This document shows, piece by piece, positions 1-64,000 of a stretch of 64,000 bases of DNA (the first letter of the stretch is position 1; every line of letters begins with the position of its first letter). The position numbers were made by a program, and so were the translations under genes. A model generated the notes under the pieces. It was not told where the DNA came from and made no database searches. It saw only the letters and a list, made by a program, of their open reading frames with translations. Origin of the DNA: Herbaspirillum sp. GW103 (GTDB lineage: Bacteria > Pseudomonadota > Gammaproteobacteria > Burkholderiales > Burkholderiaceae_D); contig NZ_AJVC01000004.1 in NCBI RefSeq assembly GCF_000261365.1, positions 310,001 to 374,000 on the forward strand, given 5' to 3'.

Positions 1-210
1 AGCGAGGCGCTCAGCCGCGATTACGCTTACACGCTGGAACTGCTGAGCAACGATGCCGGCGAGCTGGTGCAGGCCTATTGTGTCGATATCTCCCACACCG
101 CAGCCGACCCGGCCGGCAATTTCTGGATAGGCTGGTCCAATGTGCAGTGGACCAAGACCCTGATCAAGAAAGTCAGTGAAGCGGGTTGGCGCAGGTTCAT
201 CTTCAGTTGA
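1..210 (+). CDS. C-terminal 69 residues of an unidentified protein (partial, cut by window start)
   Basis: Frame 1 is open from the first base to a TGA at 208-210 and encodes 69 residues ending in WRRFIFS. The stretch is hydrophilic with no motif I can name. It ends exactly where the next gene can begin (TGATG overlap at 208-212), which suggests translational coupling in one operon with the type VI secretion genes downstream. It could be a separate immunity or adaptor gene. It could also be the upstream part of the following toxin-like protein split by a frameshift, because that protein looks short for its family. The sequence left of the window would decide. Confidence 0.5.
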   Translation, partial: SEALSRDYAYTLELLSNDAGELVQAYCVDISHTAADPAGNFWIGWSNVQWTKTLIKKVSEAGWRRFIFS

Positions 211-1094
211 TGTCAGGGGTTGCCATCAAGGTCAGCAACATGAGCAGTGTCGATGTGGCGAGATGGGCAATCGCACAAGCGAAAGAGCAAGGCATCAAAC
301 TGGAGACGGCGCGACAGCAGACCCGAACCGATGCACGCAAGGAAGCCGGCAGAGCAGTCAAGCAAGCCAAGGTGCAGAAGCACTTCGTCTATGAACTGGA
401 TATCGCCAGACTGGAGAAGGAGGGACGCATCGTGCCGGGGACCACCAAGGGGATTGGACTTCCGGGTGTCGCGATGACGCAGAAGTGGCTTGGCTCCGGA
501 TCGCCTCGAGACTTCAGGCTCGGTGTTGCGACCATGATCGTGCAGATGGTGGCGCTGAATTTTGCGATGAAGGATCTGGCGGGCAATGATCAGTTCAATC
601 AGGTCGAGACGCGATTCAAAGCGACGCTGGCAGTCGTCAGTCTAGCGGCGACTATTGTAGAAACAGTAGCGATTAGCGTTGAGAAATCGGTGGAGCATCC
701 ATTGGGTGCGTTTATTCGAAAGCAGTGGGCAGCGAGTTACGGACGTGCTGCCAAGATCGTCTTCCATGCTCGGGGGACCGGATTAATCGCAGGGCTTTTT
801 GCAGCGGGATGGGATCTCGTCGTCAATGCACCTAAAGCATTTAAGGAAGAAAACTACGGCTTAACTTTGCTTTATATCTTGAGCGGAGCGTTAGGAGTAC
901 GAATCTCGTTCGCCGTCTTCTTTCCCCTATCCTGGCCGATCCTTCTCCTGTCTATCGCCATTGGAGTTGCAGTTTCGGTTGCGAATACGAGCGCTTTAAA
1001 GACGTGGATATCGCGCTGCGAATTTTCCAAGGGCGAGAAGTATACGTCCTTCGAGGAGCAAGTAAACGGACATTACGACGCTGTAGGAGGATAA
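210..1094 (+). CDS. Membrane protein resembling the C-terminal part of VasX/BTH_I2691-type T6SS effectors
   Basis: A 294-residue protein if started at ATG 210, which overlaps the upstream stop; TTG 186 and ATG 240 are alternatives. After a charged, Lys/Arg-rich N-terminal third there are several hydrophobic segments, near residues 104-120, 138-155, 190-207 and a long pair at about 220-275. This pattern, and the immediate DUF6708 and PAAR neighbours, recall the C-terminal membrane region of VasX/BTH_I2691-like pore-forming type VI effectors, which are normally around 900 residues or more. That assignment is from memory of the family and is inference. The missing N-terminal half points to either a split gene or a stand-alone derivative. 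It ends within the Shine-Dalgarno region of the next gene (TAA at 1092-1094). Confidence 0.5.
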   Translation: MSGVAIKVSNMSSVDVARWAIAQAKEQGIKLETARQQTRTDARKEAGRAVKQAKVQKHFVYELDIARLEKEGRIVPGTTKGIGLPGVAMTQKWLGSGSPRDFRLGVATMIVQMVALNFAMKDLAGNDQFNQVETRFKATLAVVSLAATIVETVAISVEKSVEHPLGAFIRKQWAASYGRAAKIVFHARGTGLIAGLFAAGWDLVVNAPKAFKEENYGLTLLYILSGALGVRISFAVFFPLSWPILLLSIAIGVAVSVANTSALKTWISRCEFSKGEKYTSFEEQVNGHYDAVGG

Positions 1095-1096
1095 GA

Positions 1097-2176
1097 ATGG
1101 ACGAACGATCATTTCCTTGCAAAGTAGGTCGTCCTATTCCGGAATGGGATTTTCGGCATCGCTTACCCATCGATACCGCAGTCAGCTCTGACTGCAAAGA
1201 TACCGCAGCCATCTTTAGAATTAACTCGACGTACATGGATGTCACGGATCAACCGTATCAATATCGGCAGTGGCAAGCTGGAGGAGTATTCATTGTCACC
1301 TTTTTTTCAGCACTACTAATGGCAACCTTAATAAAAATTATCTTAATTCCGGTATCGACGATCGGTGTAGGAGTGGTTGCCGTCTACTGCACTTTAATCG
1401 GATCAATGATCGGTATGGCATATATGGCGTTCAACTATGGTCGCGACGAATATTTCGCACTAAACCGACGACCAATCCGATTCAATCACAAAGAGAAAAA
1501 AATTTACGCCATCCGCCATCGCAGCTTCTTTGGCAACCCAGGCCAAGGTGATATCACATGGGAAGTTCCATGGGATGAAAACGCCATCTTCTGTATCCAC
1601 CGAGGCGTGGTCCATCAAAGGAACGTCTACCATATTCGATACTACGAAGTTGATCAAAACAACAACGTCACCCGCGCCTTCGCGATAGGCAGAGAATGGG
1701 AGGAGGACGAGAGTCTGGAGGATCTGCTCTCACAGTGGAACTACTGGTGCTGGTACATGAATCACGGCCCAGCGGAATTACCCAAACCCCTGCTCTTCTT
1801 CAAAGAAAAGGAAAACATATTGGAGAGTTTTCTGTTCTGTCTGTATGGATTTGGAATGCGTGCGAGCGCGGCCTATCGCATCTCCATGATGCCATTCGTC
1901 TTGCTGATGACCAGCCACCGCCTGATGGCACTCTGGACCTGCCGCGATCCAATCTGGCCTGACGCGGTAGCCAAGGTCAGCGTCATTGAGCCTGACGATC
2001 CATTCGATCAACCGTCCGGGAACACTCCCGTGGGTTGGGCAGAAACTGTCCACGCTATTGATCGTGGCGAATATCCCGATGGCGATAAACGAGAAATGAA
2101 AAACTGGTCTGGCGAAAAGAATCCTGCTCTTAACGCTCTACTTTGGGCGAAAGACATCCCTCCCCCAACAAGATAA
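1097..2176 (+). CDS. DUF6708 domain protein, T6SS-associated
   Basis: A 359-residue protein. ATG 1097 is chosen because GGAGG lies at 1086-1090, seven bases upstream; the longer open frame from 1004 would overlap the preceding gene. Residues about 55-105 form two adjacent membrane segments. The remainder is a soluble domain rich in Trp and Tyr, with an N-terminal NRRPIRFN stretch and a central EVPWDE stretch typical of DUF6708 proteins. These proteins are commonly encoded next to VasX/BTH_I2691-like toxins and PAAR proteins and are thought to be immunity or accessory factors; the exact role is unproven. Its stop overlaps the next ATG (TAATG at 2174-2178). Local GC is lower than in flanking core genes, in keeping with horizontally exchanged T6SS cargo. 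Confidence 0.6.
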   Translation: MDERSFPCKVGRPIPEWDFRHRLPIDTAVSSDCKDTAAIFRINSTYMDVTDQPYQYRQWQAGGVFIVTFFSALLMATLIKIILIPVSTIGVGVVAVYCTLIGSMIGMAYMAFNYGRDEYFALNRRPIRFNHKEKKIYAIRHRSFFGNPGQGDITWEVPWDENAIFCIHRGVVHQRNVYHIRYYEVDQNNNVTRAFAIGREWEEDESLEDLLSQWNYWCWYMNHGPAELPKPLLFFKEKENILESFLFCLYGFGMRASAAYRISMMPFVLLMTSHRLMALWTCRDPIWPDAVAKVSVIEPDDPFDQPSGNTPVGWAETVHAIDRGEYPDGDKREMKNWSGEKNPALNALLWAKDIPPPTR

Positions 2177-2451
2177 TGAAAGCGCCCATGAAAGACCATC
2201 AAGGCCGAGCCGTGATCCGCCTCGGCGACAAAACCTCCCACGGCGGCGAAGTCATTTCCGCCTGCGACTCGCTCAAAGCCATGGGCAAAGCCGTCGCGCT
2301 CGAAGCAGACATGACATTCTGCCCCAAGTGCAAGGGCCAGTTCGCCATCCAGCCCGGTGGCGGCGGCAGCACCCGCAAGCATCATGGCAAGCAGGTGGCC
2401 TATCACGGAGATACCACCGCCTGCGGTGCCACCCTGATCGCTTCACTGTAA
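2176..2451 (+). CDS. PAAR-domain protein (T6SS spike tip)
   Basis: A 91-residue protein from ATG 2176, overlapping the previous stop; ATG 2188 would give 87 residues. It contains the PAAR-type opening AVIRLGDKTSHGG, a central CPKCKGQF pair of cysteines and a late HHGKQVAYHGD stretch, so it is a single compact PAAR domain with nothing attached. PAAR proteins cap the VgrG spike of the type VI secretion needle and carry or recruit effectors. Being last in this four-gene run, it is probably the tip dedicated to the toxin-like protein upstream. No VgrG or T6SS structural genes are in the window. Confidence 0.8.
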   Translation: MKAPMKDHQGRAVIRLGDKTSHGGEVISACDSLKAMGKAVALEADMTFCPKCKGQFAIQPGGGGSTRKHHGKQVAYHGDTTACGATLIASL

Positions 2452-2482
2452 AAAACTGAAGCTGTCACCAGCAACCAGACCA

Positions 2483-3892
2483 TCATTGCCCGTCGTCAGA
2501 CTGCTCCTTCTTGAGCTCCGCAAACTTGGCCGCCATGGTTGGATTGCCCCGCGTCAATCGCTTGATGGTCACATCCTGCGCCTTGTCATTGGCCAGACGC
2601 AGGTTGCGGTCAGTACCGAGCAGGGCTTCCTTGGTCTTCTGCAAGTGGTCGATGGATTTGTCGATCTCATCGATGGCCGTCTGGAAGCGGCGCGAGGCCA
2701 GGTCGTAGTTCTTGGCGAAGGCCGCCTTGAAGGTGTCCAGCTCGGATTCGAAGTTGGTGATGTCGATGTTCTGCGCCTTCACCAGCGCCAGCTCGGTCTT
2801 GTATTTCAGCGAGTTGAGCGCAGCATTGCGCAGCAACGTGATGATGGGAATGAAGAACTGCGGACGTACCACGTACATCTTCGGATAGCGGTGGAAGACA
2901 TCCACGATCCCGGTGTTGTACAGCTCGCTCTCCGGCTCCAGCATCGAAACCAGGACGGCGTATTCGCAGCCCTTCTCCTGACGGTCCTTGTCCAGTTCCT
3001 TGAGGAAGTCTTCATTGCGATTCTTGGTGGCGGTGTGATCGTTCTCATTCTTCATCTCGAACATGATGGAGACAATCTCGGTGCCGGCTTCATCCGTATC
3101 ACGGAAGATGTAGTCACCCTTGCTGCCGCTGCGCGCATCGTTGTCCTTCTCGAAATACGCGCGCGGGAAGGCGGTGGCGCGGATACGGTTGAACTCGGTT
3201 TCGCAATGCTGCTCCAGCGTCTCGCCGACCATCTTGGTCGATAGCCGCGCCTTCATGTCGCGCAGGCGCTCGATCATGTCTTCGCGGTCCTTGAGCTGGG
3301 TCTCGTATTTGTCCTTGAGTGATTTCTCGGCCAGCTGTTTTTCCAGCTCGGCGCGCATCAGGTTGTTCCTGAGTTCGTCGCGCTCCTTCTCCACCACGCC
3401 GACGGCCTCGTTCACGGCCAGCTTCTGGGTCAGCGCGATGGAATCCATCTTCGCTTTCAATGCCTGGATCTCGGCATCCTTCTCACTGACGGTCTGCTGC
3501 AATTGCCGGGCGAGGCGAGCCTCGGCCAATTGCTGGTCGGCGAGCTTTTCTTTTCTGGCCTGTTCGAGTTCATTGGCCAGCTTGTCGCGCTCGCGCTCGA
3601 CATTGGCCATGGCTTCGGCCACGGCCATCTTCTGCGCCATTTCACCGGCTTCCAGTCTTGCCTTCAATTCCTGGATCTCGGCATCGCGCGCTGCCGCGGC
3701 CTTCTGCAATTGCGCCTCGGCCTTGGCGCTCGCCAGCGCGATGGCGTTGCGCTTGTCCTGCTCGGCCAGCTCCAGGCGCTCGTGCAATTGCTGCTCGAAG
3801 GCACTGTCGCGCACTTGCGAGAGGATGTCGGCATAGCCGGCCTCATCGATCTTGAAGGCTTTGCCGCAGTGGGGGCAGATGATGTCGTGCAT
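2483..3892 (-). CDS. DUF2130 domain-containing protein with long coiled coil
   Basis: A 469-residue protein. The N-terminus (residues 1-12) has CPHCGKAF, a CxxC knuckle as in zinc ribbons. Residues about 30-220 are almost entirely charged heptad-like sequence (many Glu/Lys/Arg/Gln with spaced Leu/Ala) and should form a long coiled coil. The C-terminal half (about 225-440) is the DUF2130 domain, which resembles restriction-like nuclease folds; a GDYIFRD...[10 protein letters not shown] segment could hold the acidic/Lys core of such a site. No cellular function is established for the family. It is a single-gene unit, converging on the T6SS module and pointing away from the tRNA. Confidence 0.8.
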
Positions 3893-4001
3893 GGATGCTC
3901 GGGTCCTGTTCTTGTCAGATGACCGCTAGCTTAACGGATCGCGCCCGCGGAGCAGAGAGAGAAAACGAGGAAAGAAAATCGGCAGGAAAGGCAGGAATGC
4001 A

Positions 4002-4026
4002 AAAAGCCCGCACAAGGCGGGCTTTT
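4002..4026 (-). terminator. Intrinsic terminator of tRNA-Val
   Basis: A 10-bp perfect inverted repeat, AAAAGCCCGC (4002-4011) and GCGGGCTTTT (4017-4026), with a 5-base loop. It lies just downstream of the tRNA 3' end on the minus strand. The A/T ends give the minus-strand transcript a terminal U stretch. Confidence 0.8.
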
Positions 4027-4033
4027 CTGAATT

Positions 4034-4108
4034 TGGTGGAAAGTGCAAGGTTTGAACTTGCGACCCCTGCAGTGTGAATGCAGTGCTCTACCACTGAGCT
4101 AACCTTCC
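4034..4108 (-). tRNA. tRNA-Val (CAC)
   Basis: The reverse complement folds as a complete 75-nt tRNA with encoded CCA. The acceptor stem is GGAAGGT with ACTTTCC (one G-U pair), the D-arm contains AGCTCAGTGGTAGAGC, the anticodon stem is CTGCA/TGCAG around loop TTCACAC, and the T-arm contains GTTCAAACC. The anticodon CAC reads GUG valine codons, the preferred Val codon type in this GC-rich genome. It stands alone, with its own terminator. Confidence 0.93.
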
Positions 4109-4255
4109 GTACCTGACTGGTTTGTTGCTGCAGAACCAATCGAGAAGCGAGATTATGCCAACGTTTTTCGACCTGTGCAAGTGCTTCGTAAATAATTCTT
4201 CATTTTTTATCGAAAGCGCTGCCGGATGACGACAAAGACCTGACCAACATCAGCC

Positions 4256-4990
4256 TCACGCCGCTTCAGCGGCCGCCTCCGGTGGCGGCGGTTCGAAGCG
4301 CCACACACAGCTGCCGCGCGCTTCCTTGTCAAGCTGGTTGAGCACGTCTTCATGCAGGCCCAGTTCTTCCTCGCTGGCCGTCACCACGATCACTTCGGCC
4401 AGCGGCGCCAGCTCCAGCTTGCCCTCGCCTTCACTGACCTCTTCCTCGGCACCCAGATCCATGGTCAGCGAGTTCTGCCCGCGCGTCATCGACAGATACA
4501 CTTCGGCCAGCAACTCCGCATCCAGCAGCGCACCGTGCAGCACGCGATGGGCGTTGGAGATGCCGTAGCGGTCGCACAGCGCATCAAGCGAATTGCGGCG
4601 GCCCGGGTGCAGTTCCTTGGCCATCTGCAAGGAGTCCACCACATCGGCCACGTGCTCCTTGAACGGCGGCAGGCCCAGCAAGGCCAGCTCCGCATCCAGG
4701 AAGCCGACGTCGAAGGGCGCATTGTGGATGATGATCTGCGCACCACGCACATAGTCCAGGAACTCGGCGGCAATCTGCTTGAAGGTCGGCTTGTCGGCCA
4801 GGAACTCGGTGGTCAGGCCGTGCACGGCCAGCGCGCCTTCTTCGGAGTCGCGCTCGGGATTGATGTAGAAGTGAAGATTCTTGCCCGAAAGCTGGCGATT
4901 GAGCACCTCCACACAGCCGATTTCCAGGATGCGGTTGCCGTTGCGCGGCGAAAGGCCCGTGGTTTCGGTATCGAGGATGATCTGACGCAT
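4256..4990 (-). CDS. dnaQ: DNA polymerase III epsilon subunit (3'-5' proofreading exonuclease)
   Basis: A 244-residue protein with the full DEDDh exonuclease set: Asp7 and Glu9 in LDTETTG, Asp94 in HNAPFDVGF, His152 and Asp157 in LHGALLDAELL. It removes mismatched 3' ends as part of the polymerase III core and binds the alpha subunit through its C-terminus. Here the tail beyond residue 190 is acidic and then Ala/Pro-rich. Length matches E. coli DnaQ (243). It lies directly downstream of rnhA on the same strand. In E. coli the two genes are also adjacent but divergent, so the neighbourhood is conserved although the orientation differs. Confidence 0.95.
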   Translation of the reverse strand: MRQIILDTETTGLSPRNGNRILEIGCVEVLNRQLSGKNLHFYINPERDSEEGALAVHGLTTEFLADKPTFKQIAAEFLDYVRGAQIIIHNAPFDVGFLDAELALLGLPPFKEHVADVVDSLQMAKELHPGRRNSLDALCDRYGISNAHRVLHGALLDAELLAEVYLSMTRGQNSLTMDLGAEEEVSEGEGKLELAPLAEVIVVTASEEELGLHEDVLNQLDKEARGSCVWRFEPPPPEAAAEAA

Positions 4991-5051
4991 GCTTGCTCCT
5001 GCTGATGTTGATGCTGCTAAAACACTGATATGAAAGAAAAAACCGCCCCGC

Positions 5052-5486
5052 TCAGCCTATGCTGTCCACGCCGCGATTGGCCAGCTGGTCGGCGCGCTCG
5101 TTGCCGGCGTGGCCATTGTGCCCGCGCACCCAGCGCCACTCGACCTGGTGCTGCTGCTGGGCGGCGTCCAGCGCCTGCCACAGGTCGGCATTCTTGACCG
5201 GCTCCTTGCTGGCGGTCTTCCAGCCGCGCGCCTTCCAGCCGTGGATCCACTCGCTGATGCCCTTCTGCACATACTGGCTGTCGGTATGCACCACCACTTC
5301 GCAGGGACGCTTCAAGGCATTGAGCGCCTGGATCACCGCCATCAGCTCCATGCGGTTGTTGGTGGTGTTGGGCTCGCCACCGAAGATTTCCTTCTCCTTG
5401 CCACCGGCCACCAGCAAGGCGCCCCAGCCGCCACGGCCAGGATTGCCCTTGCAGGCACCATCGGAATAGATCTCTACTTTATCCAT
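5052..5486 (-). CDS. rnhA: Ribonuclease HI
   Basis: A 144-residue protein if begun at the ATG ending at 5486; the frame stays open upstream to 5765 but that part reads antisense-like and overlaps the methyltransferase. Catalytic residues are in place: Asp9 (SDGAC), Glu47 (NRMEL), Asp69 (HTDSQY), His123 (RGHNGH) and Asp133 (NERAD). It cleaves the RNA strand of RNA-DNA hybrids, helping to remove primers and R-loops. The Trp/Lys-rich handle (about residues 78-99) used for substrate binding is present. It sits between the methyltransferase and dnaQ on the same strand. Confidence 0.95.
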
Positions 5487-5575
5487 ACTCTTCACTTCAA
5501 TCGGTTTGCCCATGCACATTGGCGCATGATAAGCGGGCCGCGATGATACCTGATCTCGCTGCAAGGCCCGTAGAT

Positions 5576-6370
5576 TCAGTCGGTCTTGTGGATGCGATTG
5601 GTCACCGGCACGCCACGCGGGGCCTTCAGCTTCTGGCGTTGCAACGCCGGGCCGATCAGGCGCATGCCCGGCACCCGCTTGATGGCCTGGACGATGTAGA
5701 CCGCGCCGAAATACGGCCACCAGCGGTCGCCGGCCTTTTCCATGAAGCCGAAGCGGTCCAGCCATTGCGCGGTCTCGCAGGGCGGGGCGTAGCAGCCGAA
5801 GTGGCCGCGATTGACCTCCATGTTCAGCAACTTGAGCCAGTCCTTCAGGCGCGGCAGGCGGATGAATTCACCATCCTGCGGCAGGAAATGCGCACCGGTC
5901 AGGCGGCCGGCGGCCTGGCGCATGCCCCACAGGCTGCTGGGATTGAAGCCGCAGATGATGACCTGCCCTTCCGGAATCAAGACCCGCTCCACCTCGCGCA
6001 GTACCTGATGCGGCTCGGCGGCAAACTCCAGCACGTGCGGCAGCACCACCAGGTCCAGGCTCTGCGTGGCGAAAGGCAGTTCGCCGAAGTCCGGCGTCAC
6101 CACCTGCGGGATTTCCAGCTCGGACTGCCCTTCCACCGGCATGCGCTTGTCGGCCAGCCAGCGATAGGGCATGCGGTTGGCCTGCAGCGCGTGGATCTGG
6201 GGTGAACCGATCTGCACGGCGTTGAAGCCGAAGATGTCCGCCGTCAGCGCATTGAGATGGCGCTGCTCCCACTGGCGCAGATAGTCGCCGATAGGCGTCT
6301 GCAACCAGGCGGCCAGGTCTATAATTTCGGCGTTGTTCGCAGTCACTGCAGTGTCAGCCTTGTCAGCCAT
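5576..6370 (-). CDS. Class I SAM-dependent methyltransferase (YafS-like)
   Basis: A 264-residue protein with a Methyltransf_11-like core: [22 protein letters not shown] (about residues 89-110) matches the post-I/motif IV region with its Asp-Leu-Val-Val core, followed by [21 protein letters not shown], the usual motif V/VI. The N-terminal glycine-rich motif I is not canonical. The substrate is unknown. The same gene order (gloB, methyltransferase yafS, rnhA, dnaQ) occurs in E. coli, which supports orthology with YafS. Its start codon is only 17 bp from that of gloB, which runs the other way. Confidence 0.85.
6320..6325 (+). promoter_or_regulatory. Possible -10 box for gloB inside the methyltransferase gene
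   Basis: A perfect TATAAT at 6320-6325 lies 62 bp before the gloB start codon, inside the 5' end of the oppositely oriented methyltransferase gene. No good -35 was found at the usual spacing. Because only 17 bp separate the two start codons, each promoter must lie within the other gene. This is a candidate only. Confidence 0.35.
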
Positions 6371-6387
6371 CTCTTCTTTCGCGCCTC

Positions 6388-7227
6388 ATGACCCAGCCAG
6401 CCCAGCCAGCTCAAGCAGATCAGAAAACTTCATTGGACGTCCTGGCCGTACCGGCGTTCGACGACAATTACCTGTGGATCATCCATGACGGCCGCCATGC
6501 CGCCGTGGTCGACCCCGGCGACGCGGTCCCCGTCCTGGCCGCATTGCAGGCCGAGGGCCTGACATTGGCCGCTATTCTACTGACTCATCACCATGCTGAC
6601 CATGTCGGCGGTGTGCTTGAGCTGGCGCGCAGTGCCGTCAGCGACGCCTTCCCGAACATCCCCGTCTATGGCCCGGCGCGCGAGCATTCCCGCATCAAGG
6701 GCATGACGATCCCGCTGCACGGGAATGACGAAGTGAAGATTGCTTCCCTGGGCCTGTCGCTGCAGGTCATCGACGTACCCGGCCACACGCTCGGTCACAT
6801 TGCCTATTACGCGGCAGATCAAGGCCTGCTGTTCTGTGGCGATACCCTTTTTGCAGGAGGATGCGGGCGCCTCTTCGAAGGCACGGCAGCACAGATGGTC
6901 CAATCACTGACCAGGCTCGCCAGCCTGCCCGGCGATACACAAGTGTATTGCGCCCATGAGTACACCCTCTCCAATCTGAAGTTCGCTGCCGAGGTCGAGC
7001 CCGGCAATGAAGCGCTGACCGCACGGATCCTGCGCGAGCGTGCCAGACGCGAACGCGGGGAGGCGACCGTACCGACCAGCATCGCCCTGGAGCGCGCTAC
7101 CAACCCCTTCCTGCGCACCGGCGAAAAGGAAATCCTCGAATCGCTGCAAAAGGCAGGTCGTTTGACGCAGTTGGACGACGTTAGCAGCTTCGCGGCCCTG
7201 CGCGAATGGAAAAATACCTACAGATAA
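6388..7227 (+). CDS. gloB: Hydroxyacylglutathione hydrolase (glyoxalase II)
   Basis: A 279-residue metallo-beta-lactamase-fold enzyme with the hallmark THHHADH at residues 66-72, a downstream PGHTLGH metal-ligand motif, and [17 protein letters not shown] carrying the bridging Asp. It hydrolyses S-D-lactoylglutathione to D-lactate and glutathione, the second step of methylglyoxal detoxification, in the cytoplasm. Slightly longer than E. coli GloB (251) because of an N-terminal Gln/Ala/Pro-rich extension of about 15 residues. A C-terminal basic region ([14 protein letters not shown]) suits glutathione-substrate binding. Confidence 0.94.
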
Positions 7228-7304
7228 GGGGATATTGACAGACGTTCAGGAGCAAATTCCTGCCAAATCAAGGACTTGGCTTTGTAACAGAGGCCAATTT
7301 TTGC

Positions 7305-7334
7305 TTGACTGCCGAAAAGGGTCTTTCGTACACT
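7305..7334 (+). promoter_or_regulatory. Candidate sigma-70 promoter of mltD
   Basis: TTGACT (7305-7310), an 18-base spacer and TACACT (7329-7334). It lies in the 340-base gap between gloB and mltD (7228-7567) and would give a leader of about 230 bases. The rest of that gap holds no convincing gene; the mltD frame is open back to 7235 but lacks coding character there. Confidence 0.45.
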
Positions 7335-7567
7335 CCTTCAATTCCCCAAAATGGGCACCAGCGTTTTTACGAAGTTTTACGAACGCTGTCCACTCTGCAC
7401 CACGCCGGGGAGACTCGCAGCTTCCGACCTTGCATTACCGTCAACCTGCACGCGCCCGTGATCGGACTGATCCGGACTCCGCCGGCAGGAGGTGTCGAGC
7501 TTCATCACAGCTCTGCAACGGAAGCGCCGCACGCAAACTTTTGCCTCTGGTACAGGATATCGCCCAC

Positions 7568-9094
7568 ATGCAGCGTACTTTGAAACAACTCGCCATTGCC
7601 GCCCTGTTCTGCGCTGGTACCCCGCTGCTCTCCCACGCCAACGATATCTCGATCTACCCCGCCCCCTTCAATGCGATCAATCCCGAACTGGCCGGCAATG
7701 CCCTGCCGGGGATGAACGACATCGACATCTGGACGCGCATTCGCAAGGGCTTCGGGATTCCCGATCTGGACAATGCCTTGGTGGAGAGCCAGACCCAGTG
7801 GTACAGCTCCCGTCCCGACTACATCCAGCGCACCACGGTGCGCGCCTCGCGCTATCTGTTCCACGTCGTGCAGGAGCTGGAAAAGCGCGGCATGCCCACC
7901 GAACTGGCGCTGCTGCCTTTCATCGAATCGGCCTTCAATCCGGAGGCACTGTCCACCGCCAAGGCAGCGGGCATGTGGCAGTTCATTCCCTCCACCGGGC
8001 GTGACTACAACCTCAAGCAGAACATGTTTACCGACGAGCGCCGCGACGTGCTGGCCTCCACCGATGCCGCGCTGACCTATCTGCAGAAGCTCTATGGCAT
8101 GTTCGGCGACTGGCAACTGGCGCTGGCGGCCTACAACTGGGGCGAGGGCTCGGTGCAGCGCGCAGTCAACCGCAATCTCGCCGCCGGCCTGCCGATCGAC
8201 TTCAATACGCTGTCGGCGCAGATGCCCGCCGAGACCCGCAACTACGTACCCAAGCTGCAGGCAGTCAAGAACATCATCGCCAATCCGGCCGCCTACGATA
8301 TCGCTCTGCCCAAGGTGGACAACCAGCCCTACTTCGTCACCATCGGCAAGACCCGCAATATCGACGTGAAGGTCGCCGCGCAACTGGCTGAACTGTCGGT
8401 CGACGAGTTCAAGGCGCTGAACCCGCAGTTCAACCGCCCCGTCATCATCGGTGGCGACGATACCAAGATCCTGCTGCCGGAAAGCAATGCCGAGAAGTTC
8501 AAGGCCAACATGTCCAAGTGGACCCAGGCCTTCTCAACCTGGACGGCGCACACCGTCTCCAGCGCGCGCGAACGCATCGAGACCATCGCCAGCAAGTTCG
8601 GCACCACTCCCGAAGTCATCCGCAGCGTCAACCAGATCCCGCCGCGCATGGTCTTGAAAGCGGGCTCCACGATTCTGGTGCCCAAGAACGAAGAGACTGC
8701 CTCCCTCGATACCGACCTGACCCCGGAAATCGCCGACAACGCCCGCCTGGCCATCGCTCCTGACGTTCCGGAAACCCGCCGCATCTATGTGAAGGCCGGC
8801 AAGCGCGACACCCTGGGCGGCATCGCCAGCCGCTACCACGTGAGCGTGGCGCAGATCAAGCAATGGAACGGCTTGAAGCACGATACCCTGGCAGCCGGCC
8901 AGAGCCTGCAACTGCACGTGGCCAACGTCGCCGTCCATGCGGCCCCGCGACGCGTTGCCTCCCATCGCGCCGCCCCGGCGCGACGTCAGGTCGCCTCGGC
9001 CAAGGCACCGGTGCGCAAGGCAGCCCCGCCGGCCCGCAAGGTGGCCGGAAAGCCGCTGACCCTGGCCTCCGGCAACGGCGCCCGCAAGCAATAA
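7568..9094 (+). CDS. mltD: Membrane-bound lytic murein transglycosylase D
   Basis: A 508-residue protein. ATG 7568 is chosen because it starts a clear signal peptide (residues 1-24, LAIAALFCAGTPLLSHA). Residues about 95-240 form the family 1 SLT domain with catalytic Glu120 in PFIESAFNP, then AAGMWQFIPSTGR and the AAYNWGEGSV motif. Two LysM-like peptidoglycan-binding repeats follow at about 325-372 and 400-445, with a degenerate one before them. The last 60 residues are Ala/Arg/Pro-rich. It cleaves glycan strands in the periplasm to 1,6-anhydromuropeptides. The signal peptide has no clear lipobox, so unlike E. coli MltD it may be soluble or weakly anchored. Confidence 0.92.
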   Translation: MQRTLKQLAIAALFCAGTPLLSHANDISIYPAPFNAINPELAGNALPGMNDIDIWTRIRKGFGIPDLDNALVESQTQWYSSRPDYIQRTTVRASRYLFHVVQELEKRGMPTELALLPFIESAFNPEALSTAKAAGMWQFIPSTGRDYNLKQNMFTDERRDVLASTDAALTYLQKLYGMFGDWQLALAAYNWGEGSVQRAVNRNLAAGLPIDFNTLSAQMPAETRNYVPKLQAVKNIIANPAAYDIALPKVDNQPYFVTIGKTRNIDVKVAAQLAELSVDEFKALNPQFNRPVIIGGDDTKILLPESNAEKFKANMSKWTQAFSTWTAHTVSSARERIETIASKFGTTPEVIRSVNQIPPRMVLKAGSTILVPKNEETASLDTDLTPEIADNARLAIAPDVPETRRIYVKAGKRDTLGGIASRYHVSVAQIKQWNGLKHDTLAAGQSLQLHVANVAVHAAPRRVASHRAAPARRQVASAKAPVRKAAPPARKVAGKPLTLASGNGARKQ

Positions 9095-9192
9095 TCCGGA
9101 GGAAACCGGAGGAGACCCGGGCGGCTCGACCGCCCACTACAAGAAGACGCGCCCCAAGCACGGAAGAAGAAAAACATTGCAGTCTGCATGGA

Positions 9193-9234
9193 CCCGAAGC
9201 CCCGGAGCTGATCCGGACTTCGGGTTTTCTTTTT
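9193..9234 (+). terminator. Intrinsic terminator after mltD
   Basis: CCCGAAG (9193-9199) pairs with CTTCGGG (9218-9224), with a weaker inner TCCGGA pairing, followed by a run of TTTTCTTTTT. It faces the convergent yejF gene. Confidence 0.75.
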
Positions 9235-9244
9235 GGCGAGACCT

Positions 9245-10834
9245 TCAGCGCGCGGCTTCGGCGTAGGTGGCGGCGGCCACCAGGCGGCGCGTGTAGTCCT
9301 GCTGCGGATGCTGCAGTACCTGCTCGGCAGGGCCGCTTTCGACCACCTTGCCATCCTTCATGACGATGATCTGATGCGCCATGGCCTGGACCACGGCCAG
9401 GTCATGGGTGATGAAGAGATAAGCCAGCCCGTGCCGGCGCTGCAGGTCTGCCAGCAGTTGCAGCACCTGCTGCTGCACGGTCACGTCCAGGGCCGAGGTC
9501 GGCTCGTCCAGCAACAGCAGTTCCGGCTGCAGCACCAGCGCGCGGGCGATGGCGATACGCTGGCGCTGGCCGCCGGAGAATTCATGCGGATAGCGCTCCA
9601 GGGCGGCTGTCGTCAAACCGACCTCTTCCAGCGCGCCGACGATGGCCTGGCGCTGCTGCGCGGGGGTCTTCTCGGGATGGTGCAGGGCCAGGCCTTCGCC
9701 GACGATCTGCTCCACCGTGCGACGCGGTGAAAGCGAGGCGAAGGGATCCTGGAACACCACCTGCAGGCGCGAGCGCAAAGGCCGCAGCGCACGGCTGCTG
9801 CGCTCGGAAATGGGCTCGCCGTCGAAGCGGATACTGCCACTCACGCTGGCCGCCGACAGCCGCAACAAGGCCATGCCCAGCGTGGACTTGCCGGAGCCGG
9901 ATTCACCGACGATGCCGATGGTCTCGCCACGACGCAGTTGCAGGTCGATGCCGTCGACAGCATGGAAGGCGCGTTTGGCGAACCAGCCCTGCTTGATGTG
10001 ATAGGTGCAGCGCAGTTGCTCAGCCTGTAGCACAACAGGGGCCTCGGCCGGCACCTCTGCCGCATTGCGCTGCGGACGGCTCTGCAACAGCTTGCGCGTA
10101 TAAGGCTGCTGCGGATTGGCGAAGAGCTCGGCGACGCTGGCGCTTTCGACCAGCTTGCCCTTTTCCATCACGCCGACGCGGTCGGCGAAGTGGCGTACCA
10201 GGTTCAGGTCGTGCGAAATGATGAGCACGGCCATGTTCTCTTCCCGCTGCAACTGGTTCAGCAAGGCCAGGATCTGTACCTGGATGGTCACATCCAGGGC
10301 CGTGGTCGGCTCATCGGCAATGAGGAGCCTGGGCTTGCAGGCCAATGCCATGGCAATCATGGCGCGCTGGCGCTGGCCGCCCGAGAGTTCATGCGGATAC
10401 GACAGCGCACGCCGCGCCGGTTCGGCAATGCCGGTCTTCTCCAGCAACGCCACGGCGCGTCTGGCCGCATCGCGCGCATGGAGACCCTCGTGCAGCATCA
10501 ACACCTCGGCGATCTGGTTGCCGATGGTAAAAAGCGGGTTCAGGGCCGTCATCGGCTCCTGGAAGATCATCGCCACATCCTTGCCGCGCACCTGCTGCAT
10601 CTGGCGCTCGTTCTTCTTCAGCACATCCTGGCCGTCGAGCAGGATACTGCCTTCGTAGCGGGCATCCTGATTGAGCTGCATGACCGCCAGCGACGACACG
10701 GTCTTGCCCGAGCCCGATTCCCCCACCAGGGCAAACTTCTCGCCAGGGGACATCGCAAAGCTCACGCGGTCCACCACCACGGTGTCGCCAAAGCGGACCG
10801 TCAGATTCTTCACTTCCAGCAGCGGGGCGCTCAT
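9245..10834 (-). CDS. yejF: Peptide ABC transporter, fused double ATP-binding protein YejF
   Basis: A 529-residue protein with two complete ABC ATPase domains in tandem. Each half has a Walker A GESGSGKT/S, an LSGGQRQR- or FSGGQRQR-type signature and Walker B with DEPTTALD or DEPTSALD. The start ending at 10834 overlaps the yejE stop by four bases; the frame stays open upstream only as an overlap of yejE. It powers the YejABEF importer, which in E. coli takes up microcin C and peptides. The double ATPase fusion is the family norm. Confidence 0.93.
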   Translation of the reverse strand: MSAPLLEVKNLTVRFGDTVVVDRVSFAMSPGEKFALVGESGSGKTVSSLAVMQLNQDARYEGSILLDGQDVLKKNERQMQQVRGKDVAMIFQEPMTALNPLFTIGNQIAEVLMLHEGLHARDAARRAVALLEKTGIAEPARRALSYPHELSGGQRQRAMIAMALACKPRLLIADEPTTALDVTIQVQILALLNQLQREENMAVLIISHDLNLVRHFADRVGVMEKGKLVESASVAELFANPQQPYTRKLLQSRPQRNAAEVPAEAPVVLQAEQLRCTYHIKQGWFAKRAFHAVDGIDLQLRRGETIGIVGESGSGKSTLGMALLRLSAASVSGSIRFDGEPISERSSRALRPLRSRLQVVFQDPFASLSPRRTVEQIVGEGLALHHPEKTPAQQRQAIVGALEEVGLTTAALERYPHEFSGGQRQRIAIARALVLQPELLLLDEPTSALDVTVQQQVLQLLADLQRRHGLAYLFITHDLAVVQAMAHQIIVMKDGKVVESGPAEQVLQHPQQDYTRRLVAAATYAEAAR

Positions 10835-11877
10835 GCCTTCCTCCGTACGTCCAGGGCGTTGCGCAGGCCGTTGCCGATATTGGTCAGCAGCAGCAGGGTC
10901 ACGGTCAGCACCACGAAGGTGGAGACCGCGATCCACCAGGCATCCAGGTTGTTCTTGCCTTGCGCCAGCAGTTCACCCAGGCTGGGGGTGGAGGGCGGCA
11001 CGCCCAGGCCGAGAAAGTCCAGACTGGTCAGCGCCAGGATGGCGGCGCTCATGCGGAAAGGGAGGAAGGTCACCACCGTCGTCATGCTGTTGGGCAGCAC
11101 GTGGCGCCAGATGATGAGGCGGTTGGGCAAGCCCATGGCGCGCGCGGCCTGCACGTATTCCAGGTTGCGATTGCGCAGGAAATCGGCGCGCACGTAATCG
11201 GACAGGCTCATCCAGCCGAACAGCGACAGCAATACCAGCAGCAGACCCAGGCTGGGCTGGAAGATGGAGGAGAAGATGATCAGCAGGTACAGCTCCGGCA
11301 TCGATCCCCATATCTCCAGCAGGCGCTGGGTGATGAGGTCGGTGCGTCCGGCAAAGTAACCCTGCAGCGCACCGGCGGCCACGCCCAGCACCACCCCGAT
11401 GAACGTGAGCGCCATGCCGAACAGCACCGACACGCGGAAGCCATAGAGCAGACGCGCGAACACGTCGCGACCGCGGTCGTCGGTGCCCAGCCAGTTCTCG
11501 GCCGATGGGGCCGCCGGGTTGGGTTCCTTGGCGAAGTAGTTCAGGGTGTTGTAGCCATAGCGGTTCAGCGGATAGATGACCCAGTTGCCGTCCTTGCGGA
11601 ATTGCTGCTCGATGAAGGGATCGAGGTAGTCGGCGGGCGAGTCGAAGTCGCCGCCAAAATGCCTGTCTGAATAATCTTTCAGTATCGGGAACATCAGCCT
11701 GCCCTGGTAGCTGGCCACCAGCGGCTTGTCGTTGGAGATCAGTTCGGCGCCCAGGCTCAGTATGAAGAGAAGGGAAAAAATCACCAGGCTCCAGTAGCCG
11801 GTGCGGTCCGCGCGAAAACGCAGCCAGATGCGACGGCTGGGCGAGAGGGAGGGGGTGGCGGGCGTAGTCATGCTCAT
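10831..11877 (-). CDS. yejE: Peptide ABC transporter permease YejE
   Basis: A 348-residue inner-membrane permease. It has an N-terminal membrane helix (about residues 27-46), a long periplasmic loop containing the DSPADYLDPFIEQQF segment typical of YejE, then five membrane segments. The cytoplasmic EAA-like loop ARAMGLPNRLIIWRHVLPNS couples to the ATPase. It overlaps yejB upstream and yejF downstream by four bases each, so the four genes yejABEF form one operon. Confidence 0.93.
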   Translation of the reverse strand: MSMTTPATPSLSPSRRIWLRFRADRTGYWSLVIFSLLFILSLGAELISNDKPLVASYQGRLMFPILKDYSDRHFGGDFDSPADYLDPFIEQQFRKDGNWVIYPLNRYGYNTLNYFAKEPNPAAPSAENWLGTDDRGRDVFARLLYGFRVSVLFGMALTFIGVVLGVAAGALQGYFAGRTDLITQRLLEIWGSMPELYLLIIFSSIFQPSLGLLLVLLSLFGWMSLSDYVRADFLRNRNLEYVQAARAMGLPNRLIIWRHVLPNSMTTVVTFLPFRMSAAILALTSLDFLGLGVPPSTPSLGELLAQGKNNLDAWWIAVSTFVVLTVTLLLLTNIGNGLRNALDVRRKA

Positions 11878-12944
11878 TGCGCCAGGCTTTCGAATTGGAC
11901 GCGCGGGTCAGCCCACACATAGCAGAGATCGCCCACCAGCTTGACCACCAGGCCGATGAGCGTGAACAGATAGAGCGTGCCCATGACCACCGGATAGTCA
12001 CGCCGGATCGCCGATTCATAGGCCAGGAGCCCCATGCCGTCCAGCGAGAACAGCGTTTCGATCAGCAGGCTGCCGGCGAAGAAAGAGGCGATGAAGGCCG
12101 AGGGAAAACCGGTTACCAACGGAATGAGTGCATTGCGAAACACGTGCTTGTACAGCACCTTGCGCTCTGACAAGCCCTTGGCGCGGGCGGTCAGCACGTA
12201 TTGCTTGCGGATCTCTTCGAGGAAGGTGTTGCGGGTCAGCATGGTGATGACGGCGAAGGCGCCGATGACCGAGGCCGTTACCGGCAAGGTGATGTGCCAC
12301 AGGTAATCGGTGATCTTGCCCATGAAGGAGAGGCTGGCCCAGTTGTCCGAGGTCAGGCCGCGCAGCGGGAACCACTGCACGAAGCTGCCGCCGGCAAACA
12401 GCACCAGCAGGAACACCCCCAGCACGAAACCGGGAATGGAATAGCCGACCAGCACCAGTCCGGTGGTGGCGGTATCGAAACGGCTGCCCTCGCGCACCGC
12501 CTTGGCGATGCCCAGCGGCACCGAGATCAGGTAGCTCAGCAAGAAGGTCCACAGCCCGATGCTGATGGAGACCGGAAGCTTGGATTTGACCAGGGTCCAG
12601 ACATCGCCGTGGTGGTAGAAGCTCTTGCCGAGGTCGAAGGTCAGGAAACCCTTGAGCATGATCCAGAAACGCTCGACCGGCGGCTTGTCGAAACCGTAGA
12701 GCTGCTTGATCTCGGCGATGCGCTGCTCGTCGATGCCCTGCCGTCCGCGATAGGCCGAGGCACCGCTGGCGGCGCCGCCACCGGAGGCTTCACCGCCACC
12801 GCCGCGCCCTTTCATCTCCAGCATGGCCTGTTCCACCGGACCGCCGGGGACGAACTGGATCACCGCGAAGGTGATGGCCACCACACCGAAGAGCGTGGGA
12901 ATCATCAACAGCACCCGCTTCAAAATATAGGACCAGATATTCAT
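11874..12944 (-). CDS. yejB: Peptide ABC transporter permease YejB
   Basis: A 356-residue permease if begun at the Met ending at 12944 (MNIWSYILKR), the usual start of this family. Domains: N-terminal helix with PTLFGVVAITFAVIQFVPGGP, a Gly/Ala-rich periplasmic insert (about residues 45-75), and the BPD_transp_1 core with the EAA loop ARAKGLSERKVLYKHVFRNA. It pairs with YejE to form the translocation pore. The Gly-rich insert GRGGGGEASGGGA is longer than I would expect and looks like a flexible linker. Confidence 0.92.
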   Translation of the reverse strand: MNIWSYILKRVLLMIPTLFGVVAITFAVIQFVPGGPVEQAMLEMKGRGGGGEASGGGAASGASAYRGRQGIDEQRIAEIKQLYGFDKPPVERFWIMLKGFLTFDLGKSFYHHGDVWTLVKSKLPVSISIGLWTFLLSYLISVPLGIAKAVREGSRFDTATTGLVLVGYSIPGFVLGVFLLVLFAGGSFVQWFPLRGLTSDNWASLSFMGKITDYLWHITLPVTASVIGAFAVITMLTRNTFLEEIRKQYVLTARAKGLSERKVLYKHVFRNALIPLVTGFPSAFIASFFAGSLLIETLFSLDGMGLLAYESAIRRDYPVVMGTLYLFTLIGLVVKLVGDLCYVWADPRVQFESLAQ

Positions 12945-13014
12945 GCCTGCCACCATCCTCGTTCCTGCCCGCCGCACCGGGTGCGGGCCTTGGTCTTTTC
13001 ATTCATTTTTTGCC

Positions 13015-14841
13015 TCACCGCGCCTTTTCCTCCCACCAGGTGCTGATCACATAGGGATCGGCCTGGTAGTAGAGCGGCGCCACCGCCGGGATACCGAAAC
13101 GGTTGCGGTAGGCGATGCGATGCGTGGAGGAATACCAGTGCGGCACCACGATGTACTTGTGCAGCAACACACGGTCGAGCGCGCGGGCAGCCGCAGTCAA
13201 TCTGGCGCGGGTATCGGCGGCCACCACGGTCTGCACCAGCTGGTCCACCACCGGGTCCTTGAGCCCCCAGGCATTGTTGGAACCCTTTTCGTCAGCGGCC
13301 CTGGAGCTGAACATGTCGAACAGTTCGTTGCCGGGGCTGCTGGTATCGGGAAAGCGCACGCTGGTCATGTCGAAATCGAAGTCTTCCATGCGCTTGGCCA
13401 CCAGCGCATAGTCGGCACTGCGTTGGACCACGTCGATGCCCAGCGTACGCAGGTTGCGGGCGAATACGCTGATGACGCGCGACATCGAACTCTGGTCATC
13501 GAGGATCTCGAAGGACAGCGGCACGCCCTGGGCATTGCGTACCGCGCCATCGCGATAGACCCAGCCGGCCTGGGCCAGCAGCGCGCGGGCCTGGCGCAGG
13601 TTGGCGCGCAAGGAAGACGGCGGGTCGGTCGAGGGCGGAACCGGCGCCGGTCCGAAGACCGCAGGATCAAGCTTGAAGCCCTTGGCCTGCAAGGACTTCA
13701 GCAGGGCCAGCTCATCGCCTTGCGGCTCCCCCGTGGCGGCCAGCTGGCTGTTGTTGAAGAACGAGTAGATACGCTTGTACTGGCCGTAAAACAGCTGACG
13801 GTTCATCCATTCATAATCCAGCGCCAGCCCGATGGCCTGGCGCACGCGTACATCCTTGAACTGGTCGCGCCGCAGGTTCATCACGAAGCCCTGCATGCCG
13901 GCGCCGTTGGAATGCCTGAATTCCTTCTTGATGATGCGACCATCGCGGAACTGCGGGCCGGTATAGCTGCGCGCCCAGTTCTTGGCGCTGTATTCCACGA
14001 CCACGTCAAATTCGCCGGCCTTGAAGGCTTCCAGCCGCGCCAGGTCATCCTTGTAGAAGCGGTAGACGATGCGCTCGAAGTTGAACATGCCGCGTCGGGC
14101 CGCGACGTCCTTGCCCCAGTAATCCGGGTTGCGTTTGTAGATGATGCTGCGACCGGTATCGTAGCTCTCGATCAGATAGGGGCCGGTGCTGATGGGCGGG
14201 GTCAGCTGGATCTGGTCGAAGGGCGTGCCCTGTGCCCATTTCCTTGAGAACACCGGTACGCTGGAGACGATCAGCGGCAACTCGTGGTTCTTGCTGGCGA
14301 AGTCAAAGCGCACGGTGGCGGCATCGACCACCACGCAGCCCTTGACATCGGCGAAGACCGACTTGTACTGGGGCGCGCCCTTGGCGATGAGGGTGTCGAA
14401 GGAGTATTTCACATCCTCGGCAGTGACCTTGTCGCCATTGTTGAAACGCGCCTTGGGGTTCAAGTGGAAGGTCATCGACATGCGGTCCGGGGCCAGCTTC
14501 ATGTCGTCGGCCAGCAGGCCATAGACGGTGGCGACTTCGTCGGAAGAGGACACGGCCAGGCTCTCGAACATCAGCTGGTCCAGGCCAGCGGCGGCCACGC
14601 CCTTCATCGACATGGGATTGAACTTGTCGAAACTGGTGCGACGGTCCGGATTGGCCAGGTACAAGGTGCCGCGCCGGGGCGCATCCGGATTGACGTAGTC
14701 GAAATGAGTAAAGCCGGGCCCGTACTTGGGCGTGTCATACAGTGAAAAGGCAGGCTCGGCGAATGCCAGGGTGCCATGGGCCACGGCGGCGGCCAGCAGG
14801 CAGGAGAGAAAAATCTTGGCTGTCTTCAGGGGCGGGACCAT
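13015..14841 (-). CDS. yejA: Peptide ABC transporter substrate-binding protein YejA
   Basis: A 608-residue SBP_bac_5 (cluster C) periplasmic binding protein. The Met ending at 14841 gives a normal signal peptide (residues 1-26, cut near LAFAEP); an upstream Met would add 17 residues before it. Family signatures include HFDYVNPDAPRRGTL near the mature N-terminus and EDVKYSFDTLI. It delivers peptides to YejBE and is first gene of yejABEF. The 70-base gap to yejB contains a small GC-rich hairpin (CCGCAC/GTGCGG at about 12973-12987) that could stabilise or attenuate the message so that the binding protein is made in excess. Confidence 0.92.
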   Translation of the reverse strand: MVPPLKTAKIFLSCLLAAAVAHGTLAFAEPAFSLYDTPKYGPGFTHFDYVNPDAPRRGTLYLANPDRRTSFDKFNPMSMKGVAAAGLDQLMFESLAVSSSDEVATVYGLLADDMKLAPDRMSMTFHLNPKARFNNGDKVTAEDVKYSFDTLIAKGAPQYKSVFADVKGCVVVDAATVRFDFASKNHELPLIVSSVPVFSRKWAQGTPFDQIQLTPPISTGPYLIESYDTGRSIIYKRNPDYWGKDVAARRGMFNFERIVYRFYKDDLARLEAFKAGEFDVVVEYSAKNWARSYTGPQFRDGRIIKKEFRHSNGAGMQGFVMNLRRDQFKDVRVRQAIGLALDYEWMNRQLFYGQYKRIYSFFNNSQLAATGEPQGDELALLKSLQAKGFKLDPAVFGPAPVPPSTDPPSSLRANLRQARALLAQAGWVYRDGAVRNAQGVPLSFEILDDQSSMSRVISVFARNLRTLGIDVVQRSADYALVAKRMEDFDFDMTSVRFPDTSSPGNELFDMFSSRAADEKGSNNAWGLKDPVVDQLVQTVVAADTRARLTAAARALDRVLLHKYIVVPHWYSSTHRIAYRNRFGIPAVAPLYYQADPYVISTWWEEKAR

Positions 14842-15064
14842 GCGGTTGTCTGTCTGCACTCTCGTGGGCTGTGATGTCTCGGGGGCAAGCAAGTCCCGCG
14901 CCTGATGGGCTCCGGCCGAATGCCTGCAGCCTGGGGGACGGGATCAGGAAACGATTTCCGTGTCGGGGCATTGTAAAGAGAGCGGCGATTACAGGGAAGC
15001 AATTAAAGCAACTTGACGAATGCTGCTTGGCTTGCCGCGTCATGCCCTGGCGGTGCCGCAAAGG

Positions 15065-15093
15065 TTGCCGCGCCTGCCGCAAGCCCCTACAAT
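15065..15093 (+). promoter_or_regulatory. Candidate sigma-70 promoter of fabI
   Basis: TTGCCG (15065-15070), a 17-base spacer and TACAAT (15088-15093), giving a leader of about 115 bases. It lies in the 371-base gap between the divergent yejA and fabI genes (14842-15213), which otherwise shows no gene. Confidence 0.5.
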
Positions 15094-15213
15094 CCGGGTC
15101 TGTCCCATCCCGGCCGCCGCCGCTGCGCGGCGCCGCTATCATTTACCGGCCGCGCCACGCCTGCTTCTGCCCCGCAGAAACACGCAATACGCGGCGGACC
15201 CTACGGAGTCAAC

Positions 15214-15996
15214 ATGGCATTTCTGCAAGGCAAAAAAATCCTGATCACCGGCTTGCTGTCCAACCGTTCCATCGCCTACGGCATCGCCCAGGCGTGCAAG
15301 CGCGAAGGTGCTGAACTGGCCTTCACCTATGTGGGTGAGCGCTTCAAGGACCGCATCACCAAGTTCGCCGAGGAATTCGACAGCAAGCTGATTTTCGACT
15401 GCGACGTCGGCAGCGATGAGCAGATCAATGCCCTGTTCGCCGACCTGGGCAAGTCCTGGAGCCAGCTCGACGGCCTGGTGCACGCCATCGGCTTCGCCCC
15501 CTCCGAAGCGATTGCCGGCGACTTCCTGGAAGGTTTCTCGCGTGAAGGTTTCAAGATCGCCCACGACATCTCCGCCTACAGCTTCCCGGCCATGGCCAAG
15601 GCTGCCATGCCGCTGCTGTCCTCCAACGCCGCCCTGCTGACCCTGACCTACCTGGGTTCGGAGCGTGTGGTACCCAACTACAACACCATGGGCCTGGCCA
15701 AGGCCTCGCTGGAAGCCTCGGTGCGCTACCTGGCCGAATCGCTGGGCCCCAAGGGCGTGCGCGTCAATGGCGTCTCGGCCGGCCCCATCAAGACCCTGGC
15801 TGCCAGCGGCATCAAGGGCTTCGGCAAGATCCTCGGGGCGGTTGCCGCTACCGCCCCGCTGCGCCGCAACGTCACCATCGAAGATGTCGGCAATGCCTCG
15901 GCCTTCCTGCTCTCCGACCTGGCCTCGGGCATCACCGGCGAAATCACCTATGTGGATGGTGGCTTCTCCCGCGTCGTGGGTGGAATGGCAGAATAA
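15214..15996 (+). CDS. fabI: Enoyl-ACP reductase (NADH)
   Basis: A 260-residue SDR-fold enzyme. The start at ATG 15214 gives [13 protein letters not shown], standard for FabI. The catalytic Tyr146, Tyr156 and Lys163 fall at the same numbers as in E. coli FabI. The nucleotide-binding [13 protein letters not shown] and the Gly93 of AIGFAPSE, whose mutation gives triclosan resistance in E. coli, are present. It reduces the trans-2 double bond of enoyl-ACP in each round of fatty-acid elongation. Single-gene unit between yejA (divergent) and the helicase. Confidence 0.96.
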
Positions 15997-16041
15997 TCAA
16001 GCACCGCCCACAATAAAGAGACAGTTTCTCGAAATAGCTTC

Positions 16042-16070
16042 GTGCCAATTTCGATGTTTTAGGGTATGAT
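16042..16070 (+). promoter_or_regulatory. Candidate promoter of the DEAD-box helicase gene
   Basis: GTGCCA (16042-16047), a 17-base spacer and TATGAT (16065-16070). Transcription would start near 16077 and leave a leader of about 310 bases before the helicase start codon. The gap 15997-16385 holds no other gene. Confidence 0.5.
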
Positions 16071-16108
16071 TCGCCTTGTGCATTGCAATAACCAATGCAC
16101 AGGCGAAT
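16069..16108 (+). promoter_or_regulatory. Strong hairpin at the head of the helicase leader
   Basis: ATTCGCCTTGTGCATTG (16069-16085) pairs with CAATGCACAGGCGAAT (16093-16108), leaving one bulged T and a 7-base loop. No T run follows, so it is not an intrinsic terminator. It straddles the predicted start site. It may be a 5' stabilising element, a protein-binding operator on DNA, or part of a cold-responsive leader, as known for other helicase mRNAs; which of these is unknown. Confidence 0.5.
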
Positions 16109-16385
16109 CGGACGTGAAATCTGTTCTGCAGTGTTTCCAGCCGTATTTGTCCAAGCAGCTTCGCAAGCCTTACCTGTCATTACGACAAGTTCCCAGTAAA
16201 AGCCCCCCGCCCCTGGCATCCCTTGATGATGCCGTCCCGGCGCAAAGCTTTTGTGCCGAAATTTCTTTGTATTTTTCATAGTCATTTCGTCGGTTGGCGT
16301 TGCTTTTTTTCGTTCAGGCACTCGATGCCCGGCGCGCTTGCGTGCGCCCTTCTCGTGCCTGTCGTTCACATTCACGAAAGAGATT

Positions 16386-17912
16386 ATGACTTTTGAAGCA
16401 CTTGGCCTGAACCCTTCGATCATCAAAGCCCTGACCGAAGCAGGCTACACCTCCCCCACTCCGGTCCAGGAAAAGGCCATCCCCGCCGCCATCAGCGGCC
16501 AGGATCTGCTGGTGTCCTCGCAGACCGGTTCGGGCAAGACCGCCGCCTTCATGCTGCCTTCGCTGCACCAGCTGGCAGACCTGCCGCAGGCGCCGCAAGC
16601 CGCCCGTACTCCCAACCAGGAACGCCAGGCCAGCCGTGCCCGTGGCGAGCGTCCGCGTTACCAGCCGGCGCAGCCGAAGATGCTGGTGCTGACCCCGACC
16701 CGTGAACTGGCCCTGCAAGTGACCACCGCCACTGACAAGTACGGCGCCTACATGCGCCGCGTGCGCGTGGTGTCGATCCTGGGCGGCATGCCTTATCCGA
16801 AGCAGATGCAACTGCTGTCGCGCAACCCGGAAATCCTGGTAGCGACCCCGGGCCGCCTGATCGACCACATGGAGTCCGGCAAGATCGACTTCTCGCAGTT
16901 GCAGATCCTGGTGCTGGACGAAGCCGACCGCATGCTGGACATGGGCTTCATCGACGACATCGAAAAGATCGTCGCTGCCACCCCGGCCACCCGCCAGACC
17001 ATGCTGTTCTCGGCCACGCTGGACGGCGTGGTGGGCAACATGGCCAAGCGCATCACCAACAACCCGCTGACCATCCAGATCGCCAGCTCGTCGACCCGCC
17101 ATGAAAACATCATGCAGCGCGTGCACTTCGTGGATGACCTGTCGCACAAGAACCGCCTGCTGGACCACCTGCTGCGCGACACCAGCATCGACCAGGCCGT
17201 GATCTTCACCGCCACCAAGCGTGACGCCGACACCATCGCCGACCGCCTGAACATCGCCGGTTTCGCTGCTGCCGCACTGCATGGCGACATGCACCAGGGC
17301 GCCCGCAACCGTACCCTGAACAGCCTGCGCCGCGGCCAGGTGCGCATGCTGGTGGCCACCGACGTGGCTGCCCGCGGCATCGACGTGCCGGGCATCACCC
17401 ACGTGTTCAATTACGACCTGCCCAAGTTCGCTGAAGACTACGTGCACCGCATCGGCCGTACCGGCCGCGCTGGCCGCAATGGCGTGGCGATCTCGCTGGT
17501 CAATCACGCTGAAGGCATGCAGGTCAAGCGCATCGAGCGCTTCACCAAGCAGACCATTCCGGTCGACGTGGTTGAAGGTTTCGAGCCGAAGAAGTCGGCT
17601 GCACCGCGCAGCCCGCGCAAGCCGGGTGGCTGGCGTCCGGGTGATGGCCGCAGCAACAGCGGCCCGCGCTTCGGCGCCGGCAACCGCGAAGGCGGTGGTC
17701 ATCGCGAGGGCGGTTTCGGTGGCAACCGTGAAGGTGGTTTTGGCGGCAATCGTGAAGGCGGCTTCGGTGGCAACCGCGAAGGCCGCAGCTTCGGCGGCGC
17801 CAAGCCGGCCGGCAACGGCCCGCGTCGCGAAGGTGGCGGCGGTGGTGGCTACAAGGGCAATGGCGGCGGCTTCCGCGCCGACGGCCCGCGCCGCTCCTAC
17901 GGCGATCGCTGA
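16386..17912 (+). CDS. DEAD-box ATP-dependent RNA helicase (RhlE/DeaD-like) with Gly/Arg-rich tail
   Basis: A 508-residue protein. Start ATG 16386 follows AAAGAGAT; the longer frame back to 16251 lacks coding features. Motifs in order: Q motif (PTPVQEKAIP), Walker A (QTGSGKT, residues 46-52), PTRELA, DEAD (VLDEADRMLD), SAT, ARGIDVPG and HRIGRTGRAGR. A Gln/Arg-rich insert occupies about residues 73-100. From about residue 405 the tail is basic and low-complexity, including three tandem FGGNREGG-type units. It unwinds short RNA duplexes, likely in ribosome assembly or RNA decay in the cold. The long leader hints at post-transcriptional control. Confidence 0.9.
   Translation: MTFEALGLNPSIIKALTEAGYTSPTPVQEKAIPAAISGQDLLVSSQTGSGKTAAFMLPSLHQLADLPQAPQAARTPNQERQASRARGERPRYQPAQPKMLVLTPTRELALQVTTATDKYGAYMRRVRVVSILGGMPYPKQMQLLSRNPEILVATPGRLIDHMESGKIDFSQLQILVLDEADRMLDMGFIDDIEKIVAATPATRQTMLFSATLDGVVGNMAKRITNNPLTIQIASSSTRHENIMQRVHFVDDLSHKNRLLDHLLRDTSIDQAVIFTATKRDADTIADRLNIAGFAAAALHGDMHQGARNRTLNSLRRGQVRMLVATDVAARGIDVPGITHVFNYDLPKFAEDYVHRIGRTGRAGRNGVAISLVNHAEGMQVKRIERFTKQTIPVDVVEGFEPKKSAAPRSPRKPGGWRPGDGRSNSGPRFGAGNREGGGHREGGFGGNREGGFGGNREGGFGGNREGRSFGGAKPAGNGPRREGGGGGGYKGNGGGFRADGPRRSYGDR
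17715..17786 (+). repeat. Three tandem 24-bp repeats encoding FGGNREG(G/R)
   Basis: In-frame units at 17715-17738, 17739-17762 and 17763-17786 differ mainly at third codon positions. The peptide is therefore conserved while the DNA has drifted. They form part of the helicase's RGG-like RNA-binding tail. Confidence 0.8.
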
Positions 17913-17936
17913 TCGCTGCAAGCTGTCCTGATGTTG

Positions 17937-17969
17937 AAAAGCCGCTTCCTTGGAAGCGGCTTTTTCTTT
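17937..17969. terminator. Bidirectional intrinsic terminator (helicase / pqi operon)
   Basis: AAAAGCCGCTTCC (17937-17949) and GGAAGCGGCTTTT (17952-17964) form a perfect stem, with T runs on both strands. It lies between the convergent helicase and pqiC genes. Confidence 0.85.
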
Positions 17970-17990
17970 GGTGCGACAAAATGCGCCAGC

Positions 17991-18629
17991 TCAAGCTGAG
18001 CACTGTCCTCCCCGCCCCGCCTGCAAAGCGCGAACATCATCGGCAATGGCCTGCACCGCCTTCCCGACTGCCCTCTGCGTGGCAGCGACGAGATCGGCAT
18101 TGGCAGCGCCTGCCACCCGCTCCACCACCGTCAGGCGGCACGCCGCGCTGCGACGGTCATCCGAGCGCGTGATGGTCCAGCCGAAGCTGGCCTGGACCTG
18201 GCCGTTGCGGGCTGCGTCGAAATCGCGCAATTCCACATTGATGCGATAGCTGGCCTGGTCCGCCGGTCGGCCGCCGCGCGAGACGTCGATGGCTCCCAGC
18301 CTTGCCGCCACGCCCGCAGACAGCGCATCGCGCAACTCATTGTTGAAGGGCGAGGACCAGCGGTCCTGTTCCAATACCTCCACCCGTGTAGCATCGCTGC
18401 GCACCACCAGTTGCGGACGCGCCAGGCGGTCGGGCACGGACACCGGCATGACTTCGATGAAGGTCTGCGGCCCCTGGCTGGTCGTACGTACGGACGCGCC
18501 GCCATCGGCCGGGGCCGCCAGCGTGTAGAAGCGCGTCGGCGGTGAACTGCCGCAGGCGGCCAGCAGGGAAGCGGCCAGTACGGTCGCCACCAGGGTCTTG
18601 AGGGAGAACGAAGTCTTGTCTTGCATCAT
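17991..18629 (-). CDS. pqiC: PqiC-type lipoprotein of the Pqi intermembrane transport system
   Basis: A 212-residue ABC-type transport auxiliary lipoprotein. The N-terminus has a signal peptide ending in a lipobox, LLAAC, at about residues 22-26, followed by GSSPPTRFYTLAAP, the usual PqiC opening. In E. coli PqiC is anchored to the inner face of the outer membrane and receives the PqiB needle. The start overlaps the pqiB stop by four bases, so translation is coupled. Confidence 0.88.
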   Translation of the reverse strand: MMQDKTSFSLKTLVATVLAASLLAACGSSPPTRFYTLAAPADGGASVRTTSQGPQTFIEVMPVSVPDRLARPQLVVRSDATRVEVLEQDRWSSPFNNELRDALSAGVAARLGAIDVSRGGRPADQASYRINVELRDFDAARNGQVQASFGWTITRSDDRRSAACRLTVVERVAGAANADLVAATQRAVGKAVQAIADDVRALQAGRGGQCSA

Positions 18630-20254
18630 GGCTCCTGTTTGCCCCGGATCAGCGCTTCCGGATGCTGTTGCAGGTAATCGGTGAGGATACGGATCGAGGC
18701 CGCAGCCTTGGACAGTTCCTGCATGGTCTGGCGGATGTCCGACTGCAGCGGTGCATCATCGGAGAGCGTGCGCTCGGCGGCATTCAAGGTCTTGCGGGCA
18801 TCCTTCATGGTCGCCTGCATCTCCGGCGCGATGTCGTTGTTGATGTGTGCGGCCGTCTGCTCGGCCGTAGTCAAGGTCTTGTTCAAGGTCTTCAGAGTCG
18901 TCTGCAGATCGCGACCGATCTCGTCGAACGGTACCTTGGAGAGCTTGCCCGCAATGTCGGAGAGCTGCTTCTGCAGTTCGTCCAGGCTGCCCGGGATGGT
19001 CGGCAGCTCCAGCGGCACCTTGTCCGGATCGATCTGCGCCGGCTTGGCCTTGGGGAAGAAATCGATCGCCACATACAGCTGACCGGTCAGCAAGTTGCCA
19101 TTGCGCAGCTGCGCACGCATGCCGCGCTTGACCAGCATGCGCAACAACTGCGCGTTGGAACGGCGCTGCTCGCCGGTCTCTTCGTGGAAGCGGCGGCCCA
19201 AACGATCCGGATAGATCTGCACCAGCACCGGCATGCGGAATTCACCGCGCGCCTTGTCGTACTCCACGCCGATGCTCTTGACCTCGCCCAGCACCACGCC
19301 ACGGAAGTCCACCGCCGCACCCGGCTGCAGGCCGCGCAGGGACTGGTCGAAATACAGCAGGGCCGTTTGCGGCGCGCCATCCGGCTCCTTCATGGCAGTG
19401 CTTTCATCTTCCACCAGCGCATACTCGGTGCCCTCCTTGGCCGGTGGGCTCACGTGCTGTTCATCGCGCTCGCGGAAGGCGATGCCACCCAGCACCACCG
19501 TGGAGAGCGCCTGGGTGTGCAGCTTGAAGCCGCTGGCGTTGAGTTCCATGTCGAAGCCGCTGGCATGCCAGAAGCGCGAAGCCTGGGTGACAAACTTGTC
19601 GTAGGGCGCATTGACGAAGATGCGCAGGGTCACCCCCCGACCATCGCTGTCGAGGTCATAGGCGACTACCTGACCGACCTTGATGCGCCGATAGAAGATG
19701 GGCGAGCCGATATCCAGCGAACCCAGGTCATCGGTATGCAGCACGAACTGCCGTCCCGAGGCATCGCGCGTGACGATGGGGGGCTGCTCCAGGCCGACGA
19801 AGTCTTTCTTGGTCTCTTCCGAGACACCGGCATCGGCGCCGATGTAGGCCCCCGAAAGCAAGGTGCCCAGGCCCGAGATGCCCGAGGCGGCAATGCGCGG
19901 ACGCACCACCCAGAAACGCGTGTCCTCGGCATTGAAACCGGAAGCGTCCTGGTTGAGCTGGATGCCCACCAGCACGTGCGAACGATCGGCGGCCAGCTTC
20001 AGGCTCTGCACCTGGCCGATCTCGACATCCTTGTACTTCACCCTGGTCTTGCCGGCCTCCAACCCTTCTGCGGAACGGAAGCTGACCGTGACCATGGGGC
20101 CGCGCTCGACCAGGATCTTGGCCACCAGCGTCAGGCCGACGATGGCCGCAACGATGGGAATGAGCCACACCAGCGAGGGCAGCCAGTTGCGCTGGCGTGC
20201 GCGGCGCGGTTGCAGCAGCGCCGGCTTGTCATCGGAATGATCGGGTGGAGTCAT
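18626..20254 (-). CDS. pqiB: Intermembrane transport protein PqiB (MCE/MlaD repeats)
   Basis: A 542-residue protein with an N-terminal membrane helix (about residues 26-48, WLPSLVWLIPIVAAIVGLTL) and three MCE domains at roughly 50-140, 165-250 and 290-400. These are followed by a long helical tail with heptad-like LQTTLKTLNKTLTTAEQTA sequence. In E. coli PqiB forms a hexameric needle through the periplasm for lipid movement. The length matches E. coli PqiB (546). It lies between pqiA and pqiC with four-base overlaps on both sides. Confidence 0.93.
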   Translation of the reverse strand: MTPPDHSDDKPALLQPRRARQRNWLPSLVWLIPIVAAIVGLTLVAKILVERGPMVTVSFRSAEGLEAGKTRVKYKDVEIGQVQSLKLAADRSHVLVGIQLNQDASGFNAEDTRFWVVRPRIAASGISGLGTLLSGAYIGADAGVSEETKKDFVGLEQPPIVTRDASGRQFVLHTDDLGSLDIGSPIFYRRIKVGQVVAYDLDSDGRGVTLRIFVNAPYDKFVTQASRFWHASGFDMELNASGFKLHTQALSTVVLGGIAFRERDEQHVSPPAKEGTEYALVEDESTAMKEPDGAPQTALLYFDQSLRGLQPGAAVDFRGVVLGEVKSIGVEYDKARGEFRMPVLVQIYPDRLGRRFHEETGEQRRSNAQLLRMLVKRGMRAQLRNGNLLTGQLYVAIDFFPKAKPAQIDPDKVPLELPTIPGSLDELQKQLSDIAGKLSKVPFDEIGRDLQTTLKTLNKTLTTAEQTAAHINNDIAPEMQATMKDARKTLNAAERTLSDDAPLQSDIRQTMQELSKAAASIRILTDYLQQHPEALIRGKQEP

Positions 20255-21012
20255 GCGGTTTCCTGTGGCTTGTTGACGTTGTCATGGGGAGAAGCAGTAT
20301 CGGGGAGCGGCTGGCCAGGTGCAGGGAAGGCTTGATCGGTCTCGCGCTCGTCCCAGATGAGGCGCGGGTCAAAGGCCAGCGAGGCCAGCATGGTCAGCAC
20401 CACCACTGCGCCGAAGGCGGCGATGCCGATACCGGCGTGGATATTGGCAAAGCCGTGGATCTTGACCAGCCCGGTCAGGACCGAGACCACGAAAACATCC
20501 AGCATGGACCAGCGTCCGATGGCCTCGACCACGCGATACAGCCTGGCGCGTTGCAGACGGCGCCAGCGACTGCGGCGACGGGCCGAGAAAACCAGGATGC
20601 CCAGCGCCACCAGCTTGAACAGCGGCACCAGGAAACTGGCCACGAACACCACCAGCGCAAGGCCCCATTCGCCGGATGTCCAGAAATAGATGACGCCGGA
20701 GAGAATGGTGTCGCGCTGTTCATCGAACAGGGTACGGGTCACCATCACCGGCATCATGTTGGCCGGGATGTACATGATGCAGGCCGCAATCAGGAGCGCC
20801 CAGGTACGGGTGAGGCTATCGATCTTGCGTACGTGCAGCCGCGCATGGCACACGCCGCAAGCTTGATGGGGCTGGGCCCCTTCCCACACGGTGCCGCAGT
20901 GATGGCAGCCGATCACGCCCAGCGCAGCGGCATCCTGCACGGGCAGGTCTTCATCCGGCTCTTGAGTGAGGTCGGGCGCATGCGATGTCACCTGGCGGGT
21001 GAAGAAGCTCAT
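20251..21012 (-). CDS. pqiA: PqiA family protein, second half-size subunit
   Basis: A 253-residue protein. Near residues 38-60 there is a zinc-ribbon-like set, CHHC and CGVC, then four membrane segments at about 75-95, 122-142, 165-185 and 195-220. The core resembles one PqiA domain: MYIPANMMPVM, then SGVIYFWTSGEWGLALVVFVASFLVPL. E. coli PqiA has two such domains in one chain of about 417 residues; here they are separate genes. Overlaps pqiB and the first pqiA gene by four bases each. Confidence 0.9.
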   Translation of the reverse strand: MSFFTRQVTSHAPDLTQEPDEDLPVQDAAALGVIGCHHCGTVWEGAQPHQACGVCHARLHVRKIDSLTRTWALLIAACIMYIPANMMPVMVTRTLFDEQRDTILSGVIYFWTSGEWGLALVVFVASFLVPLFKLVALGILVFSARRRSRWRRLQRARLYRVVEAIGRWSMLDVFVVSVLTGLVKIHGFANIHAGIGIAAFGAVVVLTMLASLAFDPRLIWDERETDQAFPAPGQPLPDTASPHDNVNKPQETA

Positions 21013-21650
21013 GCACCGACCTCCTTGTCACCGTATTGCCCGGCTTGCTGCTGCTCCCACACGTGCCAGAGGTAGCGTGGATTGAAAGACACCACGACCG
21101 TCAGCAGCACCGTCAGTCCACCGAAGGACCACAAGGCCGGACCGGGGATGACCTCGGCCATGTTGGACAGCTTGATCAGCGCCACCAGCACGCCCAGCAT
21201 GAACACCTCGATCATGCCCCAGGGCCGTGCCACCTGCATGAGCCGCAGCAGCAGCACGAAGCCGGGCGGACGTGACTGGCGTCCCCCCGGCAGCAATAGG
21301 TAGAGCAACACCCCCAGCTGGATCAGCGGGAACAGCAAGGTCGTGGCCAGCACCAGCAGGGCCACCTCCGACATGCCGTCACGGGTCAACGCCACCACCG
21401 CACCGATCAGCGTGGTCTGGCTGGAGAGCCCCTGCAGCTCGATGGTCACGATGGGAAAGGCATTGGCGATCACGAACAGGATCAGCGCAGCAATGGTCAG
21501 CGGCAGCAGGTGCTGCAGGCGGCGACCGGTATCACGCTCCAGTTCGGCGCCACAACGCAGGCAGCGGGCGACCTCGCGCTCGCCCAGCGTCATGCGCTGG
21601 TAGACGGCGTCGCATTCTTCGCAAACGATGAGGTCGGTACGTTTCTGCAT
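21009..21650 (-). CDS. pqiA: PqiA family protein, first half-size subunit
   Basis: A 213-residue protein and the first gene of the pqi operon. It opens with CEEC (residues 10-13) and CLRC (about 35-38), a zinc-ribbon-like pair. Four membrane segments follow, with IANAFPIVTIELQG and the conserved GMIEVFMLGVLVALIKL. It corresponds to the N-terminal half of E. coli PqiA. Together with the downstream gene it should form the inner-membrane part of the PqiABC lipid-transport path. No clear promoter was found in the 308 bases upstream. Confidence 0.9.
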   Translation of the reverse strand: MQKRTDLIVCEECDAVYQRMTLGEREVARCLRCGAELERDTGRRLQHLLPLTIAALILFVIANAFPIVTIELQGLSSQTTLIGAVVALTRDGMSEVALLVLATTLLFPLIQLGVLLYLLLPGGRQSRPPGFVLLLRLMQVARPWGMIEVFMLGVLVALIKLSNMAEVIPGPALWSFGGLTVLLTVVVSFNPRYLWHVWEQQQAGQYGDKEVGA

Positions 21651-21958
21651 GGATGTTGGCGGTTATTGACTATCCCTCCGGGGTGGCGGAGGCGTCGGCA
21701 TTCTGTTGTTTGTTCTTCGTGGCAGGCGACGCAGAGACCGGTGCCGGCGCAACAAGTCAACCCTGGTTGGCAAAAGGACTACTGCAGCGCTCGGTTTGGA
21801 GCATTTTCACCCGGCGGCGTTCCATCCTCACAAGGAATTGATATGGCAGCAATGCAGATAAATGACCAACCGGTTATTAACAAGACGATTCTAGCAACGA
21901 ATTTATTGGAATGTGCCTTTCTTTTACGTGTGTCAACCGTGTGTAAAAAAGATAGCCC
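21651..21958. other. Intergenic, no gene seen
   Basis: Divergent gap between the pqi operon and the leu leader. AT content rises towards 21850-21950. No ORF with coding character, no hairpin with a T run, and no convincing minus-strand promoter for pqi was found. Confidence 0.5.
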
Positions 21959-21988
21959 TTGACAAGCGGATGCCCAATCTTCTACATT
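21959..21988 (+). promoter_or_regulatory. Promoter of the leu leader and leuA
   Basis: A perfect TTGACA (21959-21964), an 18-base spacer and TACATT (21983-21988). The expected start site (about 21994-21996) coincides with the leader peptide's ATG at 21995. Confidence 0.7.
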
Positions 21989-21994
21989 GCTCGG

Positions 21995-22087
21995 ATGAAC
22001 TCCGCAGCAACCACCTCCATCCGCCACAACAGCGCCAGCAGCCTGCTAGCGTTGCTATCGGTGTCGCTACTACTAGCCTCGCGCTAA
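21995..22087 (+). CDS. Leucine-rich leader peptide of leuA (attenuator)
   Basis: A 30-codon ORF beginning MNSAATTSIRHNSASS and ending LLALLSVSLLLASR before TAA. Seven of its last fourteen codons are Leu, five of them CTA, a codon otherwise little used in this GC-rich window. Leader peptides of this kind make ribosomes stall when charged leucyl-tRNA is scarce and so control downstream leucine genes. No Shine-Dalgarno precedes the ATG, and the promoter at 21959-21988 would start transcription on or beside it, so the message may be leaderless. leuA follows 354 bases downstream. A longer ORF in another frame (21913-22317) overlaps it and looks spurious. Confidence 0.75.
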   Translation: MNSAATTSIRHNSASSLLALLSVSLLLASR

Positions 22088-22271
22088 AATCCGTTTTCCT
22101 GTCGTATCCGCTGACTTCACGCGATCCGGCAAACCCACAAAATCCAGCAGGTCCGGCAGTACAACCAGGCAGTGACGCGCGTTCCATGATGAAAGCCGAC
22201 GTCGCCGCCCACCAGGCCAAGCATATGTATTCGATGATCCGCACAATCTGCAACCAGCGCGCGCAACTGCC

Positions 22272-22357
22272 CCAGGCAGGCGCCCCGCTGCGGGAGATGC
22301 CGCCTCTGGCTCTATGAAGGGTTGCCTGGCCACGCGCTCGTGGCAGCCAGGCAACCC
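22272..22357 (+). promoter_or_regulatory. Mutually exclusive hairpins between leu leader and leuA
   Basis: GGGTTGCCTGGC (22319-22330) pairs with GCCAGGCAACCC (22346-22357), extended inward by CACG/CGTG. An upstream CCAGGCA (22272-22278) can instead pair with TGCCTGG (22323-22329), giving the alternative fold expected of an attenuator. No T run follows the downstream hairpin, so a classical intrinsic terminator is not present here. Confidence 0.5.
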
Positions 22358-22374
22358 GATCGGCCACATCTGAC

Positions 22375-24145
<1,771 letters not shown>

Positions 24146-24186
24146 AACGGAATCCGGCCGGCGATCCCGGCCGCTTTCTGAACGCG

Positions 24187-24213
24187 ACGCCGCCCTACCG
24201 GGCGGCGTTGTTG
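24187..24213 (+). terminator. Terminator after leuA
   Basis: ACGCCGCCC (24187-24195) and GGGCGGCGT (24200-24208) form a 9-bp stem with a TACC loop, followed by TGTTGC, a weak T tract. Confidence 0.6.
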
Positions 24214-24398
24214 CATCCCCCTCCCCCGCCCTCTTGCCGTCTGACGCCGTTGCACGGCCGCCACGTTGATGCGCGGCAATCTGCGCTGATCCTCGTTTTC
24301 CCTGACGCCGGACAAGTTCGCAGAATTTACGTGTGCCAAACGTTCTCAATGTACGTAACTGGCTTATTATTGCTTCCTGGTCGTCATACCAGTTAAAA

Positions 24399-24417
24399 GT
24401 CACATGCCACGTGTGAC
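24399..24417. promoter_or_regulatory. Inverted repeat upstream of the chemoreceptor gene
   Basis: GTCACA (24399-24404) and TGTGAC (24412-24417) flank seven bases, 46 bp before the chemoreceptor ATG. It could be an operator. No flagellar sigma-28 promoter was recognised in the 24146-24462 gap. Confidence 0.35.
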
Positions 24418-24462
24418 ATCTCTCATCAGCAAGCCGCATCCACATTTTTCGGGGGGAAAATC

Positions 24463-26208
24463 ATGCGCTTCAACAATCTCAGCATTTCCATACGACTCAC
24501 ACTCGCGTTCTCGGTACTGATCCTGGTGATCGCCGCCATCGTCACGCTGGGCCTGGCCCGCTTGAGCAACATCAACCAGGCGCTGGACCTGGTGGTCAAT
24601 GACCGCTACAAGAAGATCGACATCATCAACAACATTTCCGGCAGGGTCGACGATGTCGCCATTTCACTGCGCAACCAGCTGCTCATGAGCGATCCGGCGC
24701 AGATTGCCAATGAGCAAAAGAATATCGAGCGCCTGTCCGCAGAGAACACCAAGCTCTACGATGAACTGGGCAGCCTGATCGTCAATGCGGAGGCCCGCGC
24801 CAAGTTCGAAAAGGTCACGCAAACGCGCAAGAGCTACGCCGCCCTGCGCAAGGAGATCGACCGTCTCTACAACAGTGGCGAGAAGGATGCCGCCATCAAG
24901 CTCATGCTGGAGCAGATGATGCCGCTGCAGAAAGTCTATTTCGGCCATCTCGATGCGCTCTCGGACATGCAGCAGAAACTGATGGATCAGTCGGTTGCCG
25001 ATGCCGAAGCCATCTACAGCTCCACCCGTACCATCATGCTGGTCTCCGGCCTCCTCTCGGCGCTGTTCGCCGCCTTCATCGCCTGGACCATCTCGCGCAG
25101 CATCACCCGTCCGCTCAGCCGTGCCGTGGAAGTGGCCGAGACCGTGGCGGCGGGGGATCTGACCGCCGTCATCGCCGCCCACTCCAACGATGAAACCGGC
25201 CGACTGCTGCAGGCGCTGGCGGCCATGAACCAGAAGCTCAAGGCCATCGTGCAGGAGGTGCGGCGCGGTACCGACTCCATGGTCACCGCCTCGACCCAGA
25301 TCGCCAGCGGCAACCTGGACCTGTCCTCGCGCACCGAGGAGCAGGCCAGCGCCCTGGAAGAAACCGCCTCCTCGCTGGAACAGCTGACCTCCAGCGTCAA
25401 ACAGAATGCCGACCACACCCGCAAGTCCAGCGAGCTGGCCGGCAACGCCACGCAAGTGGCCAACCAGGGCGGCCAGACCGTCAAGCAGGTGGTGCAGACC
25501 ATGGGCGCCATCAATGATTCCTCGCGCAAGATCGTGGACATCATCTCGGTCATCGACGGCATCGCCTTCCAGACCAACATCCTGGCGCTGAATGCCGCCG
25601 TGGAGGCAGCACGCGCAGGGGAACAGGGCCGCGGCTTCGCGGTGGTGGCGTCGGAAGTGCGCGGCCTGGCCCAGCGTTCGGCCACCGCCGCCAAGGAAAT
25701 CAAGGAACTCATCAATGATTCCGTCGGCCAGGTCACGGCCGGCACTGAACTGGTGGCACAGGCCGGCAGCACCATGGATGAGGTGGTCCACAGCATCGAG
25801 CAGGTCAGCCACATCGTCGGGGAAATCTCGGCCGCCACGCGCGAGCAGAGCGATGGCATCGAGCAGGTCAACCAGGCCATCATGCAGATGGACAACACTA
25901 CCCAGCAGAATGCCGCGCTGGTGGAGGAAGCCGCCGCCGCCGCGCAGGCCTTGCAGGATCAGGCGCAGCGACTGCTGGAACTGGTGAGCGTGTTCCGTCT
26001 CGATGACCTGGGCACGGCACCCGCACCGGCTCCCGTGGTGCGCGCCGCACCGTTGCGCACGGCGACACCGGCATCGACGACGGCCCTGCCGGGCAAGCCT
26101 GCCGCCACCAAGCCGCCCGCAGTCCGCGCCGCGGCTGCCGCGCCGGCACCACGCGCGCTTCCGGCCACCACCAAGGAAGGCAAATCGGAAGAGTGGGAAA
26201 CCTTCTGA
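24463..26208 (+). CDS. Methyl-accepting chemotaxis protein (4HB sensor)
   Basis: A 581-residue transmembrane receptor preceded by a strong GGGGGG ribosome site. TM1 covers residues about 11-30. The periplasmic part (about 31-185) looks like a four-helix-bundle ligand domain. TM2 is about 187-208, then HAMP to about 263. The cytoplasmic signalling bundle has the hairpin tip [36 protein letters not shown]. An Ala/Pro-rich linker leads to the C-terminal EWETF, the CheR/CheB docking pentapeptide, so this is a full-service receptor able to recruit the adaptation enzymes. The ligand cannot be told from sequence. Confidence 0.94.
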
Positions 26209-26226
26209 GAGGTCAAAGTCGGTACC

Positions 26227-26256
26227 GCCACCAGGGCCGGCTGCGGCCCTGGTGGC
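26227..26256. terminator. GC-rich hairpin between convergent genes
   Basis: GCCACCAGGGCC and GGCCCTGGTGGC form a 12-bp perfect stem around a 6-base loop, between the chemoreceptor and egtB stops. The T tract is poor, so it may act as a weak terminator or as 3'-end protection. Confidence 0.5.
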
Positions 26257-26280
26257 GGCTTGAAGACGCAAGCAAGGCCA

Positions 26281-27633
26281 TCAGCCCTGGCGGGCCAGGC
26301 GTATGCCGCTGACCTGCCAGCGTGCGCTGGCCGGGAAGAAATTGCGATAGGTCAACCGTGCATGGTTCAGCGGCGTGGCCGAAGATGACCCACGCAGCAC
26401 GTACTGGTTGACCATGAATTTGCCATTGTATTCACCTACCGCACCCGGTGCGGCGGTGAAGCCGGGGTAAGGCCCATAGCTGCTGCTGGTCCACTGCCAG
26501 GCCACGCCAAAAAATTCACGTCCGCGCCCATGCAGCCGCGCGGCTGCATGTTCCCACTCGGCCTCGGTCAACAGACGGGCCTGAGCCCAGCGGGCATAGG
26601 CATCGGCCTCGTAATACGAGAGATGCACGGCAGCCCGATGCGGCTGCAAGGGCTGTACGCCATACTCGGTGAATTCGCGCCACTGGCCGTCGGCGCCGCG
26701 GCGCCAGTACAGGGGATGCGACAAGCCAGCCTGCCGCTTCCATTCCCATCCCTCGGACAACCACAGTGCGGCATCGTCATAACCGCCCGCCTCAACGAAG
26801 GCCAGGTATTCGGCATTGTTCACCAGCCGCGAAGCGCACTGGTAGGGCTCGACGAACTGGCGATGGCGCGGCGTCTCGTTGTCGAAGCAAAAGCCGCCAC
26901 CGGCATGACCGATCTCGACGATACCGGCCTCGATGCGATGCCAGCGCAGCGCCAGCTCGGCCGGGTCGTCCAGCTGCAGGTTCATCGGCAGGGGTTGATA
27001 GGCCGGTTGCAGCGGGTTCATCGACAGCAGGAACTTGATGTCGGTGAGCATCAGCTCCTGATGCTGCTGCTCGTGCTGCATACCCAATTCCAGCAGCGCA
27101 AGGAAACCCGACAGTTGCGGATGCGCGCTGCCCGCTTCGCCGGGTTCCGACTCCAGGGCATCGATGAGCAGCAGCATGCGTGCATCGACCTGCTCGCGAT
27201 AGGCCAGCACCTCCTCCAGCGCGGGCCGCGTGAGCAACCCGCGCTGCGGACGCGGAAACTTCTCGCCCACGCCCTCGTAGTAGGAATTGAAGAGCACGCG
27301 GAACTGCGGATGGAAGGGCGTAAAGCCGCTCTGGAAACGCTCCAGCAGGAAGGTTTCGAAGAACCAGGTGGTGTGGGCCAGGTGCCACTTGACGGGGCTG
27401 GCATCCGGCATGGCCTGCACGCAGCAATCCTCGGCCGAGAGCGGTTCGGCGATGAGCAGGGACTGCCGGCGCAGGCGCCGGTAACGGTCGCCCAGGCGCT
27501 CGCGCGGGCGTTGATGGAGGTGCTGGACGGCAGCGTCGATGACGGCATCGATGGTGGCAGCGGTGGCGGCAGTGACGACGGCCTGGTCGTCTTCGCCTTG
27601 CGTGGTGGTGTCCTGGGTAATGACGGAAGGCAT
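26281..27633 (-). CDS. egtB: Ergothioneine biosynthesis protein EgtB (hercynine sulfoxide synthase)
   Basis: A 450-residue protein. The Met ending at 27633 is preferred because AGGAG lies just upstream; the frame runs open to 27678. An N-terminal DinB-like domain holds the iron ligands: HLAHTTWFFETF (first His) and MQHEQQHQELML (HxxxH). The C-terminal half is an FGE-sulfatase domain with EWEHAAARLHGRGREFFGVAWQWTSS. It couples hercynine to a thiol donor (cysteine or gamma-glutamylcysteine) using O2 and Fe(II). It follows egtD by 45 bp on the same strand. No EgtA or EgtC is nearby. Confidence 0.92.
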   Translation of the reverse strand: MPSVITQDTTTQGEDDQAVVTAATAATIDAVIDAAVQHLHQRPRERLGDRYRRLRRQSLLIAEPLSAEDCCVQAMPDASPVKWHLAHTTWFFETFLLERFQSGFTPFHPQFRVLFNSYYEGVGEKFPRPQRGLLTRPALEEVLAYREQVDARMLLLIDALESEPGEAGSAHPQLSGFLALLELGMQHEQQHQELMLTDIKFLLSMNPLQPAYQPLPMNLQLDDPAELALRWHRIEAGIVEIGHAGGGFCFDNETPRHRQFVEPYQCASRLVNNAEYLAFVEAGGYDDAALWLSEGWEWKRQAGLSHPLYWRRGADGQWREFTEYGVQPLQPHRAAVHLSYYEADAYARWAQARLLTEAEWEHAAARLHGRGREFFGVAWQWTSSSYGPYPGFTAAPGAVGEYNGKFMVNQYVLRGSSSATPLNHARLTYRNFFPASARWQVSGIRLARQG

Positions 27634-27678
27634 CCGGTCTCCTGCAAGAATCATTGAATCAATATGGGCCAGCGCCAC

Positions 27679-28674
27679 CTAGCGCGCCTGCGCATGGCAG
27701 ACCGCGAACCAGCGCCGCTGGTCAAACCACAGGCGGCAATTGCCGAATCCGGCTTCTTCCAGCAGGTCCAGGATGTCCTGCTCGGTGAACTTGTGGCTGT
27801 ATTCAGTATGGATGCGCTCGCCCTGATGGAAGGTGCGGCGTCCGCCCGGCCAGCGCACGATCAGGTCGCGCCGCGCTTCGAGGTGCATTTCGATGCGCTG
27901 CTGGCGGCCGTTGTAGAAGGCCACGTGGCGCCAGTCGCGGGGGCTGAAGTCAGCCCCGATCAAGCCGTTCACATGGTTGAGCAGGTTCAGGTTGAATGCC
28001 GCTGTCACACCGATGGCATCGTCATAGGCCGCTTCCAGCACGCGCGCATCCTTGACCAGATCCAGCCCGATGAGAATGCCGCCATCGCTGGCACCGGGCG
28101 GCAAGGCCGCACGCACCCGGCGCAGGAAGTCCAGCGCCTGGCGTGGATCGAAGTTGCCCAGCGAGGAACCGGGATAGAAGAACAGGCGGCGTTGCTGTCG
28201 CACCGTTTCCGGCAGTGCCAGCGTGGCGGAGAAATCCATCGCCAGCGGCAACATGGGCAGTTGCGGGAAGCGCTCCTGCAAGCCGGCCACCGACTGGTGC
28301 AGGAAATCGGTGGAGATATCCACCGGCACATATTGTTGCGGCTGCAAGGCCTCGAACAGCGCGGCGGCCTTGGCGCAATTGCCGGCGCCCAAGTCGATCA
28401 AGGTACAGCCCTGGCCGATGGCCTGCGCCATGGTCTGCTGATGGGCGGCGAAGATGGCGGCTTCGGTACGGGTGGGGTAATACTCGGGCAGAGCACAGAT
28501 GGCTTCGAAGAGCTTGCTGCCCAGCGCATCATAGAAATATTTGGGTGAGATGGCCGCCTCGGCGGCGGTGAGCCCGGCCAGCAGTTCATCATGTGATGTG
28601 CGCTCTGCTGGCGCGGCCTCCCGGCGGGAGGGGATCAGTGCGGGTTGGGCCAAGCGAATCTCCTTGCCTGTCAT
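27679..28674 (-). CDS. egtD: L-histidine N-alpha-methyltransferase EgtD
   Basis: A 331-residue SAM-dependent enzyme of the Methyltransf_33 family. The Met ending at 28674 (MTGKEIRLAQ) is chosen; upstream residues in the open frame look non-coding. Features: SPKYFYDALGSKLFEAICALPEYYPTRTE, the glycine motif LIDLGAGNCAK, and FFYPGSSLGNFDP with downstream GLDLVKD. It trimethylates histidine to hercynine, the first step of ergothioneine synthesis, and is first in the egtD-egtB pair. Product: a thiol antioxidant. Confidence 0.93.
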   Translation of the reverse strand: MTGKEIRLAQPALIPSRREAAPAERTSHDELLAGLTAAEAAISPKYFYDALGSKLFEAICALPEYYPTRTEAAIFAAHQQTMAQAIGQGCTLIDLGAGNCAKAAALFEALQPQQYVPVDISTDFLHQSVAGLQERFPQLPMLPLAMDFSATLALPETVRQQRRLFFYPGSSLGNFDPRQALDFLRRVRAALPPGASDGGILIGLDLVKDARVLEAAYDDAIGVTAAFNLNLLNHVNGLIGADFSPRDWRHVAFYNGRQQRIEMHLEARRDLIVRWPGGRRTFHQGERIHTEYSHKFTEQDILDLLEEAGFGNCRLWFDQRRWFAVCHAQAR

Positions 28675-28967
28675 GGGGTTGGGATGATGCGGATGCCTGC
28701 TGCTGCGCTGCGCCGGTCGAGCTGATCGCGCTCGAATCCGCATACTGTAGCAGGGCAAGGCAGGCAAGCAATGGCTGACGAACAACATCGCGTTGTGAGA
28801 CAAGCTGCGCGATGTCTGCACGGACTGTCTATACTTATGCCTCTTCCGATTAAGGCAAGCCCGGTTGGTTCAACGCAACCCGCAGTTTTTCCCGGCGTTG
28901 ACCGGCGACTCTGGCCGTGCGGCAACATGCACGCAACGATTGGCCCGGCAGCCTCAACAGCTCATCC

Positions 28968-30809
<1,842 letters not shown>

Positions 30810-30905
30810 GGCATACGGCGGGGGCCGCCGACGCAATTTGAAGAAATCCCCTAGACTGCGCATCTCGGCATCTTCCCGATGCCATGACATGACAGGAGTT
30901 CTTGC

Positions 30906-32045
30906 ATGAGCAGTCTATTGTTTTCGCCGCTGACCCTGCGCGGGGTCACCTTGCCCAACCGCATCGCCGTCTCTCCGATGTGCCAGTATTCGGCCGAGGA
31001 CGGCTTCGTCAACGACTGGCACCTGGTGCACCTGGGCAGCCGTGCCGTGGGCGGGGCCGGCCTGGTCATCATGGAGGCCACGGCGGTGGTTCCGGAAGGC
31101 CGCATCACCAGCGCCGATCTCGGTATCTGGAAGGATGAGCACGTCGCGCCCCTGCGCCGCATCACCCGCTTCATCGAACAGCAGGGTGCCGTGCCCGGCA
31201 TCCAGCTGGCGCATGCGGGCCGCAAGGCCAGTGCCCTGCGTCCCTGGGATGGCCCGGCGGCCAGTGTGCCGGTGTCCAAGGGAGGCTGGCTGCCGCAGGC
31301 GCCCTCGGCCCTGGCCTTCGATACCACTTATACCGAACCGCATGCCATGAGTACGGCGGAAATTGCCGCACTGGTGCAAGCCTTCGCCGAGGCCGCCCGT
31401 CGCGCCCTGGCCGCCGGTTTCAAGGTAATCGAACTGCATGGCGCGCACGGCTACCTGGGCCATCAGTTCCTCTCGCCCCTGAGCAATCACCGCACCGACC
31501 AGTACGGCGGCAGCTTCGAGAACCGCATCCGCTTCCTGCTGGAAACGGTGCAGGCGACCCGCGCCGTCTGGCCCGCCGAACTGCCCCTGCTGGTGCGCCT
31601 GTCGGCCACCGACTGGACCGAGGGCGGCTGGGGCGCCGACGATACAGTGGCCCTCTCGGCCCGCCTGCGGGAAATGGGGGTGGACCTGGTGGATGTGTCC
31701 ACGGGCGGCAACCTGCCCTCGGCAGCCATTCCGGTCGGCCCCGGTTACCAGACCGGCTTTGCGGCGCGCGTGAAAAACCAGACCGGCATCGCCACCGGCA
31801 CGGTCGGCATGATTACCGACGCCTTCCAGGCCGAGCACGTGCTGCGGACCGGCCAGGCCGACCTGGTGCTGCTGGCGCGCGAACTGCTGCGCGATCCCTA
31901 CTGGCCGCTGCATGCCGCTCAGCAATTGCGCGAAGACGTGGCCTGGCCGCCGCAATACGTGCGGGCGGCGTCCAGCAAGACACCGTTGCGGCCGGATGTG
32001 CAATACGGCGGCAAACAGGACCAGGGCCTGACAAGCAGCGCCTGA
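30906..32045 (+). CDS. Old yellow enzyme family ene-reductase (YqjM/XenA class)
   Basis: A 379-residue FMN-binding TIM barrel. It opens with LTLRGVTLPNRIAVSPMCQYSAEDG, typical of the YqjM/XenA subgroup, with the Cys near residue 26 that tunes FMN potential. HGAHGYLGHQFLSPLSNHRTDQYGGS carries the conserved substrate and FMN contacts. It reduces activated C=C bonds of enones, or xenobiotics such as nitro compounds, with NAD(P)H. It follows the ABC exporter by 96 bp and ends at a strong terminator. Confidence 0.9.
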   Translation: MSSLLFSPLTLRGVTLPNRIAVSPMCQYSAEDGFVNDWHLVHLGSRAVGGAGLVIMEATAVVPEGRITSADLGIWKDEHVAPLRRITRFIEQQGAVPGIQLAHAGRKASALRPWDGPAASVPVSKGGWLPQAPSALAFDTTYTEPHAMSTAEIAALVQAFAEAARRALAAGFKVIELHGAHGYLGHQFLSPLSNHRTDQYGGSFENRIRFLLETVQATRAVWPAELPLLVRLSATDWTEGGWGADDTVALSARLREMGVDLVDVSTGGNLPSAAIPVGPGYQTGFAARVKNQTGIATGTVGMITDAFQAEHVLRTGQADLVLLARELLRDPYWPLHAAQQLREDVAWPPQYVRAASSKTPLRPDVQYGGKQDQGLTSSA

Positions 32046-32051
32046 AAGAAA

Positions 32052-32089
32052 AACTGCCGTTCAGCCTTCAGGCTGAACGGCAGTTTTTT
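32052..32089. terminator. Bidirectional intrinsic terminator
   Basis: AACTGCCGTTCAGCC (32052-32066) and GGCTGAACGGCAGTT (32071-32085) form a perfect 15-bp stem with a TTCA loop and T runs on both strands, between the convergent oxidoreductase and dedA genes. Confidence 0.9.
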
Positions 32090-32112
32090 GCTGGCTTCGC
32101 GTCGAGAGGCGA

Positions 32113-32754
32113 TCAGCCCGGACGACGCCGTTGGCGCAAGTACTCGATGATCCCCGGCAGGATGGACAGGATCACGATGGCCACGATCAACAGGCTCAGG
32201 TTCTTCTTGACGATGGGCAGGTTGCCGAAGAAGTAGCCGGCATAGCCGAAGCTGGCCACCCAGGCGATGCCACCGATGACGTTGTAGAGGAAGAAGCGCT
32301 GGTAGGTCATCGCGCCCACGCCCGCCACGAAGGGTGCGAAGGTGCGCACGATGGGGGCGAAGCGGGCGATGATGATGGCCTTGCCGCCGTGCTTCTCGAA
32401 GAAGGCATGGGTCTTGTCCAGGTATTCCTTCTTGAAGATGCGCGAGTTGGGCTTGTCGAACACCTTGATACCCAGCATCTTGCCAATCTGGTAGTTGGTG
32501 CTGTCGCCCAGGATGGCGGCCACGATCAGGGTCAGCAGCATCAGGTGAATGTCATAGGCGCCGGTAGCGGCCAGGGCGCCGGTGACGAAGAGCAGCGAGT
32601 CGCCGGGCAGGATGGGCGTGACCACCAGACCGGTTTCGCAAAAGATGATCAGGAACAGGATCAGGAATAACCAGGGACCATAGGAAACGGCCAGTTCGGC
32701 CAGGTGACGGTCGATGTGGAGGATGAAATCGACCAGGAACAGAAGGATATCCAT
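32113..32754 (-). CDS. DedA family membrane protein
   Basis: A 213-residue inner-membrane protein if begun at the Met ending at 32754 ([15 protein letters not shown]). The open frame continues upstream without coding character. It has the DedA/SNARE-associated signature: [17 protein letters not shown] (about 38-54) and [30 protein letters not shown] (about 115-145) with the conserved Gly/Arg residues. It has four to six membrane segments. Family members support undecaprenyl phosphate or phospholipid flipping and proton-motive-force homeostasis; the specific role here is not determined. Confidence 0.9.
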
Positions 32755-33127
32755 AAGCCTGTAGAGAGAGGGGAAGTGGCAGAAAGTGGGCATTGTACCA
32801 ACAGCCCCGCCCCTCTCCGCGAATTTTGATGCAGTGCCGCAGCCACCCTTCCCGCCCCTCCTCCCCTCGCGCATTGATGAAAGTTTTTCCCTGTCGCGCA
32901 ATCTGTTCATGCTCCACCCCAGCCATGGCCCAGGCCGCTGTGCCAGAGCCCGCTACCCGTGGGCTGTGGCGGCCGGATCGGGCGGTTTCACGGGAAGTCC
33001 CGGGTCAGAATGCTGCCGTTGACGCTCCTGCGCGGCTCCACTACAGTCGTTCGCACCGGCCTTTCCCCACTACGACAAGACCAGCCCACGCTGGCATCGG
33101 GGCCGGATCCCCCCAGGAGACCAAACC
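32755..33127. other. Intergenic, no gene seen
   Basis: 373-base divergent gap between dedA and the SDR gene. It contains no plausible ORF, RNA gene or strong hairpin. Promoters for both neighbours must lie here, but I cannot place them with confidence. Confidence 0.5.
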
Positions 33128-33913
33128 ATGGATCTGAACCTGCAGGACCATCACGTCATCGTCACCGCCGGTGCCCAGGGCATCGGCCTCGCAATTACTG
33201 AAACGTTCATCAAAGCAGGCGCGCAAGTGCACGTCTGCGATATCGATGAGGCTTTCCTGGCCGATGCACGTGCCCGACTGGCAGGCGCGGCGGTGAGTTT
33301 CAGCCGTACCGACGTGGCCAGTCCGGCGCAGGTCGATGCCATGTTCGCCGACCTGGCCACGCGCTGGGACGGAAGACTGGACGTCCTGGTCAACAATGCC
33401 GGCATTGCCGGTCCCACGCTGCCGGTGGAAGACATCGATGCGGCGCAATGGGACCAGACCATCGCCATCAACCTGACCGGCCCCTTCCTCTGCACCCGGC
33501 GCGCCGTACCCATGCTGAAGAAAAACGGCGGCGGCGCCATCATCAATATTTCCTCGGTGGCCGGTCGGCTGGGCTTTGCCTTGCGCACGCCCTATTCGGC
33601 ATCCAAGTATGGCGTCATCGGCCTGACCGAGACCTGGGCCATCGAACTGGGCCCGTCCAACATCCGTGTCAACGCCGTCTTGCCGGGCATCGTCGAAGGG
33701 CCGCGACAGGAGCGCATCGTGGCCGCCAAGGCGGCGGCCTATGGCATCGAACATGAAGAAATGCGCACACGCTTGCTTTCCAAGGTCTCGCTGCGGCGCA
33801 TGGTCAGCGCCCAGGACATCGCCAACCAGATCCTTTTCCTCTGCTCGCCCGCCGGTGCTGCCATCAGCGGCCAGAGCCTGTCGGTGTGCGGCAACGTCGA
33901 AACGCTGGCCTAG
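33128..33913 (+). CDS. Short-chain dehydrogenase/reductase
   Basis: A 261-residue classical SDR. The nucleotide-binding motif TAGAQGIG lies at about residues 13-20, NNAG at about 91-94, the catalytic Ser in NISSVAG and Tyr-x3-Lys in YSASK. DIDEA after beta-2 (Asp at the strand end) suggests preference for NAD over NADP. An oxidoreductase for an unknown alcohol or ketone. It is 41 bp upstream of a BKACE-family enzyme on the same strand, so the pair probably works on one substrate: oxidation to a beta-keto acid followed by cleavage. Confidence 0.9.
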   Translation: MDLNLQDHHVIVTAGAQGIGLAITETFIKAGAQVHVCDIDEAFLADARARLAGAAVSFSRTDVASPAQVDAMFADLATRWDGRLDVLVNNAGIAGPTLPVEDIDAAQWDQTIAINLTGPFLCTRRAVPMLKKNGGGAIINISSVAGRLGFALRTPYSASKYGVIGLTETWAIELGPSNIRVNAVLPGIVEGPRQERIVAAKAAAYGIEHEEMRTRLLSKVSLRRMVSAQDIANQILFLCSPAGAAISGQSLSVCGNVETLA

Positions 33914-33954
33914 CGCCCTTCCCCTTTTCTTTGTCCTCTCCAGGAGCACGTCCC

Positions 33955-34887
33955 ATGGCCCAGCCTCGCAAAGTCATCATCACCTGCGCCGTCACCGGCG
34001 CCATCCATACGCCTTCGATGTCGCCCTACCTGCCGGTCACGCCCGAGCAGATCCGCGATGAAGCCCTGGCTGCCGCCGAGGCGGGCGCGGCCATCGTGCA
34101 CCTGCATGCGCGCGACCCGCACAATGGCAAGCCGACCCAGGATCCGGAGGCCTTCCGCAAATTTCTGCCGCAGATCAAGGCCGCCTCCAACGTGGTCATC
34201 AACCTCACCACCGGCGGCGCGCCGACCATGGGGGTGGAAGAACGGCTGCAACCGGCGCTGCAACTGAAACCGGAAGTGGCTTCCCTGAACATGGGCTCGA
34301 TGAACTTCGGCCTGTATGAAATGCTGAACCGCTTCAAGGATTTCAAGTACGACTGGGAACAACCCTACCTGGCCGGCTCGGACGACCGCATCTTCCGCAA
34401 TACCTTCAAGGACATCGCCTACATCCTCGAGTCCTGCAGCGCCAACCAGACCCGCTTCGAGATCGAGTGCTATGACATCGGCCACCTCTACACGGCCGCG
34501 CACTTCATCGACCGTGGCCTGATCAAGCCGCCCTTCCTGATCCAGTCGGTATTCGGCCTGCGCGGCGGTATCGGCAACGATGTCGAAGATGTCATGCACA
34601 TGAAGCGCACCGCCGACCGTCTCTTCGGCGATGCCTATTTCTGGTCGGTGCTGGGGGCCGGACGCGGCCAGATTCCGATTGCCACCATGGCCGCCGCCAT
34701 GGGCGGACACACCCGCGTGGGGCTGGAAGATTCCCTGTGGGATGGCCCCGGCCAGCTGGCCAAAAGCAATGCCGATCAAGTGCGTCGTATCCGTACCGTG
34801 ATCGAGGCGCTGTCCTTGCAGGTGGCCACGCCGGACGAAGCGCGTGACATGCTGCAACTCAAGGGCGGGCAGAACGTCGGATTCTGA
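33955..34887 (+). CDS. Beta-keto acid cleavage enzyme (BKACE, DUF849 family)
   Basis: A 310-residue TIM-barrel enzyme with a CAGGAG ribosome site before ATG 33955. The zinc-binding HxH is His49/His51 in VHLHARDP, and the family opening VIITCAVTGA is intact. SVFGLRGGIGN and GAGRGQIPIATMAAAMGGHTRVGLEDS, including the late Glu/Asp, are as expected. BKACE enzymes transfer acetyl-CoA to a beta-keto acid, yielding acetoacetate and a new acyl-CoA. Substrates vary (3-keto-5-aminohexanoate, dehydrocarnitine and others) and cannot be fixed here. Operon partner: the SDR just upstream. Confidence 0.92.
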   Translation: MAQPRKVIITCAVTGAIHTPSMSPYLPVTPEQIRDEALAAAEAGAAIVHLHARDPHNGKPTQDPEAFRKFLPQIKAASNVVINLTTGGAPTMGVEERLQPALQLKPEVASLNMGSMNFGLYEMLNRFKDFKYDWEQPYLAGSDDRIFRNTFKDIAYILESCSANQTRFEIECYDIGHLYTAAHFIDRGLIKPPFLIQSVFGLRGGIGNDVEDVMHMKRTADRLFGDAYFWSVLGAGRGQIPIATMAAAMGGHTRVGLEDSLWDGPGQLAKSNADQVRRIRTVIEALSLQVATPDEARDMLQLKGGQNVGF

Positions 34888-34910
34888 AACAGGCCCGGCC
34901 TTGCGGGGAG

Positions 34911-34946
34911 CACCGGGACGGAGCAGCGTCTCCGGTGTTTTTCTTC
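34911..34946 (+). terminator. Intrinsic terminator after the BKACE gene
   Basis: CACCGGGACG (34911-34920) pairs with CGTCTCCGGTG (34927-34937), with one unpaired T and a GAGCAG loop, followed by TTTTTCTTC. Confidence 0.8.
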
Positions 34947-35049
34947 ATCTTGCTGCAATGACAAGCTGGTCCGGCATCGGGTGTTCGGGCGGTCGATACG
35001 CTACAATCCTTCATCTTTTGGCCACCCGGCCAGCCTCCCGAGCATTGCA

Positions 35050-36021
35050 ATGAAACAATACCAAGACCTCATCCAGGACGTGCTAGAGAACGGCTCCTGG
35101 CAAGACAACCGCACCGGCATCCGCACCTTGAGCATTCCCGGCGCCATGATGCGCTTCGACCTGCAGAAGGGTTTTCCGGCGGTGACCACCAAACGCCTGG
35201 CCTTCAAGTCGGTGGTGGGCGAACTGTGCGGCTTCCTGCGCGCCACCCGCAGCGCGGCCGATTTTCGTGCTCTCGGCTGCAAGGTCTGGGACCAGAACGC
35301 CAACGAAAACGCTGACTGGCTGGCCAATCCCTTCCGTACCGGCACCGATGATCTGGGTCCGGTGTATGGCGTGCAATGGCGAGAATGGCCGGCCTACAAG
35401 CTGATCGACGCCGCGCACACCGCGCAGATCGACGCGGCCCGCGCCAAGGGCTTTGCCATCGTCTCCTCGCTGCAGGACAAGGGCGTGGAAAAAGTCCTGC
35501 TCTACAAGGCCGTGGACCAGCTGCGCGAATGCCTGGACACCATCGTCAAGAATCCCGGCAGCCGCCGCATCCTTTTCCACGGCTGGAACTGCGCGGTGCT
35601 CGATGAAATCGCCCTGCCCGCCTGCCATCTGCTGTATCAGTTCCTGCCCAACCAGAGCACCGGCGAAATCTCGCTCTGCCTGTACGTGCGCAGCAACGAC
35701 ATCGGCCTGGGCACGCCCTTCAACCTGGCCGAGGGGGCGGCGCTGCTGCACCTGGTGGCACGCCTGACCGGCTACCGGCCGCGCTGGTTCAGCTACTTCG
35801 TGGGCGATGCGCACATCTACGAAAACCATATCGACATGGTCAAGGAGCAGTTGACGCGCGAGCCCTACCCGCTGCCGCAACTGGCCATCGCCGAGCGCGT
35901 GCCGGAATTCGCCAGGACCCGCGAGTACGCCCCGCAATGGCTGGAACGGGTCGAGCCAAGCGACTTCTCGCTGCTCAACTACCAGCACCACGCCCCGCTG
36001 ACCGCGCCCATGGCGGTCTGA
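35050..36021 (+). CDS. thyA: Thymidylate synthase (long form)
   Basis: A 323-residue enzyme started at ATG 35050 ([12 protein letters not shown]); upstream frame is non-coding. It converts dUMP to dTMP using 5,10-methylenetetrahydrofolate. The catalytic Cys192 lies in [10 protein letters not shown]. The dUMP-binding [15 protein letters not shown] and [13 protein letters not shown] loops are recognisable. It is about 60 residues longer than E. coli ThyA (264), mainly through insertions near residues 85-100 and 118-155 (helical, Ala/Lys-rich). The residue before the catalytic Cys is Ala, not the usual Pro. A divergent but apparently complete enzyme; folA lies 8.6 kb away. Confidence 0.9.
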
Positions 36022-36078
36022 TCCACTTCGGCAGGCCACGGCATCGCATCGGCGCCGGCCTGCGCTTCGGGAGTTCGC

Positions 36079-37140
36079 ATGTCCACTGCGCTGCTGCAAC
36101 GACTGGGCCTGGCCCATCCCATCATCCAGGCGCCCATGGCGGGCACCTCCACCGTCACCATGGCCGCTGCGGCGTCCAATGCGGGCGCACTGGGCTCGCT
36201 GGCGCTGGGCGCCTCTTCGGTGACGCAGGCGCGCGAAGCCCTGGCGCAACTGCATGCCCTGACCGACAAACCCTTCAACGTCAATTTTTTCTGTCATCAG
36301 CCGGCGGTGCTGGACGGGGCGCGCGATGCGGCCTGGATCGCGCATCTGCAAGGGCATCTAGACGAATTCGGCGGCAGTATCAAGCTGCCGCTCAAGGAGA
36401 TCTACCGCAGCTTCGTCGTCGATACCGAGATGCAGCAGCTGGTGCTGGAACTGCCCCCGGCAGTGGTGAGCTTCCACTTCGGTCTGCCGCAGGCGGGCGT
36501 GATCCAGGCGCTCAAGAATGCAGGCGTCTTCCTCATGGCCACCGCCACCAGCCTGGAGGAGGCGCGCCTGATCGAAGCGGCGGGCGTCGATGCCATCGTC
36601 GCGCAAGGTATCGAGGCCGGCGGCCATCGCGGCATCTTCGATGAACACAAGGATGAAGAAATCGGCACCTTCGCCCTGGTCCGCCTGCTGTCCACGCACT
36701 GCCGACTGCCCGTGATCGCCGCTGGCGGCATCATGGACGGCGCCGGCATCGCTGCGGCCCTGCAACTGGGGGCACAGGCAGTGCAGTTGGGGACGGCCTT
36801 CCTGCTCACCCGCGAATCGGGGGCCAATGCCGCCTACAGGAATTTGCTGAAAAGTTCACGTGCCCACCACACCCGCGTGACGGCAGCGATCTCGGGCCGC
36901 CGCGCACGGGGCATCGTCAACCGTTTCATGGAAGAAATCGACATATCGACTGCAAACCGCCTCCCTGCCTACCCCGCCGCCTACGACGCCGCCAAGCAAC
37001 TGCATGCCCTGGCCAGCGCCAGGGACGTGCACGAGTTCGGCGCCCACTGGGCCGGCCAGGGCGCGGCGCTGATCCGGGATGGTTATACGGTGGGGGAACT
37101 GGTGCATCTGCTGGTGCAGGAGTGGCGGGCGCAGGCCTGA
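36079..37140 (+). CDS. Nitronate monooxygenase (2-nitropropane dioxygenase family)
   Basis: A 353-residue FMN-dependent TIM barrel. It starts LLQRLGLAHPIIQAPMAGTSTVTMAAAASNAGALGSL, with the standard QAPMAG phosphate loop. AQGIEAGGHRG carries the conserved His of class I enzymes, and PVIAAGGIMDG plus GAQAVQLGTAFL complete the flavin site. It oxidises alkyl nitronates such as propionate 3-nitronate and so detoxifies a plant or fungal respiratory poison. 57 bp downstream of thyA on the same strand, but functionally unrelated. Confidence 0.9.
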   Translation: MSTALLQRLGLAHPIIQAPMAGTSTVTMAAAASNAGALGSLALGASSVTQAREALAQLHALTDKPFNVNFFCHQPAVLDGARDAAWIAHLQGHLDEFGGSIKLPLKEIYRSFVVDTEMQQLVLELPPAVVSFHFGLPQAGVIQALKNAGVFLMATATSLEEARLIEAAGVDAIVAQGIEAGGHRGIFDEHKDEEIGTFALVRLLSTHCRLPVIAAGGIMDGAGIAAALQLGAQAVQLGTAFLLTRESGANAAYRNLLKSSRAHHTRVTAAISGRRARGIVNRFMEEIDISTANRLPAYPAAYDAAKQLHALASARDVHEFGAHWAGQGAALIRDGYTVGELVHLLVQEWRAQA

Positions 37141-37152
37141 GCCTGCCCGTGT

Positions 37153-38631
37153 TCAGGAAACGGTGTCGGTGCGGGTGACGGTGTCGTCCGGAACCTGCTT
37201 GTCCTGCCAGCCGCCGCCCAGCGCCTTGTACAGCGAGACCGTGGCCTGCAGGCGCTGCAGCTTGATCTGGCCGAGCTGGTTCTGGGCTTCGGACAGGGTG
37301 CGCTGGGTATCGAGTACCACCAGCAGGTCTTCGGCACCGGCGCGGTAGCGGATCTCGGCCAGTTCGAAGGCGAAGCGCGCCTGGTCCACTTCATTGATTT
37401 TCAGGCGATAGCGCTCTTCCAGGCTGCGAATGGCGCCCAGCGCCTTTTCCACTTCCGACAACGAGGTAATGACGCGCTGCCGGTACACCTGCACCAGCTC
37501 TTCCTTCTGCGCTTCGGCCAGCGCCTGCTGGTTGCGCAGGTTGCCGCCATCGAAGATCGGCGCGATCAGGCTGGTACCGAGATTGGCAAACAGATTGGGA
37601 CCATTGAAGAGCGACAGCAAGGCATTGCTCTGCGCGCCGGTGGAACCGGTGAGCGAAATACTGGGGAAGAGCGCGGCCCGTGCTACCGCCACATTGGCAT
37701 TGGCGGCCGCCAGATTGGCCTCGGCGCGGCGGATGTCGGGGCGGCGGGTCAGCAGTTCGGAAGGCAGGCCGGCCGAGATGCGCGGCATCTGGATGCGCGC
37801 CAGACCCTTTTCCTCGACCTTGAAATTCTGCGGCGGACGGCCCAAGAGGATGGCCAGCGCGGTCTGCGCATCCTGTTCCTGCTGCTGCAGGTCGGGAATC
37901 AACTGGCGCTGGTTGGCCAGGGCCGAACGCTGGCGCGCCAGGTCCAATGGCGAAGCTGAGCCGGCGCGGCTTTGCGCCTCCACCAGGCGTAACACGCGCT
38001 CGGCATTGTTGACGTTCTGGCGCGCGATCTCCAGCCGGTCGCGCAATGACAGCACCTGCAGATAGGTGGAGACGATGCCGCTGGTGACGGTCAGGGCCAC
38101 CGTCTCGCGATCGTAACGATTGGCACGCAAGGTGGCTTCAGCGGCTTCGACGCCCGCACGGTTCTTGCCCCAGAAATCGATTTCGTAGCTGACCTGCAGG
38201 CTGGCATTGGCGGTGTTGGTCGGTGTGCCGCCGGAAATGGGCATCTCGCGGCTGGCACCCGCGTTCAGTGCCACGTTGGGCAACAGTGGCGCCCCGGCGA
38301 TGCGGGCCTGTGCCTCGGCCTGCTTGACGCGCGAGAAGGCGGCGGCGATTTCATAATTGTTGCGCTGGCCTTCCTGCACCAGTGCGGACAATTCACTGCT
38401 GCCAAACTGCTTCCACCAGTCGCTATCGGGCCACAGCTGCTCGGCGTGGGCGACGTCGGCGGAGGCGCCGCCGCCCCACTGGTCGGGCACCTGCATTTCC
38501 AGGATGGGATCGGGCTGCACGTCCCGCGTGACGCAGCCACCGATGGCCATGACCAGCGCGACGGCCATCGCCACCCGCGTCAAGCGGGGCAACGGGAAAG
38601 AAGTCAGCAGCAGTGAACTACGCAATGTCAT
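37153..38631 (-). CDS. Outer-membrane efflux factor (NodT/OprM type lipoprotein)
   Basis: A 492-residue outer-membrane factor. The signal peptide ends in a lipobox IGGC at about residues 29-32. The two repeated OEP halves carry typical LSLRDRLEIARQNV and RPDIRRAEANLAAANANVAVARAALFPSISLTG motifs. It forms the trimeric exit duct of a tripartite efflux or secretion system. It lies 88 bp downstream of a periplasmic adaptor gene on the same strand, yet no RND, MacB or MFS pump gene is between or beside them. Confidence 0.92.
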   Translation of the reverse strand: MTLRSSLLLTSFPLPRLTRVAMAVALVMAIGGCVTRDVQPDPILEMQVPDQWGGGASADVAHAEQLWPDSDWWKQFGSSELSALVQEGQRNNYEIAAAFSRVKQAEAQARIAGAPLLPNVALNAGASREMPISGGTPTNTANASLQVSYEIDFWGKNRAGVEAAEATLRANRYDRETVALTVTSGIVSTYLQVLSLRDRLEIARQNVNNAERVLRLVEAQSRAGSASPLDLARQRSALANQRQLIPDLQQQEQDAQTALAILLGRPPQNFKVEEKGLARIQMPRISAGLPSELLTRRPDIRRAEANLAAANANVAVARAALFPSISLTGSTGAQSNALLSLFNGPNLFANLGTSLIAPIFDGGNLRNQQALAEAQKEELVQVYRQRVITSLSEVEKALGAIRSLEERYRLKINEVDQARFAFELAEIRYRAGAEDLLVVLDTQRTLSEAQNQLGQIKLQRLQATVSLYKALGGGWQDKQVPDDTVTRTDTVS

Positions 38632-38719
38632 GGCCTTGAACGTCGAAAAACGGAAAACGGAGAAACCGGGCCGCCCGGGCAGCCGTTACTGTACAGCAAG
38701 CCCTGCCGGCCGTGCGCGA

Positions 38720-39910
38720 CTACTTGGCAAGCGCCGGCGGATTGGCCGGCAGCAGCACCTGCTCGCCCTCCTTCAACCCCGACAGTACCTGGGCGCGTTC
38801 GCCATCGCGAATGCCGATCTTGATCTTGCGCGTCTCCAGCGTGCCATCGGGCGCCACCACCTTGACACTCTGGGTGCCGTCCATGCCCGGCTTGGTCACC
38901 AGCGAACGCGGAATGGTCGGCACATGCTCGGCGCGCGCCAGCACGAAATACACGTCGGCACTCATGCCGCTCATCAGTTCGCGGCTGGGATTGGCCACGT
39001 CGAAGAGCACGGTGTAATACGCCTTCTTGCCCTGGCGTCCGGAGTCATCGGTGGGCAGCAGCATGATCTGACGCAGCTTGCCGCTCCAGCGCTTGCCGGG
39101 GTAGCCTGGCGTGGTGAAATACGCCGTCATGCCCTTTTGCAGGCGCGTCACGTCCTCTTCCGCGACCGGCACCTGCACCGTCATGCGCGAGAGATCGGCG
39201 ATGCGCATGAGCACTTCCTGGTTGGCGCTGACCATCTGGCCGGGACGTGCATTGAGGGTGACGATGGTACCGCCGGCGGGGGCTTCGATGCGGGTCTGCT
39301 TCTGCACCGCCTCATCTTCGCGGATGGCCGCTTCGGTCTGCTGGATCTGGGCGTTGGTGGCGTCCACGCGGGACGCCGCCGCATACATGTTCATGCGGCT
39401 GGATTCATAGGATTCTTCGCGGGTGGCGTTCTCGGCCTTGAGCTGGGTCTGGCGCTGGAACTGCAACTGAGCAAAGTCGAGCTGGGCGTTCTGTCCGGCC
39501 AGTTCGGCCTTCAGGCGCGCCAGGGTGGCACGGTTGCTTTCGATGCGGCTGTTCTGCACGGCCGGCGCCACGGTGGCCAGCAGGCGCCCGGCCTTGACCG
39601 ACTCACCGATCACCACTTCCACATCCGAGATCTGTCCGGCCACCTTGGAGCCGACATCCACGTAATCCTGAGCCACCACATTGCCGGTGGCGTTGACCAC
39701 CTGTTCCAGGTCGGCGCGCTCTACCGCGACCGTCTCCAGCTTCACCGGAATCGGCTTGGGCGGCGGCGGTGGCGGGGCCTGGCGGGAATACAGCGCATAG
39801 CCGCCGCCCAGCACCAGCGCCAGGGCGATACCGCTCCACCAGGCTTTCTGCCGCGCAGGCGCATGGGTGGTCGGAATAATATGTGGAAGTGGTTCGTGCG
39901 GCTCGGTCAT
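38720..39910 (-). CDS. Periplasmic adaptor of an efflux pump (MacA-like HlyD/RND family)
   Basis: A 396-residue membrane fusion protein. The N-terminal inner-membrane anchor is at about residues 24-41, followed by Pro-rich APPPPPPKPIP. A lipoyl half-motif (AQDYVDVGSKVAGQISDVEVVIGESVKAGRLLA), an alpha-hairpin (about 120-210), the second lipoyl half (EAPAGGTIVTLNARPGQMVSANQ) and beta-barrel domains follow. Similarity in layout is strongest to MacA. It links an inner-membrane pump to an outer-membrane factor; the factor is the next gene, but the pump gene is absent from this locus. Confidence 0.9.
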   Translation of the reverse strand: MTEPHEPLPHIIPTTHAPARQKAWWSGIALALVLGGGYALYSRQAPPPPPPKPIPVKLETVAVERADLEQVVNATGNVVAQDYVDVGSKVAGQISDVEVVIGESVKAGRLLATVAPAVQNSRIESNRATLARLKAELAGQNAQLDFAQLQFQRQTQLKAENATREESYESSRMNMYAAASRVDATNAQIQQTEAAIREDEAVQKQTRIEAPAGGTIVTLNARPGQMVSANQEVLMRIADLSRMTVQVPVAEEDVTRLQKGMTAYFTTPGYPGKRWSGKLRQIMLLPTDDSGRQGKKAYYTVLFDVANPSRELMSGMSADVYFVLARAEHVPTIPRSLVTKPGMDGTQSVKVVAPDGTLETRKIKIGIRDGERAQVLSGLKEGEQVLLPANPPALAK

Positions 39911-39964
39911 GTCACTGGCGGCAAGCGTTCAAGTCGGATTCAACAAGGCGTGATGATCCCTGCA

Positions 39965-39994
39965 AAACATGACGGCCGAATGTCTTCGGCCGTC
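39965..39994 (-). terminator. Terminator of the opgGH operon
   Basis: GACGGCCGAA (39971-39980) and TTCGGCCGTC (39985-39994) form a 10-bp perfect stem with a 4-base loop, just past the opgH stop. On the minus strand it is followed by ATGTTTTG. Confidence 0.7.
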
Positions 39995-40019
39995 CCTGTT
40001 GCGGTGCTGGCGCGCCCCC

Positions 40020-42686
40020 TCAGGCGGCCAGTACCGGTGCTTCGATGGCGCTGGCGGGTACGGCCTGCTGGCGGGCCGCGTGCCAGTCGGGATGAACCTC
40101 GGCAGCACCGCTCCAGACCGCCTGGTGCAGTTGCGACAGCAGGCCCGGCTCTTCCAGGATGCTGTTCTTCTGCTTGTCGTTGAGCGCGTCCGGTCCATCC
40201 TTGAGCGCACTACGCACCAGCTTCTCGCGCAGGTGCTGCGTCAGTGCCGGCACCTGCGGGTGAGCATGCGCGGTGGCGCACACCAGCGCATTGAACGACG
40301 GATCGACCACGGCCTCGACGAAGCCCGGCAAGGGCGGCGTCTGTTCGTGATGGCGCGCGGTCTCGCGCAGTTCCAGCGGCGGCGAGGTCTCTTCCGGGAT
40401 CTTGAACAGACCGGCACGGCGGAAACCACGACCATAAGTTACCCGCGAAGACAGCACCGACACCGGCACCGAAACGGCCAGCGAACCGGCAATCGGGATG
40501 AGCCACCAGATGAAGGAGGGATTGAGCCAGTACACCAGCGCACCCCAGGCCACGCCCAGCACCGAATGCCAGCCATGGCGACGCACCGCCTCGCCCCAGC
40601 CGGTTTCATTGTCGGCCCGCGGCGGCGACTTCCAGCCGGCATTCCAGCCGAGGAAGGCCCCCAGCACGAAGCGCGTATGGAACAGCATGCGCACCGGGGC
40701 CAGCGCCATCGAGAACAGCAGTTCGATCAGCATGCTCACGAACAAGGCCAGCGCGCCACCGAAACCGCGTGCGCCCTTCACCGCAAACAGCAGCACGGCC
40801 AGGATCTTGGGCAGGAACAGGATGGTGGCCGTAGCCGACACCAGCGCCAGGGCCTTTTCCGGATGCCACTCGGGCCAGATCGGGAACAACTGGCGGGGCG
40901 CCGTGAAATATTGCGGATCGATCAGCGTATGGGCCGCCAGCAACACCGTGGAGAGGATCAGGAACAGGCCCCACAGCGGCGCCGACACATAGGCCATCAC
41001 GCCAGTGACGAACACGGCGCGATGCACCACGTGCATGCCGCGCGCCAGGAACAGGCGGAAGTTCATCAGATTGCCCTGGCACCAACGGCGGTCGCGGCTC
41101 AACTCGTCGAGCAGATTGGGCGGCATTTCTTCATAGCTGCCATCCAGGTCATAGGCGATCCACACCGACCAGCCGGCGCGCCGCATCAGCGAGGCTTCCA
41201 CGAAGTCGTGCGACATGATCGGCCCGGACAGGTTGCTCTTGCCCGGCAGCGGCGCCAGCGCGCAATACTTCATGAAGGGCTGCAGACGGATGATGGCGTT
41301 GTGGCCCCAGAAGTGCGATTCGCCCAGCTGCCAATAATGCAGGCCGGCCGTGAACAACGGGCCGTATACGCGCGTGGAGAACTGCTGGATGCGCGCATAG
41401 AGCGTATCGCGTCCGGCTGCACGCGGCGCGGTCTGGATGATGCCCGCGCCCGGATGGGCTTCCATCAGGCGGGTCAGCTTGGTGAGGCATTCGCCGGTCA
41501 TGACGCTGTCGGCGTCCAGCACCACCATGTAGCGATAGGCGGCGCCCCAGCGGCGGCAGAAATCGTCCAGGTTGCCGCTCTTGCGCTTGACGCGGCGGCG
41601 GCGATGGCGATAGAAGATGCGCCCGAAGCCACCAGTCTGGCGGCACAGGCGATCCCATGCGGCGGTTTCTGCCGCGCAGATATCAGCTTCGCCGCTGTCG
41701 CTCAAGATGAAGAAATCGAAATGCCGGATCTGCCCGGTACGTTCCAGCGACTCGTAGGTCGCCCGCAGGCCGGCGAAGACACGCGCCACATCCTCGTTGC
41801 AGATGGGCATGACGATGGCCGTGCGGGCCTCGGGTGCAATCTCGGTATTGCCGGCCTTCTCATGCGAGATCAGGTACTTGTCATCACCACGCATCAAGAC
41901 CAGGAAACCCGTCATGGCCGTCCAGAACCCGGCAGAGACCCAGAGGAACAGCAGCCCGAACAGGAACAACACCAGCATCTCCAGCGGCTTGGTGCCGTGA
42001 TAGGGCAGCACGTCGCTCATGAAGTAGGTGGCCATCGAGGTCTGCAACACCATCAGCACCAAAAGCGTAATACGGCGCACGTTGCCCGTATGCTGCCAAT
42101 GCCCCTTGGGATCGGGGGCCTCGGACTGGTCCAGGTGATCTTCGATGTAGCGCGGTTCGTCATCCACCGGCGGCGCGGCTTCGACCACCTTGGCGCGGCC
42201 CTTGCGGGCGCGGCGCCAGCGGCTGGGACGGCGTTCCAGGCGGCGGTTTTCTTCTTCCACCCAACGCGAGAACGGATTGAGTTCACCCCAGGGACGCGGC
42301 ACCATGGACTTGCGCTGCAGAGGCGGCCCGACCGGAATGCGCGGCTGGCCGCGCTCCTGACCGATGGGTGGAACCGGGGCGCCCTGCACGGCCCGCGCAG
42401 CTTGCACGGCCGGCACCGCAACCGGCTGGGCGGCGGGATACATGAGGCGCAGGCGGGCATCGACCGAGGCTTGCGCCGCGGCCGGCACCAGGCTGGCATC
42501 GCGTCCGCTGGCCTCGGCCAGCACGCGGTGCAGGTCGACCACCGGATCGCCGGAGCCGATTGCACCCGCCCGCGCGGCCAGGTCCTGGCGTTGTTCAGGC
42601 GACAGCGGCAGGCACGCGAGGTAATCCTCCAGCGTCTGCGAGGCTGCCGAAGTCTGCCTTAGTTGGGGGGTAATATGTAGCTCCAC
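40020..42686 (-). CDS. opgH: Osmoregulated periplasmic glucan glucosyltransferase OpgH (MdoH)
   Basis: An 888-residue inner-membrane glycosyltransferase of family 2. An N-terminal cytoplasmic region of about 210 residues precedes membrane helices near 220-290. The catalytic domain has [11 protein letters not shown] and the QxxRW-like RRWCQGN. Several further helices follow (about 560-760), then a C-terminal cytoplasmic tail. It polymerises beta-1,2-glucan from UDP-glucose, needing acyl carrier protein in E. coli, and exports it. Its start lies within the 3' end of opgG (28-bp overlap), so the two are translationally linked. Confidence 0.94.
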
Positions 42687-44284
42687 GTTTCAGACAAGGT
42701 TGTGCCGCCATTGGCATTGCGCAGGAAACCGCGCAGCTCGACAGGCTTGTTTTCTTCCAGACGGCGCAGCTTGACTTCCACACGCCAGCCGCCGGTCACG
42801 TCATTCTTGCGGGTAGTCACGCTGGCCAGCTTGCCATTGGCATCGGCCTCGACCACCCCTTCCACCCGCGCGTTGGCGGGCAGCTTCTTGAGATTGCCAC
42901 CATCGAAGTCAATCGCCAACTGCTGCACCTCATCGGTCTTGCCGTCCTGCTTGGGACGATAGCCATGGCCGAACAGGGTCTGGGTGACGAAGGCCAGCGG
43001 CGGGCGCTTCTCGTTGTCCTTCTGCCAGGACAGGCGGTATTCCACGTTCAGCGGCTGGCCCGGCTTGGGCAGCGTGTTGGGGATCCAGTAGGCCACGATG
43101 TTGTCGTTGGTCTCGTCAGGCGTGGGGATCTGCACCAGCTCCACGCGGCCCGAACCCCACTTGCCCTTGGGCTCGACCCAGGCGCTGGGGCGCGACTGGT
43201 AGTTGTAGTCCAGGTCTTCGTAGTGCGAGAAGTTGCGGTCGCGCTGCATGAGGCCAAAGCCCTGGGGATTGTCGAAGGAGAACGAGGTCACCAGCAGGCG
43301 CTTGGGGTTCACCAACGGACGCCACAGCCATTCGCCGGTCCCCGACTGCATGGCCAGGCCGTCCGAGTCATGCACTTCCGGACGGAAGTCGTCGGCCGGA
43401 CCCGGCTGGTTCTCGCCGAAGAGGAACATGCTGGTCAGCGGAGCAATGCCCAGCTTGGTGACGTTGCTGCGCAGGTAGATCTGGGCCTTGACGTCCATGA
43501 CCGTATCCACGCCGGGCTTCAACACGAAGCGATAGGCGCCGGTGGCGCGCGGCGAATCCAGCAGCGCGTAGATCACCAGGTCCTTGGCATCGGCGGCCGG
43601 GCGCTCCAGCCAGAATTCGGTGAAGCGGGGGAATTCCTCGCCCGAATAGAGCGCCGTATCGATGGCCAGACCACGTGCCGACAGGCCGTAGCTCTGCCCT
43701 TTCCCCATGGCGCGGAAGTAGCTGGCACCGTGGAAGGTCAGCACGTCATCCTTGACCTTGGCCGAGTTGAGCGGGAAGCGGATACGAAAACCCGCAAAGC
43801 CGATATTGCGCAGGGTGCGCGGATCGACGCTGCGATTGGCGCTGTAGTCGAAGAGGGCCGGACTGAAATGGATCTCGCGCACGGCGTTGCCCACCACTTC
43901 ATTGATCTTGACCGGCTCGGTATAGCTGGCGCCAAGATGAATGAAGGACAGTTCGAAGGGCAGCTTCTGCGCGCGCCAGACCGACTTGTCATCGCGGAAG
44001 TAGAGCCGGCTGGCCTGCTCGTAGCTCAGGTCCTTGAGCGACTTGGGCAGGTCATCGGCAGGCTTCTTGTAGGATTTGCCGGCCAGCGCCTTGGCGCGGG
44101 CGGCCACCGTGTTGAAATCGAAGGCCAGGGCCGCCTGCGGCAAGGCCAGCGCCAGCAGACCCGCCAGGGCCGCCGGAGCGGCAAGGCGACGCCACCAGGC
44201 CCGTCGTGCGGCACTGCGCGGGGAAACAAGTCCCTCGCCAGGCCAGGAGGTGGTGTGAAGCAGCATTATTGTTTTGTCGGACAT
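42659..44284 (-). CDS. opgG: Glucan biosynthesis protein OpgG (MdoG)
   Basis: A 541-residue periplasmic protein begun at the Met ending at 44284; a second Met six codons on is possible. A long N-region with RRAWWRRL precedes a hydrophobic core ending [10 protein letters not shown], so it is a signal peptide of about 55 residues, longer than usual. The mature part has the MdoG-family segments [35 protein letters not shown] and [17 protein letters not shown]. It is required for building branched osmoregulated periplasmic glucans. First gene of opgGH. Confidence 0.93.
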
Positions 44285-44627
44285 GCAGTTTTCTGGTTGA
44301 TTGCCCCGGCAGACACTGGAAGCAGCGCCGCACCGGAAGGCAGGCGCTAGTTTACCCAAATGTGGCCGGGATTGTTCGCTAGTTCATATCGGGATGGCAT
44401 GCTTGCGGCCGGAATGGCCCCAATGGCCAATGTTTCATGAAAGAAACTTCATTCGACCGCAAACCCGGCTTTAGCCCTCAGGGCAGCCGGCCAGTTCAGA
44501 TATAAGGGCAGATGGCGCTGCATAAAGTTCCGTGTTGCAGCATGGCTGCTGTAACATTATGTTCTGTCGCGCCTGCCTCCGGCCCCGTGCCGGCCTGCTT
44601 TCCCCTCGTTCCAACCCAGATTTGCGC
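44285..44627. other. Divergent gap between opgG and folA
   Basis: 343 bases without a gene. It holds a palindrome TTTCATGAAA (about 44432-44441), a near-perfect inverted repeat GTTGCAGCA/TGCTGTAAC (about 44534-44555) and a possible folA promoter TTGCAG-N17-TATGTT (44535-44563), which overlaps that inverted repeat. Confidence 0.4.
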
Positions 44628-45122
44628 ATGACCACTGCTTCCGGCTCCCTGACCATCGTCGTCGCCACCGACCTCAACAACGGCATCGGTATCCGCAACA
44701 CCCTGCCCTGGCATCTGCCGGAAGACCTGGCGCATTTCAAGCGCACCACCTCCGGGCATGCCATCCTGATGGGCCGCAAGACCTTCGAATCGATCGGTCG
44801 GCCGCTGCCCAACCGGCGCAACATCGTCATCACCCGCAATGGCGGATGGCAACACGCGGGCGTGGAGACGGCCGGCTCCCTGCAGGAAGCCGCCGCACTG
44901 GTGCAGGCAGCGCCGGCCTTCATCATCGGCGGGGCGCAGATCTATGCCGAGGCGCTGCCGCTGGTGGACCGCCTCATCATCACCCGCATCGGGAAAGTCT
45001 TCGATTGCGACGCCTTCTTCCCGACCCTGGACCAGGCGCTGTGGCAGGAGACGGCGCGCGAGAACCACCGGTCCGAAACTTCCGGATTGGACTACGCTTT
45101 TGTGACATACCAAAGACGTTGA
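44628..45122 (+). CDS. folA: Dihydrofolate reductase
   Basis: A 164-residue enzyme started at ATG 44628; the open frame upstream to 44532 is not conserved-looking. It reduces dihydrofolate to tetrahydrofolate with NADPH. Key elements: IGIRNTLPWHLPEDLAHFKRTT with acidic Asp33 (equivalent to E. coli Asp27), GRKTFESIGRPLPNRRN for NADPH and IIGGAQIY near residue 105. Length is as usual for bacterial DHFR. Its partner enzyme thyA is on the same strand about 8.6 kb upstream. Confidence 0.95.
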   Translation: MTTASGSLTIVVATDLNNGIGIRNTLPWHLPEDLAHFKRTTSGHAILMGRKTFESIGRPLPNRRNIVITRNGGWQHAGVETAGSLQEAAALVQAAPAFIIGGAQIYAEALPLVDRLIITRIGKVFDCDAFFPTLDQALWQETARENHRSETSGLDYAFVTYQRR

Positions 45123-45131
45123 CCCGGCCCG

Positions 45132-45156
45132 ACAACAGGCTGTTGTTTTTTCCCTT
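45132..45156 (+). terminator. Weak terminator after folA
   Basis: ACAACA (45132-45137) and TGTTGT (45141-45146) with a 3-base loop, followed directly by a T-rich run through 45160. Short stem, so only moderate support. Confidence 0.45.
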
Positions 45157-45333
45157 TTTTGCTTACACTGCGCAGCTCTTTAGCGCAGTTGGCGCACACG
45201 TGGCGCGCATATCTGCGACAATCCCGCTTTCATTTTTCCGGCGCGCAAGCACTGCCAGCCCAGGCGCTTTTCTTTTGACCCCCTGCGCGCGTGTGCCGAC
45301 CCGGCTCCCCGCGCGCAAAGCCTGGAGAAATCC

Positions 45334-47586
45334 ATGAAATTCCGATTCCCCATCGTCATCATCGACGAAGACTTCCGCTCCGAAAACACCTCGGGCCTGG
45401 GCATCCGCGCCCTGGCCGACGCCATCGAAGCCGAAGGCATGGAAGTGCTGGGCGTGACCAGCTATGGCGACCTGGCCCAGTTCGCCCAGCAACAGTCGCG
45501 CGCCTCGGCCTTCATCCTGTCCATCGACGATGAAGAAATGGGCGCCGGCTCGGATGAAGAGACCGACCACGCCCTGAAGGCCCTGCGTGCGTTTGTCAGC
45601 GAAATCCGTCATAAAAACGCCGACATCCCCATCTATCTCTACGGTGAAACCCGCACCTCGCGCCACATTCCCAACGATGTGCTGCGCGAGTTGCACGGTT
45701 TCATTCACATGTTCGAAGACACGCCGGAGTTCGTGGCCCGGCACATCATCCGTGAAGCCAAGTCCTACCTGGACGGCCTGGCCCCGCCCTTCTTCCGCGC
45801 CCTGGTCGATTACGCCCAGGATGGCTCCTATTCCTGGCACTGCCCCGGTCACTCCGGCGGCGTGGCCTTCCTGAAGTCACCTGTGGGCCAGATGTTCCAC
45901 CAGTTCTTCGGCGAACGCATGTTGCGCGCCGACGTCTGCAACGCCGTGGAAGAACTCGGCCAGCTGCTGGACCATACCGGCCCGGTGGCCAACTCGGAGC
46001 GCAATGCGGCGCGCATCTTCAATGCCGACCACTGCTACTTCGTCACCAACGGCACCTCGACCTCCAACAAGATGGTCTGGCACTCCACCGTCGCCCCCGG
46101 CGACATCGTCGTGGTGGACCGCAACTGCCACAAGTCCATCCTGCACTCCATCATCATGACCGGTGCGATTCCCGTGTTCCTGATGCCCACGCGTAACCAC
46201 CTGGGCATCATCGGCCCGATCCCGCTGGAAGAGTTCACCCTGGAAAGCATCCAGAAAAAGATCGAAGCCAACCCCTTCGCCCGCGAAGCCAAGAACAAGA
46301 AGCCGCGCATCCTGACCATCACGCAATCGACCTACGACGGCGTGGTCTACAACGTCGAGACCCTGAAGAACATGCTCGACGGCGAGATCGAGACCCTGCA
46401 CTTCGACGAAGCCTGGCTGCCGCACGCCACCTTCCACGACTTCTACAAGGACATGCACGCCATCGGCAAGGACCGTCCGCGCGCCAAGAAGTCGCTGATC
46501 TTCTCGACCCAGTCGACTCACAAGCTGCTGGCTGGCCTGTCGCAGGCTTCGCAGATCCTGGTGCGCGAATCGGAAACCGTGAAGCTCGATGAAGACGCCT
46601 TCAACGAAGCCTTCCTGATGCACACCTCGACCTCGCCGCAGTACTCCATCATCGCCTCCTGCGACGTCGCGGCGGCCATGATGGAAGCGCCGGGCGGCAC
46701 GGCGCTGGTGGAAGAAAGCATCCTGGAGGCGCTGGACTTCCGTCGCGCCATGAAGAAGATCGACCAGGAATTTGGCGATGAGTGGTGGTTCCAGGTCTGG
46801 GGCCCCAACAGCTTTGCCGCCGACGGCATCGGCGAGCGCGAGGACTGGGTCATCAAGGCCGAGGACGACTGGCACGGTTTCGGCAACCTGGCGCCGGGCT
46901 TCAACATGCTGGACCCGATCAAGGCCACCATCGTCACCCCCGGCCTGGCCCTGAACGGCCAGTTCGGCGAGAGCGGCATCCCTGCTTCCATCGTGACCAA
47001 GTACCTGGCCGAGCACGGCGTGATCGTGGAGAAGTGCGGCCTGTATTCCTTCTTCATCATGTTCACCATCGGCATCACCAAGGGCCGCTGGAACACCCTG
47101 GTGACGGCGCTGCAGCAGTTCAAGGACGACTACGACAAGAACCAGCCGATCTGGCGCATCCTGCCCGAGTTCGCCCAGCGCAACCCGCGCTACGAGCGCC
47201 TGGGCCTGCGCGACCTGTGCCAGCAGATCCACGAGACCTACCGCGCCTACGACGTGGCCCGCCTGACCACCGAGATGTATCTCTCGGACATGCAGCCGGC
47301 CATGAAGCCCTCGGACGCCTTCGCCAAGATGGCCCACCGCGAAATCGATCGCGTCCCCCTGGACGAACTGGAAGGCCGTGTCACTTCGATCCTGCTGACC
47401 CCCTATCCGCCGGGCATTCCGCTGTTGATCCCGGGTGAGATCTTCAACAAGACCATCGTTGATTACCTGAAGTTTGCGCGTGATTTCAACGAGAAATTCC
47501 CGGGCTTCGAAACCGACGTGCACGGACTGGTCAAGCGTGAAGTCAACGGCCGCCGCGATTACTTCGTGGATTGCGTCAAGCAGTAA
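45334..47586 (+). CDS. Lysine/arginine/ornithine decarboxylase (LdcA/AdiA superfamily)
   Basis: A 750-residue PLP enzyme. An N-terminal receiver-like wing domain (about 1-140) precedes the core with SWHCPGHSGGVAFLKSPVG, the PLP region TNGTSTSNK, VDRNCHKSILHS, HFDEAW and the PLP-Lys in TQSTHKLLAGLSQAS. The C-terminal domain ends with LLTPYPPGIPLLIPGE and PGFETDVHG. It makes the matching diamine or polyamine (cadaverine, agmatine or putrescine). Length and many segments recall Pseudomonas aeruginosa LdcA, a lysine decarboxylase of about 751 residues, but substrate cannot be settled from sequence. No amino-acid antiporter is adjacent, which argues against an acid-resistance unit. Confidence 0.88.
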   Translation: MKFRFPIVIIDEDFRSENTSGLGIRALADAIEAEGMEVLGVTSYGDLAQFAQQQSRASAFILSIDDEEMGAGSDEETDHALKALRAFVSEIRHKNADIPIYLYGETRTSRHIPNDVLRELHGFIHMFEDTPEFVARHIIREAKSYLDGLAPPFFRALVDYAQDGSYSWHCPGHSGGVAFLKSPVGQMFHQFFGERMLRADVCNAVEELGQLLDHTGPVANSERNAARIFNADHCYFVTNGTSTSNKMVWHSTVAPGDIVVVDRNCHKSILHSIIMTGAIPVFLMPTRNHLGIIGPIPLEEFTLESIQKKIEANPFAREAKNKKPRILTITQSTYDGVVYNVETLKNMLDGEIETLHFDEAWLPHATFHDFYKDMHAIGKDRPRAKKSLIFSTQSTHKLLAGLSQASQILVRESETVKLDEDAFNEAFLMHTSTSPQYSIIASCDVAAAMMEAPGGTALVEESILEALDFRRAMKKIDQEFGDEWWFQVWGPNSFAADGIGEREDWVIKAEDDWHGFGNLAPGFNMLDPIKATIVTPGLALNGQFGESGIPASIVTKYLAEHGVIVEKCGLYSFFIMFTIGITKGRWNTLVTALQQFKDDYDKNQPIWRILPEFAQRNPRYERLGLRDLCQQIHETYRAYDVARLTTEMYLSDMQPAMKPSDAFAKMAHREIDRVPLDELEGRVTSILLTPYPPGIPLLIPGEIFNKTIVDYLKFARDFNEKFPGFETDVHGLVKREVNGRRDYFVDCVKQ

Positions 47587-47607
47587 GCCTCAGCGCTGCG
47601 TGCAAAA

Positions 47608-47640
47608 AAAGCCGGTGCCTGCGAAGGCATCGGCTTTTTT
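47608..47640. terminator. Bidirectional intrinsic terminator
   Basis: GCCGGTGCC (47611-47619) and GGCATCGGC (47626-47634), with one G-U pair, flanked by A7 and T6. It serves the decarboxylase gene and the convergent chromate transporter genes. Confidence 0.85.
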
Positions 47641-47665
47641 CATGCTGCTGCCGGATGCAATCCGA

Positions 47666-48196
47666 TCAGAAGCTACCGAGATAGAAATAACCCGCCAGTG
47701 CCCCGCCAAACAACAACCACAGCGGATGAATCTTGGTCTTGAGCGCAATGATGGCAGTGGTTGCCGTGATGGCCGCGAGGAAGCCATGCGTGATCGACGC
47801 CTGCGCGATCAGCAGCGCCGAAGCCGCCACCAGCCCGCCGGTGACCGGCAGCAGACCGGCCTGCACGTGACGCCGCCAGGGCTTGTCCTTGCACCTCTCC
47901 CAGACGTGCAACATGATGATGGTGATGATGGAAGACGGACCGAACTTGGCCAGACTGGTCACCAGCATCCCCCAGAAGCCCGCCACATGCCAGCCCACCA
48001 GCGTAACCACCATCAGGTTGGGGCCCGGCGCGGCCTGACCCAATGCAAACAGCGCACTGAAATCCTCGGCGCTCATCCAGTGATGGACTTCCACCACCTG
48101 GCGCTGCATCTCGGGGAGGATGGTATTGCCGCCACCGAAGGCCAGCACCGACAACTGCGTGAAGATGATGGCCAATGCGATCAGGGTCTGGCTCAT
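47666..48196 (-). CDS. Chromate transporter, second half-size subunit
   Basis: A 176-residue CHR-domain membrane protein. The Met ending at 48196 (MSQTLIALAII) overlaps the upstream gene by four bases; further open frame upstream is an overlap. It has the CHR-family FGGGNTILPEMQ and GLGQAAPGPNL-like (ALGQAAPGPNLMV) segments. Two-gene short-chain CHR pairs act together to export chromate or a related oxyanion. Convergent with the decarboxylase gene. Confidence 0.87.
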   Translation of the reverse strand: MSQTLIALAIIFTQLSVLAFGGGNTILPEMQRQVVEVHHWMSAEDFSALFALGQAAPGPNLMVVTLVGWHVAGFWGMLVTSLAKFGPSSIITIIMLHVWERCKDKPWRRHVQAGLLPVTGGLVAASALLIAQASITHGFLAAITATTAIIALKTKIHPLWLLFGGALAGYFYLGSF

Positions 48197-48810
48197 TGCG
48201 CGCCCTCCTTCTTGCCCGCAGTCTGCGGCTTGGCCGCGAAGCGGCTGCCATAGCGGGCGGTGAGCACCACGCTGACGGGCGTCATCACCAGCATCACCCA
48301 CAGCAGCGGAATGCGCAGCAAGGCGATGGCAATGAAACAGACCACTGCCACGCCCGCCAGCACCAGGTTCTTGCGCAGGGGCAAGGCGATCTTGACGGCC
48401 ATCTGGATCAACAGCCCCGCTGCCGCCGCCGCCAGTCCCGCGAACAGGTGCTTGACGTTGGGATCATGCTGGAAGTGCTGGTAGATCATGCCCAGCAGGA
48501 TCACCACCATCGAGGGCACGGCGATGAGCCCGGTGATACCGGCCAGCGCCCCCTTCCAGCCCCGGAACTTCATGCCCAGCGCCACCGACAGGTTGATGAT
48601 GTTGCCCCCGGGGAGGAACTGGCACAGGCCCAGCAGCTCGACGAATTCGGGATCGGTGAGCCAGCGGCGGCGCTCCACGATCATGCGGTGCGCCAGCGGC
48701 AAGGCACCGCCGAAGGCGGTCATGCCCAGGCCAAGAAAGCCCAGGAAGATTTCCCGGGTAGAAGGAACGGCCCGCTCAGGGACCGGCAGGTCAGGAGTAC
48801 TCATCATCAT
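48193..48810 (-). CDS. Chromate transporter, first half-size subunit
   Basis: A 205-residue CHR-domain protein with FLGLGMTAFGGALPLAHRMIVE and LCQFLPGGNIINLSVALG, the paired CHR signatures, and about five or six membrane segments. Pairs with the downstream half-size subunit to make the equivalent of one full-length ChrA. A divergent LysR regulator starts 100 bp away and probably controls the pair. Confidence 0.87.
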   Translation of the reverse strand: MMMSTPDLPVPERAVPSTREIFLGFLGLGMTAFGGALPLAHRMIVERRRWLTDPEFVELLGLCQFLPGGNIINLSVALGMKFRGWKGALAGITGLIAVPSMVVILLGMIYQHFQHDPNVKHLFAGLAAAAAGLLIQMAVKIALPLRKNLVLAGVAVVCFIAIALLRIPLLWVMLVMTPVSVVLTARYGSRFAAKPQTAGKKEGAQ

Positions 48811-48873
48811 CTCATGCGAACGCGGCGTGATTGCCGGATGAATGAAAGGCTACTCTTGGGGAGGGTTTTTGTC

Positions 48874-48905
48874 TAATATATGTCAGATACTTGATCCATA
48901 TTTTA
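48874..48905. promoter_or_regulatory. Possible LysR-regulator binding site
   Basis: TAATATATG (48874-48882) and CATATTTTA (48897-48905) form an inverted repeat (8 of 9 pairs) in the 100-bp gap between the chromate transporter pair and the divergent LysR gene. This is where such regulators normally bind. Confidence 0.4.
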
Positions 48906-48910
48906 AAAAT

Positions 48911-49837
48911 ATGTCACCTTCCATCGATCTGCGCCTGCTGCGCTACTTCATCGCTGTGGCTGAAGAGGGCCACCTGACCAAGGCGGCCGAGCGCATCGGC
49001 ATCCAGCAGCCGCCGCTGTCGCAGCAGATCCGCCTGCTGGAGCGCGAGCTGGGCGTGACCCTCTTCAACCGCCTGCCGCGCGGCATGGAGCTCACTGACA
49101 GCGGGGTGGCCCTGCTCAATGATGCACGCGCCCTGCTGGCGCAACTCGATACGTCGGTGGCCAGCGTGCGCCGTATCGCCCAGGGCAAGATGGGGCGCAT
49201 TGCGGTGGGCTTTACCGAATCGGCTTCGCTGCATCCCTTCGTGCATTCGGTGATCCGCGCCTTTCGCGCCGATGCACCGGATGTCGCCATGACGGTGGAA
49301 GAAAGCAACACCAATGAACTGATCGAAGCACTGCGCGCCAAGCGGCTGGATCTGGCCTTCGTCCGTTCCCCGGTGGGCGATTCAGGCGGATTGACCATCG
49401 AGACCATGCTGGTCGAAGACATGGTGGCCGCGTTGCCCATCGACCATCCACTGGCCGAGCAGGGCAAGCGCAAGAGCCTCGCCCTGCACGCACTGGCCGA
49501 GCAGTCCTTCATCATGACGCGCCGGCCCAACGGTCCCGGCCTGTACGACACCATCATCGCGGCCTGCCATGCGGCCGGATTCTCGCCGCAGGTGATCCAG
49601 GAGGCGCGCAAGAATCTGTCCACGCTATCGCTGGTGGCTGCTGGCGTGGGGGTGGCGGTGATCCCGGCATCGATGACGCGGGTCAATGCGGAGGGCGTGG
49701 TGTACCTGAAGCTGACCGGTGCGCCCGAGTTGAAGGCACCGCTGCACCTGGCTTACCGGACTGGCAGCATCAGCGGTGCGGCGCGCCTGATGCGGCAGGA
49801 AGCCTTGAAATTGAGTGCGGGGCGCAAACGGCGTTGA
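48911..49837 (+). CDS. LysR family transcriptional regulator (BenM/CatM-like)
   Basis: A 308-residue protein from ATG 48911 (MSPSIDLRLLRYFIAVAEEG); upstream in-frame starts at 48842 lie in the promoter gap. The N-terminal winged HTH has LTKAAERIGIQQPPLSQQIRLLERELGVTLFNR. The C-terminal effector domain (about 92-300) resembles the BenM/CatM class. The ligand is unknown. Divergent orientation suggests it regulates the chromate transporter genes and itself. Confidence 0.9.
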   Translation: MSPSIDLRLLRYFIAVAEEGHLTKAAERIGIQQPPLSQQIRLLERELGVTLFNRLPRGMELTDSGVALLNDARALLAQLDTSVASVRRIAQGKMGRIAVGFTESASLHPFVHSVIRAFRADAPDVAMTVEESNTNELIEALRAKRLDLAFVRSPVGDSGGLTIETMLVEDMVAALPIDHPLAEQGKRKSLALHALAEQSFIMTRRPNGPGLYDTIIAACHAAGFSPQVIQEARKNLSTLSLVAAGVGVAVIPASMTRVNAEGVVYLKLTGAPELKAPLHLAYRTGSISGAARLMRQEALKLSAGRKRR

Positions 49838-49942
49838 TATCTGCTGCATATGGCAAGTTGCAGATCCATACAAAGCAGGCTTGCAGCTGATGAGAGTGCG
49901 GTTTTCAAGCTGAAGGCTGGCGGCGATGTGGCAACGGACTCT

Positions 49943-49970
49943 TGCATCAATCCAATATTTCAATAATAAT
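49943..49970 (+). promoter_or_regulatory. Candidate ars operon promoter
   Basis: TTGCAT (49943-49948), 16 bases, AATAAT (49965-49970). It lies within the arsR operator, so repressor and polymerase would compete. Confidence 0.45.
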
Positions 49971-49986
49971 TGAAGTATTGGATTGA
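49947..49986. promoter_or_regulatory. ArsR operator (18-4-18 inverted repeat)
   Basis: TCAATCCAATATTTCAAT (49947-49964) and ATTGAAGTATTGGATTGA (49969-49986) match at 17 of 18 positions around an AATA centre, ending 11 bases before the arsR start codon. The core TTCAAT-N4-ATTGAA resembles known ArsR sites. Confidence 0.8.
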
Positions 49987-49997
49987 AGGAGAGCGAA

Positions 49998-50366
49998 ATG
50001 GAAACCAGGACTGTCATCACCGCATTGGCCGCATTAGCCCAGGAATCGCGCCTGGCCATCTTCCGGCACCTGGTTCAGCTTGGCCCCGAAGGCTGCGCCG
50101 CCAGCAAGATCGGAGAAACCTTGGGCATCGCCCCCTCGTCCGTCTCCTTTCATATGAAAGAGCTGACACACGCGGGCCTGGTGAGCTCCCGCCAGGACGG
50201 GCGTTTCGTCATCTACGCGGCCAACTACGGTGCAATGAATGAAGTATTGAGTTTTCTGACGGAAAACTGCTGCGGGGGCAATCCGTGCTCGCCCGTGAGC
50301 GCCTGCAGCGAGCGCTCCACCACCACGTCAGCAACAGCGGGAACCATCAGACAGAGTTCATCATGA
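49998..50366 (+). CDS. arsR: ArsR/SmtB family arsenic-responsive repressor
   Basis: A 122-residue winged-helix protein. ATG 49998 follows AAGGAGAG; an in-frame start at 49983 is weaker. The recognition helix region is SKIGETLGIAPSSVSFHMKELTHAGLVSSRQDGRF. Cysteines at 91, 92, 97 and 103 (CCGGNPC then SAC) lie in the C-terminal part, so the As(III) site looks like the C-terminal type described for Acidithiobacillus ferrooxidans ArsR rather than the helix-3 CxC site of the E. coli plasmid protein. First gene of arsRBCH, autoregulated through the palindrome upstream. Confidence 0.9.
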   Translation: METRTVITALAALAQESRLAIFRHLVQLGPEGCAASKIGETLGIAPSSVSFHMKELTHAGLVSSRQDGRFVIYAANYGAMNEVLSFLTENCCGGNPCSPVSACSERSTTTSATAGTIRQSSS

Positions 50367-50418
50367 GCACCCACCGGCTTAAACCCCTGCCCCCTCATTT
50401 ACTGACCAAGGATAGAAA

Positions 50419-51702
50419 GTGCTGACTGCGCTCGTCATCTTCCTGCTCACCCTGATGTTTGTCATCTGGCAGCCCAAGGGACTGGGCATTGGCTGGAGTG
50501 CCTGCGCCGGCGCGGCCGTGGCGCTGGCGGCGGGCGTCATCCATCTTTCGGATATCCCGGTGGTCTGGCATATCGTCTGGAACGCTACCGGCACCTTCAT
50601 CGCCATCATCATCATCAGCCTGTTGCTGGACAAGGCCGGCTTTTTTGAGTGGGCCGCCCTGCATGTAGCGCGCTGGGGAGGTGGACGCGGGCGTCTGCTG
50701 TTCGTGCTGCTGGTCCTGTTGGGCGCGGCGGTATCGGCCCTGTTCGCCAACGACGGCGCTGCGCTGATCCTCACTCCCATTGTCATCGCCATGTTGCTGG
50801 CACTTCGCTTTTCGCCGCATGCAACACTGGGCTTCGTGATGGCGGCCGGCTTCATCGCCGACACGGCCAGCCTGCCGCTGGTGGTGTCGAACCTGGTCAA
50901 TATCGTCTCGGCGGACTTCTTCAAGATCGGATTCGCGCAATACGCCTCGGTCATGATCCCGGTGGACGTGGTCTCGGTCGTGACGACGCTTATCGTCCTG
51001 TTCATCTACTTCCGCCGCGATATCCCCCGACACTATGACCTGACGCAACTGCAAGAACCCGCCGCAGCCATCCATGATCGAGCGACCTTCGTCGCCGGCT
51101 GGTGGGTACTTGCGATGCTGCTGGCAGGCTTTTTCTGGCTGGAAGACAGGGGCGTACCGATCAGCGCAGTGGCAGCCGCGGGCGCAGTGATTCTCCTGGC
51201 AGTCGCAGGCAAGGGCCAAGTCATTTCCACGCGTGAAGTCATCAAAGGCGCGCCCTGGCAGGTGGTGTTCTTCTCGCTGGGGATGTACCTGGTGGTGTAT
51301 GGACTGCGCAATGCAGGACTGACGGACCACTTGACGGGCGTGCTGAACGGTCTTGCCGAACATGGCGTCTGGGGCGCTGCACTCGGCACGGGTTTCCTGA
51401 CGGCCTTGCTGTCCTCCATCATGAATAACATGCCCACGGTGCTGGTCGGGGCACTATCGATCGATGCCACCACCGCACAGGGCGTCGTGAAAGAGGCAAT
51501 GATCTACGCCAACGTCATTGGCAGCGACCTTGGCCCCAAGATCACCCCCATCGGCAGCCTGGCCACCTTGCTGTGGCTGCACGTGCTGGACAAGAAGAAC
51601 ATTCATATTTCCTGGGGCTATTACTTCAGGGTCGGCGCCTTGCTGACGCTGCCGGTCCTGCTGATCACCCTATCCGCTCTGGCCATCAGGCTGGGGGGAT
51701 GA
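50419..51702 (+). CDS. arsB: Arsenite efflux protein ArsB
   Basis: A 427-residue inner-membrane transporter of about 12 helices, with a GTG start at 50419 after AAGGAT. Conserved ArsB segments include [17 protein letters not shown] and [24 protein letters not shown], and late [13 protein letters not shown] with [21 protein letters not shown]. It expels arsenite or antimonite using the membrane potential. No arsA ATPase is present, so ArsB works alone. The length matches E. coli ArsB (429). Confidence 0.94.
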
Positions 51703-51749
51703 GCAGGATGGCCCTGCTCGCTCCGTCAACTTCAACACAGGCATTCATC

Positions 51750-52178
51750 ATGACCACGATCTACCATAACCCCGCATGTGGCACCTCCCGCAACACCTTG
51801 GCCATGATCCGCAACAGCGGTGAAGAGCCGACGATCATCGAATACCTGCAGCACCCGCCCAGCCGCGAGCAGCTGGTCCAGATGATCCGGGATGCCGGTC
51901 TCGCCGTACGCGACGCCATCCGTCAAAAGGCTACGCCCTACGACGAGTTGGGCCTGGACGATGCCGCTCTGAGCGACGACCAGTTGCTCGATGCCATGCT
52001 GACCCATCCCATTCTGATCAACCGGCCATTCGTGGTGACGTCCAGGGGAACCCGCCTGTGCCGCCCCTCGGAGCTGGTACTGGAGATCCTGGAAAATCCT
52101 CAGCAAGGTGGATTCACGAAAGAAGACGGCGAAGTCGTCGTCAATGCGGAGGGCCACCGTGTCAACTCTGCCAGGTGA
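51750..52178 (+). CDS. arsC: Arsenate reductase (glutaredoxin-dependent)
   Basis: A 142-residue enzyme from ATG 51750. The catalytic Cys10 is in [12 protein letters not shown], and the arginines that bind arsenate are in [14 protein letters not shown] and [17 protein letters not shown]. It reduces arsenate to arsenite with glutathione and glutaredoxin, feeding ArsB. It is very similar in layout to E. coli plasmid ArsC. Its 3' end overlaps arsH by 20 bp. Confidence 0.94.
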
Positions 52179-52881
52179 TCTGCCCAACGTCGACGCGAGT
52201 CAGTTCAAGGCCCCCTCCATCGCCGATTTCGCCAGGATCGGGGCGTCGTCACACCCTCCGCGATTTCTCTTGCTGTACGGCTCCGTTCGTGAACGCTCCT
52301 ATAGCCGACTGCTGACCATGGAAGCGGCCCGCTTGCTGGAGGCATTGGGTGGCGAGGTCAGGATCTTTGATCCGCGCGGCTTGCCGCTGCCGGACAGCGA
52401 ACCGGAGACACATCCGAAAGTGCTTGAACTGCGGGAGCTGGCCAACTGGTCTGAAGGGATGGTGTGGTGCTCGCCTGAACGCCATGGTGCCATGACGGGG
52501 ATCATGAAGGCACAGATCGACTGGATTCCACTCTCTCAGGGCGCCATTCGCCCTTCGCAAGGCAAGACGCTGGCGGTCATGGAGGTATCGGGCGGCTCGC
52601 AGTCCTTCAACGCCGTCAACCAGATGCGGATACTCGGTCGCTGGATGCGGATGCTGACCATCCCGAACCAGTCTTCGGTGGCCAAGGCATATCAGGAGTT
52701 TGACGAAGCCGGCAGGATGAAACCGTCGGCATACTACGAGCGCGTGGTGGACGTGATGGAGGAACTGTTCAAATTCACGCTGTTGACGCGCGACGTCTCG
52801 CCCTTCCTGACTGACCGCTATAGCGAGCGAAGAGAATCGGCCGAAGAACTGACCAGGCGCGTCAACCAGCGCGCCCTCTGA
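52159..52881 (+). CDS. arsH: NADPH-dependent FMN reductase ArsH
   Basis: A 240-residue flavoprotein. GTG 52159 is chosen over ATG 52144 because GGAGG at 52148-52152 lies six bases before it. The conserved segment begins DLPNVD, then [21 protein letters not shown] with the GSxRxxSxxR FMN-binding motif, [22 protein letters not shown] and [16 protein letters not shown]. ArsH oxidises trivalent methylarsenicals in some bacteria and reduces quinones in vitro. Last gene of arsRBCH; the arsC overlap implies coupled translation. Confidence 0.92.
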
Positions 52882-52946
52882 TCCGACGGACATGCTGCGA
52901 GGCGCTTGATTGGCCGGCGCAGCCCATCAATCATAGTGCAGCAACA

Positions 52947-52976
52947 TTCCATAAATGATTTATATCATTTATGGAA
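52947..52976. repeat. AT-rich 13-bp perfect inverted repeat between arsH and dcd
   Basis: TTCCATAAATGAT (52947-52959) and ATCATTTATGGAA (52964-52976) around TTAT. It has no T run and is far more AT-rich than its surroundings. It could be a terminator-like hairpin for the convergent genes or an operator. No gene starts beside it. Confidence 0.6.
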
Positions 52977-52985
52977 TTCAACCCA

Positions 52986-53555
52986 TCAGGTCTTGGGCAG
53001 GGTCACGCCATGCTGCCCCTGGTACTTGCCGCCGCGATCCTTGTAGGAGGTTTCGCAGATTTCATCACTCTCGAAGAACAGCACCTGGGCGCAGCCTTCG
53101 CCGGCGTAGATCTTGGCGGGCAGCGGGGTGGTGTTGGAGAACTCCAGGGTGACATAGCCTTCCCATTCGGGTTCGAAGGGGGTGACGTTGACGATGATGC
53201 CGCAGCGCGCGTAGGTGGACTTGCCCAGGCAGATGGTCAGCACGCTGCGCGGGATGCGGAAGTATTCGACGGTGCGTGCCAGGGCGAAGGAGTTGGGGGG
53301 GATGATGCAGACATCGCCCTTGAAATCGACGAAGGATTTCTCATCGAAGTTCTTGGGATCGACGATGGTGGAATTGATGTTGGTAAAGATCTTGAATTCG
53401 TTGGCGCAGCGGATATCGTAGCCATAGGACGAGGTGCCGTAGGAAACGATCTTGCTCCCGTCGGCCGCCAGGCGCACCTGACCGGGCTCGTAGGGTTCGA
53501 TCATTCCTTCCTGCTCCGCCATGCGGCGGATCCACTTGTCTGACTTGATGGCCAT
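52986..53555 (-). CDS. dcd: dCTP deaminase
   Basis: A 189-residue enzyme: [15 protein letters not shown] start, [11 protein letters not shown], the catalytic-site segment [31 protein letters not shown] (with the conserved Glu), and [10 protein letters not shown]. It deaminates dCTP to dUTP, which after dUTPase supplies dUMP to thymidylate synthase. The terminal [20 protein letters not shown] is the usual nucleotide-covering tail. Convergent with arsH. Confidence 0.95.
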
Positions 53556-53779
53556 GGTTGTTTGCTGTATTCGACGGATTCGGAGAATGCGGCATTTTAC
53601 GCGAAAAATGGGTCAAGTTGGGGCGATTGGGGGGAATCGGGGCGGCAGCGGCCCATTCGCGTTACGCCATGTTGATCCCTCCGGAAGGAACCGCGTGAGT
53701 GCGACCATTCACCTTATCGGAATTGACACTTCCGCTCCTGAATTTCATCGTTTGAGTCTGTACTCATCAGGACAGCCTC

Positions 53780-54154
53780 ATGTATCCACACATACTGTTT
53801 GCTCTGACACTAGCTCTGCTCGCAGCAGAGGTGCCTGCCATGGAATGCGCTCGCGCTGGCAACTTCGCGGAAAAGGCCATCTGTAGCGATCCGGTACTCA
53901 CCCGCCTGGATACTGCGCTGAACCAGAACTATCGATGGATGTTGGACGCCGACATCGGCAAGGGTGCGAGAGACGCACTGAAGCATTCACAAAGGATCTG
54001 GGTGATCCAGCGCAACCGATGCAGCGACCGTGAATGCTTGATGACGCTATACAAGCAACGCATTGAGGATATCTGCGACTACCCCGTCATCGGCGGAGTT
54101 CATCCGGTCTGCGATGAGCCCGATGTTTCGGCTGGAATACCTCACCCCGACTAA
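53780..54154 (+). CDS. Lysozyme inhibitor LprI-like small secreted protein
   Basis: A 124-residue protein with a signal peptide (residues 1-20, ILFALTLALLAAEVPA). The mature part resembles the LprI/DUF1311 domain: MECARAGNFAEKAICSDPVLTRLDTALNQNY, then a helix and an arm with QRNRCSDRECLMTLYKQRI. Four or more cysteines suggest two disulfides. Such proteins act in the periplasm or are secreted; some inhibit lysozyme, and function here is unproven. Stands alone at the edge of the RTX scar. Confidence 0.7.
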   Translation: MYPHILFALTLALLAAEVPAMECARAGNFAEKAICSDPVLTRLDTALNQNYRWMLDADIGKGARDALKHSQRIWVIQRNRCSDRECLMTLYKQRIEDICDYPVIGGVHPVCDEPDVSAGIPHPD

Positions 54155-54566
54155 TACCTTCTGCGCTCTACGCTCCCGCTCTCTTCTTTCAATTGGGCGG
54201 AGTTCGAACTGACCCATACTGACAAGACAGTTTTTCGGACTGCGCGCAGAGGCAGACGACCCTTCTGCATAACATCCAAAAAGTTTTGGTCAACGAAAAA
54301 AACCTCAATCAGAAACGTCGGCAAAAACTTAATTTTTTGATTTTTCTAAAAACTCGCTTTTGCTGTATTTCATAAATGCGACGGCCGAATATCGTCCGAT
54401 TAAATCGACCTCCGTTTACCGTAAATATTCGATGGTCTCCCGCGTGAAATCAGGGTTCAATGTCGCAGGTTTTTATAAGACTTGTTAGCTGGACCATTAG
54501 TCAGACGGACTATCGAATTGCATTAATCAGGAATCTGTCGGAACACTAATTTCAGGAGGAGCACTT
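54155..54566. other. AT-rich intergenic stretch, no gene seen
   Basis: 412 bases with long A/T tracts (for example 54329-54375) that contrast with the GC-rich chromosome. A good ribosome site AGGAGGA (54554-54560) at its end serves the GTG at 54567. The composition suggests foreign DNA. Confidence 0.5.
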
Positions 54567-54895
54567 GTGAGTGATGGCCCTGTTTATGAAACAAGCCCTA
54601 TCCGCAACATGCGCATGATCGTCAGCACAGGCATCTTCTTGATGGCGACTTCATGCCTGGCAGCTGAAAATGCAAAGGAAAAAGAAGCAAAAAATATAGC
54701 AGGAGGATGCTCTCCTGACTCAGTTATTCGAAATGAGTCAGAAAATGAAATTTCCATTGTCACAGCAGAACAACTTCTATTGAAGCTGCGCGAAATTCAC
54801 GAGAATTTTCTCTTGCTCGACAAAGCTTTCATCAATGAAAAGAATTTGAAGACAACTTTTGGTCTTGCGCAGAGATATTACCCACAGGGAGCCCT
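54567..54895 (+). pseudogene. 5' fragment of an AT-rich exported-protein gene, fused out of frame to RTX gene
   Basis: GTG 54567 is preceded at 6 bases by AGGAGGA, so initiation looks real. The first 100 codons encode a hydrophobic leader (MRMIVSTGIFLMATSCLAAEN, residues about 15-35) and a Lys/Glu/Asn-rich segment. Around 54880-54900 the base composition switches sharply to GC-rich, and the frame (open to 55220) then reads the RTX gene out of frame as Pro/Gln/Arg-rich nonsense. I cannot name the original gene. A Sec-type leader is unlike true RTX proteins, which have none, so this is a separate gene truncated by a junction rather than the RTX N-terminus. Confidence 0.55.
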
Positions 54896-56247
54896 TCCTG
54901 CCCCGGGCGCAATTCAGCAGCTACGACTTCCTGCGCCGCTCCGACAATACGTATTACATCAATGCCACGCAGTACATCCAGTTCGGCCCCAACCAGGTCA
55001 AGATCAACAGCAGCAACCGCGACAGCCTTATCGGCACCGATGGCGACGACAGCTTCAGTGCCAATTACTATGCGGCCTACAACGGCATCTACTTCAATAC
55101 CGATCTGCTGGTGAAATTCTATGCAGGCGGCGGCAACGACCTGATGGGCGGAAGCAGCCGCAACGATACGCTGTGGGGCGGCACCGGCAACGACGCCCTG
55201 TGGGGCTACGAGGGCAATGACACCTTGTACGGTGAAGAAGGCAACGATGAACTCATCGGTGGCGCGGGCAATGATCTGCTCGACGGCGGCACCGGCGACG
55301 ATATGCTGTTTGCTGAAGCCGGCAATGACACCTTGATCGGCGGCGAAGGCAACGATGAACTCCAGGCCGGCGACGGCAATGATGCCCTCTACGGTGGCGC
55401 AGGCCATGACAGGCTGTTCGGCCAGGCCGGTGACGACAACGATACTGTGCTCTCCAGCATCAGCCACACGCTGGGCGCACAGATCGAGAACCTCGGTTTG
55501 CTGGACTTTTCCAAACCCGAGAAGGGCGTCGCCGATGGCGTCGACATCCTGGTCTATGGCTATCCCAAAGCCAATGAACTGGACTACATGCAGGGCAATG
55601 CGGTGCGCGACTATGCCGGCACCTGCGCCCTGACCAGCATCGCCAATCTGGCCATCCAGGCCAACCAGAACCTGTCGGAAGCCCAGGTGGTGCAGCGTGC
55701 CATCGACAACCAATGGTGCGTCACCGACAGCACCGTCAGCGACTACGAACGCGGCGGCTCCAATTACCTCGGTCAGCGCGCCCTGCTGGACAGCTACGGT
55801 ATCCGCAACGGTCTCATGCAGGGCTACAACGAACAGGGCATCGCCAATCTGATCAAGGGTGGCCGCGGCGTGATCATCGCCGTGAATGCGGGCAAGCTGT
55901 GGGGGGAAGACGCCTACCTCGACGGCGGTGCTGTCAACCACGTGGTGACCGTGACCGGCGTGGCCTGCGACGCTGCCACCGGCGCCATCAACGGCTTCTA
56001 TATCGCCGACTCGGGCCGTGGCCTGGTCAGTGACATGACGCGCTACCTGTCACTGGAAGAGTTCCGACGCGATGCCAACGTCGCCAATGCCTACAGCATC
56101 TATACCATCGACCCGATCAAGCTGCGCAACGAGAACATCGACGGCACCGGTAACGAACTGGCAAACATCATCACCGGTAACCGGGGTGACAATATCCTCA
56201 CCGGAGGCCGTGGCAATGACACGATCATCGGCCAGGCCGGCAACGAC
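54859..56247 (+). pseudogene. RTX protein with papain-like (C39-like) domain, truncated at both ends
   Basis: The open frame from 54859 encodes about 460 sensible residues. From about codon 85 come roughly ten glycine-rich nonapeptides of the GGxGNDxLx type (55129-55440), which bind calcium and fold as a parallel beta roll after secretion. Next comes a domain with Cys at 55624-55626 (GTCALTS), His at 55939-55941 (NHVVTV) and Asp at 56008-56010 (IADSGRG), the order and spacing of a papain/C39-like cysteine protease. A second RTX patch (56150-56246) follows. At 56247 the sequence switches to HlyD and the RTX frame runs on into 37 nonsense codons to 56358. Natural start and secretion signal are both gone. 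Confidence 0.7.
55129..55440 (+). repeat. RTX nonapeptide-coding repeats
   Basis: About ten tandem copies of a 27-bp unit encoding GGxGNDxLx-like motifs (GGTGNDALW, YEGNDTLYG, GGAGNDLLD and so on), the calcium-binding signature of type I-secreted RTX proteins. Confidence 0.85.
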
Positions 56248-56624
56248 AGCCGCTCATGCAGATCGTTCCGCAGGAAGCAGCCGTGGAGGTGGAAGCGTTT
56301 CTGGAGAACAAGGATATCGGCTTCGTCCAGGTTGGCCAGGACGCCAAGGTCAAGATAGAAGCCTTCGACTACACCAGGTACGGCACGGTCCCGGCAACGG
56401 TGCGGCATGTTTCGCATGATGCCATCGAAGACGAGAAGCGCGGCCTGATCTACGCCAGCAAGATCGTTCTGTCACGCCATACGCTGGCAGCAGAGGGGCG
56501 CACGCTGGCGCTTGCGCCGGGCATGTCGGTCACCGTCGAGATCCGGACGGGAACACGACGGGTCATCGAATACGTGCTCTCCCCTCTGATTCGCCACCAG
56601 CAGGAGTCCCTCAATGAACGTTAG
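56247..56624 (+). pseudogene. C-terminal remnant of a type I secretion adaptor (HlyD family)
   Basis: From the CAG at 56247 frame 3 reads QPLMQIVPQEAAVEVEAF, then ENKDIGFVQVGQDAKVKIEAFDYTRYGT, the beta-barrel end of HlyD adaptors, and finishes with an RRVIEYVLSPL tail. Only about 125 of the usual 430-480 residues remain. The first in-frame ATG is at 56256, with no ribosome site. The preceding ABC exporter (HlyB) gene that normally sits between an RTX gene and hlyD is absent. The stop overlaps the downstream TolC-type gene by 11 bases, the original operon arrangement. Confidence 0.85.
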
Positions 56625-58083
56625 AACTGTCTGCGTAGTCCTGATGGCAGCAGCGCCGGTATGTCTGACGGACATGGCCCACGCACGGGAATGGCTGGAA
56701 CGGGCCTCGGCGCCTCTTGAGGATCCCTTGTTGGCGCGTCCACCGGAACTGGACGAAGGCAAATTGCTTCCGGGAGATGCCCATACCCTGGTTTGCGATG
56801 GCCGTTCTGCCGTACCGACTGCGCCACTCAGCTTGGGGGATGCGATCGACCTGGGCTTGTGTCATCACGCCCAGGTGAGGGCCGGCTGGGCGCGCATCAA
56901 AGTGCAAGCAGCGCAAAAGGGCGAAGCCAGGGCGGCCTATTTACCCAGCATCAACGCTGGTCTGCGCTTGCAGCATGAGCGTGTGCAGCAGCCCGATTCG
57001 CTACTCCCTCTGGAGAACCAGCGCAAGAGCCGCTCCCAGTACTACACGCTGACCTGGCGCCTGTTGGACTTCGGTGGCCGCAGCGCCAACCTGCGCGCAG
57101 CCGATGCCTTGCTCGACGCCGCCCTGGCCAGTCATGACGCCATCTTGCAAAAGACCATGAGCAGCGTCATTGCGGCCTATTACGACGTTCAAACAAGCGG
57201 TGCCAATCGCCAGGCCCGTGAACTGAACGAACGCCTGGCACGCCAGATCATGGAGATTACCCACAAGCGTGCCGAACGGGGCATGGCGGCGCGCTCCGAC
57301 CTGTTGCAAGTCCAGACCTCCCTGTCCAAAGCGGAACTGGAACATGCGCGAGCCATCGGCCAACATGAAAAAGCCCTGGTCACCTTGTCGGTCTCATTGG
57401 GACTGCGAGGACAGGGAGCTCGCCTGCAAGTCCCCATCGACAGTCCCGACTCGGCCATCGAGGCCGGTCAGATTGCGCAAGACCTGGCGCAATGGATGGA
57501 GCTCGCTGGGCAGCAACATCCTGCCTTGCTTGCCTCCAGGGCGCAATTGGCCTCGTCGCGCGAGAAGCTGGCGGCCACGCGCGCCGAAGGCTTGCCCAGT
57601 CTGGATTTTTCTCATGGATACTACGTCAACGGACGCCCCAATCAGGGGAGTGCGGGCACGCAAACACGCGAGACGGTGAGCGCACTGGCCTTGAACTTCC
57701 CGCTCTTCGACGGCTTTGCTCACACCTACAAGGTACGCAACGCCCAGGCACAGATCGACCTCCGGGAAGCCGAACTGCTGGAGGCCGAGGGGCAGGTCAT
57801 CAGCGAACTCGCCAATGCCTTCGCGGAGAATCAGGCTGCCCAACGCAACCTGAGCTCATCCCTGCGCCTGCTGGAAAGCGCGAAGATGGCCATGGAAGAC
57901 GTTCAGCGCAAATATGAACGCGGACTGAGCGACATCATCGGCATCCTCAATGTGCAGGCCGCACTGGCCGATGCAAGCCAGGAACGCATACGTGCCCTGG
58001 CCGAATGGCGTTCTGCCAGGTTGCGGCTATTGGCCAGCGCCGGAGAATTGGGACGCACGCGGATCGCTGAACAAGGCAAGTGA
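56614..58083 (+). CDS. TolC family outer-membrane protein of a type I secretion system
   Basis: A 489-residue protein with a signal peptide (residues 1-24, ending DMAHA). Two OEP repeats are visible: LSLGDAIDLGLCHHAQVRAGWARIKVQAAQKGEARAAYLPSI near residue 70, and later ALLASRAQLASSREKLAATRAEGLPSL, with helical coiled stretches between. It would form the outer-membrane duct for RTX export. It is intact, but its adaptor and ABC partners upstream are deleted, so it is either silent or serves another system. Only 38 bp separate it from the hrpA stop. Confidence 0.88.
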   Translation: MNVRTVCVVLMAAAPVCLTDMAHAREWLERASAPLEDPLLARPPELDEGKLLPGDAHTLVCDGRSAVPTAPLSLGDAIDLGLCHHAQVRAGWARIKVQAAQKGEARAAYLPSINAGLRLQHERVQQPDSLLPLENQRKSRSQYYTLTWRLLDFGGRSANLRAADALLDAALASHDAILQKTMSSVIAAYYDVQTSGANRQARELNERLARQIMEITHKRAERGMAARSDLLQVQTSLSKAELEHARAIGQHEKALVTLSVSLGLRGQGARLQVPIDSPDSAIEAGQIAQDLAQWMELAGQQHPALLASRAQLASSREKLAATRAEGLPSLDFSHGYYVNGRPNQGSAGTQTRETVSALALNFPLFDGFAHTYKVRNAQAQIDLREAELLEAEGQVISELANAFAENQAAQRNLSSSLRLLESAKMAMEDVQRKYERGLSDIIGILNVQAALADASQERIRALAEWRSARLRLLASAGELGRTRIAEQGK

Positions 58084-58121
58084 GGGGCGGCGATCAACAC
58101 ACGACGGGCGCTCAAGGTGGT

Positions 58122-62171
<4,050 letters not shown>

Positions 62172-62180
62172 GAGGCCGAC

Positions 62181-62209
62181 ATTATACCTGCCACCGCCCG
62201 CCCGGTCAG
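62181..62209 (-). promoter_or_regulatory. hrpA promoter
   Basis: On the minus strand CTGACC (62209-62204), a 17-base spacer and a perfect TATAAT (62186-62181). The predicted start lies at about 62174, three bases before the hrpA ATG (62171). There is no Shine-Dalgarno between. Confidence 0.65.
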
Positions 62210-62343
62210 GCTGGATGCGGCTGGAGGGCCGATGGTGCAGGTTTTGGCGAGCCTTGCCGTGCCAATGGCTCCGCTTTGCAACATCCGCACAAGAAATCTG
62301 CTCCCAAGCGGCCCGCAAGCCTACGGCCCGCCGCGACGCTGGT

Positions 62344-62349
62344 TATAAT
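62344..62349 (+). promoter_or_regulatory. argA -10 box
   Basis: A perfect TATAAT whose expected start site (62355-62357) coincides with the argA ATG at 62357. No clear -35 is seen. No ribosome-binding site precedes the ATG. Confidence 0.6.
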
Positions 62350-62356
62350 GCGCGTC

Positions 62357-63670
62357 ATGGAAAAACAGACCGAATTCGTCAACTGGCTGCGTTCCGTCGC
62401 GCCCTATGTCCACGCCTTCCGCGGCAAGACCTTCGTGGTCGCCTTTCCGGGTGAGCTGGTCACGGCCGGCGGCCTGCAGGTACTGGCCCAGGATCTCTCG
62501 CTGCTGCATGCCTTGGGCATCCGCGTGGTGGTGGTGCATGGCTCGCGCCCGCAGGTGGCCGAGCAACTGGCCCTGCGCAATGTCGAGGCGCGCTTCCAGA
62601 ACGGCCTGCGCGTGACCGACAGCGCCGCGCTGGAATGCGCCAAGGAAGCCGCCGGCGAACTGCGCCTGGACATCGAGGCCGCCTTCAGCCAGGGCTTGCC
62701 CAATACCCCCATGGCGCATTCGGCCATCCGCGTGATCTCCGGCAACTTCGTCACGGCTCGCCCCATGGGCGTGATCGATGGCGTGGACCTGCAACTGACC
62801 GGCGTGGTGCGCAAGATCGCCGCCGACGTCATCCAGCCCATCATGAATGCGGGCGGCATCGTGCTGCTCTCGCCGCTGGGCTTCTCGCCCACCGGCGAAG
62901 CCTTCAATCTGACCATGGAAGACGTGGCCGTGTCCGCCGCCATCGCACTGCGCGCCGAAAAGCTGATCTTCCTGTCCGAAACCCCACTGATGAAGGATGC
63001 CGGCGGCGCTGAAATCCGCGAGCTGTCCTCGCACCAGGCCGAGGCGGTGCTGTCGGCCGGCTTCCTGCCCGCGGATGCGGCTTTCTACCTGGCCAGCGTG
63101 GTCAAGGCCTGCAATGCCGGCGTCTCGCGCGCCCACATCGTGCCCTTCTCCACTGATGGCTCGGCGCTGCTGGAACTGTTCACCCACGACGGCGTGGGCA
63201 CCATGGTCACCTACGAGAACCTGGAGAGCCTGCGCCAGGCCACCATCGAGGATGTGGGCGGTATCCTCAAGCTGATCGAACCGCTGGAAGCCGATGGCAC
63301 TCTGGTCAAGCGCGGCCGTGAACTGATCGAACGGGAAATCGACTACTTCTCCGTGATCGAACACGACAACGTCATCTTCGGCTGTGCTGCACTTTATCCC
63401 TTCCCCAAGGAACGCATGGGCGAGATGGCCTGCCTCACCGTCAATCCGGAAGTGCAAGGCCAGGGCGACGGCGACCGCATCCTCAAGCACATCGAAACCC
63501 GTGCGCGCGAAGCCGGGCTGACCAAACTCTTCGTGCTCACCACCCGTACCTCGCACTGGTTCTTGAAGCGCGGCTTCGTGCTGGCCGGTGTCAACGACCT
63601 GCCGCAGGATCGCCAGCAGATCTACAACTGGCAGCGCAAGTCGCAGGTATTGATCAAGAATTTGTATTAA
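62357..63670 (+). CDS. argA: N-acetylglutamate synthase
   Basis: A 437-residue two-domain enzyme: an amino-acid kinase fold (about 20-285) with VAFPGELV, VVVVHGSRPQV and GVVRKIAADVIQPIMNAGGIVLLSPLGFSPTGEAFNL, then a GNAT acetyltransferase domain (about 295-435) with CLTVNPEVQGQGDGDRILKHIE binding acetyl-CoA. It makes N-acetylglutamate, the first step of arginine synthesis, and is normally inhibited by arginine through the kinase-like domain. ATG 62357 is chosen; ATG 62348 lies within the -10 box. Confidence 0.94.
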   Translation: MEKQTEFVNWLRSVAPYVHAFRGKTFVVAFPGELVTAGGLQVLAQDLSLLHALGIRVVVVHGSRPQVAEQLALRNVEARFQNGLRVTDSAALECAKEAAGELRLDIEAAFSQGLPNTPMAHSAIRVISGNFVTARPMGVIDGVDLQLTGVVRKIAADVIQPIMNAGGIVLLSPLGFSPTGEAFNLTMEDVAVSAAIALRAEKLIFLSETPLMKDAGGAEIRELSSHQAEAVLSAGFLPADAAFYLASVVKACNAGVSRAHIVPFSTDGSALLELFTHDGVGTMVTYENLESLRQATIEDVGGILKLIEPLEADGTLVKRGRELIEREIDYFSVIEHDNVIFGCAALYPFPKERMGEMACLTVNPEVQGQGDGDRILKHIETRAREAGLTKLFVLTTRTSHWFLKRGFVLAGVNDLPQDRQQIYNWQRKSQVLIKNLY

Positions 63671-63767
63671 TCATTTTTCCGTCAGGACGTGAGCAGGCTC
63701 AACCGCTGACCCCCATCGCTGGCCCGCCCGTCCCAGGCATTTCAACTTAACGAACCAAGGAATCGAC

Positions 63768-64000
63768 ATGGCACGCATGGTCCACTGCATCAAACTGAAC
63801 AAGGAAGCCGAAGGCCTGGACTTCCCGCCCTATCCGGGCGAACTGGGCAAGCGCATTTATGAAAGTGTTTCCAAGGAAGCCTGGGCTGCCTGGCTCAAGC
63901 ACCAGACCATGCTGGTCAACGAAAACCGCCTGATGCTGGCCGACGCCCGCGCCCGCAAGTACCTGGCCGCACAAATGGAAAAGCATTTCTTCGGCGAAGG
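63768..64000 (+). CDS. yggX: YggX family Fe(II)-trafficking/oxidative damage protection protein (3' end cut)
   Basis: The first 77 residues, running off the window. [39 protein letters not shown] matches the small YggX family (about 90 residues), including the conserved Cys7 and the PPYPGELG loop; the next block [19 protein letters not shown] is also typical. The family protects iron-sulfur clusters from oxidants. It follows argA by 97 bp. Confidence 0.95.

Follow-up and report, generated by a model that had tools for sequence, protein, structure and literature searches.

A conserved tandem leucine leader, probably leaderless and with a pseudoknot candidate, upstream of leuA in Herbaspirillum and its relatives

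Introduction

In enterobacteria, leuL encodes a leader peptide with CTA control codons before the leucine genes, and this leader is not known to be leaderless. A different arrangement has been described in Actinobacteria, where the LEU element combines a Leu leader ORF with a pseudoknot before leuA (Seliverstov et al. 2005, PMC1262725). A base stem between the run of Leu codons and the leuA Shine-Dalgarno sequence was proposed for this element, and that account leaves the mechanism open (PMC1262725). As told there, mutations in the leuA leader peptide of Streptomyces coelicolor were inconsistent with classical attenuation.

In Streptomyces lividans, leuL1 (MRFGLLLLSCRGEGL) is reported to precede leuA as a leaderless ORF, a typical Rho-independent terminator being absent (PMC8079986), and the same paper cites similar leaderless leuL ORFs in other Actinobacteria. 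For Corynebacterium glutamicum, PMC3890552 cites earlier RNA-seq that reported leader peptides at leuA, trpE, ilvB and aroF. In rhizobia, trpL encodes peTrpL, the 14-amino-acid Trp leader peptide of a transcription attenuator, which is described as trans-acting (PMC7298713).

Here we analyze the leuA leader in a 64,000-nucleotide stretch of DNA from Herbaspirillum sp. GW103 (the window), for which a preliminary description had proposed a probably leaderless leucine leader peptide. In the literature that we searched, we found no description of the element reported below for Proteobacteria; a 2004 comparative study of proteobacterial attenuators may mention part of it.

Results

The leuA locus, its promoter and the first leader ORF

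All features of the leader and of leuA lie on the plus strand. From the ORF list and a family match, leuA (22442..24145) encodes a 2-isopropylmalate synthase of the TIGR00970 (yeast-type) family, and leuA of this type has one match only in the window's genome. Its closest named relative is leuA of H. frisingense GSF30, with 99% protein identity among named contigs, from which nearer records are possibly absent. Elsewhere in the window, the translation of an ORF on the minus strand (26281-27678) resembles, by eye only, an EgtB-type (ergothioneine) enzyme.

Upstream of leuA, the sequence holds a -35 hexamer, TTGACA (21959..21964), and a -10 hexamer, TACATT (21983..21988), with an 18-nt spacer and a predicted transcription start at about 21995. 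This is the sole sigma-70-like site found in 21500-22700; shuffled sequences hold 0.7 on average, and the site alone is not significant. The six nucleotides GCTCGG separate TACATT from the ATG at 21995 that opens ORF1 (21995..22087), a 30-codon leader peptide (MNSAATTSIRHNSASSLLALLSVSLLLASR) with a TAA stop, identified from sequence and family comparison and predicted to be leaderless. The start previously given, 21959, is a mechanical TTG start within the -35 box and not the start of ORF1. The leucine control codons occupy codons 17-27 (22043..22075), with seven Leu in 11 codons, five of them CTA, whereas CTA accounts for 1 of 287 Leu codons across seven neighboring genes. The short ORF with its CTA-rich run and the promoter before its ATG, both noted in the preliminary description, are thus confirmed in the sequence, and the promoter is conserved across the family. 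Because this promoter leaves six bases, hardly room for a ribosome site, ORF1 of the leuA leader is very probably translated leaderless.

ORF1 is conserved across the family

We assembled leuA upstream regions from 80 loci of named contigs, the top 30 loci from a search of the family's genomes (in which 219 of 294 genomes matched leuA at E<=1e-150) and 40 stretches picked from the places found by that search. Named contigs were assigned to the family by genus name, and two family loci (L018, L091) were dropped because their upstream sequence is missing. The resulting family set comprises 97 loci with upstream sequence; some genomes are present twice, through two collections, and the distinct leaders number 89.

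A promoter scoring at least 9/12 with an ATG 4-9 nt past the -10 hexamer is present in all 97 family leaders, where the choice among candidates used Leu density. This agrees with the earlier proposal that transcription starts on the ORF1 ATG with no ribosome site. The gap between the -10 hexamer and the ATG, 6 nt in the window, is 6 nt in 72 of the 89 distinct leaders, 7 nt in 15, and 5 and 9 nt in one each, and the -35 hexamer is TTGACA in 84/89 and TTGACG in 5/89. We then fixed a test that required a promoter of at least 9/12, an ATG 4-9 nt behind the -10 hexamer and at least four Leu in 11 codons. The test was passed by 95/97 family leaders, by 0/97 on the reverse strand and by 0-2/97 in ten dinucleotide-shuffled sets. 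Compared for loss of the Leu run or of the reading frame, these 95 of 97 leaders have kept both.

In the family leaders, CTA triplets occur 487 times in frame in ORF1, versus 8 and 4 times out of frame. CTA makes up 64% of the Leu codons in ORF1 (487/759 in the 89 leaders) and 0.1% in leuA (1/1084, counted in named family loci over codons 1-500 of leuA). The frame bias therefore indicates selection on translated codons. Judged by this codon usage, the comparison shows ORF1 to be a selected, translated ORF with its ATG at the predicted start of transcription. The peptide outside the Leu run shows no conservation between genera, and ORF1 ranges in length from 21 to 65 codons. In sister genera (L106, L108-L112, L114-L120), ORF1 has 32-36 codons, more than in the window, and some Leu runs are unusually long (L109: LLLLLPLLALSLLRAL).

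A second leader ORF ends at the pseudoknot candidate

The preliminary description missed half of the leader, namely a second ORF and a pseudoknot candidate. From sequence and family comparison, ORF2 (MYSMIRTICNQRAQLPQAGAPLREMPPLAL) occupies 22225..22317 and ends in CTG GCT CTA TGA. In the window's clade it has few Leu codons and, by eye, no clear Shine-Dalgarno sequence, and further in-frame ATG codons stand upstream of its start, at about 22184-22189. Other genera have a stronger ORF2 Leu run than the window, where it consists of CTG and CTA close to the stop. All 86 distinct family leaders with the element have, behind ORF1, an ATG that is in frame with the last ORF2 Leu codon. In many genera the ORF2 start is preceded by a Shine-Dalgarno-like sequence, for example AGGAAAG before ATG, and the 3' end reads ..CTG CTA NNN CTA CCG ATC GGT TGC CTG/CGG GCC TAG. 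Within the ten codons ending at the last ORF2 Leu codon, the CTA share is 169/309 (69 leaders). The codon counts thus show that in the family both predicted leader ORFs end in CTA-rich Leu runs.

Family comparison places the last ORF2 Leu codon a few nucleotides upstream of the pseudoknot candidate. The 3' end of ORF2 abuts the knot in the window's clade and overlaps it in most of the other family leaders listed. At L158, in the stretch of about 110 nt before leuA, ORF2 appears by eye to lack a stop in the knot and to read on beyond the leuA start in a different frame, an arrangement that would permit translational coupling to leuA.

Stem 1 of the pseudoknot candidate covaries

The H-type pseudoknot candidate lies just upstream of leuA at 22319-22367, and its arms are arranged as a, b, a', b'. 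Stem 1 is formed by arms a (22319..22329) and a' (22347..22357), and stem 2 by arms b (GTGGC, 22340..22344) and b' (GCCAC, 22363..22367). In the window's clade, arm b can alternatively extend stem 1 by pairing with 22330-22334.

Across 70 sequences, 97.7% of stem 1 cells are paired; loci were chosen by 9/10 plus 5/5 pairs, so that pairing percentages are inflated and double changes are the evidence. Six pairs of stem 1 change on both sides, and double-changed cells number 54, compared with 18.2 in shuffles (0/500), far better than slid partners. At column pair 34:67 the changes are non-synonymous in ORF2 and pairing is mostly kept, and in L049 ORF2 stops early with stem 1 intact. Stem 2 is nearly invariant, with GTGGC/GCCAC replaced by GCGGC/GCCGC in L144 and L145 and by GCGGT/GCCGT in L052. 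The a'-b' loop has few nucleotides (4-7 nt in 84/98) for a stem of 10-11 bp, so the two stems may alternate and not coexist.

The element is present in 94/97 family leaders and absent from L020, L023 and L136; the same criteria gave three apparent false positives (L070, L071, L079) among the 30 loci L051-L080. In L020 (Massilia eburnea) and L023 (Duganella sp.), no more than about 160 nt separate ORF1 from leuA, and ORF2 and the pseudoknot have apparently been lost, a natural deletion for testing ORF1 alone.

In the minimum free energy structure of the window, stem 1 is extended with b and stem 2 is not formed, and the energy is ordinary (z -0.85). ORF1 with the spacer is no more stably folded than shuffled sequence (z +1.4). 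A search of Rfam release 15 returned no match for the window or eight related loci, with one microRNA match far under threshold. Outside stem 1, alifold in five clades gave scattered double changes only and nothing solid.

Distribution of the element

A covariance model of stem 1 and its flanks (R1) matched 192/288 family genomes at E<=0.1, and five of these matches, placed by eye against leuA (G089, G095, G076, G115, G055), all lie just upstream of the gene. The window's genome has one strong match, at leuA (E 1.2e-11). The next (E 0.056; G000:C3:52327-52373 on the minus strand, locus L173) has no leuA in the fetched stretch and is probably due to chance.

In the class, the model matched 16 of 321 genomes, the window's own included. 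Outside the family, all five matches at E<=1e-3 (L157-L161) precede leuA, with identical leaders in L157 and L158, and so does a weaker match in L166 (E 0.05); for the other weak matches in the class, no leuA was found in the fetched stretch. The tandem layout recurs outside the family in L158, L159, L161 and L166, where a leaderless-looking Leu ORF1 is followed by an ORF2 with Leu codons before the knot.

Alcaligenaceae have a single long ORF that ends in the same knot. Its start follows closely behind promoter-like sites that score 8/12 in L031, L035, L036, L043 and L048 and below 8 in most others; leaderless initiation is less clear there because these sites are weak. Cupriavidus has, by eye, a single ORF and a longer 5' leader.

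In a phylum sample of 30 leuA loci, short Leu-rich ORFs of several kinds lie close to weak promoter-like sites, and knot candidates of uneven quality were found in addition to those of L183 and L192, which belong to the family. In L201, some 180 nt before leuA, an ORF end (..LTRGCRVR) runs, by eye, right up to and into a GGTTGCCGGG/CCCGGCGGCC stem, which may be a further relative of the knot. L187-L191 contain similar short ORFs, such as MKTAHTLILLRQHACLRLVSPRLRG, 6-7 nt after a weak promoter-like site (8/12). No convincing knot was seen at these five leuA loci, and they are perhaps another leaderless Leu leader type.

For Actinobacteria, leuA leaders were taken from plasmid records. In those of Microbacterium, Nocardia (ORF placed by eye) and Tsukamurella, the Leu run is followed by a, b, a', b', and in each 1/60 shuffles reached the observed score. 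The a-b-a'-b' order was not found in a Streptomyces plasmid copy of leuA (L209).

Pairing between the leader ORFs and the ribosome-binding sites

The leuA Shine-Dalgarno region (AAGAGGTCC, 22430..22438) is a possible, only suggestive, pairing partner of the ORF2 segment before and within the Leu codons. Within the leader, the leuA ribosome site finds its best partner in the part of ORF2 that lies 28-70 nt upstream of stem 1 (t=-2.6). Cognate pairing of ORF2 with this site reached p=0.011 in one of 14 tests, with z about -1.7, and another stretch (-145..-100) gave z -1.6. Masking of the leuA ribosome-binding site by ORF2, as a base stem, is thus only suggestive.

The ORF2 ribosome site, in turn, pairs best with the first half of ORF1 (t -1.8 and -2.0). 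With 22 cluster representatives, cognate pairing of ORF1(1-42) with this site is clearly stronger than permuted pairing (-12.2 versus -9.8 kcal/mol; 0/20000 permutations). The pairing is strongest in the Janthinobacterium and Noviherbaspirillum clusters and in the distant L161 and L166. Long in-register pairings occur in Duganella and Massilia, as in Duganella L012, where GCAUCUGCA..CUUUCCUG pairs with CAGGAAAG..UGCACCGAUGC. Eight of the 22 clusters, however, pair less strongly with their own site than the mean of non-cognate pairs, and the window's clade takes only sixth place among the 22. When other stretches of each leader serve as the reference, the mean z is no more than -0.35, and 9/86 leaders fall below -2. 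In several genera, codons 3-12 of ORF1 may mask the ORF2 ribosome site.

Other pairings were tried and rejected. The 5' end of ORF1 as an anti-Shine-Dalgarno sequence for leuA was no better in cognate (-5.95) than in non-cognate (-6.15) combinations, and the conserved CTACCGATCGG block paired equally well with non-cognate leuA ribosome sites. The ORF1 Leu run showed no cognate excess against the ORF2 Leu run, the spacer or the leuA ribosome site.

Discussion

The leuA leader of Herbaspirillum is, by sequence comparison, real, conserved and probably regulatory. Our main reading, to which we assign a probability of about 0.62, is that it is a tandem leucine-sensing 5' leader, a ribosome-stalling sensor with two leader ORFs that would act through leuA translation or through Rho. 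With ample charged tRNA-Leu, ribosomes would translate through the Leu codons, finish at the knot or inside it and dissociate, and the leader would adopt its OFF form. With leucine short, a ribosome would park on the ORF2 Leu codons, immediately 5' of the knot. There it would cover the ORF2 segment that otherwise pairs with the leuA ribosome-binding site, the knot would stay intact and leuA would be translated; Rho-dependent termination could take the place of ribosome-site masking. ORF1, read leaderless from the 5' end, would be a second, upstream sensor, and its masking of the ORF2 ribosome-binding site in several genera would make it a gate for ORF2.

The choice of effector in this reading follows from the terminator search. 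Terminator-like hairpins with a T-tract occur in 5/89 family leaders, versus 5.7 expected from locally shuffled leaders, which is the level of chance, and the window has no intrinsic terminator between ORF1 and leuA. With no intrinsic terminator above chance, the effector is probably leuA translation, or Rho. These counts also weigh against classical ribosome-mediated transcription attenuation, which the preliminary description had mentioned for enterobacteria and in which, as in enterobacterial leuL and trpL, the ribosome on ORF1 chooses between an antiterminator and an intrinsic terminator. A run of rare CTA Leu codons that closes a short ORF upstream of leuA is what such a system would have, and the distant L166 shows, by eye, a T-tailed hairpin right after ORF1. 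Yet the hairpins stay at chance and the leader has no Rfam match, which makes classical attenuation unlikely here. On the reverse strand of L166, ORF1 (MSNIQSAILLLRL) is followed by CCCAAGCGTTTGGGGCACCCCATTTTCTTTT, which by eye resembles a small antiterminator/terminator pair; ORF1 of this locus may control a classical attenuator, the knot being retained with ORF2. The suggestion that the ORF1 peptide acts in trans, like rhizobial peTrpL, draws only on likeness to the small, leaderless leader mRNA of that system (PMC7298713). It is unsupported and very improbable, given a peptide that is not conserved between genera outside the Leu run and varies from 21 to 65 codons, and a leader with no terminator signal to release a small RNA.

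Rho-dependent attenuation in its own right would have a C-rich, G-poor leader load Rho, with ribosomes on ORF1 and ORF2 and the pseudoknot deciding whether Rho reaches RNA polymerase. The lack of an intrinsic terminator above chance fits this, as does an excess of C over G in the spacer (0.34/0.23) and before leuA (0.36/0.16), counted in the leader alone, and Rho has been proposed for mycobacterial cys leaders without a terminator (PMC1262725). The closeness of the knot to leuA is, however, explained equally well by a translational effect, and we regard this alternative as possible but doubtful. The pseudoknot could instead bind a leucine-responsive protein or another ligand, with the ORFs secondary. 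The knot is conserved, and a protein was argued for in the LEU element from mutational data and phylogenetic pattern (PMC1262725). Against this, the extreme in-frame CTA bias puts codon reading at the center, and Actinobacteria and Proteobacteria have a common topology with different knot sequences, unlike a shared binding site; a ligand or protein site seems improbable. A stricter form of the tandem sensor is a two-step, terminator-free relay, in which leaderless ORF1 masks the ORF2 ribosome-binding site, ORF2 masks that of leuA, CTA-stalled ribosomes unmask each in turn and the pseudoknot, a few nucleotides beyond the last Leu codon, serves as gate. We consider this relay tentative and less likely than not, and do not adopt it as the base case because the first pairing is weaker than non-cognate in 8 of 22 clusters, places the window's clade only sixth of 22 and hardly exceeds other stretches of the same leader (mean z -0.35). 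If the relay is true, the leucine sensor would be an ancient one that extends across Proteobacteria and, as regards its second half, into Actinobacteria.

The working of terminator-less leuA leaders becomes testable in this proteobacterial counterpart, which has two sensor ORFs with biased codon use and a covarying knot, Herbaspirillum being tractable. It would also add a conserved structured RNA without a match in Rfam release 15, and a bacterial family in which, throughout, leaderless initiation forms part of a regulatory leader.

Set beside the described systems, the leader has the CTA-codon leader peptide of enterobacterial leuL and differs in that an intrinsic terminator signal is absent. 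With rhizobial trpL/peTrpL it has in common a leader ORF before a biosynthesis gene, leaderless there and predicted to be leaderless here; the Trp attenuator and the trans action are features seen there only, in the account of PMC7298713. Salmonella mgtCBR (PMC3641672) likewise has two short ORFs per leader, with another gene and, as far as that source describes them, apparently other signals.

S. lividans leuL1 is a leaderless Leu leader ORF before leuA with no typical Rho-independent terminator (PMC8079986). As reported there it is one ORF, whereas here a separate, predicted leaderless first ORF precedes a second that meets the knot. The preliminary description had considered a leaderless leu leader in this lineage noteworthy; the leaderless leuL reported in S. 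lividans makes it less surprising.

The nearest parallel is the LEU element. Both have an ORF with a Leu run upstream of leuA (here ORF2), and by comparison both have a pseudoknot directly after the Leu codons, with stem 2 competing in the window's clade with the extension of stem 1. The base stem to the leuA Shine-Dalgarno sequence is only suggestive here. The present element is proteobacterial, and R1 found no match in the actinobacterial leaders L204, L205 and L210 (E<=10, filters off). The control codons are CTA here and mostly CTT/CTC in Actinobacteria, and the upstream, predicted leaderless Leu ORF is an addition here. Since the topology matches and the sequence does not, we describe a likeness to the LEU element and claim no common descent. 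In the order and topology of its predicted parts, the Herbaspirillum leader works like the LEU element.
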